Assembly (NCBI RefSeq): GCF_020990385.1
Contig: NZ_CP087598.1
Coordinates: 1,927,001-1,991,000, forward strand
Source of the DNA: Paracoccus sp. MA
GTDB taxonomy: Bacteria > Pseudomonadota > Alphaproteobacteria > Rhodobacterales > Rhodobacteraceae
Length of the DNA stretch: 64,000 bases
Reading direction: 5' to 3'
Shown here: positions 1 to 64,000 of the stretch, one piece after another
Position numbering within the stretch: the first letter of the stretch is position 1
Layout of the letters: every line of letters begins with the position of its first letter
Translations under genes and position numbers: made by a program
Notes under the pieces: generated by a model
Seen by the model: the letters and a program-made list of their open reading frames with translations, nothing else
Databases searched by the model: none
What the model was told of the DNA's origin: nothing

Positions 1-421
1 GCTGCTGCTGGCCGCCCGACAGCTGCCAGGGATAGCGCCCGCCCAGGTCCGGCAGGCCGATCAGCGCCAGCATCTCGGCCACGCGGCCGGCACGCTCGGC
101 CCGCGCGATGCCGGCGACCTTCAGGCCGAAGCCGACATTCTCGGCCACGGTCAGGTTCGGGAACAGCGCATAGGACTGGAACACCATGCCGATGCGGCGC
201 TGATTCGGCCGCGACCGGGTCACGTCCTGGCCGTCGATGGTGATGCGGCCCGCCGTCGGCGTCTCGAACCCCGCGACCATGCGCAGCACCGTGGTCTTGC
301 CACAGCCGGACGGCCCAAGGAAAGACACGAACTCGCCCTTTTCCACCGACAGGTCGAAGTCGTGGACGACGCGGGTCGGGCCGAAGGATTTCTGCAGATG
401 GTCGAGGGTCAGGAAGCTCAT
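1..421 (-). CDS. ABC transporter ATP-binding protein, PotA/FbpC-like (3' part outside window)
   Basis: Cytoplasmic ATPase that powers the importer encoded just upstream on the same strand. The first 140 residues are present. They show a Walker A motif GPSGCGKTT at residues 36-44, a Q-loop (VFQSYALFP) near residue 82, and the start of the signature LSGGQQQ where the window ends. Walker B and the regulatory C-terminal domain lie beyond position 1. The start ATG overlaps the stop of the preceding permease gene by 4 nt (ATGA), which implies translational coupling. The family (CUT1/spermidine-putrescine/phosphonate/iron type) is clear, but the substrate cannot be read from this subunit. Confidence 0.93.
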   Translation of the reverse strand, partial: MSFLTLDHLQKSFGPTRVVHDFDLSVEKGEFVSFLGPSGCGKTTVLRMVAGFETPTAGRITIDGQDVTRSRPNQRRIGMVFQSYALFPNLTVAENVGFGLKVAGIARAERAGRVAEMLALIGLPDLGGRYPWQLSGGQQQ

Positions 422-1200
422 GTCGGTTGAATCCGTGTGCCGAACAGGCGGGAGATCAGCTGCATCACCCCCATGCAGCCCCAGGTGACGGCGAAGGCGA
501 TCACCGCCAGCGCCGCCGGCTCATAGGCGCGGTTGGCGCCCAGCAGCTGCATGTAGGGCCCGAAGGCCGGGCGGTTCAGCAGCGCCGCCATGGTGAATTC
601 GCCGATGACGATGGCGAAGGACAGGAAGGCGCCCGACATCACCGCGCCCAGCACGTTGGGCAGGATCAGCCGGCCGATGATCCGCACCCAGCCGGCGCCC
701 AGCGATTGCGCGGCCTCGGTCAGGCTGCGCACGTCCAGCGTGGAAAGCCCGGTGTCGACGGCGCGATACATATAGGGCAGCGCAAGCGTGGCATAGCCGC
801 ACAAGAGCAGCAGGTTGGTGCCGGATGCGGTGCCGGTCAGCGGCAGGATCGAGCTGGTGTTGTAAAGCCGGATATAGCCGAAGACCACGACAATGGCCGG
901 GATCACCAGCGGCAGCAGGGTGATGAACTCGATCACCGGGCGCAGCCGCGGCAGGCGCAGCCGCACCCAATAGGCGGTCGGCACCACGATCAGCACCCCC
1001 AGCACGATGGTCAGCAGCGCCATGACCACCGAATAGCTGAAGGTCTGCCGGAAGGCCGCGTCCGACAGCACCGAGCGATAAGCGTCCAGCGAATATTCCC
1101 CGCGCCGCATCCGCAGCGAGAACTCGATGGTGCCGATCAGCGGCAGCAGGAAATACAGCCCGCCGACGATCAGCGCCGCCCAGGACCAGACCCGTTTCAT
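418..1200 (-). CDS. ABC transporter permease, inner-membrane component
   Basis: Hydrophobic 260-residue inner-membrane protein with about six predicted helices and a binding-protein-dependent transport permease (EAA-type) loop in the C-terminal half (EAAQSLGAGWVRIIG). It pairs with the other permease to form the channel. I chose ATG at 1200 over the in-frame GTG at 1209 because it gives the usual 4-nt ATGA overlap with the upstream permease stop and has GGTGG at a suitable distance. It resembles PotC/PhnV-type permeases. Substrate unknown. Confidence 0.9.
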   Translation of the reverse strand: MKRVWSWAALIVGGLYFLLPLIGTIEFSLRMRRGEYSLDAYRSVLSDAAFRQTFSYSVVMALLTIVLGVLIVVPTAYWVRLRLPRLRPVIEFITLLPLVIPAIVVVFGYIRLYNTSSILPLTGTASGTNLLLLCGYATLALPYMYRAVDTGLSTLDVRSLTEAAQSLGAGWVRIIGRLILPNVLGAVMSGAFLSFAIVIGEFTMAALLNRPAFGPYMQLLGANRAYEPAALAVIAFAVTWGCMGVMQLISRLFGTRIQPT

Positions 1201-2045
1201 CGCATCCACCTTTCAGCGCGGGTGCGCATGACGACATAGGCGAGGTTCGCCAGGCCGGTGACGACGATCATGCCGAAGGCCATGGCATAGCCCAGATGCG
1301 GGTCCTGCAGCACGTCGCCGCGGATCTGCGCGAACAGCATGATCGGCACGATGGACAGCGACGAGCCGGTCAGCGCATAGGCCGTCGCCACCGCCCCGAA
1401 ACTGTTGGCGAACAGCAGCGCGAAGGTGCCCAGAAGCGACGGGAACAGGATCGGCAGCGCCACCATGCGCCAGTATTGCCCCGTGCTGGCGCCCAGCACC
1501 TCTGCCGCCTCGCGCCATTCGCGCTTCAACCCCTCCAGCGCCGGGGTGATGATCAGGATCATCAGCGGGATCTGGAAGAACAAATAGGTCAGCGTCAGGC
1601 CCCAGAACGACAGCAGGTTGAAGCCCATGGCATAGATGTTGATGCCGAACCATTGCCGCAGCAGCATCGTGACCAGCCCCACCCGCCCCAGCGTGGCGAT
1701 GAAGGCGAAGGCCAGCGGCACCCCGGCGAAGTTCGAGGCGACGCCGGAAAAGGTCATCAGCGGCCCCTTGATCCAGCGCGGCACGCCGCCCATGACCACC
1801 GCCGCCGCCATGGCAAAGCCGATCAAGCAGCCCAAAAGCGCCGAGGCCAGCGAGATCTTGATCGAGATGGCAAAGCTCGACACGATCCGCGGCGAGGCGA
1901 GCCCGGCCAGATTGGCCAGCGTGAACTCTCCCTGCGGGTTCTGGAAGGCGCCGATGACGATGTTCATCGTCGGCAGCACCAGAAACAGCAGGGCAAAGGC
2001 GAAAAAGGGCACGACGCCCAGCCAGTTCCAGCCGATCTGTCTCAT
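1197..2045 (-). CDS. ABC transporter permease, inner-membrane component
   Basis: A 282-residue integral membrane protein, first of the two permeases of this importer, with about six hydrophobic segments and the conserved cytoplasmic loop EAAEVLGASTGQYWRM that contacts the ATPase. It follows the binding-protein gene after a 52-nt gap containing a GC-rich hairpin, and overlaps the next permease by 4 nt. It resembles PotB/PhnU-type permeases. The combination binding protein-permease-permease-ATPase is a complete type I importer; the ligand is not evident. Confidence 0.9.
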   Translation of the reverse strand: MRQIGWNWLGVVPFFAFALLFLVLPTMNIVIGAFQNPQGEFTLANLAGLASPRIVSSFAISIKISLASALLGCLIGFAMAAAVVMGGVPRWIKGPLMTFSGVASNFAGVPLAFAFIATLGRVGLVTMLLRQWFGINIYAMGFNLLSFWGLTLTYLFFQIPLMILIITPALEGLKREWREAAEVLGASTGQYWRMVALPILFPSLLGTFALLFANSFGAVATAYALTGSSLSIVPIMLFAQIRGDVLQDPHLGYAMAFGMIVVTGLANLAYVVMRTRAERWMR

Positions 2046-2066
2046 TCCGCCTCGCCCGTTCCGGGG

Positions 2067-2089
2067 GGCCCCGCCAGCCGGGCGGGGCC
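2067..2089 (-). terminator. intercistronic hairpin after the binding-protein gene
   Basis: GGCCCCGCC and GGCGGGGCC can pair as a 9-bp stem around a 5-nt loop, in the short gap between the binding-protein stop and the permease start. There is no T-run, so it is more likely an mRNA-stabilising or attenuating hairpin that keeps binding-protein mRNA in excess than a full terminator. Confidence 0.5.
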
Positions 2090-2097
2090 GCCGCGCC

Positions 2098-3204
2098 TTA
2101 TTCCTGAACCGCCGCGCCGACGACGCTGTCCCAGCCCTCGGTCACGACCTTCTTGTTGGCCTCCTGCTGCTCCAGCGTCGGGAAGATCGCCTTTTCATAG
2201 GCCGAGGCCTCGGGCAGCGCGTCCAGCAGCTCCTGCGGGACCTTGCCGTTCTGGACGAGGTCGTTGAAGCGGATCGGGTGGCAATAGCCTTTCAGCCAGC
2301 CAAGCTGGCCCTCGTCCGAGTAAAGATATTCCATCCACAGCTTGGCCGCGTTCGGATGCGGCGCATAGGCCGAGATCGCCTGCACATAGACGCCCGCGAC
2401 CACGCCGTCCTCGGGGATGATGACCTCGACCGGCGGATTGCCGTTCAGGCTGTCGCGCCAGCTGAGCAGGTTGTAGTCCCAGGCGGTGACGATCGGCGTC
2501 GCGCCCTGGGCGATGGTCGCCGACTTGCCGATGACCGGGACGAAATTGCCGGCCTTGTGCACCTCGGCCATCAGCTCCATGCCCTTCTGGCCGGATGCCT
2601 CGCCCGGCTCGCCGCCATTGGCGATGCCTGCCGCCATGACCGAGATGATCGCCTGGGCCGAGGCGCGCGGATCGCCCGCCAGCGCGAAGGCATTGGCATA
2701 TTCCGGCTTGGTCAGGTCCTTCCAGCTTTTCGGCGCCTCGTCGATCAGGTCGGTGTTCACGCCAAAGGCCATCACGCCGTAATAATCGCCATACCAATAG
2801 CCCTCGGCATCCTTGGCGTCGTCGGGGATCGTGTCCCAGGTGGCGACCTTGTAGGGCTGGATCAGCCCTTCGGCCTTGGCCTGCGGCCCGAAGGACAGGC
2901 CCACGTCGATCACATCGGGCGCCTGCGGGCCCTTGTTGTCCCTGTTGGCGCGGATCGCCTCCAGCTCGTCGGCCGAACCGGCATCGGGGTTCAGCTCGTT
3001 GACCCTGATTTCCGGGTATTTGGCCTTGAAGCCGGCGATCACCTCGCCATAGCCGCACCAGTCATGCGGCAGCGCGATGGTGGTCAGCATGCCCTCGGCC
3101 TTGGCCGCCTCCTCGAGCGCCGCCAGATCCTGCGCCGAGGCGGCGCCCGCGGTCGCCAGCAGCGTCACGGCGGCCAGCCCCGCCGCGGTCGATTGAATGG
3201 TCAT
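2098..3204 (-). CDS. extracellular solute-binding protein of the ABC importer
   Basis: Periplasmic ligand-binding protein of 368 residues. A Sec signal peptide is visible (hydrophobic stretch then AGAASA-QD, cleavage near residue 24). The rest has the family 1 binding-protein pattern (PDVIDVGLSFGP, YGVMAFGVNTDLI, a late W-rich segment) seen in PotD-, FbpA- and AEP-type proteins. It is the first gene of a four-gene minus-strand operon with two permeases and an ATPase. The family assignment is safe. Polyamine, iron, thiamine and phosphonate ligands are all possible and I cannot choose. Confidence 0.88.
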   Translation of the reverse strand: MTIQSTAAGLAAVTLLATAGAASAQDLAALEEAAKAEGMLTTIALPHDWCGYGEVIAGFKAKYPEIRVNELNPDAGSADELEAIRANRDNKGPQAPDVIDVGLSFGPQAKAEGLIQPYKVATWDTIPDDAKDAEGYWYGDYYGVMAFGVNTDLIDEAPKSWKDLTKPEYANAFALAGDPRASAQAIISVMAAGIANGGEPGEASGQKGMELMAEVHKAGNFVPVIGKSATIAQGATPIVTAWDYNLLSWRDSLNGNPPVEVIIPEDGVVAGVYVQAISAYAPHPNAAKLWMEYLYSDEGQLGWLKGYCHPIRFNDLVQNGKVPQELLDALPEASAYEKAIFPTLEQQEANKKVVTEGWDSVVGAAVQE

Positions 3205-3349
3205 TGGTCAACTCCGTTCCAGAACGCGCCCCATAGGCGGCTGGCTGCCACCTAGCGGCCCCCCGTGACAGTCTTGCGACACAAGACCCCTGTTGGCAAA
3301 GGTTTTTTCCCGCGCTGACCCGGGGAAAGCCTGCGGTCCCGGCGCGGGC

Positions 3350-4189
3350 TCAGGGCACCAGCACCAGCCCGACCTTCATGGACTTGCCGCCGATGCGGTA
3401 ATCGGCCTCGACCCGGTGGCCCGGCAGCGCCGGATGCAGCTTGCCCAGCGAGCCCAGCGAGATGACCGAGCCCGGCTTCAACTCGTAGCGGCCCTGCTCG
3501 ACCAGCCACAGCACCACGTCCAGCGGATGCCCCAGCAGCATCTCGCCCGAGCCGGTGCCGACGCTCTTGCCGTCCATCTTCAGGTTCACCGTCAGCGCCG
3601 CCAGATCGGCGACCGGATCGCGCAGGTCAGAGATCGGGATGCCCCGCCCCAGCACGCCGCGCCAGGGCATCACGCCATAGGCGACCATCAGCGGCCCGGT
3701 CGGCACCACGTCCTTTTGCAGCGCCAGGTCGGGCAGTTCGATAAAGGGGCGCACGTCCTTCAGCGCCGCCGCCACCTCTTCGCGGGTCCGGGCCTGCATG
3801 ATCGCGGAACTGCCCACCGTCACCACCAGATCGGCCTCGAAAAACGGCTCGCGGCTGCCCTTGAGGCTGAGCCGGCTGCCGTCCGGCACCAGCATCGGCG
3901 CAAACAGCGCGCCGGCCACCGGCTCGGTCACGCCGAACCGTTCCTGCGCTGGTTTCGAGGTGAAGCCGACCTTCACCCCCACCGGCGCGCCCAGCTCGGC
4001 CTCCAGCACGCTGCGGAAACTGGCATAGGCGCAGGCTCCGTCCTCGACCGTGCGCACCAGCGGGTCGGGCAGGCGCTGGCCGGCGATCCAGCCGCGCGCG
4101 GCATTCTGCATCAATGAGACGTCCGGGCAGGCCGCCACGGCCACGCCCGCGAACGGCAGCAGGATTGCCCCCAGAATCAACGATTTCAT
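3350..4189 (-). CDS. exported 2-keto-4-pentenoate hydratase-like (FAH superfamily) protein
   Basis: A 279-residue protein related to MhpD/2-oxopent-4-enoate hydratases: VGVKVGFTSKPAQERFGV, an acidic FFEADLVVTV segment, FIELPDL, and the late GSGEMLLGHPLDVVLWL are typical of that fold and its metal site. Relatives act in the cytoplasm on aromatic-ring cleavage products. This copy instead begins with a clear signal peptide (MKSLILGAILLPFAGVAVAAC), so it should be exported, possibly as a lipoprotein through the Cys at residue 21. It is divergent from mutS and has no catabolic neighbours. The fold is clear; location and reaction are inferred. Confidence 0.8.
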   Translation of the reverse strand: MKSLILGAILLPFAGVAVAACPDVSLMQNAARGWIAGQRLPDPLVRTVEDGACAYASFRSVLEAELGAPVGVKVGFTSKPAQERFGVTEPVAGALFAPMLVPDGSRLSLKGSREPFFEADLVVTVGSSAIMQARTREEVAAALKDVRPFIELPDLALQKDVVPTGPLMVAYGVMPWRGVLGRGIPISDLRDPVADLAALTVNLKMDGKSVGTGSGEMLLGHPLDVVLWLVEQGRYELKPGSVISLGSLGKLHPALPGHRVEADYRIGGKSMKVGLVLVP

Positions 4190-4288
4190 CGCCCGGCCTC
4201 ACGAATGCATTCCCGGCCGACGATGCCGCAACACGGGACCGCTGTCACCGGGATTCTTGCGCCCCTGCGGCAACTTGGCCGCATGCTG

Positions 4289-4317
4289 TTTGCATCGGCC
4301 CGCGCATCCCCTAGAAG
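4289..4317 (+). promoter_or_regulatory. candidate sigma-70 promoter of mutS
   Basis: TTTGCA, a 17-nt spacer, then TAGAAG. Each hexamer matches 4 of 6 consensus bases. It would start transcription about 22 nt before the mutS ATG, inside the 156-nt divergent gap. Visual match only. Confidence 0.35.
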
Positions 4318-4345
4318 AACGGGACCGCAGGCGACAAGGCTGGAC

Positions 4346-6982
4346 ATGAGCGATCAACCCACCCCGATGATGGCGCAGTATCTTGCGATCCGCGAGGCCA
4401 ATCCCGGCGCGCTGCTGTTCTATCGCATGGGCGATTTCTACGAGATGTTCTTCGAGGACGCGGTCGCCGCAGCCGCGGCGCTGGACATCGCGCTGACCAA
4501 GCGCGGCACGCATCTGGGCGAACCGATCCCGATGTGCGGCGTGCCGGTCCATGCGGCTGAAAGCTACCTGCTGACGCTGATCCGCAAGGGTTTTCGTGTC
4601 GCCATCGCCGAGCAGATGGAGGATCCGGCCGAGGCCAGGAAGCGCGGCTCGAAATCGGTCGTGGCCCGCGACGTGGTGCGGCTGGTGACGCCCGGCACGC
4701 TGACCGAGGAATCGCTCTTGGAGGCGCGGCGGCACAATTTCTTGGCCAGCTTCGCCAGCGTGCGCGAGGATTCGGCGCTGGCCTGGGTCGACATCTCGAC
4801 CGGCGCCTTCCGCGTCATGCCCTGCCCGCCGGCACGGCTGGCCCCCGAACTCGCCCGCCACGCCCCGCGCGAATTGCTGGCCGCCGAGGGCGCGCAACTG
4901 GACGAGATCGCCGCCGAGGCCGGCGCGGCCCTGACCGAACTGCCCGCCGGCAGCTTCGACAGCAGCGCCGCCACGCGCCGGCTTTGCGCGCTGTTCTCGG
5001 TCGAGACGCTGGACGGTTTCGGCCAGTTTTCCCGCGCCGAACTCGCCGCCATGGGCGCCATCGCCGATTACCTGGAGCTGACGCAGAAGGGCCGGATGCC
5101 GCTGATCCGCCCGCCGGTGCGCGAGGCGCTTGGCGGCGCCATGCAGATCGACGCCGCCACCCGCCGCAACCTGGAATTGACGCAGGCGCTGTCGGGCGGG
5201 CGCGAGGGCTCGCTGCTCTCCGCCATCGACCGCACGGTGACGGCGGGCGGCGCGCGCCTGCTGGAGCGCCGCATCAGCGCCCCCTCGCGCGACCTGGCCG
5301 AGATCCATGCCCGGCAGGCCGCCGTCGCGCATCTGGTGGACGACCCGCGCCTGACCGCCGACCTGCGCGAGGCGCTGGCGCGCGCGCCCGACATGGACCG
5401 GGCGCTGTCGCGGCTGGCGCTGGAGCGGGGCGGGCCGCGCGACCTGGCCGCGATCCGCGCCGGGCTGACGCAGGGCGCGGCCATCGCCGCCATGCTGGGC
5501 GATGACGAAATCGCCGTGCTGGCCGAGGCGGCGCGCGACCTGACCGGCCATGATGCGCTGATCGACCTCTTGGACGAGGCGCTGGTGGCCGAGCCGCCCT
5601 TGCTGGCCCGCGACGGCGGCTTCGTCGCGGCCGGCTATGACGAGGACCTGGACGAAACCCGCCGGTTGCGCGACGAGGGCCGCGGCGTCATCGCCCGGAT
5701 GCAGGCCGATTACATCGCCGAGACCAGGGTGCAGAGCCTGAAGATCAAGCACAACAATGTCTTGGGCTACTTTATTGAGACCACCTCGACCCATGCCGAG
5801 AAGATGCTGGCCCCGCCGCTGAACGAGCGTTTCATCCACCGCCAGACCACCGCGAACCAGATCCGCTTCACCACCGTGGAACTGTCGGAACTGGAAACCC
5901 GCATCCTCAACGCCCGCGACCGGGCGCTGGAGATCGAGCGCGAGATCTTTGCCCGCCTGACCCGCGCGGTGCTGGACCGCGCCGGTCCCGTCGGCCAGGC
6001 GGCCCGCGCGCTGGCCGAGATCGACCTGACCGCCGCTTTTGCCGACCTCGCCTCGGGCGAGGGCTGGGTGCGCCCCGAGGTCGATGCCAGCCGCGCCTTC
6101 GTGATCGAGGGCGGCCGGCATCCGGTGGTGGAACGCGCGCTCAAGCGCAAGGGCGAGGCCTTCGTCGCCAACGACTGCGCCCTGACCGAGGGCGAGACCC
6201 CCGCGATCTGGCTGCTGACCGGCCCGAACATGGCCGGCAAATCGACCTTTCTGCGCCAGAACGCGCTGATCGCCGTGCTGGCCCAGGCCGGGGGTTTCGT
6301 GCCTGCCCGCCGCGCCCATGTCGGCATTGTCAGCCAGCTTTTCAGCCGCGTCGGCGCGGCGGACGACCTGGCGCGCGGCCGGTCCACCTTCATGGTCGAG
6401 ATGGTCGAGACGGCGGCGATCCTGAACCAGGCCGACGACCACGCGCTGGTGATCCTGGACGAGATCGGCCGCGGCACCGCGACCTGGGACGGGCTTTCCA
6501 TCGCCTGGGCGGTGATGGAGCATCTGCACGGCAAGAACCGCTGCCGGGCGCTGTTCGCCACCCATTACCACGAGATGACCAGCCTGTCGGCCCGCCTGCC
6601 CGGCGTCGAGAACGCCACCGTCGCCGTGCGCGAATGGGAAGGCGAGGTGATCTTCCTGCACGAGGTTCGCAAAGGCGCCGCCGACCGTTCCTATGGCGTG
6701 CAGGTGGCGCGGCTGGCGGGGCTGCCGCCCTCGGTGGTGGATCGCGCCCGCGACATCCTGCACCAGCTGGAAAGCGGCGAGCGGCAGGGCACCGGCAAAC
6801 CCGCCGCGATGCTGGACGACCTGCCGCTGTTCCGCGCCGCACCGGCGCCCGCACCGGCGACCATGGCGAAACCCTCGGCGGTCGAGGAGCGGCTGCGCGG
6901 CCTGAACCCCGACACGATCAGCGCCCGCGAGGCGCTGGACCTGGTCTACGAGCTGCGCGGCCTGCTGGAGTCAGACGGCTGA
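4346..6982 (+). CDS. mutS: DNA mismatch repair protein MutS
   Basis: ATPase that recognises mismatches and small loops during post-replicative repair. It is 878 residues, close to the usual length. The mismatch-probing Phe-x-Glu is present as F31-Y-E33 in GDFYEMFFED. The ATPase domain has Walker A GPNMAGKST near residue 626, Walker B VILDEIGRGT and the ATHYHE motif. A start at 4205 would add 47 residues of non-homologous, low-quality sequence; ATG 4346 gives the normal N-terminus and is preceded by AAGG. It stands alone on the plus strand and its last 12 nt overlap the convergent glycosyltransferase gene. Confidence 0.98.
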   Translation: MSDQPTPMMAQYLAIREANPGALLFYRMGDFYEMFFEDAVAAAAALDIALTKRGTHLGEPIPMCGVPVHAAESYLLTLIRKGFRVAIAEQMEDPAEARKRGSKSVVARDVVRLVTPGTLTEESLLEARRHNFLASFASVREDSALAWVDISTGAFRVMPCPPARLAPELARHAPRELLAAEGAQLDEIAAEAGAALTELPAGSFDSSAATRRLCALFSVETLDGFGQFSRAELAAMGAIADYLELTQKGRMPLIRPPVREALGGAMQIDAATRRNLELTQALSGGREGSLLSAIDRTVTAGGARLLERRISAPSRDLAEIHARQAAVAHLVDDPRLTADLREALARAPDMDRALSRLALERGGPRDLAAIRAGLTQGAAIAAMLGDDEIAVLAEAARDLTGHDALIDLLDEALVAEPPLLARDGGFVAAGYDEDLDETRRLRDEGRGVIARMQADYIAETRVQSLKIKHNNVLGYFIETTSTHAEKMLAPPLNERFIHRQTTANQIRFTTVELSELETRILNARDRALEIEREIFARLTRAVLDRAGPVGQAARALAEIDLTAAFADLASGEGWVRPEVDASRAFVIEGGRHPVVERALKRKGEAFVANDCALTEGETPAIWLLTGPNMAGKSTFLRQNALIAVLAQAGGFVPARRAHVGIVSQLFSRVGAADDLARGRSTFMVEMVETAAILNQADDHALVILDEIGRGTATWDGLSIAWAVMEHLHGKNRCRALFATHYHEMTSLSARLPGVENATVAVREWEGEVIFLHEVRKGAADRSYGVQVARLAGLPPSVVDRARDILHQLESGERQGTGKPAAMLDDLPLFRAAPAPAPATMAKPSAVEERLRGLNPDTISAREALDLVYELRGLLESDG

Positions 6983-8335
6983 AGCCTGGGCCGGCAGGCC
7001 AGCCAGCGCATCATCCACCAGCGCCAGGATGCGCCGGGTGGCCCGGCGGCCGACATGGATGCCGACCAGCCCCTCGGACACCGGCGGAATGGCGTCCAGG
7101 CGCGACACCCCTGCGACATCGGCGAAAACCGTATCATAGCGGCAGCGCGAGACATGGGCGCAGGGCAGGAAATCGCCCCAGCGATGCATCTGGGTCTGGC
7201 GCGTAGCGATCTCGATGACCAGCGCCCCGGTCTTGGCATAGACCATGTTCGCCAGCCCGGCGCCATGCGGGGCAACCAGGATATCGGCGGCCTGCATCTG
7301 GGCGATCTGTTCGATCGGGGACAGATGCTCGAAGGCCACGCAGTGAAAGCCGCGCTCGGCCAGCCCGGCCATCAGCCTGGCCTGCCCGGTCATGCCGCGC
7401 AGACGCGCGGCGCCCCCTTCGTCGCGGCCCATCCAGACCAGCCGGGGCATCTTCTCGACCAGCTTGCGCGGCACCCGCCGCAGCGCATGTTCGCGCAACA
7501 GCCGCAGGCTGCTGTCATAGGAGGCCATGGCGACGGCCTTGCGATAGGGCGCCTCGGAGCGAAGGGTGTTCCAGCGCGGATCGACGCCGGGCTGGTTGAC
7601 GGCCGCTTGCACGCGGGGATCCTCGACCTGGTAAAGATAATGCTGGTGGCTGTAGAGCGCCCGCACCCGGTCATAGCGGCAAGCCGAACTGACGAACCGC
7701 ACGCGCGGCGCCAAGCGGGGAAAGACCGCCTCGATGAAGCCCGTCAGGAAGCCGCGCAGATTGTCCTGCGGCAGGTGCAGATTGATCGGCTGATCGCCGT
7801 CGTCCTGGACGAAGGACGCCAGGCAACCCAGGGTCTCGGTGGTGAAGTGATAATAGTTGAAACCGTTCTTCAGCTCGATGGCGACCGGCAGGTCGGCGGC
7901 GCGGTCCTTCCAGACCGGCAGGGGCAGCGCCGCCTCTTTCCGGCCGCGGCGGAATGCGCTGACCAGCCGGCCCTGCCGCCACTCCTCGGTGTTCTGCTGG
8001 TCGAACTTGTTGCGCATCCGGTTGCCGGCGGCCCCGTTCAGCCAGATGCGCCCGTCGATCATCCCGAAGGCGTTGCGGAACTGCGCATTCTCCAGCACCA
8101 CGGGCGAGGCGTTGATTTCCATGACCGTGGTCAGCAGCCGGCGCTCCTGCCTTTCGATGGCGGAGCGCTGCATGTCGCGGACCGTCGGCTCGTCGCTTTC
8201 CGCGAACAGGCGCACGGCGGCGCCCTCCACTTGGCGCAGCACCCAGCCGGGGCGCGGCGCCAGATAGGACATGCCGGGGTGGATGCCGGGGAAATGGAAC
8301 ACCGCCATGGGCGGGCGCTGGAGTTCGACGGACAT
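6971..8335 (-). CDS. glycosyltransferase family 61 (DUF563) protein
   Basis: A 454-residue protein with the hallmark C-terminal GT61 block: ADILVAPHGAGLANMVY followed by a hydrophobic strand and a histidine-containing HRWGDFLP segment. It lacks a signal peptide or membrane segments, so it probably transfers sugars in the cytoplasm to a capsule, LPS or exopolysaccharide precursor. ATG 8335 was chosen because upstream in-frame sequence belongs to the other frame of the Anbu gene. It lies only 29 nt behind Anbu on the same strand, so it may be the last gene of that operon. The acceptor is unknown. Confidence 0.82.
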   Translation of the reverse strand: MSVELQRPPMAVFHFPGIHPGMSYLAPRPGWVLRQVEGAAVRLFAESDEPTVRDMQRSAIERQERRLLTTVMEINASPVVLENAQFRNAFGMIDGRIWLNGAAGNRMRNKFDQQNTEEWRQGRLVSAFRRGRKEAALPLPVWKDRAADLPVAIELKNGFNYYHFTTETLGCLASFVQDDGDQPINLHLPQDNLRGFLTGFIEAVFPRLAPRVRFVSSACRYDRVRALYSHQHYLYQVEDPRVQAAVNQPGVDPRWNTLRSEAPYRKAVAMASYDSSLRLLREHALRRVPRKLVEKMPRLVWMGRDEGGAARLRGMTGQARLMAGLAERGFHCVAFEHLSPIEQIAQMQAADILVAPHGAGLANMVYAKTGALVIEIATRQTQMHRWGDFLPCAHVSRCRYDTVFADVAGVSRLDAIPPVSEGLVGIHVGRRATRRILALVDDALAGLPAQASAV

Positions 8336-8364
8336 GGAAAACCCTCGGGGACGGATATGCGGCG

Positions 8365-9090
8365 CTAGATCGTGACCTTGACGAAGCTGTCGCGCAGCGC
8401 GGCGGACCAGGCGGCGGACATGGCCATGAAGGCCGGGTCGCCCTCGTCGATGCGGCGCTGGTGGCTGACCCGGCAGTCGTCCCTGCGAATCACCGCCAGG
8501 TCCAGCGGCATACCCACCGACAGGTTCGAGCGCAGCGTCGAATCCATCGACAAGAGCACCGCCTTCTGCGCATCGGCCAGCGAGGTGTCGGGCCGCACCA
8601 CCCGGTCGAGGATCGGCTTGCCGTATTTGTGCTCGCCGATCTGCAGGAAGGGGGTGTCCTCGGTCGCCTCGATGAAATTGCCCTCGGGATAGATCAGGAA
8701 CAGCCGCATCTCGCCGCCCGCGCGCTGGCCGCCGACGATCATGCTGGCGCTGGCCTGCTGGTTCAGGTCGCGGCACTGCTCGACGATCTCGCGCCGGGTG
8801 CGGCTCAGCGTCCGGCCGATGATCGTCGCCACCTGCAGCATGCTGGGCGCGCGCAGGATCGAGGTCTCCTCATCGGCATCGGGCAGGTCGACGGCCTCTT
8901 GCAGCCGCGCGATGGTGGTCTGGGTCAGGGACAGGCTGCCGGCGGTCAGGACGGCGACGACCCGCTCGCCCGGCTGCTCGAAGAAGAACATCTTGCGATA
9001 GGTCGAGATATTGTCCAGCCCGGCATTGGTCCGGGTGTCCGAGAGCAGAACCAGCCCCTCGTTAAGCTTCAAGCCGACGCAATAGGTCAT
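8365..9090 (-). CDS. proteasome-type protease Anbu (COG3484)
   Basis: A 241-residue N-terminal-nucleophile hydrolase related to HslV and the 20S beta subunit. The start MTYCVGLKLNEGLVLLSDTR fits the family exactly: after Met removal Thr1 would be the nucleophile, with Asp17 and a Lys at 32 completing the proteasome-like triad (precursor Thr2, Asp18, Lys33). An upstream in-frame start at 9408 would bury the catalytic Thr, so ATG 9090 is chosen. No dedicated ATPase unfoldase is encoded nearby. It follows the transglutaminase gene after 64 nt; this four-gene neighbourhood is conserved in many proteobacteria and its substrate is not established. Confidence 0.93.
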   Translation of the reverse strand: MTYCVGLKLNEGLVLLSDTRTNAGLDNISTYRKMFFFEQPGERVVAVLTAGSLSLTQTTIARLQEAVDLPDADEETSILRAPSMLQVATIIGRTLSRTRREIVEQCRDLNQQASASMIVGGQRAGGEMRLFLIYPEGNFIEATEDTPFLQIGEHKYGKPILDRVVRPDTSLADAQKAVLLSMDSTLRSNLSVGMPLDLAVIRRDDCRVSHQRRIDEGDPAFMAMSAAWSAALRDSFVKVTI

Positions 9091-9154
9091 GTCCGTTCCA
9101 TGGCACGCATTCCCCCGAGGGATACGACCGCCCCGCGCCCGGCGCAACAGGGGG

Positions 9155-9961
9155 TTACTGTTCCATTTCCTCGACCTGCACCCGCACGTCCAGGCTTTCC
9201 CGGCCCGAGCCGAAGGTGGTGCCGCGCACCGGCGCCGCGTCCTGCGCGTCCAGCCCCGAGCCCAGCCGGACATAGCGGTCGTCCGGGCAGCAGGCATTGG
9301 CGGCGTCGAAGCCGACCCAGCCCAGGGTGCCGACATGGATCTCGGCCCAGGCATGGGCGGCGTCATGCGGCTCGCCCCCGGCATTGGAATGCAGATAGCC
9401 CGAGACATAGCGCGCCGGCAGGCCGCGTTCGCGGGCGCAGGCGATCAGCGCATGGGCATGGTCCTGGCAGACCCCCTGCCCCAGCGCCAGCGCCTCGGCG
9501 GCGGTGGTATGCGCCTCGGTCACGCCCGGCTCGTAGGCGATGGCGCGCGACACCGCCGCGGCCAGCCGGTGCGCAAGGTCCAGCCCGTCCTCGCCCTGTT
9601 CGCAACCGGCCAGCTCGCGCAGCGCCGCATCAAGCCGGGTCGCCGGCGTCGGGCGCAGATAGACCAGCGGATTCACCGTCTCGCGATGGCCGCGCAGCAC
9701 GCCGGCGGTGTCGCGGGTCTCGACCTGGCCGGCGATCGAGACCACGACCTCCTGCACCGGCCCGCGCACGGTCCAGCCCTCGATCCAGTCGCCGGCGCCG
9801 TCGCGGAAGGCGACGCCGCGCTGGCCGCCGCTGACCGAAATCGTCCAATCCGCCACCCGCTGCCCCTCGTGGACCGAGGGCGTCAGCCGCAGGCTCTGCA
9901 CCAGTCCCTGCGCCGGCGGGTCGTAGAAATAGCTGGTCTCGTGGGTGATCTTCAGCCGCAT
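9155..9961 (-). CDS. transglutaminase-like cysteine protease family protein
   Basis: A 268-residue protein with an N-terminal beta-rich region (MRLKITHETSYFYDPPAQGL) and a transglutaminase-like core. The catalytic Cys is in ALGQGVCQDHAHALIACARERG, the His in DAAHAWAEIHVG and the Asp in VGFDAANAC. It is the COG1305 member regularly found beside alpha-E and ATP-grasp genes. It probably cleaves or exchanges amide or peptide bonds made by the neighbouring ATP-grasp enzyme. Only 10 nt separate it from the alpha-E gene. No signal peptide, so cytoplasmic. Confidence 0.9.
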   Translation of the reverse strand: MRLKITHETSYFYDPPAQGLVQSLRLTPSVHEGQRVADWTISVSGGQRGVAFRDGAGDWIEGWTVRGPVQEVVVSIAGQVETRDTAGVLRGHRETVNPLVYLRPTPATRLDAALRELAGCEQGEDGLDLAHRLAAAVSRAIAYEPGVTEAHTTAAEALALGQGVCQDHAHALIACARERGLPARYVSGYLHSNAGGEPHDAAHAWAEIHVGTLGWVGFDAANACCPDDRYVRLGSGLDAQDAAPVRGTTFGSGRESLDVRVQVEEMEQ

Positions 9962-9971
9962 CGTCCGCCCC

Positions 9972-10931
9972 CTACATCCGTCCGCTCAGGTAATCGTCAT
10001 GCACGGCGTTCGAGATGCTGGCCAGCTCGTTGATGAACCAGGACAGGAATTCGTGCAGCCCCTCGTCGAAGATCGCCTCGATGTCGCGGGCCATCAGCTG
10101 CTCCAGCGTCTGATGCGCCCGGGCCGAGGCGCTGGCCGGCACATCGGCGCCATAGCGGCGCACCAGCCCGTCCAGATGCCAGACCGCCTCGTAAAGCGAG
10201 GTCAGCAGCGAACGCGGGCTTTCGCCGTTCAGGATCAGGAAATCCGCGACCTTGCTGGCCGTCACCTCGCCGCCATAGGCCCAGTGGAAGGCCCGATGCG
10301 CCGAAAGCGCGCGCAGGATCACCTGCCACTGGTAATTGTCGAGGCCCGAGCCGACGAACTCGACCCGCGGCAGCAGCACGAAATACTTCACGTCCAGCAG
10401 CCGGGCGGTGGCGTCGGCGCGCTCCAGCGAATAGCCCAGATTGATGAAATGCCAGCCGTCGTTGCGCAATTGCGTGGCGTTCATGGCGCCGCGCACGGTC
10501 GAGCCGTGCCGGGTGGTGAAATCGGTCAGCAGCGCGGTGTCGAGCTGGCCGCGCGGCCGGCGCTGCAGCGCCCGCAGTTCCTGATAGGCGGTGTTCAGCG
10601 CGTCCCAGACCTGGCTGGTCAGCGCCGTGCGCACGATCCGCCCGCCCTCGCGCGCCCTTTCGATGCAGGAGGCGACCGAGGACGGATTGGCGTGGTCGAA
10701 GAACAGCCAGCTTTCGATATTCTCCTGCGTGATCTCGTCGCCGTAATGCCCGGCAAAGGCAGCCTGCGCCCCCGAGGCGCGCAGAAGCGATTCCCATTCG
10801 TTGCGATAGCCCTCGGCGGTGTTCGGCAGCAAGGTGATGCGCGCGCCCACGTCCAGCAGGCGGGCGGCGGTTTCGGCGCGTTCCAGGTGACGGCCCATCC
10901 AGAACAGGTTGGCGGCGGTGCGGCTGAGCAT
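9972..10931 (-). CDS. alpha-E domain-containing protein (DUF403/COG2307)
   Basis: A 319-residue, almost entirely alpha-helical protein that opens with the family signature MLSRTAANLFWMGRHLERAE and contains repeated helices with conserved Glu and Arg (NLGYSLERADATARLLDVKY). The family has no proven activity and is found almost only next to the ATP-grasp gene that precedes it here by 12 nt, sometimes fused to it. Comparative genomics has suggested an accessory role in a peptide or amide ligation system. The assignment is firm, the function unknown. Confidence 0.92.
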   Translation of the reverse strand: MLSRTAANLFWMGRHLERAETAARLLDVGARITLLPNTAEGYRNEWESLLRASGAQAAFAGHYGDEITQENIESWLFFDHANPSSVASCIERAREGGRIVRTALTSQVWDALNTAYQELRALQRRPRGQLDTALLTDFTTRHGSTVRGAMNATQLRNDGWHFINLGYSLERADATARLLDVKYFVLLPRVEFVGSGLDNYQWQVILRALSAHRAFHWAYGGEVTASKVADFLILNGESPRSLLTSLYEAVWHLDGLVRRYGADVPASASARAHQTLEQLMARDIEAIFDEGLHEFLSWFINELASISNAVHDDYLSGRM

Positions 10932-10943
10932 GGCTGACCTTTC

Positions 10944-12356
10944 CTATTCCGACAGGACCCAGGTGTCCTTGACGCCCCCGCCCTGCGACGAGTTCACCAC
11001 CAGCGAGCCCTCGCGCAGCGCCACGCGGGTCAGCCCGCCCGGCACCAGCTCGACCCGGTCGCCGCAAAGGCAGAAGGGGCGCAGGTCGACATGGCGCGGC
11101 GCCACCCCCTCCTCCACGAAGGTCGGGCTGGTGGACAGCGCCAGCGTCGGCTGGGCGATGTAATTGCCGGGATCGGCCTTGATGCGCTCGGCGAAGGAGG
11201 CGATCTCGGCCTGGCTGGCGCAGGGGCCGATCAGCATGCCGTAGCCGCCCGAGCCATGCACCTCCTTGACCACCAGGTCCTTCAGGTTGGCCATGACGTA
11301 GCGGTAATCCTCGTCCTTCCACAGCGTCCAGGTCTGGACGTTGCGCAGGATCGGCTCTTCGCCCAGATAGAAGCGGACCATCTCGGGCACGAATGTATAG
11401 ACCGCCTTGTCGTCGGCCACCCCTGCCCCCGGCGCCGAGGCGATGGAAACCCCGCCCGAGCGATAGACATCCATCAGCCCCGGCACGCCCAGCATGGAAT
11501 CGCGCCGGAAGCACAGCGGGTCAAGGAAGGGGTCGTCGATGCGGCGATAGATCACGTCCACCCGCTTCGGCCCCTGCGTGGTGCGCATGTAGACGAAACC
11601 GCCATCGACGAACAGGTCGCTGCCCTCGACCAGTTCCACCCCCATCAGGTTGGCAAGGAAACTGTGCTCGTAATAGGCGCTGTTGTAATGGCCCGGCGTC
11701 AGGATCACCACGGTCGGCGTGCCCTCGCATTTCGCCGGCGCCACCGAGGCGAGCGTGCGGCGCAGCAGCTCGGGATACTGGTCCACCGGCTCGATGCGGT
11801 TGTTGCGGAACAGCGCCGGGAACATGCGCATCATGATCTCGCGGTTTTCCAGCATGTAGCTGACGCCCGAGGGGGTGCGGCAATTGTCCTCGAGCACGTA
11901 GAACTCGTCCCGGCCGGTGCGCACGATGTCGATGCCGACGATATGCGAGAACACCCCGCGCGGCGGCACGAAGCCGACCACCGCCTTTTCATAGGCATCG
12001 TTCTGATAGACCAGCCGCGCCGGGATGCGGCCGGCGCGCACGATCTCGCCCCGACCGTAGACGTCGCGCAGGAAGGCGTTCAGCGCCCGCGCCCGCTGCT
12101 TGATGCCGCGTTCCAGCCGCCGCCATTCGCTTTGCAGGAACACCCGCGGCATCATGTCGAAGGGGATCAGCCGGTCCGGGTCGCCGCCCTCGCCATAGAC
12201 CGCGAAGGTGATGCCGATGCGGCGAAACAGCGCCTCGGCCTCGGCCTGCTTCATCTGGCGGATCTCGGCGGGCATGGTCTCGATCCAGTCCGAGAGCATG
12301 GCATAGGGCTCGCGCACCCGGCCGCCATCGACCATTTCATTGTAATAGATCGTCAT
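10944..12356 (-). CDS. circularly permuted type 2 ATP-grasp protein (COG2308)
   Basis: A 470-residue putative ATP-dependent carboxylate-amine (amide/peptide) ligase. The family start YYNEMVDGGRVREPY is present, followed by VFVPPRG-like and LEDNCRTPSGVSYMLENR (metal-binding Glu/Asn region), TPGHYNSAYYEHSFLA, and GSGGYGMLIG, the displaced nucleotide-binding loop. ATG 12356 gives the normal N-terminus; the in-frame extension to 12539 has no family similarity. It is the first gene of the minus-strand unit ATP-grasp, alpha-E, transglutaminase, Anbu and possibly GT61. The substrate is unknown. Confidence 0.93.
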   Translation of the reverse strand: MTIYYNEMVDGGRVREPYAMLSDWIETMPAEIRQMKQAEAEALFRRIGITFAVYGEGGDPDRLIPFDMMPRVFLQSEWRRLERGIKQRARALNAFLRDVYGRGEIVRAGRIPARLVYQNDAYEKAVVGFVPPRGVFSHIVGIDIVRTGRDEFYVLEDNCRTPSGVSYMLENREIMMRMFPALFRNNRIEPVDQYPELLRRTLASVAPAKCEGTPTVVILTPGHYNSAYYEHSFLANLMGVELVEGSDLFVDGGFVYMRTTQGPKRVDVIYRRIDDPFLDPLCFRRDSMLGVPGLMDVYRSGGVSIASAPGAGVADDKAVYTFVPEMVRFYLGEEPILRNVQTWTLWKDEDYRYVMANLKDLVVKEVHGSGGYGMLIGPCASQAEIASFAERIKADPGNYIAQPTLALSTSPTFVEEGVAPRHVDLRPFCLCGDRVELVPGGLTRVALREGSLVVNSSQGGGVKDTWVLSE

Positions 12357-12556
12357 CACTGCAACCCTCACCTCTGGCCCCGATCTTCGCATCTGGGCCG
12401 GCGCTGTCCACAGCGCCGCGCCCTGCGGGCAAAAGGAAATCCGGGTTTGACGAGGCCGGGGCGCTTTCTGCCCGCAGAATAGGCAAAGGACCGGCCGCAC
12501 CCTCCGCGACAACGGCGAATCGCGGGAAAAGCCCGGCAAAAGGGCCGCGATGCCCT

Positions 12557-12573
12557 TGCCCGCTGCGCGGGCA
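12557..12573 (-). terminator. hairpin just after the RTX metalloprotease gene
   Basis: TGCCCGC-TGC-GCGGGCA forms a 7-bp stem with a 3-nt loop, 6 nt beyond the metalloprotease stop codon. It has no T-run. It may end the protease transcript before the ATP-grasp operon. Confidence 0.4.
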
Positions 12574-12578
12574 GCGGT

Positions 12579-14930
12579 TCAGACGATGATCAGGTCGTCC
12601 TGCAGCGCGGCGATATTGGCGAAGCCGTTCAGCGTCAGCACATTGCCATTGCCGAAGTCGAAGACGGTATTGCCGTCCACGGCCCGGGCATATTGCAGCA
12701 CCTGCGCCACGCTGCGCGTCCCGCCGCCCCAAAGCGCGTCGTCGATGCGCAGCGTGTCGATATTGTCCTGAAAATCGCGCACCACGTCCCGCCCGCCGTG
12801 AAAGGCGAAGTGATCGGCCCCCGCACCGCCCAGCAGCGTGTCGTTGCCATAGCCGCCGATCAGCAGGTCGGCCCCGGCGCCGCCTTCCAGCCAGTCATGG
12901 CCGTTGCCGCCGTCCAGCGTGTCATTGCCGCCCAGGCCCAGCAGCGTGTCGTTGCCCTGAAAGCCGCTCAGCCGGTTGGCATGGGCATTGCCGGTGATCC
13001 GGTTCGCCAGCGCATTGCCGCCGCCGTTCTGCGCCGCGCCCGAAATCAGCACCAGGTTTTCCAGATTGGCGCCCAGCTGCAGGCTCGCGGTCGAGCGCAC
13101 CACGTCGATGCCCGCCCCCGCCGCCTCGACGATCCGGTCCAGGCCGTCGGTGACATAGGTGTCGTTGCCCGGCCCGCCCTCCAGCAGGTCGGCCCCGGCG
13201 CCGCCGTCCAGCCAGTCATTGCCGTTGCCGCCCACCAGCGTGTCGTTGCCGCCCAGCCCCAGCAGCGTGTCGAACCCCTGCAGCCCGCTCAGCCGGTTGG
13301 CATGGGCATTGCCGGTGATCCGGTTCGCCAGCCCGTTGCCGGTGCCGTTCTGCGCCGCGTCCGAAATCAGCACCAGGTTTTCCAGATTGGCGCCCAGCTG
13401 GATGCTCGCATGCGACCGCACCGTGTCGATGCCGGCATCCGTCGCCTCGACGATGCGGTCGGCCGCATCCACGACATAGGTGTCGTTGCCTCGGCCGCCT
13501 TCCAGCAGATCGGCGCCGCCCTGGCCGTTCAGCGTGTCGTTTCCGTCATTGCCGCGCAGCGTGTCATTGCCCGGCCCGCCGCGCAGCAGGTTGTTGGTCC
13601 AGTTGCCGATCACCACGTCGTTGCCGCGCCCGGCCTGCACGTTCTCGATCAGCGTGCCCGGCGCGATCGAGATGTTGCCGACCAGCCCATAGGCGTTCGA
13701 GACCGTTCCCGGTGCCAGCGAGATGCGCTGATTATGCGTATCGGTGGCCAGGTCCAGCATGTCCACGCCGCCCTGGTCGAAGATGGCGAAGGTGATGTCG
13801 TCGCGCGTGCTGGCATTGCGCAGCAGGCCCGCGATGGTGGCATAGCTGGGACCGGCATTGGTGGTTTCGCCATAGGTGTTGTTGCCGGTGCGGATGCCCG
13901 AGACGCCGTAAAGCCGCTGCATCGCCAGGATGTCGGCCATCATCGCCGAGACGGCATAGGCATAGCTGGCATTCACCGAGCTGTTCTGGCGCTGGTCGAA
14001 ATAGGACATGACCGAGGCCTGCCAGCTGTCGTTCAGATAGTGGTTGTCCACGCCATAGGTGGCACCGCCGTTGTAATTGCCGGCATGGCCCAGTCCCAGG
14101 GCGTGGCCGATCTCGTGGATATAGGTCTGGTAGCTATAGGTGTTGTAGCCGGGGCCGTAGCTGCTCAGCCAGTCCAGCCCCACATTCACCTCCGAGCTGA
14201 TGATCCTGCCGCCGCTGATGATCGACGAGGACCAGGCCCCCGGCTGGTTGTCGTCGAAGGTGATGTGGATGGCGGCGTTCGGGCCGGGGTTGCGGTTGAA
14301 GGTCAGGCCGGTCGCCTGCTCCCATGCCGACAGCGCCATGCTGGCCAGCTGCCGCCCCGCCGGGGTCAGGCCGGACAGGTCGACGTTCAGGACCCCGCCC
14401 GGGCCCGGCTCGAACGCCCGGCGTGCACCGCCGCTGGCCTGCCAATAGCCGTCGGTCAGCTGCTGGGCGATCTCGGCCATGGTGAAGTTGCGCAGCGGCG
14501 CGACCGCGGCGACCCCCAGGCTGTAGGCGCCGCTATAGGCGCCGGCATAGCTGCCCGCCTCGAGGTAATAGGTGGCCGGGGCGGCCACGTTCAGCACCAG
14601 CCGCGAGTTCAGCCCGTTGCCGTCGTCGTTCTGGGCGATCAGCGCACCGTTGCCGTTCATCACCCGCAGATAGGGGTCGTGAACCCCGGCCGCGCCTCGC
14701 GAATCCAGGGTGATGACATAGCTGCCCGGCTGCAGCTGCACCCGCACCCAGTCCCGGTCGCCCGCGCCCAGCACGCCGTTGAACGTGTCGCCCACGCTCA
14801 TCGCATAGCCGGTGGCGGTCGAGGCCGGGGCATCGCTGCCTTCGACCCGAAGGGCGCGCTGCGGCTCTCCGCCGCGCAGCGACGGGCCTGCAAGGCCGGT
14901 TGCGGCGGGGTTCCAGAAGGCAGGCGTCAT
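12579..14930 (-). CDS. secreted serralysin-like RTX metalloprotease (M10 family)
   Basis: A 783-residue predicted extracellular zinc protease. Residues about 40-140 resemble a pre-peptidase (PPC-like) beta domain. The catalytic domain carries HEIGHALGLGH (zinc ligands His272, His276, His282; Glu273 the base) and a Met-turn SVMSY around Met308. From about residue 432 there are nonapeptide RTX repeats (GGxGNDTL) that bind calcium, and the C-terminus ends with a short hydrophobic tail (LQDDLIIV), as expected of type I secretion substrates. There is no Sec signal. The start follows AGGAATTCCC. No type I secretion genes and no serralysin inhibitor gene are in the window, so secretion must use a transporter encoded elsewhere. 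Confidence 0.92.
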   Translation of the reverse strand: MTPAFWNPAATGLAGPSLRGGEPQRALRVEGSDAPASTATGYAMSVGDTFNGVLGAGDRDWVRVQLQPGSYVITLDSRGAAGVHDPYLRVMNGNGALIAQNDDGNGLNSRLVLNVAAPATYYLEAGSYAGAYSGAYSLGVAAVAPLRNFTMAEIAQQLTDGYWQASGGARRAFEPGPGGVLNVDLSGLTPAGRQLASMALSAWEQATGLTFNRNPGPNAAIHITFDDNQPGAWSSSIISGGRIISSEVNVGLDWLSSYGPGYNTYSYQTYIHEIGHALGLGHAGNYNGGATYGVDNHYLNDSWQASVMSYFDQRQNSSVNASYAYAVSAMMADILAMQRLYGVSGIRTGNNTYGETTNAGPSYATIAGLLRNASTRDDITFAIFDQGGVDMLDLATDTHNQRISLAPGTVSNAYGLVGNISIAPGTLIENVQAGRGNDVVIGNWTNNLLRGGPGNDTLRGNDGNDTLNGQGGADLLEGGRGNDTYVVDAADRIVEATDAGIDTVRSHASIQLGANLENLVLISDAAQNGTGNGLANRITGNAHANRLSGLQGFDTLLGLGGNDTLVGGNGNDWLDGGAGADLLEGGPGNDTYVTDGLDRIVEAAGAGIDVVRSTASLQLGANLENLVLISGAAQNGGGNALANRITGNAHANRLSGFQGNDTLLGLGGNDTLDGGNGHDWLEGGAGADLLIGGYGNDTLLGGAGADHFAFHGGRDVVRDFQDNIDTLRIDDALWGGGTRSVAQVLQYARAVDGNTVFDFGNGNVLTLNGFANIAALQDDLIIV
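12849..13490 (-). repeat. two tandem 321-nt (107-residue) modules inside the RTX protease gene
   Basis: Residues 481-587 and 588-694 of the protease are copies of one 107-residue module. Each starts GNDTYV.D, continues with LGANLENLVLIS and NRITGNAHANRLSG, and ends in RTX nonapeptides. The DNA copies (13170-13490 and 12849-13169) share long identical runs, for example around 12971 and 13292, so the duplication looks recent. Confidence 0.85.
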
Positions 14931-14949
14931 GGGAATTCCTTGTGCAGAA

Positions 14950-15333
14950 TCAGTTGCGGAAGGGGTGCGGCAGCGCCGTTTCCAGCAGCGACCGGGCCAG
15001 CGCGCGGATCGAGCTGTCGGGGATCGAGGCGCGGTCCGTCACCGACAGCTCGACCTCTTCGCCCTCGTGCCGGCCGGCGCCGTCCTCGACCGTCAGCCTT
15101 GCCCGCAGAAGACCGGGGCGCGGGCTTTGCGCGTCCAGGACCAGGCGCAGCGAAGCCCCGGCCGCAGAGATCCGGTGCCCGGACTGGCGCAGCGCCTGGT
15201 CGAGCGCCGCGCAAAGCCGCGCCGCCTCGGCATCCTCCCCCGCAGGACAGGTCAGCGCCACCGGCCCGGCCAGGGGGGCGCCGGTCATGGCGCAGGCCGC
15301 AAGCAAGGCCGCGGGCAGCAGGGCAAGGCGCAT
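14950..15333 (-). CDS. small predicted lipoprotein
   Basis: A protein of about 127 residues beginning MRLALLPAALLAAC, a short lipoprotein signal with lipobox LAAC. The remainder (RLVLDAQSPRPGLLRARLTVEDG and a helical end LARSLLETALPHPF) looks like a compact alpha/beta domain that I do not recognise. An ATG at 15348 would add five residues. It ends 19 nt before the RTX metalloprotease start on the same strand, so the two are probably co-transcribed. The position resembles that of serralysin inhibitors, but the sequence is not recognisably one. Confidence 0.65.
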   Translation of the reverse strand: MRLALLPAALLAACAMTGAPLAGPVALTCPAGEDAEAARLCAALDQALRQSGHRISAAGASLRLVLDAQSPRPGLLRARLTVEDGAGRHEGEEVELSVTDRASIPDSSIRALARSLLETALPHPFRN

Positions 15334-15504
15334 GGGGTCATTCTTCATCCGGAAGCCGTCGGCAATCCCCCGACCCTAGCCCGCGCCGCAAAGCGCATCA
15401 ACGTGCTCCGAGGCGGGCTTTCGGCCGTCTGGCGGGAATGCGGCGGAAATTTCCTGAAAATCCCGCGCACTTTCGCCGCCGGGCGGGCGGAAATCCGCGC
15501 GATG

Positions 15505-15520
15505 CTTACCGCCCGGTAAG
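15505..15520. promoter_or_regulatory. 16-nt dyad upstream of the STAS gene
   Basis: CTTACC-GCCC-GGTAAG, a perfect 6-bp inverted repeat 29 nt before the STAS start codon, in the promoter region. A candidate operator; the cognate regulator is unknown. Confidence 0.35.
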
Positions 15521-15549
15521 GATTGCGTCCTAGAAAGGGGGCAGAACAG

Positions 15550-15918
15550 ATGGGAATACCGGAAACGAACATGCAACTGACATTGCTGCCCCAGCCGGAC
15601 GGGCTGACGATCCGCGTCGATGAACGCCGCCTCGACGCCGCCATTGCCACCGCATTCAAGGACCGCGTGCGCAGCATGATCTCGGTCGGCGGGCCGCAGG
15701 TGACGCTGGATCTGGGCGGGGTCGAATTCATGGACAGCTCCGGCCTGGGCGCGGTCATCGCGATCTTCAAGGCCATGCCCGCGGGACGGCAGCTGACGCT
15801 GACCGGGCTGACGCCCAGCGTCGAGCGGGTGTTTCGCCTGACCAGGATGGACACGGTGCTGACCATCCGCAAGGCTTCCGACATGCCCGCCGCCCGAGAG
15901 GAGAGACCCGAAAGATGA
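15550..15918 (+). CDS. STAS-domain anti-anti-sigma factor (SpoIIAA/RsbV-like)
   Basis: A single-domain STAS protein of 122 residues. LDLGGVEFMDSSGLGAVIAIF contains the conserved DSSGL loop whose Ser is phosphorylated by a partner kinase. ATG 15550 is chosen because AAGGGGG lies 8 nt upstream; a TTG at 15523 and an ATG at 15571 are alternatives. Its last 4 nt overlap the ATPase gene, so the two are translated together as a partner-switch pair. No sigma factor or PP2C phosphatase gene is adjacent, so the regulated target is elsewhere. Confidence 0.9.
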   Translation: MGIPETNMQLTLLPQPDGLTIRVDERRLDAAIATAFKDRVRSMISVGGPQVTLDLGGVEFMDSSGLGAVIAIFKAMPAGRQLTLTGLTPSVERVFRLTRMDTVLTIRKASDMPAAREERPER

Positions 15919-16484
15919 GCGCCTTGCCGGACCGGGCCGAAAAGCGGCTGCGCCAGCCCCCGCCGGGGCGGCGGCCCATGTTCCACCGCATCTTCCGCGC
16001 CGATCCCGCCACCGTGCGCGCCGCGCTGCTGTTCCTGCGCGAGCGGTTCGACGGCACCGCCGGGGAGGAGGTGATCGCCAAGCTCGAACTCGCGCTGGCC
16101 GAGGTGCTGAACAACATCTGCGAACACGGCACCCGCAACGAGGCGATGCGCCTTGGCGGCCGACCCCATGCGCCGCTGATCCATCTTTGCGTGGCGCGCC
16201 ATGTCGGCGGGATCGCCTGCGCGGTGACCGATGACGGCCGGCCGCTGCCGCCCTCTTGCCTCGATCCGCGCGGCCTGCCCTATAGCGGCCCCGGGCCCCG
16301 CGACGCCGAGGCCGTCGTGATGCTGCCCGAAGGCGGGTTCGGCTGGTTCCTGATCCAGGAACTGACCGCCTCGCTCAGCTATTTCCGCGAGGGGCGGCGG
16401 AACTTCCTGGCCTTCATCGTCCCGGTGACCGAGCCGCTGCTGCCCGGCAAGCCGAATCCGGCCCCGGCGACGCCTGAGGCCTGA
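15915..16484 (+). CDS. anti-sigma factor/serine kinase of the RsbW type (HATPase_c)
   Basis: A 189-residue GHKL ATPase-domain protein. The N box is ELALAEVLNNICEHGT, followed by AVTDDGRPLP and the glycine-rich lid PEGGFGWFLIQELTASLSY. Family members bind a sigma factor or another partner and phosphorylate the STAS antagonist. It overlaps the STAS gene by 4 nt (ATGA). The proline-rich C-terminal tail PGKPNPAPATPEA is probably disordered. It converges with hspQ, 6 nt away. Confidence 0.88.
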   Translation: MSALPDRAEKRLRQPPPGRRPMFHRIFRADPATVRAALLFLRERFDGTAGEEVIAKLELALAEVLNNICEHGTRNEAMRLGGRPHAPLIHLCVARHVGGIACAVTDDGRPLPPSCLDPRGLPYSGPGPRDAEAVVMLPEGGFGWFLIQELTASLSYFREGRRNFLAFIVPVTEPLLPGKPNPAPATPEA

Positions 16485-16490
16485 AGCCGT

Positions 16491-16823
16491 TCAGTTCAGC
16501 CCGATCTGCAGGGGATAATGGCCGTCCTGGAATTCGCCGAACATCTCCATCACCTCGGGATGTTCCAGCGGCTCGCCCGAATGGTCCGGCACCAGGTTCT
16601 GTTCCGAGACATAGGCGACGTAAAAGGTCGCCTCGGTTTCGGCATAGAGGTGATAGAAGGGCTGGTTGCGGGCCGGGCGCGATTCCTCGGGGATGGATTC
16701 GTACCATTCCTCGGTATTGGCGAATTCCGGGTCCACGTCGAAGACCACACCGCGGAACGGATGTTCGCGATGGCGGACCACCTGGCCCAGATTGTATTTC
16801 GCGGTCTTGGACGGAATCCGCAT
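16491..16823 (-). CDS. hspQ: heat shock protein HspQ (hemimethylated-DNA-binding YccV domain)
   Basis: A 110-residue protein with the YccV-like fold: KYNLGQVVRHREHPFRGVVFDVDPEF, then NQPFYHLYAE and AYVSEQNL. In enterobacteria HspQ is a Lon specificity factor and substrate; the same role is likely but untested here. It is monocistronic, read from the large 632-nt gap, with GGAACGGTGAG just before the ATG. Confidence 0.93.
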   Translation of the reverse strand: MRIPSKTAKYNLGQVVRHREHPFRGVVFDVDPEFANTEEWYESIPEESRPARNQPFYHLYAETEATFYVAYVSEQNLVPDHSGEPLEHPEVMEMFGEFQDGHYPLQIGLN

Positions 16824-17455
16824 CTCACCGTTCCTGTTTGGCGCGGCTCATACAACTCCCGGGCGCCGCTGTCCACCGTCCGGGCGCAGACCGGCGGGAC
16901 TGTGCGGGTTGCGTGCCGCAGATTCCGCCGCCCGTCCGGCATCCGCGACGCGCATGGCGGCAGGTGGGTGCCCGGAAAAGATCATCGCCATGCAGCTGAC
17001 GGGCGGGGATGGTCGCGGCGCCGGCTGGAGAGCCGGCTCTTGGGGATTGCCGCACCTTGGCGAAGAAGGCGAGCTGCCCGCGCCACCGGGAAGCGGTTGT
17101 CCGGCCGCCCGGGCTGCCGGCTCTTGCGGATCGCCGGCCAAGCGCACGCGGGCGGAATAGGCAAGCGGCGAAGGCCACGGTCGGCCAGTGGCACGCGCGG
17201 CCCCGTCCTATCCACGGCCACGCGCCTGCTCGACGGTCGGGCGAAAGCTTCGCCAAGGCCGACCGCCGCTTGTCTGCCGGGAAAGCGCGACAGGACCGGA
17301 CCGCATTCCGCGTCCCTTGCATGCACCCGCGCCCGATCCCGCCTGCCGACTCATCTCTGAGGGCTCGGCCCAGCCTTCCCGCATTCCGCGAAAAGGAACC
17401 GACCAGCGCCCAGACCACAGCGCGGCTCCTGTCCGAACCCGAGCAAGACGACGGC
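16824..17455. other. 632-nt gap without a convincing gene
   Basis: Several open frames cross this stretch on both strands, but their translations are Arg/Ala/Gly-rich, have no recognisable domain and lack good ribosome-binding sites. The left end must hold the hspQ promoter and the right end the 3' region of the phosphate transporter gene. It could be a decayed gene; I see no repeat ends or mobile-element traces. Confidence 0.5.
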
Positions 17456-19084
17456 CTAGCCGGTCTTCAGCCGGCTTTCGATCAGCAGGTCGGCCTCGTC
17501 CAGGATCGGATGCGCGACCGAGACGATATGCGCGTTCACCCGCTTCAGGTCGCGCAGGATGTCCAGATGCAGCGAAGAGGTCTGCTGGCTGTCGGGCCGC
17601 CCCTCGCGCAGCCGCATCAGATGGCGCTGCGAGGACAGGCGTTCCAGGCGCCGGATCTCGACCTTCTCCTCCATCAGCTGGCGCGCCAGTTCGCGGTCGC
17701 GGGTCATGAAGACGGTCTGGGCGATGCGCAGGTTCTCGATGGTCATCAGGAACAGCCCGTCGAGTTCGCGATAGCCCTCTTCCGAAAAGCGCAGCGACAG
17801 CGCCGCCTTCTTGCGGATCTCGGGGCCGAGGCCCTTGTCGATGATGTCGCCAACATGTTCCAGGTTGATGACATAATCCAGGATGGTGATGGCCTGGCGC
17901 CGCTCGGCCTCGCCGGCCTCGCGACCGAGGCGGGAGAGGAAGCTCTTGACCTCCTGCTGCATGCGGTCCACGCGCTGCTCCAGCACCTCGACCTCGGCCA
18001 GCGGCGCGTCATCGCCGCGGGCGAAGGCGGTGCGGGCCTGCTGCAGCATCCGCTCGACCACGTCGCCGATGGCCAGCGCGGCGCGGCTGGCGCGGGCCAA
18101 GGCGACAGCGGGCGTGTCCAGTGCCGTGCCGTCCAGCAGCTGCGCCTCGATCGGCGGGGGCTGCTCCTCCTCGCGCAGGATCGCGGCGGTCAAACGGGTG
18201 ACCAGGCCCGAAAAGGGCCAGATCGCCGCCGCCAGCAACAGGTTGAAGGCCAGATGAGCCTCGACCGCCAGCCCGGTCTCGGGCAGCGGCACGGCGGTCA
18301 GCAGCTGCGCCGCCCGCCCGGCCAGCGGCAGCACCAGCAGGCAGCCGACGCCGCGCACGATCAGGTTGCCCAAGGCGACGCGGCGGGCGGCGATCCCCTG
18401 CCCGGCGGTGGCCAGGACCGGCGGAATCGCCCCGCCCAGATTGGCGCCCAGCACCAGCACCACGGTCAGCGCCGGGTCCATGCCCAGCGACAGCACCAGC
18501 ATCACCACCGCCAGCGAGGACGAGCACAGCACCGCCAGCCCGGCCGCGAAGGCCAGCGCCACCGGCCAGGCATTGCCCAGCATGGCCAGGAAGGCCGCCA
18601 TGGCCGCGGAATCCCGCAGCGGCTCGGTCGCCTGGCCCAGCAGGGCCAGCGACAGCAGCATCAGCGCAATGCCGATCAGCGCCACCCCGCCCCCCGACCA
18701 GCCGCGGCGGTCCTGCCGGCGCAGCACATAGCCGACCAGCAACAGCACCGGCACCAGCGCCTCGATCCCCGAGGCGACGATCCAGGCGGTCAGGGCCGTG
18801 CCCAGATTGGCGCCCAGCAGCGCGATCTGCGCCATGCGGGGCCGGATCATGCCGCGATCCACGAAAGAGGCGGTCATCAGCGCCGTCGCGGTCGAGCTTT
18901 GCAGCCCCAGCGTCGCCACCAGACCCGAAACGAAGGCCCGCGGCCCGGTGCGCGTGCCGCGCCCCAGCACCATCTTGAGCCTGACCCCGAAGGCGCGCAC
19001 CATCCCGTCGCGCACCAGCGCCAGCCCGAAGAGCAGCAGCGCCACGGCACCGGCCAGCTGGAACATGACGGACAAGGACTGCAC
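17456..19084 (-). CDS. Na+/phosphate cotransporter family protein with C-terminal PhoU-like domain
   Basis: A 542-residue inner-membrane transporter. The N-terminal 300 residues hold two Na/Pi-cotransporter repeats, the first with the signature QSSTATALM and the second with LCSSSLAVVM. Helices continue to about residue 310, followed by a soluble helical PhoU-like domain that may sense phosphate status. The GTG start at 19084 is supported by AGGAGG nine nt upstream; an ATG six codons later has none. It is probably a low-affinity phosphate system. Monocistronic; no pho box was identified by eye. Confidence 0.9.
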   Translation of the reverse strand: MQSLSVMFQLAGAVALLLFGLALVRDGMVRAFGVRLKMVLGRGTRTGPRAFVSGLVATLGLQSSTATALMTASFVDRGMIRPRMAQIALLGANLGTALTAWIVASGIEALVPVLLLVGYVLRRQDRRGWSGGGVALIGIALMLLSLALLGQATEPLRDSAAMAAFLAMLGNAWPVALAFAAGLAVLCSSSLAVVMLVLSLGMDPALTVVLVLGANLGGAIPPVLATAGQGIAARRVALGNLIVRGVGCLLVLPLAGRAAQLLTAVPLPETGLAVEAHLAFNLLLAAAIWPFSGLVTRLTAAILREEEQPPPIEAQLLDGTALDTPAVALARASRAALAIGDVVERMLQQARTAFARGDDAPLAEVEVLEQRVDRMQQEVKSFLSRLGREAGEAERRQAITILDYVINLEHVGDIIDKGLGPEIRKKAALSLRFSEEGYRELDGLFLMTIENLRIAQTVFMTRDRELARQLMEEKVEIRRLERLSSQRHLMRLREGRPDSQQTSSLHLDILRDLKRVNAHIVSVAHPILDEADLLIESRLKTG

Positions 19085-19164
19085 GGCGCTTCACCTCCTG
19101 GCGCCGGGCCGGAACGGCGGACGGCGCATGCCTTCCCCCGATATTGGCCCCTCGCCCGCAAGGG

Positions 19165-19971
19165 TCAATGGATGGCGGGGATTTGAGGCATTTCCCGCCG
19201 AGGCCCTTGCGCCCCTGCCACATCGGCAGGCGGCCGGCGCGGCTCCGGGGGCAGGATCGGCGCGCGCCCGGCCTCGGTCAGCAGATGCGGCCCGGTCTCG
19301 TCCAGGACGACGACGCTCAGCGGCCCGCCATATGCGGCGCCGGTATCGATGGCCAGGCGGTTGCCGAAATGCGTCACCCGCTCGACCGGGCTGTGGCCAT
19401 GCACCACCAGCACCCCGTGATCGCCGGCATCGTCCAGAAAGCCCTTGCGGATCCAGACCAGGTCATGCTCGGTCTGCCGGGCCAGATCGACCCCGGGCCG
19501 GATGCCGGCATGCACGAACAGCGCCTGCGGCGCCAGATGCCACAGCGGCAGCGCGTCCAGCCAGCGCAGATGCGCCTCGGGCACCGCGCGCAGCACTTCG
19601 GCGCGGGTGCGGGCATGGTCGCGGATCTCGACGCCGTAAGAGGCCAGCGTCTCGGCCGCGCCCAGCGAGCCATGGTCCAGCCAGTGCCGCCCCGAGGCCA
19701 GACCGGGATCGATCCAGTCCGGCTGCAACACGAGCCGCGGCAGGAAACGGTCGTGATTGCCCTTCAGCACGATCCAGGGCCGGCCCTCGGCCTGGCCGCG
19801 CATCAGGTAATCGACCACGCCGCGCGAATCCGGGCCGCGGTCCAGCAGATCGCCGACATGGACCAGCGTGCCGCCGCCGCCCCGCGCCGCATCGTCGCGC
19901 GCGATCAGCTCATGCGCCGCCGTGAGCAGGTCCAGATGGCCGTGAATGTCGCCGATGGCATAGGTCCGCAT
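19165..19971 (-). CDS. metallophosphoesterase (PPP/ApaH-like serine/threonine phosphatase family)
   Basis: A 268-residue calcineurin-like phosphoesterase with all metal motifs: GDIHGH at residues 7-12, GDLLDRGPDS, and GNHDRFLP; later VVHGHSP and the catalytic His/Asn regions complete the site. Relatives hydrolyse phosphoproteins or diadenosine tetraphosphate, and the sequence alone does not separate these. It is downstream of serA on the same strand, but a strong hairpin lies between them, so it probably has its own promoter. Confidence 0.88.
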   Translation of the reverse strand: MRTYAIGDIHGHLDLLTAAHELIARDDAARGGGGTLVHVGDLLDRGPDSRGVVDYLMRGQAEGRPWIVLKGNHDRFLPRLVLQPDWIDPGLASGRHWLDHGSLGAAETLASYGVEIRDHARTRAEVLRAVPEAHLRWLDALPLWHLAPQALFVHAGIRPGVDLARQTEHDLVWIRKGFLDDAGDHGVLVVHGHSPVERVTHFGNRLAIDTGAAYGGPLSVVVLDETGPHLLTEAGRAPILPPEPRRPPADVAGAQGPRREMPQIPAIH

Positions 19972-19989
19972 GCCGCCCCCGCAAATGAA

Positions 19990-20015
19990 GACCCCCGGAG
20001 CCTAGTCCGGGGGTC
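19990..20015 (-). terminator. rho-independent terminator of serA
   Basis: GACCCCCGGA-GCCTAG-TCCGGGGGTC is a perfect 10-bp stem with a 6-nt loop, 9 nt past the serA stop, followed on the minus strand by TTCATTTG. Confidence 0.75.
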
Positions 20016-20023
20016 CGCAAGGT

Positions 20024-21613
20024 TCAAACCTCGAATTGCAGCGGCCGCACCTGCAGGAACTTGCCGGTGGCGCGCAGGGCCTCCAGCGCCTCGGGCTTCA
20101 GCGGCTCGTCAAGATAGAGGATGGCGATGGCATCGTCGCCGGTCTTGGTGCGGCCCAGGGTGAAATTGGCGATGTTCACGCCCAGATCGCCCAAGGTCAT
20201 GCCCAGCGCGCCGATGACGCCCGGCACGTCCCTGTTGCGGGTATAGAGCATATGCGCGCCGATCTCGGCATCGACATTGATGCCGCGGATCTGGATGAAG
20301 CGCGGCTTGCCGTCGCTGAACACCGTGCCCGCGATGGACCGCTCGCGCGTGTCGGTGACCACGGTGGCCTTGATATAGCCGTCGAAGACCCCCGACTTGC
20401 CCTGCGTCGTGGTCGCCACCTGCACGCCCCGCTCGGCGGCCATGACCGGGGCCGAGACCATGTTCACGTCCGGGTTGGTTGCCTGCATCACGCCCGCGAT
20501 CACCGCGGCGTTCAGCGCCTTGAGGTTCATCTCGGAGGCGACGCCGTCGTAAAGCACGTTGATCGCCTGGATCGGCTCGTCGGTCATCTGGCCGATGAAG
20601 GCGCCCAGATGCCCGGCCAGCTTCAGCCAGGGCCCCATCACCGCCGCTTCCTCGGCCGTGACCGAGGGCATGTTCAGCGCGTTCTGCACCGCGCCGGTCA
20701 GCAGATAGTCCGACATCTGCTCGGCGACCTGCAGGGCCACGTTCTCCTGCGCCTCGGTGGTCGAGGCGCCCAGATGCGGCGTCACCACCACATTCGGCAG
20801 GCCGAACAGCGGGCTTTCGGTCGCCGGCTCGGTGGCGAAGACGTCCAGCGCCGCCCCGGCGACATGGCCCGATTTCAGCAGCTCGGCCAAGGCCTCCTCG
20901 TCGATCAGCCCGCCGCGCGCCGCATTGACGATGCGCACGCCCTTCCTGGTCTTGGCCAGGTTCTCGCGCGACAGGATGTTGCGGGTCTTCTCGGTCAGCG
21001 GCACATGCAGGGTGATGAAATCGGCCTTGGCCAGCAACTCGTCCAGCTCGACCTTCTTCACCCCCAGCTCCTTGGCCCGATCCTCGGACAGGAAGGGGTC
21101 ATAGGCCAGCACCTTCATCTTCAGCCCCAGCGCCCGGTCGATGACGATGGAACCGATATTCCCCGCCCCGATGACGCCCAGCACCTTGTTGAAGACCTCG
21201 ACGCCCATGAAGCGGTTCTTCTCCCACTTGCCCTCATGGGTCGAGACGCTGGCCTCGGGCAATTGCCGCGCCACGGCGAACATCAGCGCGATGGCATGTT
21301 CGGCGGTCGTCACCGAGTTGCCGAAAGGCGTGTTCATCACGATGACGCCCTTCTTCGAGGCGGCCGGAATGTCGACATTGTCCACCCCGATCCCGGCGCG
21401 GCCGATCACCTTCAGATTGGTCGCGGCCTCCAGCAGCTTCGCCGTCACCTTGGTGGCCGAGCGGATGGCCAGCCCGTCATACTGGCCGATGATCTCCGCG
21501 AGCTTTTCCTTGTCCTTGCCGACATCCGGCAAATAATCCACCTCGACGCCGCGGTCGCGAAAGATCTGGACGGCGGTTTCCGAAAGCTTGTCCGAAACAA
21601 GAACCTTGGGCAT
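20024..21613 (-). CDS. serA: D-3-phosphoglycerate dehydrogenase
   Basis: First step of serine synthesis: oxidises 3-phosphoglycerate to 3-phosphohydroxypyruvate with NAD+. It is 529 residues, the long type. The N-terminal substrate domain is split by a Rossmann fold with GAGNIGSIVIDRA. Catalytic residues lie in NAARGGLIDEEAL (Arg/Glu region) and TPHLGASTTEAQ (His). The C-terminal part has the intervening domain and an ACT domain (GVIGALGMTLGDLGVNIANF) that usually binds serine for feedback inhibition. It follows serC with a 112-nt gap that contains an intergenic repeat and a hairpin. Confidence 0.97.
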   Translation of the reverse strand: MPKVLVSDKLSETAVQIFRDRGVEVDYLPDVGKDKEKLAEIIGQYDGLAIRSATKVTAKLLEAATNLKVIGRAGIGVDNVDIPAASKKGVIVMNTPFGNSVTTAEHAIALMFAVARQLPEASVSTHEGKWEKNRFMGVEVFNKVLGVIGAGNIGSIVIDRALGLKMKVLAYDPFLSEDRAKELGVKKVELDELLAKADFITLHVPLTEKTRNILSRENLAKTRKGVRIVNAARGGLIDEEALAELLKSGHVAGAALDVFATEPATESPLFGLPNVVVTPHLGASTTEAQENVALQVAEQMSDYLLTGAVQNALNMPSVTAEEAAVMGPWLKLAGHLGAFIGQMTDEPIQAINVLYDGVASEMNLKALNAAVIAGVMQATNPDVNMVSAPVMAAERGVQVATTTQGKSGVFDGYIKATVVTDTRERSIAGTVFSDGKPRFIQIRGINVDAEIGAHMLYTRNRDVPGVIGALGMTLGDLGVNIANFTLGRTKTGDDAIAILYLDEPLKPEALEALRATGKFLQVRPLQFEV

Positions 21614-21667
21614 TTCTCTATCCTCTGGATATGCGGGGGCCGGCGGCGGGCGACATGGCCCATCCGG

Positions 21668-21693
21668 CTTTCACCGTTTCACAAATACTCCGG
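21668..21693 (+). repeat. 26-nt intergenic repeat, copy 1
   Basis: Begins CTTTCACCGTTTC and continues ACAAATACTCCGG. It matches the copy at 26269-26294 at 24 of 26 positions. It lies between serC and serA and is followed at once by a G-rich segment and a hairpin. Confidence 0.7.
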
Positions 21694-21700
21694 GGGGTGC

Positions 21701-21717
21701 GGGGGGCAGCGCCCCCC
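21701..21717. terminator. GC hairpin in the serC-serA gap
   Basis: GGGGGGC-AGC-GCCCCCC, a 7-bp stem directly after repeat copy 1 and 9 nt beyond the serC stop. It may attenuate read-through from serC into serA; no T-run is seen. Confidence 0.45.
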
Positions 21718-21725
21718 GTTCACCG

Positions 21726-22880
<1,155 letters not shown>

Positions 22881-23072
22881 GATGTTAGCCTTCCAGCTAT
22901 AAGCGCCGCGTTGGGGCGGCGTGTCCCGCTGACCGCCTTAGCGCCGGCGAGGGATTCCCGCAAGAAAAATTTGCAAGCGACGTTTGCGACAGATTCGCGG
23001 CATGAATCCGACCGATTGATCCGCGGCACCGCTTTGGCTAGTGCTGCCGCAAACAACCGCCAAGGGGCCTTC

Positions 23073-23948
23073 ATGTTCACCGTCACCATCCTCGCCGCGC
23101 CCGGCCGCGCGGACCTGTCCGCCGCGCTGGTCGAGGAACTCCGCGGCGCCTGGAACGGTGGCCGACCGCTCTGGCTGGCCCCGGGCATCGCCGCCGAATT
23201 TCCCCTCGCCGCCGAGCCGCAGGATTTCTGGCAGGTCTGGGACAGGCTGCAGGCCGAGGGGTTCGACCTCGCGATCCAGCCGACCGCGGGCCGGCGCAAG
23301 GCGGTGCTGCTCGCCGACATGGATTCGACCATGATCCAGCAGGAATGCATCGACGAGCTCGCGGATGTCGCCGGCGTGGGCGAGCGCGTCGCCGCCATCA
23401 CCGCCCGCGCCATGAACGGAGAGCTGAACTTCCACGAGGCGCTGCTGGCCCGCGTCGGCCTGCTGGCCGGCCTGCCCGAAACCGCGATCGGACAGGTGCT
23501 GGACAGCCGCATCACGCTGGCCCCCGGCGGCCGGCAGCTGGTCGCCACGATGCGGGCGCAGGGCGCCTATGCGGCGCTGGTCTCGGGCGGCTTCACCGAT
23601 TTCACCGGCCCGGTCGCCGCGGCGCTCGGCTTCGACGAGCACCGCGCCAACACGCTGCTGGCCGAGGAGGGCGTGCTGACCGGCCATGTCGCCCTGCCGA
23701 TCCTGGGCCGCGAGGCCAAGGTCGAGGCGCTGACCGACATCGCCGCCAGGCGCGGCCTCTCGCCCGCCGACGTGCTGGCGGTGGGCGACGGCGCCAACGA
23801 CCTGGGCATGCTGCAGCTGGCCGGCATGGGCGTCGCGCTGCATGCGAAACCCGTGGTCGCGGCGCAGGTCAGCCTGCGAATCAACCACGGCGACCTGACC
23901 GCCCTGCTCTATCTGCAAGGCTACGCGGCCGAGGAATTCGCAGAATAG
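23073..23948 (+). CDS. serB: phosphoserine phosphatase
   Basis: HAD-family phosphatase for the last step of serine synthesis, 291 residues. The nucleophile motif is LLADMDSTMIQQECIDELA, later VSGGFTDFTGPVA (Ser/Thr motif II) and VGDGANDLGMLQLAG (motif IV acidic pair). The N-terminal 85 residues are the non-catalytic domain common in proteobacterial SerB. ATG 23073 follows AAGGGG; longer in-frame starts run through the divergent serC promoter region. It is divergent from serC with a 192-nt gap. Confidence 0.96.
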   Translation: MFTVTILAAPGRADLSAALVEELRGAWNGGRPLWLAPGIAAEFPLAAEPQDFWQVWDRLQAEGFDLAIQPTAGRRKAVLLADMDSTMIQQECIDELADVAGVGERVAAITARAMNGELNFHEALLARVGLLAGLPETAIGQVLDSRITLAPGGRQLVATMRAQGAYAALVSGGFTDFTGPVAAALGFDEHRANTLLAEEGVLTGHVALPILGREAKVEALTDIAARRGLSPADVLAVGDGANDLGMLQLAGMGVALHAKPVVAAQVSLRINHGDLTALLYLQGYAAEEFAE

Positions 23949-23950
23949 CC

Positions 23951-23968
23951 ATGCGGGCATCCCCGCAT
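23951..23968 (+). terminator. small hairpin after serB
   Basis: ATGCGGG-CATC-CCCGCAT, a 7-bp stem starting 2 nt after the serB stop. No T-run. Confidence 0.4.
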
Positions 23969-24042
23969 CACCCCGCGGCAAAGCGCAGCGTGCAACCCGG
24001 CGTGAACTTGCGGTCATGACCGTTCGGTGACAGAAGCAGGGG

Positions 24043-24735
24043 ATGACTCCGCGCCTCAAAGCCCTTGCCGTGCATCTGCTGACCGCGACCGGAGCGGTGC
24101 TGTCCATGCTTGCCCTGCTGGCCGCCGCCCGGGCGGAATGGTCGCAGATGTTCTTCTGGCTGGTCGTCGCCCTGATCGTGGACGGCATCGACGGGCCGCT
24201 GGCGCGGCGCTATCACGTCAAGACCAACTGGCCGACCTATGACGGCGTGTTGATGGACCTGATCATCGACTACCTGACCTATGTCTTCATTCCCGCCTAT
24301 GCGCTGTTCATGTCGGGGCTGCTGCCGGGCTGGACCGGCTGGATCGCCATCATCGCCATCACCTATGGCAGCGTGATCTATTTCGCCGACACCCGCATGA
24401 AGACCCGCGACAATTCCTTTGCCGGCTTCCCCGCCTGCTGGAACATGGTGGTGCTGGTGCTGTTCGCGATCAAGCCGGATTTCTGGCTGACGCTCGCCAT
24501 CGTGGTGACGCTGGCGATCACCATGTTCACCAATGTGAAATTCATCCACCCGATGCGGACCGAACGCTGGCGGTCGGTCTCGCTGCCGGTGACCGTGGCC
24601 TGGGTCGGCTTTTCGGTCTGGGCGGTGCTGGTCGATTTCCATCCCGAAAGCTTTGCCCGCTGGGGACTTCTGCTCAGCTCGCTCTGGCTGATCTTCGCGG
24701 GCCTCGCCCAGCAACTGACCGAGAGACGGGGTTGA
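24043..24735 (+). CDS. pcs: phosphatidylcholine synthase
   Basis: Inner-membrane enzyme that condenses CDP-diacylglycerol with choline to give phosphatidylcholine directly, releasing CMP. It is 230 residues with about eight hydrophobic helices. The CDP-alcohol phosphatidyltransferase motif is present in the widened Pcs form: DGIDGPLARR, then G and two Asp residues in YDGVLMDLIID. The length and the motif spacing separate it from phosphatidylserine and phosphatidylglycerophosphate synthases. Choline would have to be imported; no choline genes are adjacent. Confidence 0.93.
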   Translation: MTPRLKALAVHLLTATGAVLSMLALLAAARAEWSQMFFWLVVALIVDGIDGPLARRYHVKTNWPTYDGVLMDLIIDYLTYVFIPAYALFMSGLLPGWTGWIAIIAITYGSVIYFADTRMKTRDNSFAGFPACWNMVVLVLFAIKPDFWLTLAIVVTLAITMFTNVKFIHPMRTERWRSVSLPVTVAWVGFSVWAVLVDFHPESFARWGLLLSSLWLIFAGLAQQLTERRG

Positions 24736-24788
24736 TCGCCGGGCGTTTTGCCGGGAATGTGCCCCTGGGATAAGCCAGGGGGACAGGG

Positions 24789-26258
24789 ATGTTCGCGAAA
24801 TTCATGCAGGCGGCCGCCGCGGCGGCCATGCTGGCAGCGCCGGCGCTGGCGGCGCCGGATTCGATCACGCTGGCCATGGTTCTCGAACCGCCGAACCTGG
24901 ACCCGACCGGGGGCGCCGCCGCCGCCATCGACGAGGTGGTCTATGCCAATGTCTTCGAGGGGCTGACCCGCGTCGCGCCCGACGGCAGCGTGCAGCCCGG
25001 CCTGGCCGAAAGCTGGGAAAGCGCGGACGGCAAGACCTATGTCTTCCACCTGCGGCCCGGCGTGACCTTCCACGACGGCAGCGCCTTCGACGCGCAGGAC
25101 GTGGTCTTCTCGCTCGACCGGGCCCGGGCGCCCGACAGCACCAACGCCCAGAAGGCGCTGTTCGAGGGCATCGAGACGGTCGAGGCGCTGGACCCGCTGA
25201 CCGTCCGCGTCACGCTGAAGGCCCCGGACGGCGGCTTCCCCTTCAAGATGGCCTGGGGCGATGCGGTGATGGTCGACCAGGCCAGCATCGCCGATATCGC
25301 CACCAGGCCCGTCGGCACCGGCCCCTTCAGGTTCGGCGCATGGCGGCAGGGCGACCATATCCGGCTCGACGCCTTCGACGGCTACTGGGGCGAGAGGCCG
25401 GCGCTGAAAACCGCCACCTTCCGCTTCATCGGCGATCCCAGCGCCGCCTTCGCGGCGATGATGGCGGGCGACATCGACGCCTTCCCGATCTATCCCGCCC
25501 CGGAGACCCTGGCCCAGCTGCAGGCCGATCCGCGCTTCAAGGTGCTGGTCGGCACCACCGAGGGCGAGACGATCCTGGCCATGAACCACAAGCACCCGGC
25601 GCTGGCCGGGGTGAAGGTGCGCGCGGCCATCGCCCATGCCATCGACCGCCAGGAAATCATCGACGGCGCGATGTTCGGCTACGGCACGCCCATCGGCACG
25701 CATTTCGCGCCGCATCATCCCGATTACGTCGATCTGACCGCGAAATCGCAATACGATCCGGACCTGTCGAAAAAGCTGCTGGCCGAGGCGGGGGCCGAGA
25801 ACCTGACCCTGCGCCTCGCCCTGCCGCCGACGCCCTATGCCCGCCGCGGCGGCGAGATCGTCGCCGCCAAGCTGCGCGCCGTGGGTATCCAGACGCAGAT
25901 CACCAACATGGAATGGGCGCAGTGGCTGGAGCAGGTGTTCAAGAGCGCCGATTACGACCTGAGCATCATCAGCCATGTCGAGCCGATGGACATCGATATC
26001 TACGGCCGCGAGGATTACTATTTCAACTACCGGAACCCCGCCTTCGACGAGGTCATGGCGAAGCTCGACGCCACCACCGACCCGGCCGAACGCTCGGCGC
26101 TGCTGAAACGGGCGCAGGAGATCCTGGCCGACGACCACGCCAACGCCTTCCTGTTCCAGATGGCGAAGACCGGCGTCGCCAAGGCGGAGATCGAGGGGCT
26201 CTGGGAAAACACCCCCATGCCGGCCAACGACCTGACCAAGGTGCATTGGAAGGAATAG
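24789..26258 (+). CDS. peptide/nickel-type ABC transporter substrate-binding protein (family 5)
   Basis: Periplasmic DppA/OppA-like protein of 489 residues with a signal peptide ending LAAPALA at about residue 21. Family features are EPPNLDPTGGAAAAIDEVVYANVFEGLTR near the N-terminus, YVFHLRPGVTFHDG, and GTGPFRFGAW. The matching permease and ATPase genes are absent here; the only ones of this class in the window are at 32605-35971, 6.3 kb downstream on the same strand. The ligand is probably a peptide or opine-like compound, not determined. Confidence 0.9.
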   Translation: MFAKFMQAAAAAAMLAAPALAAPDSITLAMVLEPPNLDPTGGAAAAIDEVVYANVFEGLTRVAPDGSVQPGLAESWESADGKTYVFHLRPGVTFHDGSAFDAQDVVFSLDRARAPDSTNAQKALFEGIETVEALDPLTVRVTLKAPDGGFPFKMAWGDAVMVDQASIADIATRPVGTGPFRFGAWRQGDHIRLDAFDGYWGERPALKTATFRFIGDPSAAFAAMMAGDIDAFPIYPAPETLAQLQADPRFKVLVGTTEGETILAMNHKHPALAGVKVRAAIAHAIDRQEIIDGAMFGYGTPIGTHFAPHHPDYVDLTAKSQYDPDLSKKLLAEAGAENLTLRLALPPTPYARRGGEIVAAKLRAVGIQTQITNMEWAQWLEQVFKSADYDLSIISHVEPMDIDIYGREDYYFNYRNPAFDEVMAKLDATTDPAERSALLKRAQEILADDHANAFLFQMAKTGVAKAEIEGLWENTPMPANDLTKVHWKE

Positions 26259-26270
26259 GGGGCACCCCCT
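26257..26270 (+). terminator. hairpin at the end of the family 5 binding-protein gene
   Basis: AGGGGG-CA-CCCCCT followed by TTTC, overlapping the last stop-codon bases of the binding-protein gene. A compact terminator-like structure directly in front of repeat copy 2. Confidence 0.5.
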
Positions 26271-26294
26271 TTCACCGTTTCCCAAATACTCAGG
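26269..26294 (+). repeat. 26-nt intergenic repeat, copy 2
   Basis: Begins CTTTCACCGTTTC and continues CCAAATACTCAGG; 24 of 26 positions match copy 1 at 21668-21693. It lies between the convergent binding-protein and lytic transglycosylase genes. Confidence 0.7.
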
Positions 26295-26318
26295 AAACGC
26301 CGCCGCCTGCGCGGCGCT

Positions 26319-27230
26319 TCAGTTCCTCAGCACCAGGCAGCGCCCGCCCAGGCTGCGCAGCCGGTTGCAGAAGGCATGGGCCTCGGTCTTCGAGGAATAG
26401 CCGATCTGCGCGGTATAAAGCTTGCGCGGCCCGCCCGAGATCTTGCGGTGCACATAGCTGACCCGCTTGCCGCCCAGGATCGGCCGCAATTGCCGGTTCA
26501 GCCGCGAGACCTGCTGGCTGACCCCGGACTGGCTGGGATGGGTGGCAACGATCACGCCCCAGGGCCAAGGATGTTCGGGGGTCTGGAACTCGCGCAGCTT
26601 GCGCTTGCCGGCCAGCTCGATGCAGGCCTCGCGGAAGGGCCGCTCCTTGTCCAGCCGCACGTCCAGCCGCGCCGGAGGCGTGTCGCGCCAGATCCAGGCC
26701 GTCTGGCCGGTGATCGCCTGCACATAATCCTGCGTCTCCCAGGGCAGGCTGCCGCCCTGCGCGACGAAGCGCGCGGCCCGGTTCTCGCCGCCGTTATAGG
26801 CGACGGCGGCAAGGCCGACATTGCCGAAGCTCGCGGTCAGCGTGGCCAGATAGCGCGCCGAGGCCTCGATGGCCTTGGCCGGGTTGAAGGGATCGTCCAG
26901 CCCGACCATCTCGGCCGTGCCGGGCATGAATTGCGCGATGCCCATGGCGCCGACCGGGCTGATCGCGCCCGGCTCGAACAGGCTTTCCTTCCACAGGAGC
27001 CGGGCGAAGAAATGCGGGTCGAGCCCGTTCCTGCCCGCCGCCCGCTCGATGGCGGTGCAGACATCCGGCACATAGCTCGCCAGCGAGATGCACTGGAGCC
27101 CGTCCTCGGTGCAGCGCAGCTTCTCGGAGGGGCGCGGCGCGCGCAGGCCCAGCAGCGCGTCCACCGCCTCATAGGCGGGCGCGGCGGTTGCAGCCAGAAC
27201 AGCGACAAGGGCCAGGACCAGACGGCGCAT
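26319..27230 (-). CDS. lytic murein transglycosylase with C-terminal SPOR-like domain
   Basis: Exported peptidoglycan-cleaving enzyme, 303 residues, with a signal peptide ending about residue 19 (TAAPAYE). The SLT domain is clear: catalytic Glu in LLWKESLFEPGAISPVGAMG, then GIAQFMPGTAEMVG, and the AVAYNGGENRAARF motif. The last 70 residues (LYTAQIGYSSKTEAHAFCNRL) look like a SPOR domain, which would target it to septal or denuded glycan. It converges with the peptide-binding protein gene and shares the strand of the KEA-rich and L,D-transpeptidase genes behind it. Confidence 0.92.
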   Translation of the reverse strand: MRRLVLALVAVLAATAAPAYEAVDALLGLRAPRPSEKLRCTEDGLQCISLASYVPDVCTAIERAAGRNGLDPHFFARLLWKESLFEPGAISPVGAMGIAQFMPGTAEMVGLDDPFNPAKAIEASARYLATLTASFGNVGLAAVAYNGGENRAARFVAQGGSLPWETQDYVQAITGQTAWIWRDTPPARLDVRLDKERPFREACIELAGKRKLREFQTPEHPWPWGVIVATHPSQSGVSQQVSRLNRQLRPILGGKRVSYVHRKISGGPRKLYTAQIGYSSKTEAHAFCNRLRSLGGRCLVLRN

Positions 27231-27299
27231 GCAAGACTCGGATGGATCGGGCAGGCTTCAGATAGCAGGCCGGGCGCGGCTTGGGAACCGCGCCCGCGT

Positions 27300-27854
27300 T
27301 CAATCGGCTTTCCTGCCCTTGCCGGGCTTGGCCTTGCCGGCCGGCTTTTCCGTCCCGGCGGCGGGGCCGCCGGCCGCCCTGGCCGCCCGGCGCTCGGCCT
27401 TGGCGGCCTCTTTCTCGGCCGCCTTCGCCGCCTGTTTCGCGGCCTTGCGCTCGGCCTTCTCGGCTTCCTTCACGCGCTTCTTCTCGGCCTTCTCGGCCTC
27501 CTTGATGCGCTTCCTCTCGGCCTTGTCGGGCTTGGGCAGGACGGGACGGGCGGGCTTCGCCGCCTCGGCGGGGGCCGGTGCGGGCGGCGGCGCGGCGGGT
27601 GCGGCAGCGGCCGGCTCCGGCGATTCGCCCTGTTCCTTGCGGCGGCGCTTTTCGGCGGCGGCCCGGCGCATGGCCTGGGCCAGGGTCTTGCGCACCGCCT
27701 CGTCCTGCTCGCTTTCCTTCATCGCGCGCAGGTCGCGCTGCAGCGCCGTCAGCGCCGCCAGATCCAGCAGGCGAAGCGCCGCGGTCTGGGTCTGCTCGGC
27801 AAGCGCGTCCAGATCGCGCGAGGGGGTGGGGGTCTGATCGGCGGACTTGGCCAT
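27300..27854 (-). CDS. Lys/Glu/Ala-rich coiled-coil protein of unknown function
   Basis: A 184-residue protein in two parts. Residues 1-75 are a mixed helical region (LDALAEQTQTAALRLLDLAALTALQRDL). A Pro/Ala linker and then about 60 residues of KAEKKRVKEAEKAERKAAK type repeats follow, ending in a basic tail. The second part resembles TolA-like or histone H1-like helices, and its composition makes similarity searches unreliable. The start at 27854 has AAAGGAG 9 nt upstream, which supports translation. No function can be assigned. Confidence 0.75.
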   Translation of the reverse strand: MAKSADQTPTPSRDLDALAEQTQTAALRLLDLAALTALQRDLRAMKESEQDEAVRKTLAQAMRRAAAEKRRRKEQGESPEPAAAAPAAPPPAPAPAEAAKPARPVLPKPDKAERKRIKEAEKAEKKRVKEAEKAERKAAKQAAKAAEKEAAKAERRAARAAGGPAAGTEKPAGKAKPGKGRKAD

Positions 27855-27976
27855 GGAGGCTTCTCCTTTCGGGCGCATTGCGCGCGGAATCTGCCATGCC
27901 GCGGCGGCGCTGGCCAGAGAAAGAACGCCCCGGCCTGCGGGACCGGGGCGCAAGACGGCGGAAATCCGGGCGCGAA

Positions 27977-28723
27977 TTACTGCGCCGGGCCGGCCTCGGC
28001 GGTCTGCATCTCATGCGCCGGGGCAAGATAGCCGTTCGGCAGCTCGACCAGCGGCCCCTCCAGCGCCAGGCTTTCGGCGCGGGTGCGGACCTTGACCGCG
28101 GTGCCGCTGGGGATCTCGTCGAACAGGTCCATGATGTCCTGGTTGAACAGGCGGATGCAGCCGGCCGAGGTCGCCTTGCCGATCGAGGACGGGTCCATGG
28201 TGCCGTGGATGCGATACATGGTGTCGCGCCCGCCCTTGTAGAGATAGAGCGCGCGCGAGCCCAGCGGGTTGTCCACCCCGCCGCGCAGGCCGCCCTTCAG
28301 CGGGCCGTAAAGCTCGGGCTGGGTGCGGACCATGTTCGCCGTCGGCGTCCAGCTGGGCCAGGCATGCTTGCGGCCGATGGTGGCGGTGCCCTGGAAGTTC
28401 TTGCCGGCCTGGCCGACCGCCACGCCGAAGCGCATCGCCTCGCCGTTGCCCAGCACATGGTAGAGGAAGCGGGCATAGGGGTCGACCACGATGGTGCCCG
28501 GCGCCTCGGGACCGTTATAGGCGACGCGCTGGCGGCGGTTGCGCTCGGTCAGATAGGCGGGGCGGACGGCGTGGATCTCGATCGGCTCGCCATTCGGACC
28601 GGAATCGGTCCGGGCGCCGTAGACGCCCTGATCGGCGGCGGGCGGCTGGGCCGGGGTCTGGGGCGTGGGCGCGCAGGCGGCAAGGCCAAGGCCCATCGCC
28701 AGCATGAGCGGTGCAAGGCGCAT
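27977..28723 (-). CDS. L,D-transpeptidase (YkuD domain), predicted lipoprotein
   Basis: Periplasmic enzyme that forms 3-3 cross-links in peptidoglycan or attaches proteins to it. It is 248 residues. MRLAPLMLAMGLGLAAC is a lipoprotein signal with lipobox LAAC, followed by a Pro-rich linker. The YkuD domain has IVVDPYARFLYHVLGNG at its start and the active site HGTMDPSSIGKATSAGCIRL, whose Cys is the nucleophile. ATG 28723 was chosen over 28783 because it begins the lipoprotein signal and follows AAGGGAA. Confidence 0.94.
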   Translation of the reverse strand: MRLAPLMLAMGLGLAACAPTPQTPAQPPAADQGVYGARTDSGPNGEPIEIHAVRPAYLTERNRRQRVAYNGPEAPGTIVVDPYARFLYHVLGNGEAMRFGVAVGQAGKNFQGTATIGRKHAWPSWTPTANMVRTQPELYGPLKGGLRGGVDNPLGSRALYLYKGGRDTMYRIHGTMDPSSIGKATSAGCIRLFNQDIMDLFDEIPSGTAVKVRTRAESLALEGPLVELPNGYLAPAHEMQTAEAGPAQ

Positions 28724-29055
28724 CGGTGTTTCCCTTCGTAACGTGCCGCGCCCAGGGAGACGCGGCCGTGGCAGCAGTGACATTGCGTCAGATCACAGGC
28801 ACCGTCCGAGCAGAGGACGGGCACGGTTTCTGCCCTTTTATCAGCCTTCCCGGGCCTCCGCCGTCAAGGCCGCGCCCTGCAGACCGGCGCAATCGTTACC
28901 AAACTGTTGCCGAATCGCGCGGTTTTCCGTGTCCGCGTGGCCGCAACCGGATCCGGACGCCCCCTCGGGGGCCGCGCCGGGGAACCCGGCCGCGCCGGAA
29001 ATCGTTACCCCGCCAGACCGGTATTCGGGCCGGAAGCTTGAAAAGGAAGCGTTTC
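28724..29055. other. 332-nt divergent gap holding promoters for the L,D-transpeptidase and small membrane-protein genes
   Basis: No gene is evident. The right part carries an EcfG-like promoter (listed separately). The rest is GC-rich with no obvious repeat or RNA structure. Confidence 0.6.
28981..29006 (+). promoter_or_regulatory. EcfG-like (general stress sigma factor) promoter
   Basis: GGAAC, exactly 17 nt, then CGTT: an exact match to the alphaproteobacterial general stress response consensus GGAAC-N16/17-CGTT. It lies 50 nt before the start of a GlsB/YeaQ-type stress membrane protein, a plausible target. Whether this organism has an EcfG sigma factor cannot be seen here. Confidence 0.55.
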
Positions 29056-29316
29056 ATGACCCTGACTGCCCTGCTCATCACCCTTATCATCGGCGCGATC
29101 GCCGGCTGGCTGGCCGGGCTGATCGTCAAAGGCCACGGCCAGGGACTGCTGATGAATATCGTCGTCGGCATCCTGGGCGCCGTCATCGCCGGCTGGCTGT
29201 TCCCCATGCTCGGGCTCGGCATGGGCGCATCGGCCCCGATCCTCGGCACGATCATCTTCGCCACCATCGGCGCGGTGATCCTGCTGGTGGTGCTGCGCCT
29301 GATCAAGCAGGCCTGA
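29056..29316 (+). CDS. GlsB/YeaQ/YmgE family small membrane protein
   Basis: An 86-residue inner-membrane protein with three hydrophobic segments, rich in Gly (IIGAIAGWLAGLIVKGHGQG, then GILGAVIAGWLF). This transglycosylase-associated-protein family is induced by stress in several bacteria, but its molecular role is not established. ATG 29056 follows AAAAGGAAG. It is transcribed alone, between an EcfG-like promoter and a strong bidirectional terminator. Confidence 0.9.
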   Translation: MTLTALLITLIIGAIAGWLAGLIVKGHGQGLLMNIVVGILGAVIAGWLFPMLGLGMGASAPILGTIIFATIGAVILLVVLRLIKQA

Positions 29317-29325
29317 TCGGAAACG

Positions 29326-29353
29326 AAAAGGGGGCCGCAAGCGGCCCCCTTTT
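29326..29353. terminator. bidirectional rho-independent terminator
   Basis: AAAAGGGGGCCGC-AA-GCGGCCCCCTTTT, a 13-bp perfect inverted repeat with A and T runs on both sides. It serves the small membrane-protein gene on the plus strand and dadA on the minus strand. Confidence 0.9.
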
Positions 29354-29372
29354 GCATGGCCCGGCCGCCGGG

Positions 29373-30674
29373 TCAGGCGCGGGCGGGCTGCAGCGCCGGG
29401 CGCCCGGCCGTCTTCGCGCCGCGCAGGTAACGGCCATAGCCCAGGTCCTCGGCGGCGATATCCGGCCTGCGGCCCGAGATCAGGTCGGCGATCAGCCGCC
29501 CCGAGCCCGCCGACATGGTCCAGCCCAGCGTGCCGTGCCCGGTGTTCAGGTAAAGGTTCGGGATCGGCGTCGCGCCGACGATGGGCGTGCCGTCCGGGGT
29601 CATCGGGCGCAGCCCGGTCCAGAACAGCGCCTTGTCCGCATCGCCCGCCCCGCCGAACAGCTCGCCCACCGATTTCGCCAACGTTTCCTTGCGCCGCGGG
29701 TTCAGGCTCAGGTCGTAGCCGGCGATCTCGGCCAGCCCGCCGACGCGGATGCGGTCGCCCAGGCGGGTGATCGCGACCTTGTAGGTCTCGTCCATCACCG
29801 TCGAAACCGGCGCGCGGCTTTCGTCCTGGATGTCGATGGTCAGCGAATAGCCCTTGAGCGGATAGACCGGCAGCTTCAGCCCCAGATGCCGCACCATGCG
29901 CGGCGAATAGGAACCCATGGCCAGCACATAGCGGTCGGCGGTTAGCCGGCCCTTGTCGGTGCGCACCGCGCTGATGCGGCCGCCCTCGGCCTCCAGCGCC
30001 TCGATGCTGACGCCCCAGCGGAAGGTCACGCCGGCCGCCGCCGCCATCTCGGCCAGGCGGTTGGTAAAGAGGAAGCAATCGCCGGTCTCGTCGCCCGGCA
30101 GGCGCAGCCCGCCGACGATCCGCTCGGCCGAACCGGCCAGCCCCGGCTCGGCGGCGACGCAGCCGTCGCGGTCCAGAACCTCGAAGGGCACGCCATCGGC
30201 CCGCAGCACCTCGATGTCCTTGCCGGCGGCGTCCAGCTGCTGCTGCTTGCGGAACACCTGCAAGGTGCCCTGCGTGCGCTCGTCATAGCGGATGCCGGTT
30301 TCGGCGCGCAGCTCGCCCAGGCAGTCGCGGCTGTATTCGGCCAGACGGACCATGCGGCTCTTGTTGACGGCATAGGCCGAGGAGGTGCAGTTCGCCAGCA
30401 TCCGCGCCATCCAGGAGACGCGCTGCCAGTCCAGCCGGGGCTGGACCACCAGCGGCGCATGGCGCTGGAACATCCATTTCAGCGCCTTCAGCGGCACGCC
30501 CGGCGCCGCCCAGGGCGAGGAATAGCCGGGCGAGATCTCGCCGGCATTGGCGAAGCTGGTTTCCAGCGCCGGGCCGTCCTGCCGGTCGATCACCGTGACC
30601 TCATGCCCGGCCTTGGCCAGATACCAGGCCGAGGTGACACCCAGCACGCCCGCTCCAAGAATAATGACCTTCAT
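29373..30674 (-). CDS. dadA: D-amino acid dehydrogenase
   Basis: FAD-dependent, membrane-associated enzyme that oxidatively deaminates D-amino acids (classically D-alanine) to 2-oxo acids. It is 433 residues. The dinucleotide fold is at the start: [20 protein letters not shown]; DadA blocks include [30 protein letters not shown] and the C-terminal [25 protein letters not shown] 30674 is chosen since upstream in-frame sequence has no family similarity. It is divergent from the MFS gene across an AT-rich region with a palindrome. No alanine racemase gene is adjacent. Confidence 0.95.
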
Positions 30675-30785
30675 CGTCGCGCACCCCCCAAATCCAAGTT
30701 GAGGGCAAGAATAGCAGCCCCTGCGGAAATGAATTCCCGATTCCGCCGCTGGATTGCGGTTCCTCGTCAAATTTATCCGAATATA

Positions 30786-30800
30786 TCGACAATATGTCGA
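30786..30800. promoter_or_regulatory. palindromic operator candidate between dadA and the MFS gene
   Basis: TCGACA-ATA-TGTCGA, a perfect 6-bp dyad in a notably AT-rich stretch (about 30765-30815) inside the 229-nt divergent gap. A likely binding site for a regulator of one or both genes; the regulator is not identified. Confidence 0.5.
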
Positions 30801-30903
30801 ATTTTCTTCGATCATCTCTGCCATTCGCGAAAGATCAGGCAGGCGCGGCAAGAATCGGCCTGCCCGATTGCAGCCCGGCGGGGCTGTGCCTAAGCTTGGC
30901 GCA

Positions 30904-32559
30904 ATGTCCCAGGTTTCCCGGATCATGCCAGCCCCTGCCCGCAAGAGCCCCTTCGCCCCGTTCCGCCATCGCGATTTCCGCCTGCTCTGGTCGGCGACGC
31001 TGATCTCGAATTTCGGCGGGCTGGTGCAGGCGGTCGGCGCGGCCTGGATGATGACGCAGCTGACCGATTCGGCGACGCTGATCGCGCTGGTGCAGGCCTC
31101 GAACACCTTGCCGATCATGCTTTTCGCGCTGCTGTCCGGGGCGCTGGCCGACATCCTCGACCGCCGCACCCTGCTGCTGGGGGCGCAGATGTTCATGGCG
31201 CTGGTCTCGGTCCTGCTGGCGGTGCTGACCTGGCAGGGCTGGATGACGCCCCTGCTGCTCTTGTCGCTGACCTTCCTGATCGGGGTCGGGCAGGCGATCT
31301 ACAACCCGCCCTGGCAGGCCAGCATGCAGGACCTGGTGCCGCGCGACGACCTGCCGGCGGCGGTGTCGCTGAACTCGGTCGGCTTCAACCTGATGCGCTC
31401 GGTCGGCCCGGCGGTGGGCGGCATCATCACCGCCGCCTTCGGTGCGGCCGCGGCCTTCGCGGTCAATGCGGTCAGCTACATCCCGCTGCTCGGCGCACTG
31501 ATGCGCTGGCATCCGGTGACGCCGCCGCGCGTCACCACGCCCGAGCCCTTCGTCGCCGCCGTGGGCGCCGGGCTGCGCTATGTGGCGCTGTCGCCGAACC
31601 TGATGCGGGTGCTGACGCGCGGGGCGCTGTTCGGCTTTTCGGCCATCGTCGTCATGGCGCTGCTGCCGCTGGTGGCCAAGCAGAACCCCTCGGGCGGCTC
31701 GCTGCTCTTCGGCCTGCTCCTGGGCTGCTTCGGCCTGGGCGCGATCTGCGGCGCGCTGATCAACCCGCATGTGCGCGAGCGGCTGGACAACGAGAACGTG
31801 GTCCGCGTCGCCTTCGCCGCCTTCGGCGCCTCGGCCCTGCTGCTGGCGCTGACCGAAAGCACCTGGCTGCACGCGCTGGCCATGCTCCCGGCGGGGGCAA
31901 GCTGGGTGCTGGCGCTGTCGCTGTTCAACGTCACCGTGCAGCTTTCGACGCCGCGCTGGGTGGTAGCGCGGGCGCTGGCGCTCTACCAGACCTCGGTCTT
32001 CGGCGGCATGGCGGCGGGCAGCTGGGCCTGGGGCTCGGTCGCCAACAATTACGACCTGGAGACGGCGCTGATCGCCGCCTCGGTGCCGCTGTTCCTAGGC
32101 GCGGTGCTGGGGCACTGGCTGCGCATCCCGGAATTCGGCACGCTGGACCTGGACCCGGTGAACCGCTTCCGCGAGCCCGAGCTGGCGCTGGACCTGCGCG
32201 GCCGCTCGGGCCCGATCATGGTGATGGTGGATTACGAGATCGACCAGCTGGACGTGCCGGAATTCCTGCGGCTGATGGCCTTGCGCCGCAACATCCGCCG
32301 CCGCGACGGGGCGCGCAACTGGGCGCTGCTACGCGATCTGGAACATCCCGAACGCTGGACCGAAAGCTATCACATCGCCACCTGGGACGAATATGTCCGC
32401 CACAACCTGCGCCGCACCAAGGCCGATTTCGAGACCTATCAGGACATCAACAAGCTGCACCGCGGCAAGGAGCCGCCGGTCGTCCACCGCATGATCGAAC
32501 GCCACACCGTCAGCCTGGACGACGACGTGCCGCTGGTCGGCAAGCTCGAGGTGCCCTGA
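30904..32559 (+). CDS. MFS transporter (MFS_3/EntS-like) with C-terminal soluble domain
   Basis: A 551-residue inner-membrane protein. [22 protein letters not shown] is the typical start of the MFS_3 (transmembrane secretion effector/enterobactin exporter) family, with a [10 protein letters not shown] loop between helices 2 and 3 and about 12 helices to residue 415. The last 130 residues are soluble ([42 protein letters not shown]) and resemble an antibiotic-biosynthesis-monooxygenase-like ferredoxin fold. ATG 30904 fits the family. It is probably an exporter of a small molecule; the substrate is not known. Confidence 0.86.
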
Positions 32560-32604
32560 CCGCAAAGGCTTTACCGGCACGGAAAGCCGCACTAGCGTTT
32601 CCCC

Positions 32605-33539
<935 letters not shown>

Positions 33540-33543
<4 letters not shown>

Positions 33544-34345
33544 GGGCCTCGCTGATCCTCGGCACCCTGCTTTCCGGGCTGGCGCTGGTCGCGGCGCTGG
33601 CCTCGTTCCTGTGGACGCCGGCGGACGTCACCCAGCTTGCCATCGCGCAGAAGCTGCTGCCACCCTCGGGCCAGCATTGGCTGGGCACCGACCATTTCGG
33701 CCGCGACATGCTGTCGATGATCATGGTCGGCGCGCGCACCTCGATCGCGGTGGCGCTGGTCGCGGTGGGCATCGGCATGGGTTTCGGCGTGCCGCTGGGT
33801 CTGCTCGCCGCGGCGCGCGGCGGCTGGATCGACGAGATCGTGATGCGCGGCAACGACCTGGTCTTCGCCTTCCCCAGCCTGGTCATCGCCATCCTCATCA
33901 CCGCGGCGCTGGGGCCTTCGGCGCTCAACGCGATCATCGCCATCGGCATCTTCAACATCCCGGTCTTTGCCCGCGTCACCCGGGGCGCGGCGCTGCCGAT
34001 CTGGACCTTGGACTATATCCGCGCCGCGCAGGTCGCCGGCAAGGGCGCGTCACGCATCAGCGTCCAGCACATCCTGCCGAACATCGCCAACCTGCTGATC
34101 GTGCAGGGCACCATCCAGTTCAGCCTCGGCATCCTGGCCGAGGCGGGCCTTTCCTATGTCGGCCTTGGCGCGCAGCCGCCCACGCCCAGCTGGGGCCGGA
34201 TGCTGGCCGAGGCGCAGACCATGGTGGCGCTGGCCCCGCATGTCGCCATCATCCCCGGCCTGGCCATCGTCGTCACCGTGCTGGGCCTCAACCTGCTGGG
34301 CGACGGCTTGCGCGACGCGCTGGACCCCAGATTGCGCAGGTCGCC

Positions 34346-34349
<4 letters not shown>
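33540..34349 (+). CDS. peptide-type ABC transporter permease (DppC-like)
   Basis: A 269-residue permease. It has the DppC landmark HWLGTDHFGRDMLSMIMVGAR and the ATPase-contact loop DYIRAAQVAGKG, then SYVGLGAQPPTPSWGRML near the end. The N-terminus is shorter than in many DppC proteins, beginning directly with the first helix. It overlaps the DppB-like gene upstream and the fused ATPase gene downstream by 4 nt each, so the three are tightly coupled. Confidence 0.92.
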
Positions 34350-35971
<1,622 letters not shown>

Positions 35972-36400
35972 GTGCTGCGGGCTTGTTGAACGCAGACCCG
36001 AAGATGACACGCACAGATCACGGCCAGGGCCCGGCCATGGGCCGAAAATCCCGCCCGCCAGCGGCAAGACCCGGCCCGGGCGGCTTGGGCGGCGGCCCCT
36101 TGCCGGCGATGCCCGAATCGCCGATTCCCGACTGGGCGCCGCGCAACCGCACGCCCGATCCGCGGACCGAAGGCCCCGCACACCCGGACACCTGCGGCGC
36201 CGAAAATCGCGATCCGGGGAAAAGCCAAAGCCACGCCCGACGGCAGGACTTGCAACTTGCTGAATTTCCATGACCTTCATGGCAGCGGTCCGGCAGGCCC
36301 GGCCGTAACGACAACAGGCCCCGCGCAGCCGCAGGGCCTGTTGCTCCTCCCCTGTCATGGCGGCCAGCCTCCCCGCGTAGCCGCCCAGGTATCCTTCTGA
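35972..36400. other. 429-nt gap without a convincing gene
   Basis: A plus-strand frame at 36004-36273 would encode an 89-residue Pro/Arg-rich peptide, but it lacks a good ribosome-binding site and any recognisable domain. The right part contains the hairpin at 36312-36343. Confidence 0.5.
36312..36343. terminator. terminator hairpin between the peptide transporter and malyl-CoA lyase genes
   Basis: CAACAGGCCC and GGGCCTGTTG pair as a perfect 10-bp stem around a 12-nt loop, between convergent genes. T-runs on both sides are weak. Confidence 0.6.
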
Positions 36401-37357
36401 TCAGGCGTTGATCAATTCCGCCTGACGCACGATCACTTGTGCCTGACGGATGGACGCTATGTCAACCAGTCTACCTTTGTATACGGTCGCGCCGGCGCCG
36501 GTCCGTTTGGCCTCTTCCATCGCCGCCAGGATCTCGCGCGCCTCTGTCACCGCCTTTTCGCTGGGCGAGAACACCTCGTTCGCCAGCGCCACCTGCTTGG
36601 GATGGATCGCCCATTTGCCCACCATGCCCAGCGTGGCCGAGCGGCGGGCCTGCGCCCGGAAACCCTCGTCGTCGCTGAAATCGCCGAAGGGGCCGTCGAC
36701 CGGCAGCACGCCATGGGTGCGGCAGGCGGCGACGATGGCGGTCTGCGCCCAATGCCAGGGGTCCGACCAGTATTTCGCGCCCTCATGCAGCATGTAGTAG
36801 TTTTCCTGGGTGCCGCCGATGCCGGTGGTGGCCATGCCCATGCTGGCGGCGAAATCCGCCGCGCCCAGGCTCATCGCCTGCAGCCGCGGGCTCGCGGCGG
36901 CGATCTCCTCGACATGGGCGATGCCGGCGGCGGATTCGATGATCACCTCCAGCCCGATGCGCTTCTGCCGGCCCTTGGCGGCCTCGATGGCGGTCACCAG
37001 CGCGTCCACGGCATAGATGTCGGCGGCATTGCCGACCTTGGGAATCATGATCAGGTCCAGCCGCTCGCCAGCCTGCTCCAGCAGGTCCACCACGTCGCGA
37101 TACCACCAGGGCGTGTCCAGCCCGTTGATGCGGACCGACAGCGTCTTGGTTCCCCAGTCGATGTCGCCGATGGCCTGGATGATGTTGCGCCGCGCCTGCT
37201 CCTTGTCGTCCGGCGCCACCGAATCCTCCAGATCCAGGTTGATGACATCGGCGGCCGAGCCGGCCATCTTGGCAAACAGCGCCTCGCGCGAGCCGGGTCC
37301 GAAAAGCTGGCAGCGGTTCAGGCGGGCGGGCGGGGCGGGTTGCGTGCGGAAGGACAT
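36401..37357 (-). CDS. mcl1: L-malyl-CoA/beta-methylmalyl-CoA lyase
   Basis: Mg-dependent lyase of the HpcH/HpaI-CitE family. It cleaves malyl-CoA to glyoxylate and acetyl-CoA and beta-methylmalyl-CoA to glyoxylate and propionyl-CoA, a key reaction of the ethylmalonyl-CoA pathway for acetate assimilation. It is 318 residues, the length of Rhodobacter Mcl1, with near-identical blocks as I recall them: NRCQLFGPGSR, INLDLEDSVAPDDK, VIIESAAGIAHVEEIA, GAADFAASMGM and GKWAIHPKQVALANEVF. Metal-binding Glu and Asp fall in these. ATG 37357 fits the family start. Divergent from the transaminase. Confidence 0.95.
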   Translation of the reverse strand: MSFRTQPAPPARLNRCQLFGPGSREALFAKMAGSAADVINLDLEDSVAPDDKEQARRNIIQAIGDIDWGTKTLSVRINGLDTPWWYRDVVDLLEQAGERLDLIMIPKVGNAADIYAVDALVTAIEAAKGRQKRIGLEVIIESAAGIAHVEEIAAASPRLQAMSLGAADFAASMGMATTGIGGTQENYYMLHEGAKYWSDPWHWAQTAIVAACRTHGVLPVDGPFGDFSDDEGFRAQARRSATLGMVGKWAIHPKQVALANEVFSPSEKAVTEAREILAAMEEAKRTGAGATVYKGRLVDIASIRQAQVIVRQAELINA

Positions 37358-37393
37358 GGCGTGCCTTTCGGGTAAGGATGTTTCAAACGTCGC

Positions 37394-37441
37394 TGCAAAA
37401 CTGATAGATAGTTGCTGCATCTGCATCAAGCTGATTTTGCA
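37394..37441 (-). promoter_or_regulatory. malyl-CoA lyase promoter enclosed by a TGCAAAA/TTTTGCA dyad
   Basis: Read on the minus strand: TGCAAAA (37435-37441), 5 nt, -35 TTGATG (37424-37429), 17 nt, -10 TATCAG (37401-37406), then TTTTGCA (37394-37400). Both hexamers match consensus at 4 of 6 positions. The dyad halves touch or nearly touch the promoter elements, so a regulator bridging them would control malyl-CoA lyase. Confidence 0.5.
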
Positions 37442-37523
37442 CCTGCGAAAACGCCCGCATCTTGACGCCCTGCCGCTTTCGGCGCAGGACCGCGTTGCAA
37501 GCCTCTGGGACAGGAGAAACGAC

Positions 37524-38384
37524 ATGACCCGCACCGTCTATCTGAATGGCGACTACCTGCCGGAAACCGAGGCCAGGGTATCGATCTTCGACCGCGGCTT
37601 CGTGATGGGCGACGGCGTCTACGAGGTGACCAGCGTGCTGGACGGCAAGCTGCTGGATTTCGCCGGCCACATGAAGCGCCTGACCCGCTCGCTGGCCGAG
37701 CTGGGCATGGGCAACCCGCTGACGGACGAGGAATGGCTTCACGCGCATCGCCAGCTGGTGACGCTGAACGACGTGACCGAGGGCATGGTCTATCTGCAGG
37801 TGACGCGCGGCAATCCCGGCGACCGCGATTTCGCCTATCCGCCCGAGGACACGCCGCAGACCGTTGTGATGTTCACCCAGTCCAAGCCCGGCCTCGCCGC
37901 CAATCCGCAGGCGAGAACCGGCCTCCGGGTGATCTCGATCCCCGACCTGCGCTGGCACCGGCGCGACATCAAGACGGTGCAGCTGCTCTATCCCTCGATG
38001 GCCAAGATGGAGGCCAAGGCCAGGGGCGCCGACGACGCCTGGCTGGTCGAGGACGGCTTCGTGACCGAGGGCACCTCGAACAACACCTATATCGTCAAGG
38101 ACGGCAAGATCGTCACCCGCCAGCTGTCGAACGACATCCTGCACGGCATCACCCGCGCCTCGCTGCTGCGCTATGCCGCCGAGGCGCAGATGCAGATCGA
38201 GGAACGCCCCTTCACCATCGAAGAGGCGCAGGCCGCGGACGAGGCCTTCTTCACCTCGGCCTCGGCCTTCGTGCTGCCGGTGGTCGAGATCGACGGCGTG
38301 AAGCTGGGCCAGGGCACGCCCGGCCCGGTGGCGACCCGCCTGCGCGAACTTTATCTGGAGGAATCGCTGAAGACGGCGGTCTGA
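37524..38384 (+). CDS. D-amino-acid transaminase (D-alanine aminotransferase type)
   Basis: PLP fold-type IV enzyme of 286 residues. It begins VYLNGDYLPETEARVSIFDRGFVMGDGVYEV, as in D-alanine transaminases. The Schiff-base Lys is Lys150 in HRRDIKTVQLLYPSM, followed by the cofactor-binding TEGTSNNTYIVKDGKIVT. The short length and the RWHRRDIKT motif favour D-amino-acid over branched-chain transaminase activity, though the two are hard to separate by eye. CAGGAGA lies 7 nt before the ATG. It would supply D-Glu or D-Ala for the cell wall, or degrade D-amino acids. Confidence 0.88.
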   Translation: MTRTVYLNGDYLPETEARVSIFDRGFVMGDGVYEVTSVLDGKLLDFAGHMKRLTRSLAELGMGNPLTDEEWLHAHRQLVTLNDVTEGMVYLQVTRGNPGDRDFAYPPEDTPQTVVMFTQSKPGLAANPQARTGLRVISIPDLRWHRRDIKTVQLLYPSMAKMEAKARGADDAWLVEDGFVTEGTSNNTYIVKDGKIVTRQLSNDILHGITRASLLRYAAEAQMQIEERPFTIEEAQAADEAFFTSASAFVLPVVEIDGVKLGQGTPGPVATRLRELYLEESLKTAV

Positions 38385-38404
38385 GCCGCGGCCAGCGGAA
38401 ACCC

Positions 38405-38436
38405 AAGGGGCGCGCGGGACAGCCCGCGCGCCCCTT
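38405..38436 (+). terminator. terminator of the D-amino-acid transaminase gene
   Basis: AAGGGGCGCGCGGG-ACAG-CCCGCGCGCCCCTT, a perfect 14-bp stem with a 4-nt loop, 20 nt past the stop codon. It also faces the convergent RTX-like gene. Confidence 0.8.
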
Positions 38437-38456
38437 CGCGTTCCCTCCCCCCAGGA

Positions 38457-39305
38457 TCAGGTCGCGGCGGTCTCGCGCACCAGGCTGATCGCGCGCACGT
38501 CGCGGGCCAGCGTGTCGCGCAGGATGGCGATGTCTTCGCCGTTCAGCACCACGCGCACATCGTCGCCGTCCTGCACCAGCTCGTATTCCTCGTCGCCGGC
38601 ATAATCCTCGGCCAGGGTGATGGTGATGTTGTCCGCACCGCCATAGGCGATATCCGCCGCGCCGCCCGCATCGCTGCGCAGCATGATCAGATCCGCGCCG
38701 TCGCCGCCATCGACGATGTCGCCCGCCCCGGCATGGATCGTGTCGTTGCCCTCGCCGCCCAGCAGCGTATCCGGCCGCTCGGGGTCCGAGGCATCGGGCG
38801 ACAGGATCAGGTCGTCGCCCTCCTCGCCGTCGATATGGACCGAACCGCCGTGATCCTCGATCCGGTCGTCGCCCTCGCCGCCGGTGATCGAGTGATGGCC
38901 CAGATTGGTGATGATCGTGTCATTGCCCAGCCCGCCGTCGATGGTGTCGCTGCCCTCGTCGGCGCCCAGGTCCAGCGCGCCGTAAAGGTCGTCCCCGCTG
39001 CCCAGATAGATCTCGTCGTCGCCGCTGCCCGCCAGGACCGTATCGTCGCCATAGCCCGCGCCGATCAGGTCGTTGCCCGAACCGCCATCGATCAGGTCGT
39101 CGCCGTCATAGCCCAGGATGCCGTCATCGCCGTCAGTGCCGGTCAGGACATTGTCCTCCTCGTCGCCCTCGATCAGCGCATCGCCATGCAGCCGGGGATC
39201 GTCGGCGGGCCCTTCCGGCGGATGGTCGTCGTCATTGCCGGATACCAGCGAGCCGATACCGACAAGGCCCAGCAAGCCCAGCATCAGGAAAATGGTCTGG
39301 TTCAT
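38457..39305 (-). CDS. membrane-anchored acidic RTX-like calcium-binding protein
   Basis: A 282-residue, strongly acidic protein. The N-terminus MNQTIFLMLGLLGLVGIGSL is a single hydrophobic helix (anchor or signal), followed by about 190 residues of RTX-like repeats (GSGNDLIGAGYGDDTVLAGSG, GGEGNDTI). A C-terminal domain VQDGDDVRVVLNGEDIAIL looks like the capping segment of RTX beta-rolls. No enzymatic domain is visible. Similar short proteins occur in Rhodobacteraceae with unknown function. Start ATG 39305 is chosen because it begins the hydrophobic helix. Calcium binding is inferred from the repeats. Confidence 0.82.
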   Translation of the reverse strand: MNQTIFLMLGLLGLVGIGSLVSGNDDDHPPEGPADDPRLHGDALIEGDEEDNVLTGTDGDDGILGYDGDDLIDGGSGNDLIGAGYGDDTVLAGSGDDEIYLGSGDDLYGALDLGADEGSDTIDGGLGNDTIITNLGHHSITGGEGDDRIEDHGGSVHIDGEEGDDLILSPDASDPERPDTLLGGEGNDTIHAGAGDIVDGGDGADLIMLRSDAGGAADIAYGGADNITITLAEDYAGDEEYELVQDGDDVRVVLNGEDIAILRDTLARDVRAISLVRETAAT

Positions 39306-39401
39306 CACGAAGTCTCCAAAGCGGTTGCCGGCAAGATAGACCGGCCCCGCCCCGCCCGGCAACCGCCGGAACACGCCCGGGTTCTTTCTTGGGCAAATAT
39401 C

Positions 39402-39458
39402 CCGCAGGGGGAGTCCGCCGCGCCCGCGGCGGACGGGGGACGCGAAGTCCCCCTGCGG
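39402..39458 (-). terminator. nested hairpins downstream of aapP
   Basis: CCGCAGGGGGA (39402-39412) pairs with TCCCCCTGCGG (39448-39458), enclosing GTCCGCCGCG-CC-CGCGGCGGAC (39413-39434). GGGGGAC (39435-39441) can instead pair with GTCCCCC (39447-39453). It lies 9 nt after the aapP stop and probably ends the aap transcript. Confidence 0.65.
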
Positions 39459-39467
39459 CGCCGCCGC

Positions 39468-40235
39468 TCAGTGCCCCAGGATCTGGGACAGGAACAGCTT
39501 GGTGCGTTCGGAGCGGGGGTTGTTGAAGAACTCCTTCGGGGTGTTCTGCTCGACGATCTGGCCCTGGTCCATGAAGATCACCCGATGCGCCACCGCCTGG
39601 GCGAAGCCCATCTCATGGGTGACGCACAGCATGGTCATGCCGTCCTCGGCCAGCTCGATCATGGTGTCCAGCACCTCCTTGATCATCTCGGGATCCAGCG
39701 CCGAGGTCGGCTCGTCGAACAGCATGATCCGCGGCCGCATGCACAGCGCCCGGGCGATGGCGACGCGCTGCTGCTGGCCGCCCGACAGCTGGCCGGGATA
39801 TTTATGGGCCTGCTCGGGGATCTTGACCTTGGTCAGGAAATGCATGGCCGTCTCCTCGGCCTCGCGCTTGGGGATCTTGCGCACCCAGATCGGCGCCAGC
39901 GTGCAGTTCTCGAGGATGGTCAGATGCGGGAACAGGTTGAAATGCTGGAACACCATGCCGACCTCGGAGCGCACCTTGTCGATGTTCTTCAGGTCGTTGG
40001 TCAGCTCGGTCCCGTCCACGATGATCTTGCCGGACTGGTGCTCCTCCAGCCGGTTGATGCAGCGGATCAGCGTGGACTTGCCCGAGCCCGAGGGCCCGGC
40101 GATGACGATGCGCTCGCCCCGGCTGACCACCAGGTCGATGTCGCGCAGCACGTGGAAGGTGCCATACCATTTGTTGAGCTTGACGATCTCGATCGCGGTC
40201 TCGTCGCTCAGGGCGGGGGCGGTTCCGGTGGTCAT
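39468..40235 (-). CDS. aapP: general L-amino acid ABC transporter ATP-binding protein
   Basis: ATPase of the Aap importer, 255 residues, polar amino-acid (PAAT) type. It has Walker [10 protein letters not shown] near residue 51, the insertion [20 protein letters not shown], signature [15 protein letters not shown], Walker [16 protein letters not shown] and switch His in CVTHEM. It is the last gene of aapJQMP and starts 10 nt after the aapM stop. Aap systems take up a broad range of L-amino acids, including glutamate and aspartate. Confidence 0.95.
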
Positions 40236-40245
40236 GCAGGTCTCC

Positions 40246-41700
40246 TCAGCGGTGGTCGCGCTTCAGCCGGCGTTCCAGATACATGGAATAGCGCGACATG
40301 CCGAAGCAGAGGATGAAGAAGATCGCGCCGACGAAGATGTAGGGCTCCCAATAGGCGCCTTTCCATTCGAAGCTTGCGCGGATGGTGTCGGCCATGGCCT
40401 TCAGCGGGTCGAACAGCCCGACGAAGACGACCAGCGTCGTGTCCTTGAACATGCCGATGAAGGTCGAGACGATGCCGGGGATCGAGATCTTCAGCGCCTG
40501 CGGCAGGATGATCAGCCGCTGCGCCTTCCAGTAGTCCAGCCCCAGCGCGTCGGCGGCCTCGTATTGGCCCTTGGGCAGGGCGGCCAGCCCGCCGCGGATC
40601 ACCTCGGCCATATAGGCGGCGGCGAACAGCGTCACCATGATGATGACCCGCAGGATGATGTCGAAATTCGTGCCCGGCGGCAGGAAATAGTTCAGAAGCA
40701 GCGAGGCCACGAACAAGAGCGTGATCAGCGGCACGCCGCGGATGAACTCGATGAACATCACCGCCAGCATCTTGATCACCGGCAGGTCCGAGCGCCGCGC
40801 CAAGGCCAGGATCACCCCCAGCGGCAGGGACAGCGCGATGCCGGCGACGCCGATGGTGATCGACAGCACGAAGCCGCCGAACTGGTCCGAGGAAACCGGG
40901 CGCAGCCGCAGCGGCAGCATCCCCGCCAGCGCCGAAGCCAGCGGCCCGGCCAGCAGCAGCCACCAGGCCGCGGCCGCCACCACCCCCAGCGTAAAGGCCA
41001 GCAGGCCGAAGCGCGAGGCCAGCAGACGCCAGACCGCGAAGCCGATGCCGAAGCCGGCCAGCACCATCGCCTCGCTCCACAGCGATCCGCCCCAGAGCAG
41101 CCAGACGGCGATGAAGGGATAGACCAGGCTGGCCAGCAGCGACCATTGCGGCCGGGTCTCGATCAGCGCCGACCAGAGCAGCATCAGCACCGCCATTCCC
41201 AGCAGCGCCCCGGTACCGGCGCCCAGCAGCGCGGCGATGACGAAGGTCAGCACCACCGACAGGCCCAGCACCACGCGCCGCGCCCGGGCGCTGTCGGCAA
41301 ACAGCACCGGCGCCAGCGCCAGGAACAGCAGGCCGAAGGCCAGCACCGGGCGCCAGTAAAGCGCCTGCGGATAGAAGCCGAACAGGAACTGGTTCCAGCG
41401 ATGCTTGATCAGCGCGAAGCAGGCACCCGAGGCGCCCTGCCCCCAGGTCTCGGCGATGATCTGCCGGCATTCAGCCATGCTGCCGGCGTTCCAGACCGAA
41501 TGCGAGAGCCAGGGGCCGACGGTGCCGACCACCAGCCAGACGATGCCCAGCCCGACAAAGGTCAGCGCGATGTTCAGCGGCCCCGAGAACAGGTTCTCGC
41601 GCAGCCATTTGATCGCGCCGGATTCGGCCAGCGGCGGCGGCTCGGGCGGCAGCATGGTCTCGCGCACATAGGCGACGGTTTCGGAATGCGTGTCGCTCAT
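40246..41700 (-). CDS. aapM: general L-amino acid ABC transporter permease AapM
   Basis: A 484-residue inner-membrane permease, long for a PAAT permease because of an extra N-terminal half with several helices, as usual in AapM. The core C-terminal part carries [20 protein letters not shown] and the ATPase-contact loop [20 protein letters not shown]. It starts one base after the aapQ stop on the same strand. Together with AapQ it forms the heterodimeric channel. Confidence 0.94.
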
Positions 41701-41701
41701 C

Positions 41702-42955
41702 TCACCGCTCCTTCAGCTTGACGCGGGCGTTGAAGATGTTCATCCCGGCCGAGATGATCAGGCTGAGCGCCAGATAGATGCCCATCATCAGCACCATGCA
41801 TTCCATCTCGCGCCCGGTCTGGTTCAGCGTGGTGCCGCCCAGCGTGCCGCGCAGGTCCATGTAGCCGACGGCGATGGCCAGCGAGCTGTTCTTGGTCAGG
41901 TTCAGGTATTGCGAGATCAGCGGCGGCACGATCACCCGCAGCGCCTGCGGCAGCACCACCAGCGACATGGTGCGGCGCGGCCGCAGTCCCAGGGCAAAGG
42001 CCGCCTCGGTCTGGCCGCGGCTGACGGCCAGGATGCCGGCGCGCACGATCTCGGCGATGAAGGCGCCGGTATAGAGCGTCAGCGCCAGCCACAGCACCAC
42101 GAAGGCGTTGTCGAGGTTGATGCCGTCGGCGAAGTTGAAGCCGCGCAGCACCGGCGGGATCAGGTGCAGGCCGAAATACCAGGTCAGGAACAGCACCGGC
42201 ACGGCGAACATCGCCAGGCTGATCCACCAGGTCCGCGGCCGCTTGCCGGTCCGGTCCTGCACCCGCTGCGCCCAGCGCCGCAGCACGCGCCAGCCGGTCC
42301 AGGCGGCGGCGATGACCACAGCAAAGGCGATGAAGGCCCAGCTGATCCCCTCGCGCCCCAGCGACAGGGTGCCGGGCGGGTTGGTCATGCCGATCGAGGG
42401 AATGGCGGTATAGCGGTTGGTCGGCGCGATCATGTCGAACAGGATCATGTCCGCGGCCGGGTTCTCGCCCCGATAGGCGTTGGGCGGCGGCATGACCTCG
42501 GTAAAGATCGCAAGGCAGACCAGGATCCACAGAAGCAGGGGAATGTTGCGGAAGACCTCGACATAGATCGTCATCAGCCGCGCGATCAGCCAGTTCGAGG
42601 ACAGGCGCAGCACACCCACGATCACGCCCAGGATCGTCGCCGCGATGCAGCCCAGGATCGAGACCAGCAGCGTGTTCAGCAGCCCGATCACGGTGGCGCG
42701 CAGATGGGTATCGTCGGAATTGTACGGGATCAGCTGCTGGGGAATGTCATATCCCGCGCGGCGGAAAAGGAAATCGAAGCTGAGCGTCTTGCCCATGGCG
42801 GACAGGTTGCGCAGCGTGTTGTCGATCAGCCAGCTCGCCGCCAGCATCACCAGGATGAAGACGATGGCTTGCAGGGTCAGCGAGCGATAGCGCCGATCAT
42901 AGATCAGCATCGACAACCGGAACGGCGGAGTGTCCGCCCCCGTGTAGGTGACCAT
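41702..42955 (-). CDS. aapQ: general L-amino acid ABC transporter permease AapQ
   Basis: A 417-residue inner-membrane permease. A first helix near residue 30 precedes a periplasmic segment, with a core from about residue 90 onward. Conserved features are EVFRNIPLLLWILVCLAIF and the loop TEAAFALGLRPRRTMSLVVLPQAL. It lies between aapJ (106-nt gap) and aapM (1-nt gap), as in the aapJQMP order known from Rhizobium. Confidence 0.94.
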   Translation of the reverse strand: MVTYTGADTPPFRLSMLIYDRRYRSLTLQAIVFILVMLAASWLIDNTLRNLSAMGKTLSFDFLFRRAGYDIPQQLIPYNSDDTHLRATVIGLLNTLLVSILGCIAATILGVIVGVLRLSSNWLIARLMTIYVEVFRNIPLLLWILVCLAIFTEVMPPPNAYRGENPAADMILFDMIAPTNRYTAIPSIGMTNPPGTLSLGREGISWAFIAFAVVIAAAWTGWRVLRRWAQRVQDRTGKRPRTWWISLAMFAVPVLFLTWYFGLHLIPPVLRGFNFADGINLDNAFVVLWLALTLYTGAFIAEIVRAGILAVSRGQTEAAFALGLRPRRTMSLVVLPQALRVIVPPLISQYLNLTKNSSLAIAVGYMDLRGTLGGTTLNQTGREMECMVLMMGIYLALSLIISAGMNIFNARVKLKER

Positions 42956-43061
42956 GTATTAACCCCCTGTATCCGGCTGAATTCGGGCCTTTGGCCTCTG
43001 GCTTGCCGGCTTGTCATGTGCGGGCGGGGGATGCGCCCCCGCCCGCCCTTGTCGGATGCGC

Positions 43062-44087
43062 TTACCGGAACGGCATCGCATACATCAGGCCGCCCTGGGT
43101 CCATTGCGCGTTCAGGCCGCGCGCCAGGCCGATGGGGGTCTGTTCGCCGATGGTGGCGGCGAAGATCTCGCCATAGTTTCCGCCGGCCTTGATGGCGCGC
43201 TTCGCCCATTCGGCGTCCAGCCCGATCATCTTGCCCAGCTCGTCGGTGGTGCCCAGCAGGCGCTGCACCTCGGGATTCTGCGAGGATTTCGCCAGCTCGT
43301 CGATATTGGCCGAGGTGACGCCGTATTCCTCGGCCGCGATCAGCGCGTAAAGCGTCCAGCGCGCGATGTCGCCCCAGTTGTTGTCGCCGTGGCGCACCGC
43401 CGGGCCCAGCGGCTCCTTCGAGATGATCTCGGGCAGGATGATGTGGTTTTCCGGGTCCGCGAAGCTGGCGCGGGTCGCGGCCAGGCCCGAAGCGTCGGTG
43501 GTATAGGCGTCGCAGGCGCCGGCCATGTATTGCTGTTCGCCCTCGGCGTTGCTGTCAATGTTGACCGGCCGGTATTCCATGTTGTTGGCCTTGAAATAGT
43601 CGGCCAGGTTCAGCTCGGTCGTGGTGCCGGTCTGGATGCAGATCGTGGCGCCGTTCAGCTCCTTGGCCGAGGAAACGCCCAGGTCCTTGCGGACCATGAA
43701 GCCCTGGCCGTCGTAATAGTTCACGCCGATGAAGTCGAGCTTGAGGTCGGTGTCGCGCTGGAAGGTCCAGGTCGAGTTGCGGGCCAGCAGGTCCACCTCG
43801 CCCGAGGAGAGCGCGGTGAAGCGGGTCTGCCCGGTCGTCGGCACGTATTTCACCTTGGTCGCGTCGCCCAGCACCGCGGCGGCCATGGCCTTGCAGAAGG
43901 CGACGTCGAAGCCGGACCAGTTGCCGTTCGCGTCCGGGGCGGCAAAGCCGATCAGGCCGGTGTTCACGCCGCAGTTCAGCACGTCGCGGGCCTTGACCTC
44001 CATCAGCGTGTCGCCTTCTGCGGCCAGAGCACCCGAGGCCGCCAGGGCGACCGCCGTTACCGAGCCGAAGAATACTGATTTCTTCAT
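43062..44087 (-). CDS. aapJ: general L-amino acid ABC transporter substrate-binding protein
   Basis: Periplasmic binding protein of 341 residues with signal peptide MKKSVFFGSVTAVALAASGALA. The family 3 pattern is clear: GFAAPDANGNWSGFDVAFCKAMAAAVLG, then VPTTGQTRFTALSSGEVDLLARNSTWT, and a late GGNYGEIF. ATG 44087 follows GTGGGGAA at a good distance; a GTG four codons earlier is less likely. It is the first gene of the aap operon and probably the most expressed. Confidence 0.95.
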   Translation of the reverse strand: MKKSVFFGSVTAVALAASGALAAEGDTLMEVKARDVLNCGVNTGLIGFAAPDANGNWSGFDVAFCKAMAAAVLGDATKVKYVPTTGQTRFTALSSGEVDLLARNSTWTFQRDTDLKLDFIGVNYYDGQGFMVRKDLGVSSAKELNGATICIQTGTTTELNLADYFKANNMEYRPVNIDSNAEGEQQYMAGACDAYTTDASGLAATRASFADPENHIILPEIISKEPLGPAVRHGDNNWGDIARWTLYALIAAEEYGVTSANIDELAKSSQNPEVQRLLGTTDELGKMIGLDAEWAKRAIKAGGNYGEIFAATIGEQTPIGLARGLNAQWTQGGLMYAMPFR

Positions 44088-44190
44088 TGATTTCCCCACT
44101 GTTGTTCCCGGTCTCGCCCAGGAATGAGCCGATGCGAGGCCCGTTGGCGAGCCCGTTTGAGCAAGGAGCGTTTATGCCCCCATAAGCGGC

Positions 44191-44218
44191 ATTGTGCCGA
44201 TGGAGGGCGATGCGTCAA
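44191..44218 (-). promoter_or_regulatory. candidate promoter of aapJQMP
   Basis: On the minus strand TTGACG, a 16-nt spacer, then CACAAT. The -35 matches 5 of 6 and the -10 matches 4 of 6 consensus bases. It would give a leader of about 100 nt before aapJ. Confidence 0.45.
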
Positions 44219-44240
44219 GAAAGAACCCAAACGAACCGTT

Positions 44241-44951
44241 TCAGCCGCGGCTGAGACGCCAGAACCGCTCAGAATCGCGCATGGCGGCCAGGCGGGCGGC
44301 GGCGGCCTCGTCGGCCTCGGTGTCGCGGCCCCAGCGTTGTGCCTGAAATTCCTCGTCGATCCGGGACAGGGCATGGGCCGTCTCGGCATCGATCCGGCCG
44401 CGGATCACCGCCAGCCCCAGGATCAGCGAGCCGGGCAGGGTCACGAGATCGTGCAGTGCCGTCAGCCCGAACGGGTCCAGCGCCGCGACTTCTGCCTGAA
44501 GTTTCAGCAGCACCGCCGGGTCCTGCGGCACCGGGATCACGCCGTGGGTGATGCGCAGGGGCGCCCTGAGCTCGGTCGCCGCCCAGTCGATCAGCGGGTC
44601 CCAGCCCGCGGCCTGGGCGCGCACCAGCGTCTCGGGCGCCTCGGCGCGATAGGACAGAAGGTCGGTGCCGCCGTAATCGCCCAGCATCGCCGCAACCTCG
44701 TGGAACTGCGGCACGACCTTCTCGATGGCCGAATTGGCGGCGCGGGTCAGCGGCATGCGGTTGGGGTCGATCACCTCGTGCACCGCCTGCCATTCCCCGG
44801 CGACAGCCAGCGCCAGCGCCTCGGTCGGCAGGCGCAGCGGCTGCTTGCCCGGGGTGCGCAAGGGGCGCTCGTCCAGCAGCACGGCCCAGGCGCCCTCTTC
44901 CTTGTGGATCGCGACCGAGGCCCAGAAGCGCCGCGCCTTCCATTCACTCAT
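44241..44951 (-). CDS. ATP12-type F1-ATPase assembly chaperone
   Basis: A 236-residue soluble protein of the ATP12 family, known from mitochondria and alphaproteobacteria, which binds the alpha subunit of F1 during ATP synthase assembly. Conserved segments are FWASVAIHKEEGAWAVLLDERPLRTPGK at the start, AGEWQAVHEVIDPNRMPLTRAANSAI and GGTDLLSYRAEAPETLVRAQAAGWDPLIDW. It overlaps the end of the HAD gene by 8 nt. No atp genes are nearby, as is common for this gene. Confidence 0.92.
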   Translation of the reverse strand: MSEWKARRFWASVAIHKEEGAWAVLLDERPLRTPGKQPLRLPTEALALAVAGEWQAVHEVIDPNRMPLTRAANSAIEKVVPQFHEVAAMLGDYGGTDLLSYRAEAPETLVRAQAAGWDPLIDWAATELRAPLRITHGVIPVPQDPAVLLKLQAEVAALDPFGLTALHDLVTLPGSLILGLAVIRGRIDAETAHALSRIDEEFQAQRWGRDTEADEAAAARLAAMRDSERFWRLSRG

Positions 44952-45606
44952 CGGCCCACTCCAGCAATGCCCGGGTCAGCGCGGGATAATCCGGCGCGAC
45001 CAGCCGCGCCCCGGCCGCCTGCAGGGCCTCGGCCGGGCAGAAGCCCCAGCCGACGCCGAAACCGGCCATGCCGGCCGCCCGCGCCATTTCCATGTCGAAG
45101 GTGGAATCGCCGACCATCACCGCCCGCCCGGCGCCCACGCCGGTTTCCGACAGCGCGCTTTTCAGCATCGCCGGATGCGGCTTCGAGGGATGGCCGTCGG
45201 CCGATTGCCGGGTGACGAAGCGCGCGGTCAGCCCATGCGCATCCAGAATCGCCGCCAGCCCCCGCGCCGGCTTGCCGGTAGCGATCCCCAGCGCCACACG
45301 GTCCAGCGAGGCCAGCGCATCAAGGCAGTCCAGCGCGCCGGGATAAAGCGGCGGCAGCGCCCCGGCCGCGCGCGCGGCGATGAAGGATTCGCGATAGCCG
45401 GCCACCACGCGCTCGTGCAGATCGGGGCCCGCGCCGGGCAGCAGCCGCTCGACCGCGACCGGCAGCGACAGGCCGACGATGGACAGGATGCGCGCGGGCT
45501 CCATCTCGGGCAGGCCGGCGGCGCTCATGCCGTGATTCATCGCCTGGGTGATTTCCTGCTGGCTGTCCACCAGCGTGCCGTCGATGTCGAAGATGACCAG
45601 TCTCAT
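44944..45606 (-). CDS. HAD-superfamily hydrolase, phosphoglycolate phosphatase-like
   Basis: A 220-residue HAD-IA phosphatase. Motif I is FDIDGTLVDS at residues 5-14, motif II IATGKPARG, Lys in HPSKPHPAML and motif IV VMVGDSTFDMEMARAAG. The alpha-helical cap follows motif I. Family members include phosphoglycolate and pyrophosphatase enzymes; the exact substrate cannot be decided. It starts 6 nt after the pseudouridine synthase stop and overlaps the ATP12 gene, so these form one unit. Confidence 0.88.
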   Translation of the reverse strand: MRLVIFDIDGTLVDSQQEITQAMNHGMSAAGLPEMEPARILSIVGLSLPVAVERLLPGAGPDLHERVVAGYRESFIAARAAGALPPLYPGALDCLDALASLDRVALGIATGKPARGLAAILDAHGLTARFVTRQSADGHPSKPHPAMLKSALSETGVGAGRAVMVGDSTFDMEMARAAGMAGFGVGWGFCPAEALQAAGARLVAPDYPALTRALLEWADE

Positions 45607-45612
45607 GGCGGC

Positions 45613-46659
45613 CTATGCGGGATCGGCGAAGGGGTCTTCGGGCACGTCCTGCTCGGCCCAGCCCAAAGTCTTCCAGGTGCGCGCCATATGCTCGGGCAAG
45701 GGCGCGGTGACGGTGATCAGCTTCTTGGTGATCGGATGCTCGAAGCGGATCATGCGGGCGTGCAGATGCAGCTTGCGGCTGATCTCTCCGCCCAGCTGGG
45801 CGCCCCAGCCGTCGCCCAGGTTCTCCTGCCCCGAGCCGCCATATTTGCCGTCGCCGACGATGGGATGGCCGATCTCGGCCATATGGGCACGCAGCTGGTG
45901 GGTGCGGCCGGTGACGGGCACCATGGCCACCCAGGCGACCCGGCCGCCCAGCGCGTCCAGCACCGCGTAATCGGTATGGGCGCGCTTGGCGCCCTCGGTC
46001 GCCGCGACATCCGAGGGATGCACGGCCATCATCTTCTCGCCCTCGCCGCCCCGGCCGCGGCCCGGCGCCTTCACCAGCCCGTATTTGATCGAGCCCATGC
46101 GCGGATGCGGCACGCCGGCCACGGCGGCCCAGTAGATCTTGCGGGTCAGCCGGTGCCGGAACGCCTCGGACAGCGCGCGGGCGATGCGGTCGGTGCGCGC
46201 CAGCAGCAGCACCCCCGACGTGTCCTTGTCCAGCCGGTGCACCAGCTTCGGCCGGTCCTTGTAGCCGAACATCAGCGCCTCGGTCAGCCCGTCCACATGC
46301 CGGTCGCCCTGCCCCGAGCCGCCCTGCGAGGGCAGGCCCGGCGGCTTGTTCAGCGCGATGACGTGCTCGTCCCGCCACAACACGCAGGACTGGATCATCT
46401 CGGCATCCGACGGCTTGACGCGCGGCTTCGCCGCCGGCGCGGGGGCGGCGCCCTCGGGCAAAGGCGGCACGCGCACCTCCTGCCCGGCCTCGATGCGGGT
46501 ATTGGCCTTGACCCGGCCGCCATCGACGCGCAACTGGCCGGTACGGCACCATTTCTCGACCGCGCCCTGGGTCAGCTGCGGAAACCGCTTCTTGAGCCAG
46601 CGGTCGATGCGCTGCGCGCCCTCGTCCGCGCCGACGCGAATGGTCTGCACGCCGCTCAT
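45613..46659 (-). CDS. rluC: RluA-family 23S rRNA pseudouridine synthase (RluC type)
   Basis: A 348-residue enzyme. It has an N-terminal S4 RNA-binding domain (RIDRWLKKRFPQLTQGAVEKW), then the catalytic domain with HRLDKDTSGVLLLAR, whose Asp attacks the target uridine, and the late GRTHQLRAHMAEIGHPIVGD block. RluC modifies 23S positions 955, 2504 and 2580 in E. coli; similar targets are expected. The start overlaps the crcB stop by 4 nt. The RluC name rests on the domain order and length, so RluD or RluA relatives are not excluded. Confidence 0.87.
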   Translation of the reverse strand: MSGVQTIRVGADEGAQRIDRWLKKRFPQLTQGAVEKWCRTGQLRVDGGRVKANTRIEAGQEVRVPPLPEGAAPAPAAKPRVKPSDAEMIQSCVLWRDEHVIALNKPPGLPSQGGSGQGDRHVDGLTEALMFGYKDRPKLVHRLDKDTSGVLLLARTDRIARALSEAFRHRLTRKIYWAAVAGVPHPRMGSIKYGLVKAPGRGRGGEGEKMMAVHPSDVAATEGAKRAHTDYAVLDALGGRVAWVAMVPVTGRTHQLRAHMAEIGHPIVGDGKYGGSGQENLGDGWGAQLGGEISRKLHLHARMIRFEHPITKKLITVTAPLPEHMARTWKTLGWAEQDVPEDPFADPA

Positions 46660-47030
46660 GCGAAGATCCCCCGGCCAAGGGCCAGCCCGGCGGTCACCGC
46701 CGCCAGCGACAGCAGCACCGAGCCCAGCACATAGCCGAGCGCGGTAACGGCGGCGCCGCGCTCCCACAGGGTCATGGTGTCCAGCGCGAAGGCGGAAAAG
46801 GTGGTGAAGCCGCCCAGCATCCCGGTCAGCAGGAAGGGCGCCAGATGCTGGCCGCCCCGATGCGCGAGCAAGGCCGCCAGCAGCCCCATCGCCAGGCAGC
46901 CGGCGATGTTCACGCTCAGCGTGCCCAGCGGGAAGCCGGGGGTCAGCCGGCCGGCCAGGGTATTGACCCCATAGCGCGCCGCGGAACCCAAGGCCCCACC
47001 CAGCGCGACCTGAAGGAAGGTATGTTTCAT
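46656..47030 (-). CDS. crcB: fluoride channel CrcB (Fluc)
   Basis: A 124-residue four-helix membrane protein that exports fluoride as a dual-topology dimer. It has the typical start MKHTFLQVALGGALGSAARYGVN, the central NIAGCLAMGLL with the pore Asn, and GMLGGFTTFSAFALDTM with the phenylalanine-box residues. ATG 47030 overlaps the rarA stop by 4 nt; the rluC start overlaps its own stop by 4 nt. No fluoride riboswitch precedes it; expression follows rarA. Confidence 0.94.
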   Translation of the reverse strand: MKHTFLQVALGGALGSAARYGVNTLAGRLTPGFPLGTLSVNIAGCLAMGLLAALLAHRGGQHLAPFLLTGMLGGFTTFSAFALDTMTLWERGAAVTALGYVLGSVLLSLAAVTAGLALGRGIFA

Positions 47031-48355
47031 GCTTTGTCCTCTGCCCGCCGCTTCTGGCGCAGCCCGGCGAACCATTCAACGCGCTTTTTCAGATCGCGCT
47101 CGAATCCGCGCTCGACGGGCAGGTAGAACACGGGGCGCTTCATGCCGTCGGGGAAATAGTTCTGGCCCGAGAAGGCGTCCTCGGCATCGTGGTCATAGGC
47201 ATAGCCGGCGCCGTAACCCTGTTCCGACATCAGCCCGGTCGGCGCGTTCAGGATATGCTTGGGCGGCATCTGGCTGCCCGAGCGCCGCGCCAGGTCGCGC
47301 GCCGCCTTGTAGGCGGCATAGCCCGCGTTCGATTTCGGCGCCAGCGCCAGATAGATCGTCGCCTGCGCCAGCGCCAGTTCGCCCTCGGGGCTGCCCAGGC
47401 GTTCGTAAAGCGCCCAGGCGTCCAGGCAATGGCGCTGCGCCGCCGGATCGGCCAGGCCGATATCCTCGATCGCCATGCGGGTCAGGCGCCGGGCAAGATA
47501 GCGCGGGTCCTCGCCGCCCTCGAGCATCCGCGACAGCCAGTAAAGCGCCGCGTCCGGGTCGCTGCCGCGCACCGATTTGTGCAGGGCCGAGATCAGGTTG
47601 TAATGCTCGTCGCCGGACTTGTCGTATTTCGCCGCACGCCGCATCAGCCGCTGCGCCATCTGGTCGGTGTCAAGCTTGCCGGTCGCCTTCCAGGCCATCA
47701 CCTGCTCGATCAGGTTCAGCGCCGCGCGGCCGTCGCCGTCGGCCATTTCCAGCAGCCGGTCGCGGGCCTCGCCGGTCAGCGGCAGGGCGCGGCCCAGCTC
47801 CTGCTCGGCGCGCTGCGCGAGGCGTTCCAGGTCCGCAAGGCTCAGCCGCTCCAGCACGATGACCTGGGCGCGGGACAGCAGGGCGGCGTTCAGCTCGAAA
47901 CTGGGATTCTCGGTGGTGGCACCGACCAGGGTGATGGTGCCGTCCTCCATATGCGGCAGGAAACTGTCCTGCTGCGCCTTGTTGAAACGATGGATCTCGT
48001 CGACGAACAGCAGCGTGCCGCGGCCCTGGCTCCGGCGCAGGCGGGCGGCCTCGAACACCTTGCGCAGTTCCGGCACCCCCGAAAAGATCGCCGAGATCTG
48101 CACGAAGGCCAGGTCCGTCTCTTGTGCCAGAAGCCGGGCGATGGTGGTCTTGCCGACCCCTGGCGGTCCCCAGAGGATCAGCGAGGACAGGCTGCCGGCG
48201 CCGAGCATGGCGCCCAGCGGGCCGTCGGGGCCAAGCACCTTGTCCTGGCCAACGACATCGGACAGCCGCGCCGGACGGATCCGGTCGGCAAGGGGGCGGG
48301 CGGCGCTGCGCGCGGGTTCGCCCAAGGGGGGCTCTGTGTCGAATAGGTCTGCCAT
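47027..48355 (-). CDS. rarA: replication-associated recombination ATPase RarA (MgsA)
   Basis: A 442-residue AAA+ protein related to clamp loaders that acts at stalled forks and single-strand ends. It has an N-terminal segment with PLADRIRPARLSDVVGQDKVLG, Walker A GPPGVGKTTIARLLA, Walker B LLFVDEIHRFNKAQQD, sensor 1 GATTENPSFE and the tetramerisation domain with GGEDPRYLARRLTRMAIEDIGLADP. It is the first gene of the rarA-crcB-rluC-HAD-ATP12 run, all linked by overlaps or gaps under 10 nt. Confidence 0.96.
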   Translation of the reverse strand: MADLFDTEPPLGEPARSAARPLADRIRPARLSDVVGQDKVLGPDGPLGAMLGAGSLSSLILWGPPGVGKTTIARLLAQETDLAFVQISAIFSGVPELRKVFEAARLRRSQGRGTLLFVDEIHRFNKAQQDSFLPHMEDGTITLVGATTENPSFELNAALLSRAQVIVLERLSLADLERLAQRAEQELGRALPLTGEARDRLLEMADGDGRAALNLIEQVMAWKATGKLDTDQMAQRLMRRAAKYDKSGDEHYNLISALHKSVRGSDPDAALYWLSRMLEGGEDPRYLARRLTRMAIEDIGLADPAAQRHCLDAWALYERLGSPEGELALAQATIYLALAPKSNAGYAAYKAARDLARRSGSQMPPKHILNAPTGLMSEQGYGAGYAYDHDAEDAFSGQNYFPDGMKRPVFYLPVERGFERDLKKRVEWFAGLRQKRRAEDKA

Positions 48356-48416
48356 GCGGGCGACATGTTACGCCGCCCGCATCACCTGCGAAAGGCCCTC
48401 CTCCTGGCGTCGTGCA

Positions 48417-49007
48417 TCAGTGCATCTTGGCCGCCAGGTTGATCGAGACGCACTGGAAATAGCCGTCGTCGATCCAGACCACCGGACCCATGGCCTGCGC
48501 GTCCAGACCGCAGGGCACCAGCCAGCGCGGCCAGGTCGAGGCGACCAGGCAGACCAGGCGCGAGGCGCCAAGCTCACGGGCCGAATTGGTCATCTCGTGC
48601 ACGAGGTTCAGGTGCACGCGCCGCCGCTCGCGCTGCGGGATGGTATGGTCCACGAACAGCCGGCTGGCTTCCCAGGTGCCGGCCTCGACCGGCGCCGGTT
48701 CGTCCAGCAGGTTCTGCGGGATCGAGCCGCCCAGCAGGTCCAGCTGGGCATCGCGGATCATGTAGGAATACATGCCGCAGCGCGCCGTGGTGGGCGTCAG
48801 GCGCACGCCGGCCAGCACCCGGCCGTTTTCATGGATCGCCACCCAGCGGCTCATGGGCGTGTCGTACTGGTCGAACTCCATGTCGTCCGTCTGGGGCAGG
48901 TTCCAGCGCTTCTGGACGATGAAGCTCTGCTTGCGGGCGCGGAAGATATTCGCGAAGAGCTCGCCGTGATTGTGGAGGTTGGCGAAGGAAAGTGTGGTGG
49001 TCTGCAT
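48417..49007 (-). CDS. acyl-homoserine-lactone synthase (LuxI family)
   Basis: Makes the acyl-homoserine lactone signal from S-adenosylmethionine and an acyl carrier. It is 196 residues. The invariant residues are visible: Arg25, Phe29 and Trp35 (RARKQSFIVQKRW), Asp46 and Asp49, Arg69, and Glu113-Arg116 in WEASRLFVD. ATG 49007 has AGGAG 7 nt upstream; the longer in-frame extension covers the luxR-luxI gap and is not credible. It follows its LuxR partner by 67 nt on the same strand. The acyl chain length cannot be read from sequence; long-chain signals are known in Paracoccus. Confidence 0.95.
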   Translation of the reverse strand: MQTTTLSFANLHNHGELFANIFRARKQSFIVQKRWNLPQTDDMEFDQYDTPMSRWVAIHENGRVLAGVRLTPTTARCGMYSYMIRDAQLDLLGGSIPQNLLDEPAPVEAGTWEASRLFVDHTIPQRERRRVHLNLVHEMTNSARELGASRLVCLVASTWPRWLVPCGLDAQAMGPVVWIDDGYFQCVSINLAAKMH

Positions 49008-49074
49008 GGTCTTCTCCTGGGGTTCTTTGTGGTGGTGGCCCCCAGGTGTAAACCGCAACGGCGGACGGACCGTA

Positions 49075-49686
49075 TTACAGCAAGCGGTAGTCCTTGGCCC
49101 GTTGCAGCGCCTCGGCCGTCGTGCGCGCCATGAGTCGTTCGCGTGCCGAGATGAGACGTGCCTTGAATGCGCTTTCCGTAATACCAAGCTTGGCAGCCGC
49201 CGCTGCATGACGATCGCCCTCTGCGATACACCGAAGGGCCTCTTGCTGAGCCTTCGTCAGGCTCTCCGGCGGCTCTGTGATATCGTGAAGCCGTCGTACC
49301 ATTGTCGAGATCGCTTCGATCTCGTCATCCGTGAATTCCCGTTTGTCATGGGCAAAGCAGCAAATCGTGCGCGACTTGATCGGGCCGTGCGCCACCGCCA
49401 GCCCGTAGCGCAGGCCATGATCCGCGGCGTCCTGAAGAATCGAAAACGGGTCCGGGATGGGCAGCACGCTCCACCGGCAGGCTCCGGTCGTCGAGAAGCC
49501 CCAGGCGATGGTGGGGTCGCGCAGGGCATAGGCCCGTTCGGAATAGCGCTGAGCCCATTCCTTGTTATAGGTCTGGAACTGCATCAGCGGTGCAGCAAAA
49601 CGAATGTGCAGCCCGATGAAATAGCCCGCCGGAGCGAGCTTTTTCAGCTTGGCGAGTGCTGCATTGATTTCCGCGCGAGATGACAT
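49075..49686 (-). CDS. LuxR-family autoinducer-binding transcriptional regulator
   Basis: A 203-residue quorum-sensing regulator. The autoinducer domain has the conserved Trp-x3-Tyr-x8-Asp-Pro-x13-Trp pattern (from EWAQRYSERAYALRDP to ACRW), the spacing of TraR Trp57, Tyr61, Asp70, Pro71 and Trp85. The C-terminal HTH is LTKAQQEALRCIAEGDRHAAAAAKLG then ITESAFKARL; the usual TVxxHL recognition sequence is replaced by AFKARL. ATG 49686 gives the normal N-terminus; the extension to 50148 is the upstream gap read in frame. It is upstream of luxI and has dyads in front of it. Confidence 0.92.
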   Translation of the reverse strand: MSSRAEINAALAKLKKLAPAGYFIGLHIRFAAPLMQFQTYNKEWAQRYSERAYALRDPTIAWGFSTTGACRWSVLPIPDPFSILQDAADHGLRYGLAVAHGPIKSRTICCFAHDKREFTDDEIEAISTMVRRLHDITEPPESLTKAQQEALRCIAEGDRHAAAAAKLGITESAFKARLISARERLMARTTAEALQRAKDYRLL

Positions 49687-49751
49687 GACGTTTTGGACAG
49701 ATTGCGTTTTCTTCGAGTTACCAGGAAAAATGGCACGGTTCACAGTGTATT

Positions 49752-49769
49752 CAAGCAATACCGTGCTTG
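49752..49769. promoter_or_regulatory. lux-box-like dyad upstream of luxR
   Basis: CAAGCA-ATACCG-TGCTTG, a perfect 6-bp dyad of 18 nt, 65 nt before the luxR start codon. On the minus strand it overlaps a possible -35 (TTGAAT). A candidate binding site of the adjacent LuxR protein, implying autoregulation. Confidence 0.5.
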
Positions 49770-49907
49770 CGAGCGACGTTTTTCGGACTGCCGTCGGGTC
49801 AACTCGGCGGCACTTTGGGCATAGCCGCCTTTCCCCGCCAAGCGCAAGACGCGCCGCGATCCTGCAATTCCCGTATGTTTTCCGAAGGCGCATGCAACCA
49901 TTTGGAG

Positions 49908-49931
49908 AAAATGAACAGATCGGTTCATTTT
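49908..49931. promoter_or_regulatory. 24-nt dyad flanked by GCGCATGC repeats
   Basis: AAAATGAAC-AGATCG-GTTCATTTT has perfect 9-bp arms. GCGCATGC stands on both sides, at 49888-49895 and 49932-49939. It is a strong operator candidate in the gap upstream of luxR; a short RNA hairpin is the alternative. Confidence 0.5.
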
Positions 49932-49963
49932 GCGCATGCCGGGCAACAATCGCGTGACTGTTG

Positions 49964-49996
49964 CAAAAAGCCCGCAGCCATTGCTGTGGCTGCGGG
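49964..49996 (-). terminator. terminator of the rplO-rplQ (alpha) end of the ribosomal operon
   Basis: CCCGCAGCCA-TTGCTG-TGGCTGCGGG is a perfect 10-bp stem with a 6-nt loop (49971-49996), followed on the minus strand by TTTTTGC. It lies 40 nt beyond the rplQ stop. Confidence 0.9.
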
Positions 49997-50035
49997 CCTA
50001 TACGATCGCTTAACCCTAAGAAAGAGTTAAATTTC

Positions 50036-50458
50036 TTACGATTCGTCAGCAGCCGATTCGGCTTCCAGGCGGGCACGGTCGGCCGCACCCTTGGCGCTGG
50101 TGTCGCGCTCGACGAATTCGATGATTGCCATCGGGGCCATGTCGCCATAGCGGAAGCCGGCTTTCAGGATACGGACATAGCCGCCCTGACGGTCCTTGTA
50201 GCGCGGGCCCAGCACCTCGAAGAGCTTGGCGACGTGATCGTCCTGCTTGAGCTGGGCGGCCGCCTGACGGCGGGCATGCAGATCGCCGCGCTTGGCCAGC
50301 GTGATCAGCTTCTCGACGATGGGACGCAGTTCCTTGGCCTTGGGCAGGGTGGTCTTGATCTGCTCATGCTCGATCAGCGAGCCGGCCATGTTGGCGAAGA
50401 GCGCCTTGCGGTGCTCGTGGGTGCGGTTCAGACGGCGATAGCCGCGGGCGTGACGCAT
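50036..50458 (-). CDS. rplQ: 50S ribosomal protein L17
   Basis: A 140-residue protein of the large subunit, lining the peptide exit region. It begins [37 protein letters not shown], the family signature. The C-terminal tail after residue 120 is Ala/Glu-rich, as in alphaproteobacteria. It is the last gene of the operon, 120 nt behind rpoA, and is followed by a strong terminator. Confidence 0.98.
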
Positions 50459-50578
50459 GATGTTTCTCCTTCACGTCTTTTGCTTTGTCCGGCAGCCCAT
50501 GCGTTGCGGGCCGCTCTCCTTGGGGCGGAATGCCCGGTCTTCCGGGGCGCCATGCCGGGCATGGCACCCCGGTATTCC

Positions 50579-51595
50579 TTAGAACTGGTCGTCGAAACGC
50601 TTGGCCAGATCCTCGATGTTCTCCGGCGGCCAGTCCACGACATCCATGCCGAGATGCAGGCCCATGCTGGACAGCACCTCCTTGATCTCGTTCAGCGACT
50701 TGCGGCCGAAGTTCGGGGTGCGCAGCATCTCGGCCTCGGTCTTCTGGATCAGGTCGCCGATATAGACGATGTTGTCGTTCTTGAGGCAGTTCGCCGAACG
50801 CACCGAAAGCTCCAGCTCGTCCACCTTCTTCAGCAGGCGCGGGTCGAATTCCAGCCCGTCCTCGGCATCCGAGCGGGTGGCGGTTTCCGGCTCGTCGAAG
50901 TTCACGAAAACCGAAAGCTGGTCCTGGATGATGCGCGCGGCATAGGCCACGGCGTCTTCCGGGGTCAGCGAACCGTCGGTCTCGACCTTCATCGTCAGCT
51001 TGTCATAGTCCAGAACCTGCCCCTCGCGGGTCGGGGTGACCTCGTAGCTGACGCGCTTGACCGGCGAGAAGATGGCGTCGATCGGGATCAGGCCGATGGG
51101 CGCGTCCTCGGGGCGGTTCTTGTCGGCCGCGACATAGCCCTTGCCGTTGGCGACGGTCAGCTCCATGTGCAGCTCGGCGCCCTCGTCGAGATGGCAGATG
51201 ACGTGGTCGCGGTTCAGGATGGTGATGCCGGCGGTTTCCTGGATGTCGCCGGCCTTGACCTCGCCCGGGCCCTTGGCCGAGAGCGTCAGGCGCTTGGGCG
51301 CGTCGACTTCCATCTTCAGCGTCACGCCCTTGAGGTTCAGGACGATGTCGGTCACGTCCTCGCGCACGCCGGGGACGGACGAGAATTCATGCAGCACGTT
51401 GTCGATCTGAACCGAGGTGATGGCGGCGCCCTGCAGCGAGGACAGCAGCACCCGCCGCAACGCGTTGCCCAGCGTCAGGCCGAAGCCGCGCTCGAGCGGT
51501 TCCGCCACGACGGTGGCCACGCGGGACGAATCGGCACCCGGCTTGATTTCAAGCTGGGTCGGCTTGATCAGTTCAGCCCAATTCTTATGGATCAT
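50579..51595 (-). CDS. rpoA: RNA polymerase alpha subunit
   Basis: A 338-residue polymerase subunit. The N-terminal assembly domain starts [18 protein letters not shown] and has [17 protein letters not shown]. The C-terminal domain (from about residue 250), which contacts UP elements and activators, includes [22 protein letters not shown] and [15 protein letters not shown] 51595 fits the family start; the track-length extension to 51700 is not homologous. It lies between rpsK and rplQ in the standard alpha-operon order, but rpsD is absent, as usual in alphaproteobacteria. Confidence 0.99.
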
Positions 51596-51712
51596 GCGTT
51601 TGCCTCCATACCAGTTTCCGACCCATGACCGTGGCCGGAAACGCCCGAGGTGAAATGCGAAAAGCGCGCCCGCGCCGAAACACGGCGCGGAACGCGTCAA
51701 AGTCTTGGCCGA

Positions 51713-52102
51713 TCAGACCCGGCGGCGTTTCGGCGGGCGGCAGCCGTTATGCGCGATCGGCGTCACGTCACGGATGGCCGTGATGTTGAAGCCGACGGCG
51801 GCCAGCGCGCGCAGCGCCGATTCGCGGCCCGAACCGGGGCCCTGAACCTCGACCTCGAGGGTGCGGACGCCGTGCTCCTGCGCCTTGCGGCCGGCGTCTT
51901 CGGCGGCCATCTGCGCGGCATAGGGGGTCGATTTGCGCGAGCCCTTGAAGCCCATGGTGCCGGCCGACGACCACGAGATCGCATTGCCCTGCACGTCCGA
52001 GATCAGGATCTTGGTGTTGTTGAAGGACGAGTTCACATGCGCCACGCCGGTGGCGATGTTCTTGCGTTCCTTGCGCTTGATACGGGTTTTATCGCGTGCC
52101 AT
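51713..52102 (-). CDS. rpsK: 30S ribosomal protein S11
   Basis: A 129-residue small-subunit platform protein. Conserved blocks are [39 protein letters not shown] and the C-terminal [18 protein letters not shown], which contacts 16S rRNA. It sits 15 nt behind rpsM. Confidence 0.99.
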
Positions 52103-52117
52103 TGCCTCTGCCCCCTC

Positions 52118-52486
52118 TTACTTCTTCTTGCCGGCGATCGGTTTCGCCGGGCCCTTGCGGGTGCGGGCGTTGGTATGGGTGCGCTGACCGCGGACCGGCA
52201 GGCCGCGGCGGTGGCGCAGGCCACGATACGAGCCCAGATCCATCAGGCGCTTGATGTTCATCTGCGTCTCACGGCGCAGGTCGCCTTCGACGGTGAGGTT
52301 GGCGTCGATATATTCGCGGATCTGCAGGACCTCGGCATCCGACAGATCGTTCACGCGGCGCGCCGGGTCGATGCCGACAGCCGTGATGATCTGTTCGGCG
52401 AATTTCGGGCCGATCCCGTGGATATAGGTCAGGGCGATGGGGACGCGTTTCCCCGTCGGAATGTTGACGCCAGCAATACGAGCCAC
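52118..52486 (-). CDS. rpsM: 30S ribosomal protein S13
   Basis: A 122-residue head protein that bridges to the large subunit. The start is GTG at 52486, reading (M)[13 protein letters not shown], the canonical S13 N-terminus, with AAGGA 7 nt upstream. An ATG at 52504 would add six residues in front of a sequence that already has the family start. The C-terminal [21 protein letters not shown] tail reaches toward the P site. It lies 163 nt downstream of adk, across a hairpin at 52580-52598. Confidence 0.96.
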
Positions 52487-52649
52487 GCGTGGTTCCTTTT
52501 CCATGTTGCGGTTCCGTAGCGCCGGAACCTTTTTTCACAACCAAAGACCCGAAAGCCATGCCTTCGGGCCTTGAAGCGGCACCCGGGACGCCCGGGTGAT
52601 TCTCTTGCGAGATGCTGCGAATTAAGGGATTCGCAAAGGAAGGTCAAGC

Positions 52650-53306
52650 CTAGGACGGAATCCGGTCCAGCACCTTGGCCACCTGCGCCCCCACCTCGTC
52701 GATGTCGGCCAGGCCGTCCACCGGGTTCAGGTTGCCCTTGACATAGTAATAGCCGATCAGCGGCGAGGTCTTCTTGTAATATTCCATCAGCCGGGTCTTG
52801 AGGCTGTCCTCGTTGTCGTCGGCGCGGCGGCGCAGGTCGGTCGAGCCGCAGACGTCGCATTTGCCCGGCTCTTTCGTCGGCTTGGTCTCGTCGTGATAGA
52901 CCTCGCCGCAATTGCCGCAGGTGAAGCGGCCAGTGATGCGCGAGATCAGCGCCGCATCGTCCACCCGCATCTCGATCACCGCGTCGATGCGCTGGTCCAT
53001 CTCGGCCATCAGCGCCTGCAGCGCGTCGGCCTGGGCCAGGGTGCGCGGGAAGCCGTCGAAGATGAAGCCCTTGCCCCCCTGCCCCAGCTTTTCGCGGATC
53101 AGCCCGATGACGATCTCGTCGGTCACCAGCTCGCCCCGGTCCATGACCTCGGCGACGCGCTTGCCCATCTCGGTGCCCGAGCTGCGCGCCTCGCGCAGCA
53201 TGTCGCCGGTAGAGAGCTGGACGAGGCCGCGCTCGTCGATCAGCCGCCGGGCCTGCGTGCCTTTGCCTGCGCCGGGCGGGCCCAGCAGAATGATGTTGAT
53301 CGCCAT
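52650..53306 (-). CDS. adk: adenylate kinase with zinc-type LID
   Basis: Converts ATP and AMP to two ADP; 218 residues. The P-loop is [10 protein letters not shown] at 9-18, the AMP site [13 protein letters not shown]. The long LID contains four Cys (130, 133, 150, 153) in the zinc-finger spacing C-x2-C-x16-C-x2-C, so it should bind a structural zinc, unlike the E. coli enzyme. It lies between secY and rpsM, a common position, 37 nt after secY. Confidence 0.98.
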
Positions 53307-53343
53307 GTCGTCCCTCTCCTACCCCTTATGGTGGGTTTCCCCT

Positions 53344-54717
<1,374 letters not shown>

Positions 54718-54822
54718 GCTTCGTGCCCCTTCGTGGCAGCGCCGCCGGATCGTTTCCCGATCCCGCGGCGCCTGGAAAACTTGGATAGCTATCTATGGGG
54801 CGCGGGCGCGCCCTTCAACAGC

Positions 54823-55320
54823 TTATTCGGCCGCGGGAACGTCAGCCTCGGCTTCTTTCGCCGGGCGGGTGACGGTGAGCTTGCCGCCCGCCTTCTCGAC
54901 GGCCTCGACGGCGGCTTTCGACGCACCGGCGACGGTCAGGTTCAGCGCGGCCTTGAGCTCGCCCTTGGCCAGCACGCGCACGCCGTCCAGCTTGCGGCGG
55001 ATGACGCCGGCGGCGACCAGCGCGTCCTCGGTCACGTCGGCTTTCGCGTCCAGCTTGCCCGCGTCGACGAAGGCCTGCAGCTGGCCCAGGTTCACCACCG
55101 CGAATTCCAGGCGATTCGGCTTGCTGAAGCCGCGCTTGGGCAGGCGGCGGTAAAGCGGCATCTGGCCGCCTTCGTAACCGTTCAGCGCCACGCCCGAACG
55201 CGAGGTCTGGCCCTTGATGCCGCGGCCGGCGGTCTTGCCCTTGCCCGAGCCGGGGCCGCGCGCGACGCGCTTCTTCTTGCGGTTCGCGCCGGGATTGTCG
55301 CGGAGTTCATGCAGTTTCAT
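54823..55320 (-). CDS. rplO: 50S ribosomal protein L15
   Basis: A 165-residue large-subunit protein that begins [19 protein letters not shown], with the conserved [22 protein letters not shown]. The C-terminal tail ([16 protein letters not shown]) is an acidic extension. It is the first gene after the break in the spc operon: a promoter at 55415-55443 and 407 nt of non-coding DNA precede it, instead of rpmD. Confidence 0.98.
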
Positions 55321-55727
55321 ATCGCTTCTCCTTGGCCGGAAGCGCCCCATGAAGCGAAGGGGGCGGACACGGCATTTCTTGCTTGTTGAGTCGGTGTCAC
55401 GGGGACACCGGCGGCTTCTAGCGGCTGTCACCGCCGCGGTCAAGCTGGCCCGGCCCCGGCATGGGCCCGAGACGACCACCCCGGGAAAGCCGATCCGCCG
55501 GGCGCGGCCCGTCAAGAATGCGTCGCGGCCGATCCGCGCCAGGACCGGGCACATCCTTCGCCTCGGGACGCCGCACCGACCCGCTCGCGGACCGCGCCCG
55601 ATGCCGCGCGATCCGCCGGCCGATCGGCATCCCGCCGATGCCGCCCGCTTTTGCCGAGCGAACGAGGCGGACCGCGGTCCGCCCGGCCGTAAGGTGTTCG
55701 CCCGCGACGCCCTGAAGGTCGGCGCGA
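55321..55727. other. 407-nt gap upstream of rplO
   Basis: No gene is supported; open frames here are Arg/Pro-rich shadows. The left third holds the rplO promoter and a leader hairpin (CGGTGTC-ACGGG-GACACCG, 55392-55410). The rest is very GC-rich, with no visible repeats. Confidence 0.6.
55415..55443 (-). promoter_or_regulatory. promoter for rplO-secY-adk-rpsM-rpsK-rpoA-rplQ
   Basis: On the minus strand TTGACC (55438-55443), a 17-nt spacer, then TAGAAG (55415-55420). The -35 matches 5 of 6 and the -10 matches 4 of 6 consensus bases. Transcription would start near 55408, at the base of a 7-bp hairpin, about 88 nt before rplO. Confidence 0.6.
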
Positions 55728-56480
55728 TCAGAACGCCACCCACAGCCCCAGCTTCACCGCGCGCTCGCCCGGCCCCGAAAGCGGCTCGATCATCCCCAGC
55801 TCCAGCCTTGCCGGCCCGATCAGGTCGCGGACCGCCGTGACGGCCAGCTTGGCGCCGAAGCCGCTGTCCTCGCGCTCCTCGGCCCGGACCTGGCCGATGA
55901 GCATCAGGCTCTCACCGGCATGCCAGCCGAGGGTAAGCTCGGCCTTGGCCTCGGATTCGGGGGTGAGATAGCTCAGCAGCCCCGCACCCCGGGCGGCAAG
56001 TTCGGCGATCTCCGCCTCGTCCTTCATCGCGCCGGCGATCTTGTAGCGCGCCTCGACCGACAGCCAGCCGCCGCGCGGGACGCGGCGCAGGACCGGCAGC
56101 GAATCGAAGCCCCGCCCCCATCCCACGGCGATCTGCGCCAGCGGCAGGTATTCGCCGCGCCGCTCCAGCGCGCCCATGCCAAGCGCCGCCGAGAAGCGGT
56201 TCGGCCCCTCGCCCCGGTCGAGCGCGCGCTGCAGCCAGAACATGGCGCTGGCCTCCCCGCCGCTGGACCGGCCGAGTTCCAGCCCCAGCGTCAGGCGCGG
56301 GCGCAGGCCGTATTCGGCATAGAGGCTGGAATAGGCGTTTCCCTGCACGTCGCGCTCGCCCGAGAAGGACAGGAACACGCCCTTCTCCTCACGCGGCCAG
56401 GGACCGGCCACCGCACTGCCGGACAAGGCCAGGAGGATCAGCAGAACACAGCGGAACAGGGGGCGGAACAGACAGGGCAA
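55728..56480 (-). CDS. exported protein of unknown function, beta-barrel-like, inserted in the spc operon
   Basis: A 250-residue protein with a signal peptide ([14 protein letters not shown], cleavage near residue 25). The mature part alternates short amphipathic strands and Gly/Arg-rich turns ([48 protein letters not shown]) and ends with an aromatic residue in [10 protein letters not shown], all typical of outer-membrane barrels. I do not recognise a family. It stands between the terminator behind rpmD and the rplO promoter, on the operon strand, where no gene is expected. Confidence 0.7.
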
Positions 56481-56527
56481 GGCAGGCTCGAACGGCTGGA
56501 AGATGGGCCGAGCCTAGGGGAAACGGG

Positions 56528-56543
56528 TTAGCGAAAGGTTAAC
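56528..56543. promoter_or_regulatory. weak CtrA-like site
   Basis: TTAG-N7-TTAAC, one mismatch from the CtrA consensus TTAA-N7-TTAAC, 48 nt upstream of the barrel-like gene. Such short sites can occur by chance. Confidence 0.25.
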
Positions 56544-56552
56544 GGATGAACG

Positions 56553-56583
56553 AAAACGCCCCGGAGCAGCTCCGGGGCGTTTT
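56553..56583 (-). terminator. strong terminator after rpmD inside the spc operon
   Basis: AAAACGCCCCGGAGC and GCTCCGGGGCGTTTT are perfect 15-bp inverted arms around a single base, with A and T runs on the outer ends. It starts 24 nt past the rpmD stop and should stop much of the upstream ribosomal transcript. Confidence 0.85.
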
Positions 56584-56606
56584 GATTTCCGGCAGAGGCG
56601 GGACGA

Positions 56607-56795
56607 TCAGCCGCGCTCTTCGATGATGGTGACCAGATGCGGGATCTTGGCGACCATGCCGCGCACGGCCGGAGTGTCTTCCAGCTCGCGGGTGCGGTGC
56701 ATCTTGTTCAGGCCCAGGCCCTTCAGCGTCTCGCGCTGGATGGCCGGGCGGCGGATCGGCGAGCCGATCTGCTTGACGACGATGGTTTTAGCCAT
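56607..56795 (-). CDS. rpmD: 50S ribosomal protein L30
   Basis: A 62-residue large-subunit protein: [15 protein letters not shown] at the start, then [22 protein letters not shown]. It is the last gene of the upstream half of the operon, 12 nt after rpsE, and is followed by a strong terminator instead of rplO. Confidence 0.98.
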
Positions 56796-56807
56796 TCTTG
56801 CCTCTCC

Positions 56808-57377
56808 TTACGCTTCGGCGGCGGCTTCGGCGGCCGGCTTGTCGTTCGAGGGCAGGATCTCGGCCACCTTCTTGCCACGACGCTGGGCGACGTTGCGGGG
56901 CGAGGCTTCCTTCTTGAGGCCGTCGATGGTGGCGCGGATCATGTTGTAGGGGTTCTGCGAGCCCTGCGACTTGGCCACGACGTCCTGGACGCCCAGCATC
57001 TCGAACACGGCGCGCATCGGACCGCCGGCGATGATGCCGGTGCCCGGGACGGCGGTGCGCATGATGACCTTGCCGGCGCCGTGACGGCCCTCGATGTCAT
57101 GATGCAGGGTGCGGCCGTCGCGCAGCGGCACGCGGATCAGGCCGCGCTTGGCCTGCTCGGTCGCCTTGCGGATCGCCTCGGGCACTTCTTTCGCCTTGCC
57201 CTTGCCGAAGCCGACGCGGCCGCGCTGGTCGCCGACGACCACCAGGGCCGCGAAGCCGAAGCGCTTGCCGCCCTTGACGGTTTTCGACACGCGGTTGATC
57301 GCGACCAGACGGTCGGCGAATTCCGGGGTTTCCTCGCGCTCTTCGCGGCGACCCCGACGATGTTCACGTTCTGCCAT
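56808..57377 (-). CDS. rpsE: 30S ribosomal protein S5
   Basis: A 189-residue small-subunit protein important for decoding accuracy. It has the double-stranded RNA-binding part with [22 protein letters not shown] and the C-terminal domain with [24 protein letters not shown]. The N-terminal [15 protein letters not shown] and C-terminal Ala/Glu tails are extensions. It lies 131 nt after rplR, one of the wider gaps in the operon. Confidence 0.98.
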
Positions 57378-57508
57378 TCAGGCATTCCTTGTAATCTGGC
57401 GCGCGATCCGCGCCGTTGAACCCAATCCTGGTGGGCGGCCGCGCGGGCGACCGGCCCCCGGATCATCGGGGCGGCGCGCCCCTATCGGAAAGCGCCGCCC
57501 GCATCAGA

Positions 57509-57868
57509 TCAGAACTTCAGACCGCCTTCGCGGGCTGCGTCGGCCAGAGCCTTGATCTTGCCGTGGAACAGGAAGCCGCCGCGGTCGAAGATCACCTCTT
57601 CGACGCCGGCCTTCTTCGCGCGCTCCGCAATGGCAGCGCCGATCTTGGCCGCGGCTTCCAGGTTGTTCTTGCCGACAACGCCCAGGTCCTTCTCGAGCGA
57701 CGAGGCCGAGGCCAGCGTGACCCCTTTCGTATCGTCGATCACCTGGACGCTGATGTTCTTGGAAGAACGGTGGACGGACAGACGCGGACGACCGTCCGAG
57801 ATGGCCCGCAGTTTGTTCCGCACGCGCAGGCGGCGCTTCTGGAACAGCTCTCTCTTGTTCAGTGCCAT
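57509..57868 (-). CDS. rplR: 50S ribosomal protein L18
   Basis: A 119-residue 5S rRNA-binding protein: basic N-terminus [14 protein letters not shown], then [18 protein letters not shown] and the C-terminal [30 protein letters not shown]. It follows rplF by 12 nt. Confidence 0.98.
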
Positions 57869-57880
57869 TTCTCGCGCCCC

Positions 57881-58414
57881 TTACTTCTTCTTGCCTTCCT
57901 TGCGGAAGACGACCTCACCCTTGTAGCGGATGCCCTTGCCCTTGTAGGGCTCGGGACGGCGCCACTCGCGGATGTTCGCGGCGACCTGGCCGACGATCTG
58001 CTGATCGATGCCCTCGACCACGATTTCCGTCTGCTTCGGGGCCGTGATCGTCACGCCTTCCGGGGTTTCAAAGTTCACGTCATGCGAATAACCCAGAGCC
58101 AGCTTCAGGGTCTTGCCCTGCATCTGGGCGCGATAGCCGACGCCCTGGATTTCCAGCTCTTTCTTGAAGCCTTCGCTGACGCCGGTCACGAGGTTCGCCA
58201 CCATCGAGCGCGACATGCCCCATTGCTGGCGCGCGCGCTTGGACAGCCCGCGCGGCGTCACGGTGACGCCGCCATCCTCGACCTTCAGGGTCACGTCATC
58301 CGTCGCGGTGAAGGAACGGGTGCCTTTCGGCCCCTTCACCTCGATCGTCTGGCCTTTCACTTCGGCGGTCACGCCCTTGGGCAGTTCGACCGGCTTCTTA
58401 CCAATCCGAGACAT
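57881..58414 (-). CDS. rplF: 50S ribosomal protein L6
   Basis: A 177-residue protein near the sarcin-ricin loop, made of two related domains. ATG 58414 gives the canonical [15 protein letters not shown]; the extension to 58480 covers the rpsH-rplF junction. The C-terminal block [26 protein letters not shown] is intact. It follows rpsH by 10 nt. Confidence 0.98.
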
Positions 58415-58424
58415 CCTGCCCTCC

Positions 58425-58823
58425 TTAGAACACGGTGCAGAGGACTTCGCCGCCGACATTGGCGTTGCGAGCCGCTGCATCCGACATCACGCCTTTCGGC
58501 GTCGAGACGATGGAGACGCCCAGCCCGTTGCGAACCAGCGGGATCTCCTTGACCGAAGCGTAGACCCGGCGCCCGGGCTTGGACACGCGAGCCAGCTCAC
58601 GGATCACCGGGGTGCCTTCGTAGTATTTCAGGCTGATTTCCAGCTCGGTATGGCCCGAGGGGGTTTCAACCTTTTCGTAGCCGCGGATGTAGCCTTCGGC
58701 CTTGAGCACGTCGAGCACCCAAGCGCGCAGCTTGGAGGCGGGCGTGCGGACGGTCGATTTGCCGCGCATCTGCGCGTTGCGGATGCGGGTCAGCATATCG
58801 CCGAGAGGATCGTTCATCGACAT
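58425..58823 (-). CDS. rpsH: 30S ribosomal protein S8
   Basis: A 132-residue 16S-binding protein, with [20 protein letters not shown] and the C-terminal [33 protein letters not shown] 58823 has GGGGG 4 nt upstream; ATG 58817, two codons later, is an alternative. S8 often also represses its own operon by binding mRNA; this was not checked here. Confidence 0.97.
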
Positions 58824-58832
58824 ATTGCCCCC

Positions 58833-59138
58833 TTACCAGCTCGATTTGACCATGCCGGGGATCTGGCCGAACGAGCCGAGCTCGCGCAGCATGATCCGCG
58901 ACAGTTTCAGTTTACGGTAATACGCATGCGGACGGCCGGTGAGCTGGCACCGGTTGTGCAGACGCGTGGCCGAGGAGTTGCGCGGCAGTTCAGCCAGTTT
59001 CAGGCTGGCCTTGAAGCGCTCTTCCATCGGCAGGGACTGATCGTGGACGATCTCGTTCAGCGCGGCGCGCTTGGCGGCGTATTTCTGAACCAGACGCTCG
59101 CGCTTCTTCTCGCGCTCGACCATGGATTTCTTAGCCAT
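58833..59138 (-). CDS. rpsN: 30S ribosomal protein S14, zinc-independent type
   Basis: A 101-residue long-form S14 ([20 protein letters not shown], then [29 protein letters not shown]). The CxxC zinc motif of the short form is missing; a single Cys remains. It lies between rplE (18 nt) and rpsH (9 nt). Confidence 0.98.
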
Positions 59139-59156
59139 ATCTTCTTCCCTCCGCGA

Positions 59157-59716
<560 letters not shown>

Positions 59717-59717
<1 letters not shown>

Positions 59718-60022
59718 CAGATCACGTCTCCCGTGGTCTTGGCGAAACGGACCTTCTTGCCGTCTTCCACGCGGAAGCCGACGCGGGTCGCTTTGCCGTT
59801 CTTGTCCAGCAGCGCCAGGTTCGACAGGTCGATCGGCATGGCTTTCGCCACGCGGCCGCCCTGGGTGTTCTGGGTCTGGCGCTGGTGACGGATCGCGATG
59901 TTGACGCCGTCAACGACCGCCTTGTTCTCTTTCGGGAACACCGCGGCGATCTCGCCCTGCTTGCCCTTGTCCTTGCCGGTCAGCACGACGACCTTGTCGC
60001 CCTTTTTCAGCTTGGCAGCCAT
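59717..60022 (-). CDS. rplX: 50S ribosomal protein L24
   Basis: A 101-residue assembly-initiator protein with the KOW motif [20 protein letters not shown] at its start and [18 protein letters not shown]. It overlaps both rplN and rplE by a single base. Confidence 0.98.
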
Positions 60023-60390
60023 TACAGCACCTCCGGGGCGAGCGAGATGATCTTCATGAAGTTCTTGGCGCGCAGCTCGCGCACGACCGGCCCGAAGATA
60101 CGGGTGCCGACCGGTTCGCCCTGGTTGTTCAGGATGACGGCGGCGTTGCGGTCGAAGCGGATCGAGGTGCCGTCCTCGCGCTTCACTTCTTTGGCGGTGC
60201 GCACGACGACGGCCTTGCGGACGTCACCTTTCTTCACGCGGCCGCGCGGGATGGCCTCCTTGACGGAGACGACGATGATGTCGCCCACCGACGCATAGCG
60301 ACGGTGCGAACCACCCAGGACCTTGATGCACTGCACCCGGCGCGCGCCGGAGTTGTCAGCGACATCCAGATTGGTCTGCATCTGGATCAT
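60022..60390 (-). CDS. rplN: 50S ribosomal protein L14
   Basis: A 122-residue protein at the subunit interface: [27 protein letters not shown], then [23 protein letters not shown]. It follows rpsQ across 76 nt that contain a GC-rich dyad, and overlaps rplX by one base. Confidence 0.99.
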
Positions 60391-60466
60391 TTGGTTACTC
60401 CCGACCTTTGGGGACCGGCACGACCATGATCATGGGCCGGCCCCAGGGTATCGATTAAACTGGGCC

Positions 60467-60715
60467 TCAGGCCGAAGCCTCGGTGGCTTCGGTCAGCACG
60501 GTCCAGCGCTTGGTCTTCGAGATCGGCGCGCATTCGACGATGCGAACGGTGTCACCGACCTTGAACTGGTTCTGCGCGTCATGCGCGCGGTATTTCTTGG
60601 ACGACCGCACGGTCTTGTGCAGCAGCGGATGCTTGAAGCGACGCTCGACCAGGACGGTGACGGTCTGTTCGTTCTTGTCGCTGACGACCTTGCCTTGCAG
60701 GATGCGTTTGGGCAT
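60467..60715 (-). CDS. rpsQ: 30S ribosomal protein S17
   Basis: An 82-residue OB-fold protein that binds 16S rRNA early in assembly: [26 protein letters not shown], then [19 protein letters not shown]. It follows rpmC by 12 nt. Confidence 0.98.
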
Positions 60716-60727
60716 GGACCGGGCTCC

Positions 60728-60934
60728 TTAGTTCGACGCCGCGGCTTCCGCCGCTTTCTGGTTCAGAATGGTTTTCACACGGGCGACGTCGCGGCGGACG
60801 GCACGCATGCGGGCGGTCGATTCGAGCTGGCCGGTGGCCTGCTGGAAGCGCAGGTTGAACGCTTCCTTCTTCAGCGCGAGCAGCTGTTCCTTCAGCTGGT
60901 CAGGCGTCTTGTCTTTCAGTTCCTGCGCTTTCAT
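60728..60934 (-). CDS. rpmC: 50S ribosomal protein L29
   Basis: A 68-residue, two-helix protein near the exit tunnel: [18 protein letters not shown], then [22 protein letters not shown] 60934 gives the normal start. It is separated from rplP by an unusually long gap of 216 nt with a hairpin. Confidence 0.97.
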
Positions 60935-61077
60935 GCGCCTTTTCCTTTCAACATCACCGGAGAGCCCCTGCCATGCAGGGCCACCCTGATTCCGGTGGAG
61001 TTTCATGTGAAGGCTTGCCCATACAGGCATCGCCGGTTCTTGGCAACCCTCTTTGCGGGAAGGGCTGCAAATGAAGC

Positions 61078-61100
61078 GCCCCGCCGTTCTCCGGCGGGGC
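61078..61100 (-). terminator. hairpin in the rplP-rpmC gap
   Basis: GCCCCGCCG-TTCTC-CGGCGGGGC, a 9-bp stem with a 5-nt loop, 50 nt after rplP. No T-run. Probably an attenuating or processing hairpin within the operon. Confidence 0.5.
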
Positions 61101-61150
61101 CCATCTCTCTCGCTTCGGTGGGCGGGGCGCCCAGGCGCGCCCGCGCCGCC

Positions 61151-61564
61151 TTACCAGTCTTCGCGCGCGACGATGCGGGTCAGCACCGGCAGCTTCTGCG
61201 CGCCCAGGCGCAGGGCTTCGCGGGCGATGGCGTCGTTCACGCCGTCGATCTCGAACATGATCCGGCCGGGATGGACGCGGGCGGCCCAGTAGTCCACCGA
61301 ACCCTTGCCCTTACCCATCCGCACTTCGGTCGGCTTCGAGGAAACCGGCACGTCCGGGAAGATCCGGATCCAGACCCGGCCCTGACGCTTCATGTGGCGG
61401 GTGATCGCGCGGCGGGCCGCTTCGATCTGGCGCGCGGTGACGCGCTCGGGCTCGATGGCCTTCAGCGCGTAGGAGCCGAAGTTCAGGTTGAACCCGCCCT
61501 TGGCTTCGCCGTGGATGCGGCCCTTGTGCTGTTTGCGGAACTTGGTCCGTTTCGGTTGCAGCAT
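61151..61564 (-). CDS. rplP: 50S ribosomal protein L16
   Basis: A 137-residue protein at the A site: [24 protein letters not shown], then [21 protein letters not shown] and [17 protein letters not shown]. It follows rpsC by 12 nt. Confidence 0.99.
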
Positions 61565-61576
61565 TGCTTCTTCTCC

Positions 61577-62299
61577 TTAGCGCGCGTCGCGGTCGCGATC
61601 ACGGCGCGGGCCGCGGGGCGACGGACCGTCCTGCGCTTCGGTGGCGCGGCGGTCGCGGGCCTGCGGATCGTGCTCCATGATCTCGCCCTTGAAGATCCAG
61701 ACCTTCACGCCGATGATCCCGTAGGGGGTCGAGGCCTCCGACAGCGCATAGTCGATGTCGGCGCGCAGCGTGTGCAGCGGCACCCGGCCCTCGCGATACC
61801 ATTCGGTGCGGGCGATCTCGGCGCCGCCCAGGCGGCCCGAGACGTTCACCCGGATCCCCAGCGCGCCCATGCGCATGGCGTTCTGCACCGCGCGCTTCAT
61901 GGCGCGGCGGAACGACACCCGGCGTTCCAGCTGTTGGGCGATCGACTCGGCCACCAGCTGGGCGTCCAGCTCGGGCTTGCGGACCTCGACGATGTTGAGG
62001 TGCAGTTCCGAGGCGGTGAAGTTCGCCAGCTTCTTGCGCAGGGTCTCGATATCGGCGCCTTTCTTGCCGATGATCACGCCCGGACGCGCGGCATAGATCG
62101 TGACGCGGCACTTCTTGTGCGGGCGCTCGATGATGACGCGGCTGACGCCGGCCTGCTTCACTTCCTGATGGATGAAGTCGCGGATCTTCAGGTCTTCCAG
62201 CAGCAGATTGCCGTAGTCCTTGTCATCCGCATACCAGCGGCTGTCCCAGGTGCGGTTGACCTGGAGACGCATCCCGATGGGGTTTACCTTCTGACCCAT
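61577..62299 (-). CDS. rpsC: 30S ribosomal protein S3
   Basis: A 240-residue protein at the mRNA entry site. It starts [23 protein letters not shown]; the KH domain has [21 protein letters not shown]; a C-terminal domain follows with [31 protein letters not shown] charged tail ([15 protein letters not shown]) extends the end. The start overlaps the rplV stop by one base. Confidence 0.99.
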
Positions 62300-62679
62300 T
62301 ACGCGCGCTCCTCGACCTGACGCACCTTGATGGTGATTTCCGAAAACGGCTTCATGATCTTGCCGTAACGACCACGGGCGCGCGGACGGCCACGCTTCAT
62401 GACCAGGTTCTTGCCGACCCAGGCCTCGGCGACGATCAGATTGTCCACGTCGAGGTTATGGTTGTTCTCGGCATTGGCGATGGCCGATTGCAGGCATTTC
62501 TTCACGTCGCCGGCGATGCGGCGCTTCGAGAAGGTCAGGTCGGCCAGGGCCTTGTCCACCTTCTTGCCGCGGATCAGCGCCGCGACCAGATTCAGCTTCT
62601 GCGGCGAGGTGCGCAGCATCTTGGTCTTCGCGAACGCCTCGTTCTCCGCCACGCGGCGCGGATTCTGTTCCTTACCCAT
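62299..62679 (-). CDS. rplV: 50S ribosomal protein L22
   Basis: A 126-residue protein whose loop lines the exit tunnel: [25 protein letters not shown], then [25 protein letters not shown] and the loop [17 protein letters not shown]. It lies 5 nt after rpsS. Confidence 0.99.
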
Positions 62680-62684
62680 GACGA

Positions 62685-62963
62685 TTACTTCCTTTTCGCT
62701 TTCTTGTCGGCGGCGTGACCGTAATAGGTCCGCGTCGGCGAATATTCACCGAACTTCTGGCCGATCATCTCCTCGGTCACGGCGACCGGGATGTGCTTGT
62801 GACCATTGTAGACGCCGAAGGTCAGGCCGACGAATTGCGGCAGGATGGTCGAACGGCGCGACCAGATCTTGATGACATCCGACTTGCCGGATTCGCGGGC
62901 CTTTTCCGCCTTGCGAAGCACATATGCGTCGACAAAGGGGCCCTTCCAAACTGAACGTGCCAT
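62685..62963 (-). CDS. rpsS: 30S ribosomal protein S19
   Basis: A 92-residue head protein: [23 protein letters not shown], then [27 protein letters not shown] and LGEYSPTR-like GEYSPTRTY. It is 3 nt behind rplB. Confidence 0.99.
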
Positions 62964-62966
62964 GGA

Positions 62967-63803
62967 TTAGCGTCCCTTCTTCGCGTGACGCGACCGCAGG
63001 ATGTACTTGTCGGTCGATTTGTTCGTGCGGGTGCGGTTGCCCTTGGTGCCCTTGCCCCAGGGGGTGACCGGGTGGCGGCCGCCCGAGGTCCGGCCCTCGC
63101 CACCGCCATGCGGGTGGTCGATCGGGTTCATCGCGACGCCGCGCACGCTCGGGCGGATGCCCTTGTGGCGGTTGCGGCCGGCCTTGCCGAGGTTCTGGTT
63201 CGAATGGTCGGCATTCGACACAGCGCCGATGGTGGCCATGCATTCCTGACGGACCAAGCGCAGCTCGCCCGAGCTGAGGCGGATCTGGGCATAGCCGCCG
63301 TCGCGGCCGACGAATTGGGCATAGGTGCCGGCCGAGCGGGCGATCTGGCCGCCCTTGCCGGGCTTCAGCTCGACGTTGTGGACGATGGTGCCGATCGGCA
63401 TGCCGCTGAAGGGCATGGCGTTGCCGGGCTTCACGTCGACCTTGGCGCCGGCGATCACCTTGTCGCCCACGGCCAGACGCTGCGGCGCCAGGATATAGGC
63501 CTGCTCGCCGTCTTCATATTTGATCAGCGCGATGAAGGCGGTGCGGTTGGGATCGTATTCGATCCGCTCGACCGTGGCCGAAACATCGAACTTGGTGCGT
63601 TTGAAATCGACGATGCGGTAGAGACGCTTCGCCCCGCCGCCCTTGCGGCGCATCGTGATCCGTCCGGTGTTGTTCCGGCCGCCGTTCTTGGTCAGCCCCT
63701 CGGTGAGGGATTTGACCGGGCGCCCTTTCCAAAGCTCCGAACGGTCGATCAGAACCAGCCCACGCTGGCCAGGCGTCGTCGGCTTATACGACTTGAGTGC
63801 CAT
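62967..63803 (-). CDS. rplB: 50S ribosomal protein L2
   Basis: A 278-residue protein needed for subunit joining and peptidyl transfer: [21 protein letters not shown] at the start, [17 protein letters not shown], and the C-terminal [29 protein letters not shown] with the conserved histidine. It is separated from rplW by 94 nt carrying a hairpin. Confidence 0.99.
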
Positions 63804-63856
63804 GCTCTCTGTCTTCCGTTGCTTTGGACCGTGATTGGTCCGTTTCAGTCAAAAGG

Positions 63857-63882
63857 CGACGGCCCCGCTGCCGGGGCCGTCG
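63857..63882 (-). terminator. hairpin between rplW and rplB
   Basis: CGACGGCCCC-GCTGCC-GGGGCCGTCG, a perfect 10-bp stem with a 6-nt loop, followed on the minus strand by CCTTTTGAC. It lies 15 nt after the rplW stop, inside the S10 operon, so it is probably an attenuator or processing site. Confidence 0.55.
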
Positions 63883-63897
63883 ATTCGTCGGCTTCTA

Positions 63898-64000
63898 TCA
63901 GAGGCCGGTCGAGACGTCGATGCTGTTGCCAGCTTCCAGCGTCACATAGGCCTTCTTCACGTCCGAGCGCACGCCGGGGCGGCCGCGGAAACGCTTGGTC
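63898..64000 (-). CDS. rplW: 50S ribosomal protein L23 (3' end only)
   Basis: The last 33 codons and the stop are in the window. They read [20 protein letters not shown], then [13 protein letters not shown], the C-terminal part of L23, which docks the signal recognition particle and trigger factor at the tunnel exit. The rest lies past position 64000. Confidence 0.95.

Follow-up and report, generated by a model that had tools for sequence, protein, structure and literature searches.

The window, that is, the whole 64-kb stretch of Paracoccus DNA that was analyzed, carries on its minus strand, in the order of transcription, genes for an ATP-grasp enzyme, an alpha-E protein, a transglutaminase-like protein, Anbu and a GT61 glycosyltransferase. 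The following features were located.

12469..12485, minus strand: TGC-N11-GCA palindrome TGCCTATTCTGCGGGCA, proposed NtrC operator (position count and the same element before amtB)
10944..12356, minus strand: circularly permuted type 2 ATP-grasp (amide ligase-like), 470 aa (PF14403 545.9 bits, E 6e-164; PF04174 487 bits)
9972..10931, minus strand: alpha-E protein, 319 aa (PF04168 289.3 bits, E 6e-86)
9155..9961, minus strand: transglutaminase-like cysteine hydrolase, 268 aa (PF01841 E 4e-19; PF08379 E 3e-17; 3isr 45 bits)
8365..9090, minus strand: Anbu (ancestral beta subunit), 241 aa (5nyj 241 bits; 5loy 275 bits)
6971..8335, minus strand: GT61 glycosyltransferase, 454 aa (PF04577 E 4e-14)
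4205..6982, plus strand: mutS, convergent with the GT61 gene

From the ATP-grasp gene down to the GT61 gene the intergenic gaps are 12, 10, 64 and 29 nt, and the GT61 gene and the convergent mutS share 12 nt at their 3' ends. Coordinates, Pfam and PDB matches confirmed the gene identities, the strand and these gaps as given in a preliminary description of this DNA. With the order ATP-grasp, alpha-E, transglutaminase-like protein and Anbu on a single strand, the window contains an ordinary four-gene Anbu operon of a kind already published.

The conservation of the ATP-grasp protein was assessed in an alignment of the window protein with 25 others (54-95% identity). The residues D143, E156, N158, R271/R272, K364 and S369-G373, which presumably serve in ATP/Mg binding, were invariant across all 26 sequences. 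Family match and intact ATP-site residues point to a circularly permuted ATP-grasp of type 2. The protein matched 3n6x, an ATP-grasp annotated as putative glutathionylspermidine synthase, with 642 bits over nearly its full length; other glutathionylspermidine synthases gave no match in a PDB profile search. The alpha-E protein exhibited the PF04168 match and two ER motifs, E17-R18 and E170-R171, that were invariant in 72 sequences. As is typical of this family, its AlphaFold2 model (pLDDT 87.9) was all-helical. Comparison of the N- and C-terminal halves with HHalign (E 3.3e-17) revealed an internal duplication.

In the transglutaminase-like protein Cys165, His203 and Asp219 were found in their motif context, which suggests a complete Cys-His-Asp triad, assigned by motif rather than on a structure. 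Anbu matched the five solved Anbu sequences with 212-275 bits. Anbu-1 proteins are distinguished by an N-terminal Thr1 without propeptide, Asp17 and Lys32/33, by a hydrophobic or amphiphilic S1 pocket and, further, by assembly into a dodecameric open ring or lock-washer. The anbu gene of the window starts with ATG-ACC and therefore Thr1 directly follows the initiator methionine. The window protein has the triad Thr1/Asp17/Lys32, and so has each of the 99 Anbu sequences that were scored from the 100 loci of the genus, one locus cut at a contig end being left out. Its S1 pocket reads T-Y-T-L-T; relative to T20, F30, T48, L52 and S55 of P. aeruginosa Anbu, positions 30 and 55 are conservatively changed. 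In Anbu-2 this pocket is basic (PMC5666114, available text). Thus, the protein is probably Anbu-1-like.

The occurrence of the ATP-grasp family and Anbu was tabulated for 198 genomes of the family Rhodobacteraceae. Both were present in 138 genomes, the ATP-grasp family only in 6, Anbu only in 1 (a genome 78% complete) and neither in 53, so that the two occur together in 138 of the 145 genomes having either. The ATP-grasp family was thus present in 144 of the 198 genomes, which makes the operon a common one. Within Paracoccus the four-gene order was contiguous in 62 of 100 loci, a further locus being truncated where its contig ends, and inserted DNA parted Anbu from the three-gene core in 22. 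In 11 further Paracoccus genomes the core was located away from Anbu. These patterns are best explained by a tightly linked three-gene core with which Anbu is co-inherited and from which it has nevertheless often moved away. The preliminary description had claimed conserved linkage of the four families and an intact Thr/Asp/Lys triad of Anbu, both of which hold. It had also named lack of linkage in related genomes and loss of the ATP-grasp active-site residues as evidence against its reading; neither occurred.

For the GT61 gene the same description had considered either an unrelated passenger or a modifier of the operon's product, and had proposed to tabulate how often GT61 is the fifth gene. 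This tabulation bore out the passenger and brought the modifier close to refutation. GT61 directly followed anbu in 11 of 100 Paracoccus loci, was not beside it in the other 89, and was next to anbu in none of the 138 other family genomes with Anbu, 137 of which are from other genera. The gene was full-length in Paracoccus G289 and G313 despite a decayed anbu operon, and adjoined mutS in genome G238, in which no Anbu was found. Because it is rare after anbu and full-length where the anbu operon has decayed, GT61 appears to be a local passenger between anbu and mutS, outside the conserved operon, and it may simply be transcribed by read-through. Its position on the same strand, 29 nt past anbu, and the order anbu-GT61-mutS, kept in 11 Paracoccus genomes with GT61 identities to the window copy down to 42%, would fit a GT61 that works as a fifth part of the operon and adds sugar to its product or target. 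The distribution given above makes such a role very improbable, and in three of the loci examined elsewhere, relatives of this GT61 had a GT2 gene or a further GT61 gene as neighbour. GT61 is consequently taken out of the Anbu puzzle.

The region upstream of the operon was searched for the palindrome TGC-N11-GCA; the preliminary description had contained no upstream regulatory element. In 48 of 63 Paracoccus loci a palindrome started 95-138 nt before the ATP-grasp gene (300 mononucleotide shuffles: mean 0.9, maximum 4), and 15 loci had none at this position. Anywhere in the 220 nt before the gene it was found in 54 of 63 loci (200 dinucleotide-preserving shuffles: mean 5.9, maximum 13), the loci being from related genomes and both sets of shuffles uncorrected for shared ancestry. 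In upstream regions of the same length from the same loci, the element was present before 53 of 62 ATP-grasp genes compared with 5/36 for mutS, 15/99 for Anbu, 2/85 for alpha-E, 1/83 for the transglutaminase-like gene, 0/19 for GT61 and 0/2 for the RTX protease. The commonest spacings between palindromes were 63 nt (16 times) and 94-95 nt (8 times), which are near whole DNA turns; the remaining pairs were scattered. Before amtB the palindrome was found in 29 of 30 loci within 500 nt of the amtB domain and in 28 of 30 before the first in-frame ATG, with a 31-nt spacing seen five times. Some amtB palindromes are G+C-rich and bear little likeness to that of the operon. Upstream of the P-II gene the palindrome lay within 350 nt in 15 of 25 cases and was lacking in 10, and the gyrB control (500 nt upstream) gave 9 of 25.

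The element was sparser in other settings. Cores located away from Anbu had it within 220 nt in only 5 of 11 cases, and outside the genus it was found within about 320 nt in 11 of 30 family loci, where background density predicts about 5-6. The moved-away Anbu genes, with a site in 220 nt in 7 of 33 cases (about 3 expected from background), are not clearly regulated by it. The window itself holds a single good copy; the start-proximal second copy of close relatives is degenerate here. At -217 there is a second match, a G+C-rich palindrome that directly follows the stop codon of the RTX protease gene and may belong to the end of that gene rather than to the operon. A terminator scan of the window listed none at this palindrome. 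None of the 63 ATP-grasp upstream regions matched the sigma54 pattern used, and the sequence in front of the window's ATP-grasp gene yielded no consensus for a sigma70 promoter.

NtrC of the window genome has no sigma54-contacting GAFTGA loop (HMM positions 69-89 are missing), and the translated response regulator beside NtrB likewise contains none. A sigma54-free NtrC regulon would be expected to show this type of NtrC and an NtrC-type palindrome common to nitrogen genes; the palindrome is weaker outside the genus. The amtB and P-II genes are classical NtrC targets, and TGC-N11-GCA shares its frame with the NtrC site of enterobacteria. Because the palindrome stands before both the ATP-grasp gene and amtB and NtrC lacks the sigma54-contacting loop, we read it as a candidate sigma54-independent NtrC operator. 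This reading is in line with the nitrogen control reported for the Pseudomonas and Burkholderia operons. The assignment is drawn from sequence and the genome encodes several proteins with an NtrC-type ATPase domain, so that the palindrome might belong to another regulator, e.g., NtrX; we regard this as unlikely, since the element is common to amtB and, less often, the P-II gene and has the frame of an NtrC site. According to the available text of PMC10274813, NtrC of Rhodobacterales lacks the GAFTGA loop, that of R. capsulatus reportedly works through sigma70, and glnBA of Caulobacter is under NtrC control.

The function of the operon is still called unsettled in the available text of PMC5666114 and PMC6376114. 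From the gene identities, the conservation, the palindromes and the loss patterns we developed a proposal for NtrC binding, the reaction and the product. We lean slightly toward a nitrogen-limitation module for amide ligation and hydrolysis, in which the regulated unit is the three-gene core, Anbu is co-inherited and separable, and NtrC without GAFTGA loop is the switch. Phosphorylated NtrC of this type would bind the palindromes, often in tandem, and activate an ordinary sigma70-type promoter, which would turn the operon on under nitrogen limitation. The ATP-grasp, with alpha-E as partner, would convert a carboxylate via an acyl phosphate to an amide bond. Phosphate release from ATP, as reported for a homologous ATP-grasp (PMC6376114), fits this module. 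The transglutaminase-like enzyme would hydrolyze or transfer amides, and Anbu, as an N-terminal-threonine hydrolase, would clip a related amide or peptide. When nitrogen is short, the operon would on balance make and recycle an amide-linked nitrogen compound. The chances appear evenly balanced that, more generally, the nitrogen-starvation regulon of alpha-, beta- and gamma-proteobacteria includes the Anbu core operon even with a sigma54-blind NtrC, the core of ATP-grasp, duplicated alpha-E and transglutaminase-like protein being an amide-nitrogen pathway and Anbu a separable downstream hydrolase, not its centre.

In the preliminary description, and by Iyer et al. 2009 as cited in later papers, the operon was instead connected with protein tagging. 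The ATP-grasp would add a peptide tag, the transglutaminase-like enzyme would edit it and Anbu would degrade or de-tag the protein. Conserved co-occurrence of ATP-grasp and Anbu, the intact triad of Anbu as an Ntn-hydrolase relative and the release of phosphate from ATP by a homologous ATP-grasp (PMC6376114) agree with this. The available text of the same paper, however, reports that Anbu did not act as a peptidase on the model substrates and that the proteins of the operon showed no specific binding to one another; in that of PMC5666114 no AAA+ unfoldase is associated with Anbu, and a peptide-synthesis role is judged less likely by the authors. Anbu is moreover physically apart from the core in many Paracoccus, and the sequence offers no support for a tagging-and-degradation mechanism, which leaves protein tagging quite doubtful. 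Plain nitrogen salvage, with Anbu and the transglutaminase-like hydrolase freeing nitrogen from proteins or amides and the ATP-grasp acting in unrelated repair or ligation, also seems improbable. Bulk proteolysis is poorly matched by an ATP-consuming ligase, 6 of the 144 family genomes with the ATP-grasp family have no Anbu, and the Anbu-like gene of P. putida shows a weaker response than its partner genes (PMC7801951, available text). Nitrogen-limitation control, indicated by the palindromes and the papers on Pseudomonas and Burkholderia, the proteasome-like fold of Anbu and the raised protein turnover suggested in the accessible part of PMC5666114 would be explained by salvage. For the preferred amide ligation and hydrolysis module, the conserved element that may confer nitrogen control, in a genus amenable to laboratory work, suggests a concrete growth condition for seeking the product, and natural losses of the operon offer matched comparisons.

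The closest known systems are the Anbu operons of Pseudomonas, Yersinia and others, which, in the available text of PMC5666114 and PMC6376114, share with the window the four families, their order, the triad and the hydrophobic Anbu-1-type S1 pocket. The window differs from them in the passenger GT61 and the convergent mutS after anbu and in an upstream element that predicts sigma54-independent control. P. putida PP_2685-2688 is described as a nitrogen-limitation operon under NtrB/NtrC (PMC7801951, available text). Like the window, it combines a proteasome-beta-like and a transglutaminase gene in one operon with nitrogen control, which is predicted for the window. PP_2686-2688 were induced in all three P. 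putida strains tabulated there, one of them an rpoN mutant. In contrast, the window comes from another genus, with an NtrC that has no GAFTGA loop. The B. cenocepacia cluster I35_5080-83 is of the core type, depends on NtrC and sigma54 and shares DUF404/DUF407, DUF403 and transglutaminase-like genes with the window (PMC5491218). Unlike the window, it contains a second, large transglutaminase-like gene, and in the available text of that paper no Anbu is named and the word proteasome is absent. What is added here to the published four-gene operon is the upstream palindrome.

The preliminary description had reported five minus-strand genes, and these were confirmed at the positions listed below, with gaps of 12, 10, 64 and 29 nt. 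The family assignments of all five were unambiguous in Pfam. Named relatives place the genome in Paracoccus.

12579-14930, minus strand: serralysin-like RTX metalloprotease, upstream of the operon
10944-12356, minus strand: ATP-grasp enzyme
9972-10931, minus strand: alpha-E protein
9155-9961, minus strand: transglutaminase-like protein
8365-9090, minus strand: Anbu
6971-8335, minus strand: GT61 glycosyltransferase
4205-6982, plus strand: mutS, downstream and convergent with the GT61 gene
6971-6982, convergent: 3' overlap of the GT61 gene and mutS, 12 nt

The window's Anbu scored 212-275 bits against five solved Anbu sequences, and its ATP-grasp protein scored 642 bits against 3n6x. The four-gene operon itself was already known and had been correctly observed; its function we infer. 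The present analysis adds a useful regulatory clue and answers the GT61 question clearly. A counterpart of the RTX metalloprotease occupies the equivalent place in several mutS-linked Paracoccus loci. Elsewhere in the window, a STAS-domain protein is followed by a reading frame which by eye resembles an RsbW-type kinase (15523-16484, plus strand), possibly a partner-switch pair, and a frame at 2098-3204 (minus strand) looks by eye like an ABC-transporter substrate-binding protein.

In the ATP-grasp protein, the residues expected to contact nucleotide and metal were invariant across an alignment of the window's copy and 25 further sequences (54-95% identity); their loss would have counted against the preliminary reading. 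The individual roles of these residues are our assumption. The transglutaminase-like protein contains C165, H203 and D219. Anbu of the window begins with Met-Thr and keeps the T/D/K triad, which was found in 99/99 genus sequences scored. Its S1 pocket, T-Y-T-L-T, is near the hydrophobic Anbu-1 kind described in an excerpt of PMC5666114.

The alpha-E protein is an internal duplication. HHalign shows its two halves to be homologous (135 columns, E 3.3e-17; best E 0.0067 in 20 column-shuffled control runs), an invariant Glu-Arg pair (ER motif) is found in both, and the structural model exhibits, by eye, two alike helix sets. A search for a fold relative yielded none that could be named. Thus, with its duplicated halves and their Glu-Arg pairs, alpha-E may serve the ATP-grasp enzyme as a pseudo-symmetric scaffold or bind its second substrate.

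The proposed co-occurrence of the operon families held in Rhodobacteraceae. By comparison of two genome lists by eye, 138 of 198 genomes contain both the ATP-grasp family (144 in all) and Anbu (139), six contain ATP-grasp without Anbu, 53 neither, and one, 78% complete and in many contigs, Anbu without ATP-grasp. In 30 family loci read with short flanks (L002-L031), alpha-E follows ATP-grasp in 30/30 and a transglutaminase match comes next in 28/30. An Anbu match was present in 102/121 Paracoccus genomes; two matches (genomes G289 and G313) are decayed pieces and the other 100 are not, one of which (locus L153) begins at a contig end without the first Anbu residues.

Arrangement of the 100 Paracoccus Anbu loci
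Contiguous four-gene locus: 62
Contiguous, cut by contig end: 1
Inserted DNA between transglutaminase gene and anbu: 22
Alpha-E and ATP-grasp divergently placed: 3
No partner gene in fetched flank of Anbu: 12

A contig end adjoins one of the 12 partnerless loci; the genomes of the remaining 11 have ATP-grasp elsewhere, adjoined by alpha-E and transglutaminase. Anbu is inherited together with this three-gene core, yet is not tied to it, because DNA is inserted in 22 loci and the core lies elsewhere in 11 genomes. Six of nine gaps inspected between the transglutaminase gene and anbu (one of just 315 nt) hold a minus-strand gene that looks like a CpdB-type nucleotidase (L075, L081, L089, L103, L138, L143), accompanied in L138 by what are presumably SulP-like and agmatinase-like genes. 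The Anbu operons of seven Paracoccus genomes are more distant (L155-L161; Anbu identity 43-50%), and in three of these the alpha-E and ATP-grasp genes are divergent.

GT61 had been regarded as either a passenger or a modifier of the product. A relative occurs in 48/121 Paracoccus genomes including that of the window (E 0.001 or better), and GT61 is next after anbu in 11/100 loci, every one among the 31 with mutS next. At E 1e-20 or better, the search across the family gave a relative in 6 other genomes only, in none of which GT61 lies beside Anbu, judged by coordinates. GT61 is full-length despite a decayed operon in G289 (451 aa; remnants are ATP-grasp residues 1-55 and 272-397 and Anbu 140-241) and in G313 (P. 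halophilus, L184; 455 aa; Anbu only as weak pieces). In G238 GT61 adjoins mutS and Anbu was not found; the GT61 domain was confirmed for G289 and G238. At 13 other GT61-mutS loci, GT61 is 42-70% identical to its counterpart in the window, and Anbu, where intact, 80-93%. Therefore, GT61 is a faster-changing passenger in the anbu-mutS gap; the passenger option stood and a conserved fifth gene did not. Where both 3' ends were readable (10 loci; 4 more were unreadable), GT61 and mutS overlap by 9-37 nt in nine and are 3 nt apart in one. Elsewhere, the neighbour of a GT61 relative is a GT2 gene in L186 and another GT61 in L185 and L189. Loci in which the anbu operon has been lost naturally, leaving fragments next to mutS and an entire GT61 gene (L162, L163/L184), can be used as matched comparisons.

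Sixty-three genus loci had sufficient DNA before the ATP-grasp start. The pattern used detected a sigma54 site in 0/63; alignment of 28 upstreams revealed a conserved TGC...GCA element. TGC-N11-GCA was present within 220 nt in 54/63 (200 dinucleotide shuffles: mean 5.9, maximum 13) and started at -138 to -95 in 48/63 (300 mononucleotide shuffles: mean 0.9, maximum 4), although the loci are mutually related, so the shuffles overstate their independence. At the same loci the element preceded ATP-grasp in 53/62 versus mutS in 5/36, Anbu 15/99, transglutaminase 1/83, alpha-E 2/85, GT61 0/19 and the RTX protease 0/2. Tandem copies favour spacings of 63 and 94-95 nt, the remainder being scattered. 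Because a T-run follows only 1/52 core sites, most do not look like terminators by sequence.

A candidate role as a sigma54-independent NtrC operator was weighed at nitrogen genes. The element precedes amtB in 29/30 loci from 26 genomes (500 nt before the domain; 28/30 before the first in-frame ATG) and the P-II gene in 15/25 (350 nt), versus 9/25 for the gyrB control (within 500 nt; one with just 12 nt available). In the window's genome two copies precede amtB at a spacing of 31 nt, and TGCACAATATTGGGGCA lies upstream of the P-II gene. Against the operator reading, only 5/11 cores away from Anbu have the site, wider-family loci have it in 11/30 (5-6 expected), and the window has a single clear copy. 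Next to NtrB this genome encodes an NtrC-like protein without the GAFTGA loop; an excerpt of PMC10274813 describes the loop as absent from Rhodobacterales NtrC and R. capsulatus NtrC as reportedly working via sigma70.

Nitrogen control has been published for related clusters elsewhere. For P. putida PP_2685-2688 control by NtrB/NtrC was called likely; PP_2686-2688 changed 11- to 37-fold in three strains including one rpoN mutant, and PP_2685, similar to a proteasome beta subunit, 1.1- to 4.8-fold (excerpt of PMC7801951). B. cenocepacia I35_5080-83 is a target of NtrC and sigma54; it comprises DUF404/DUF407, DUF403 and two transglutaminase-like genes, and the excerpt concerned names no Anbu (PMC5491218). 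In our analysis the Paracoccus element fits this published nitrogen control and points to a molecular route that would be unlike it.
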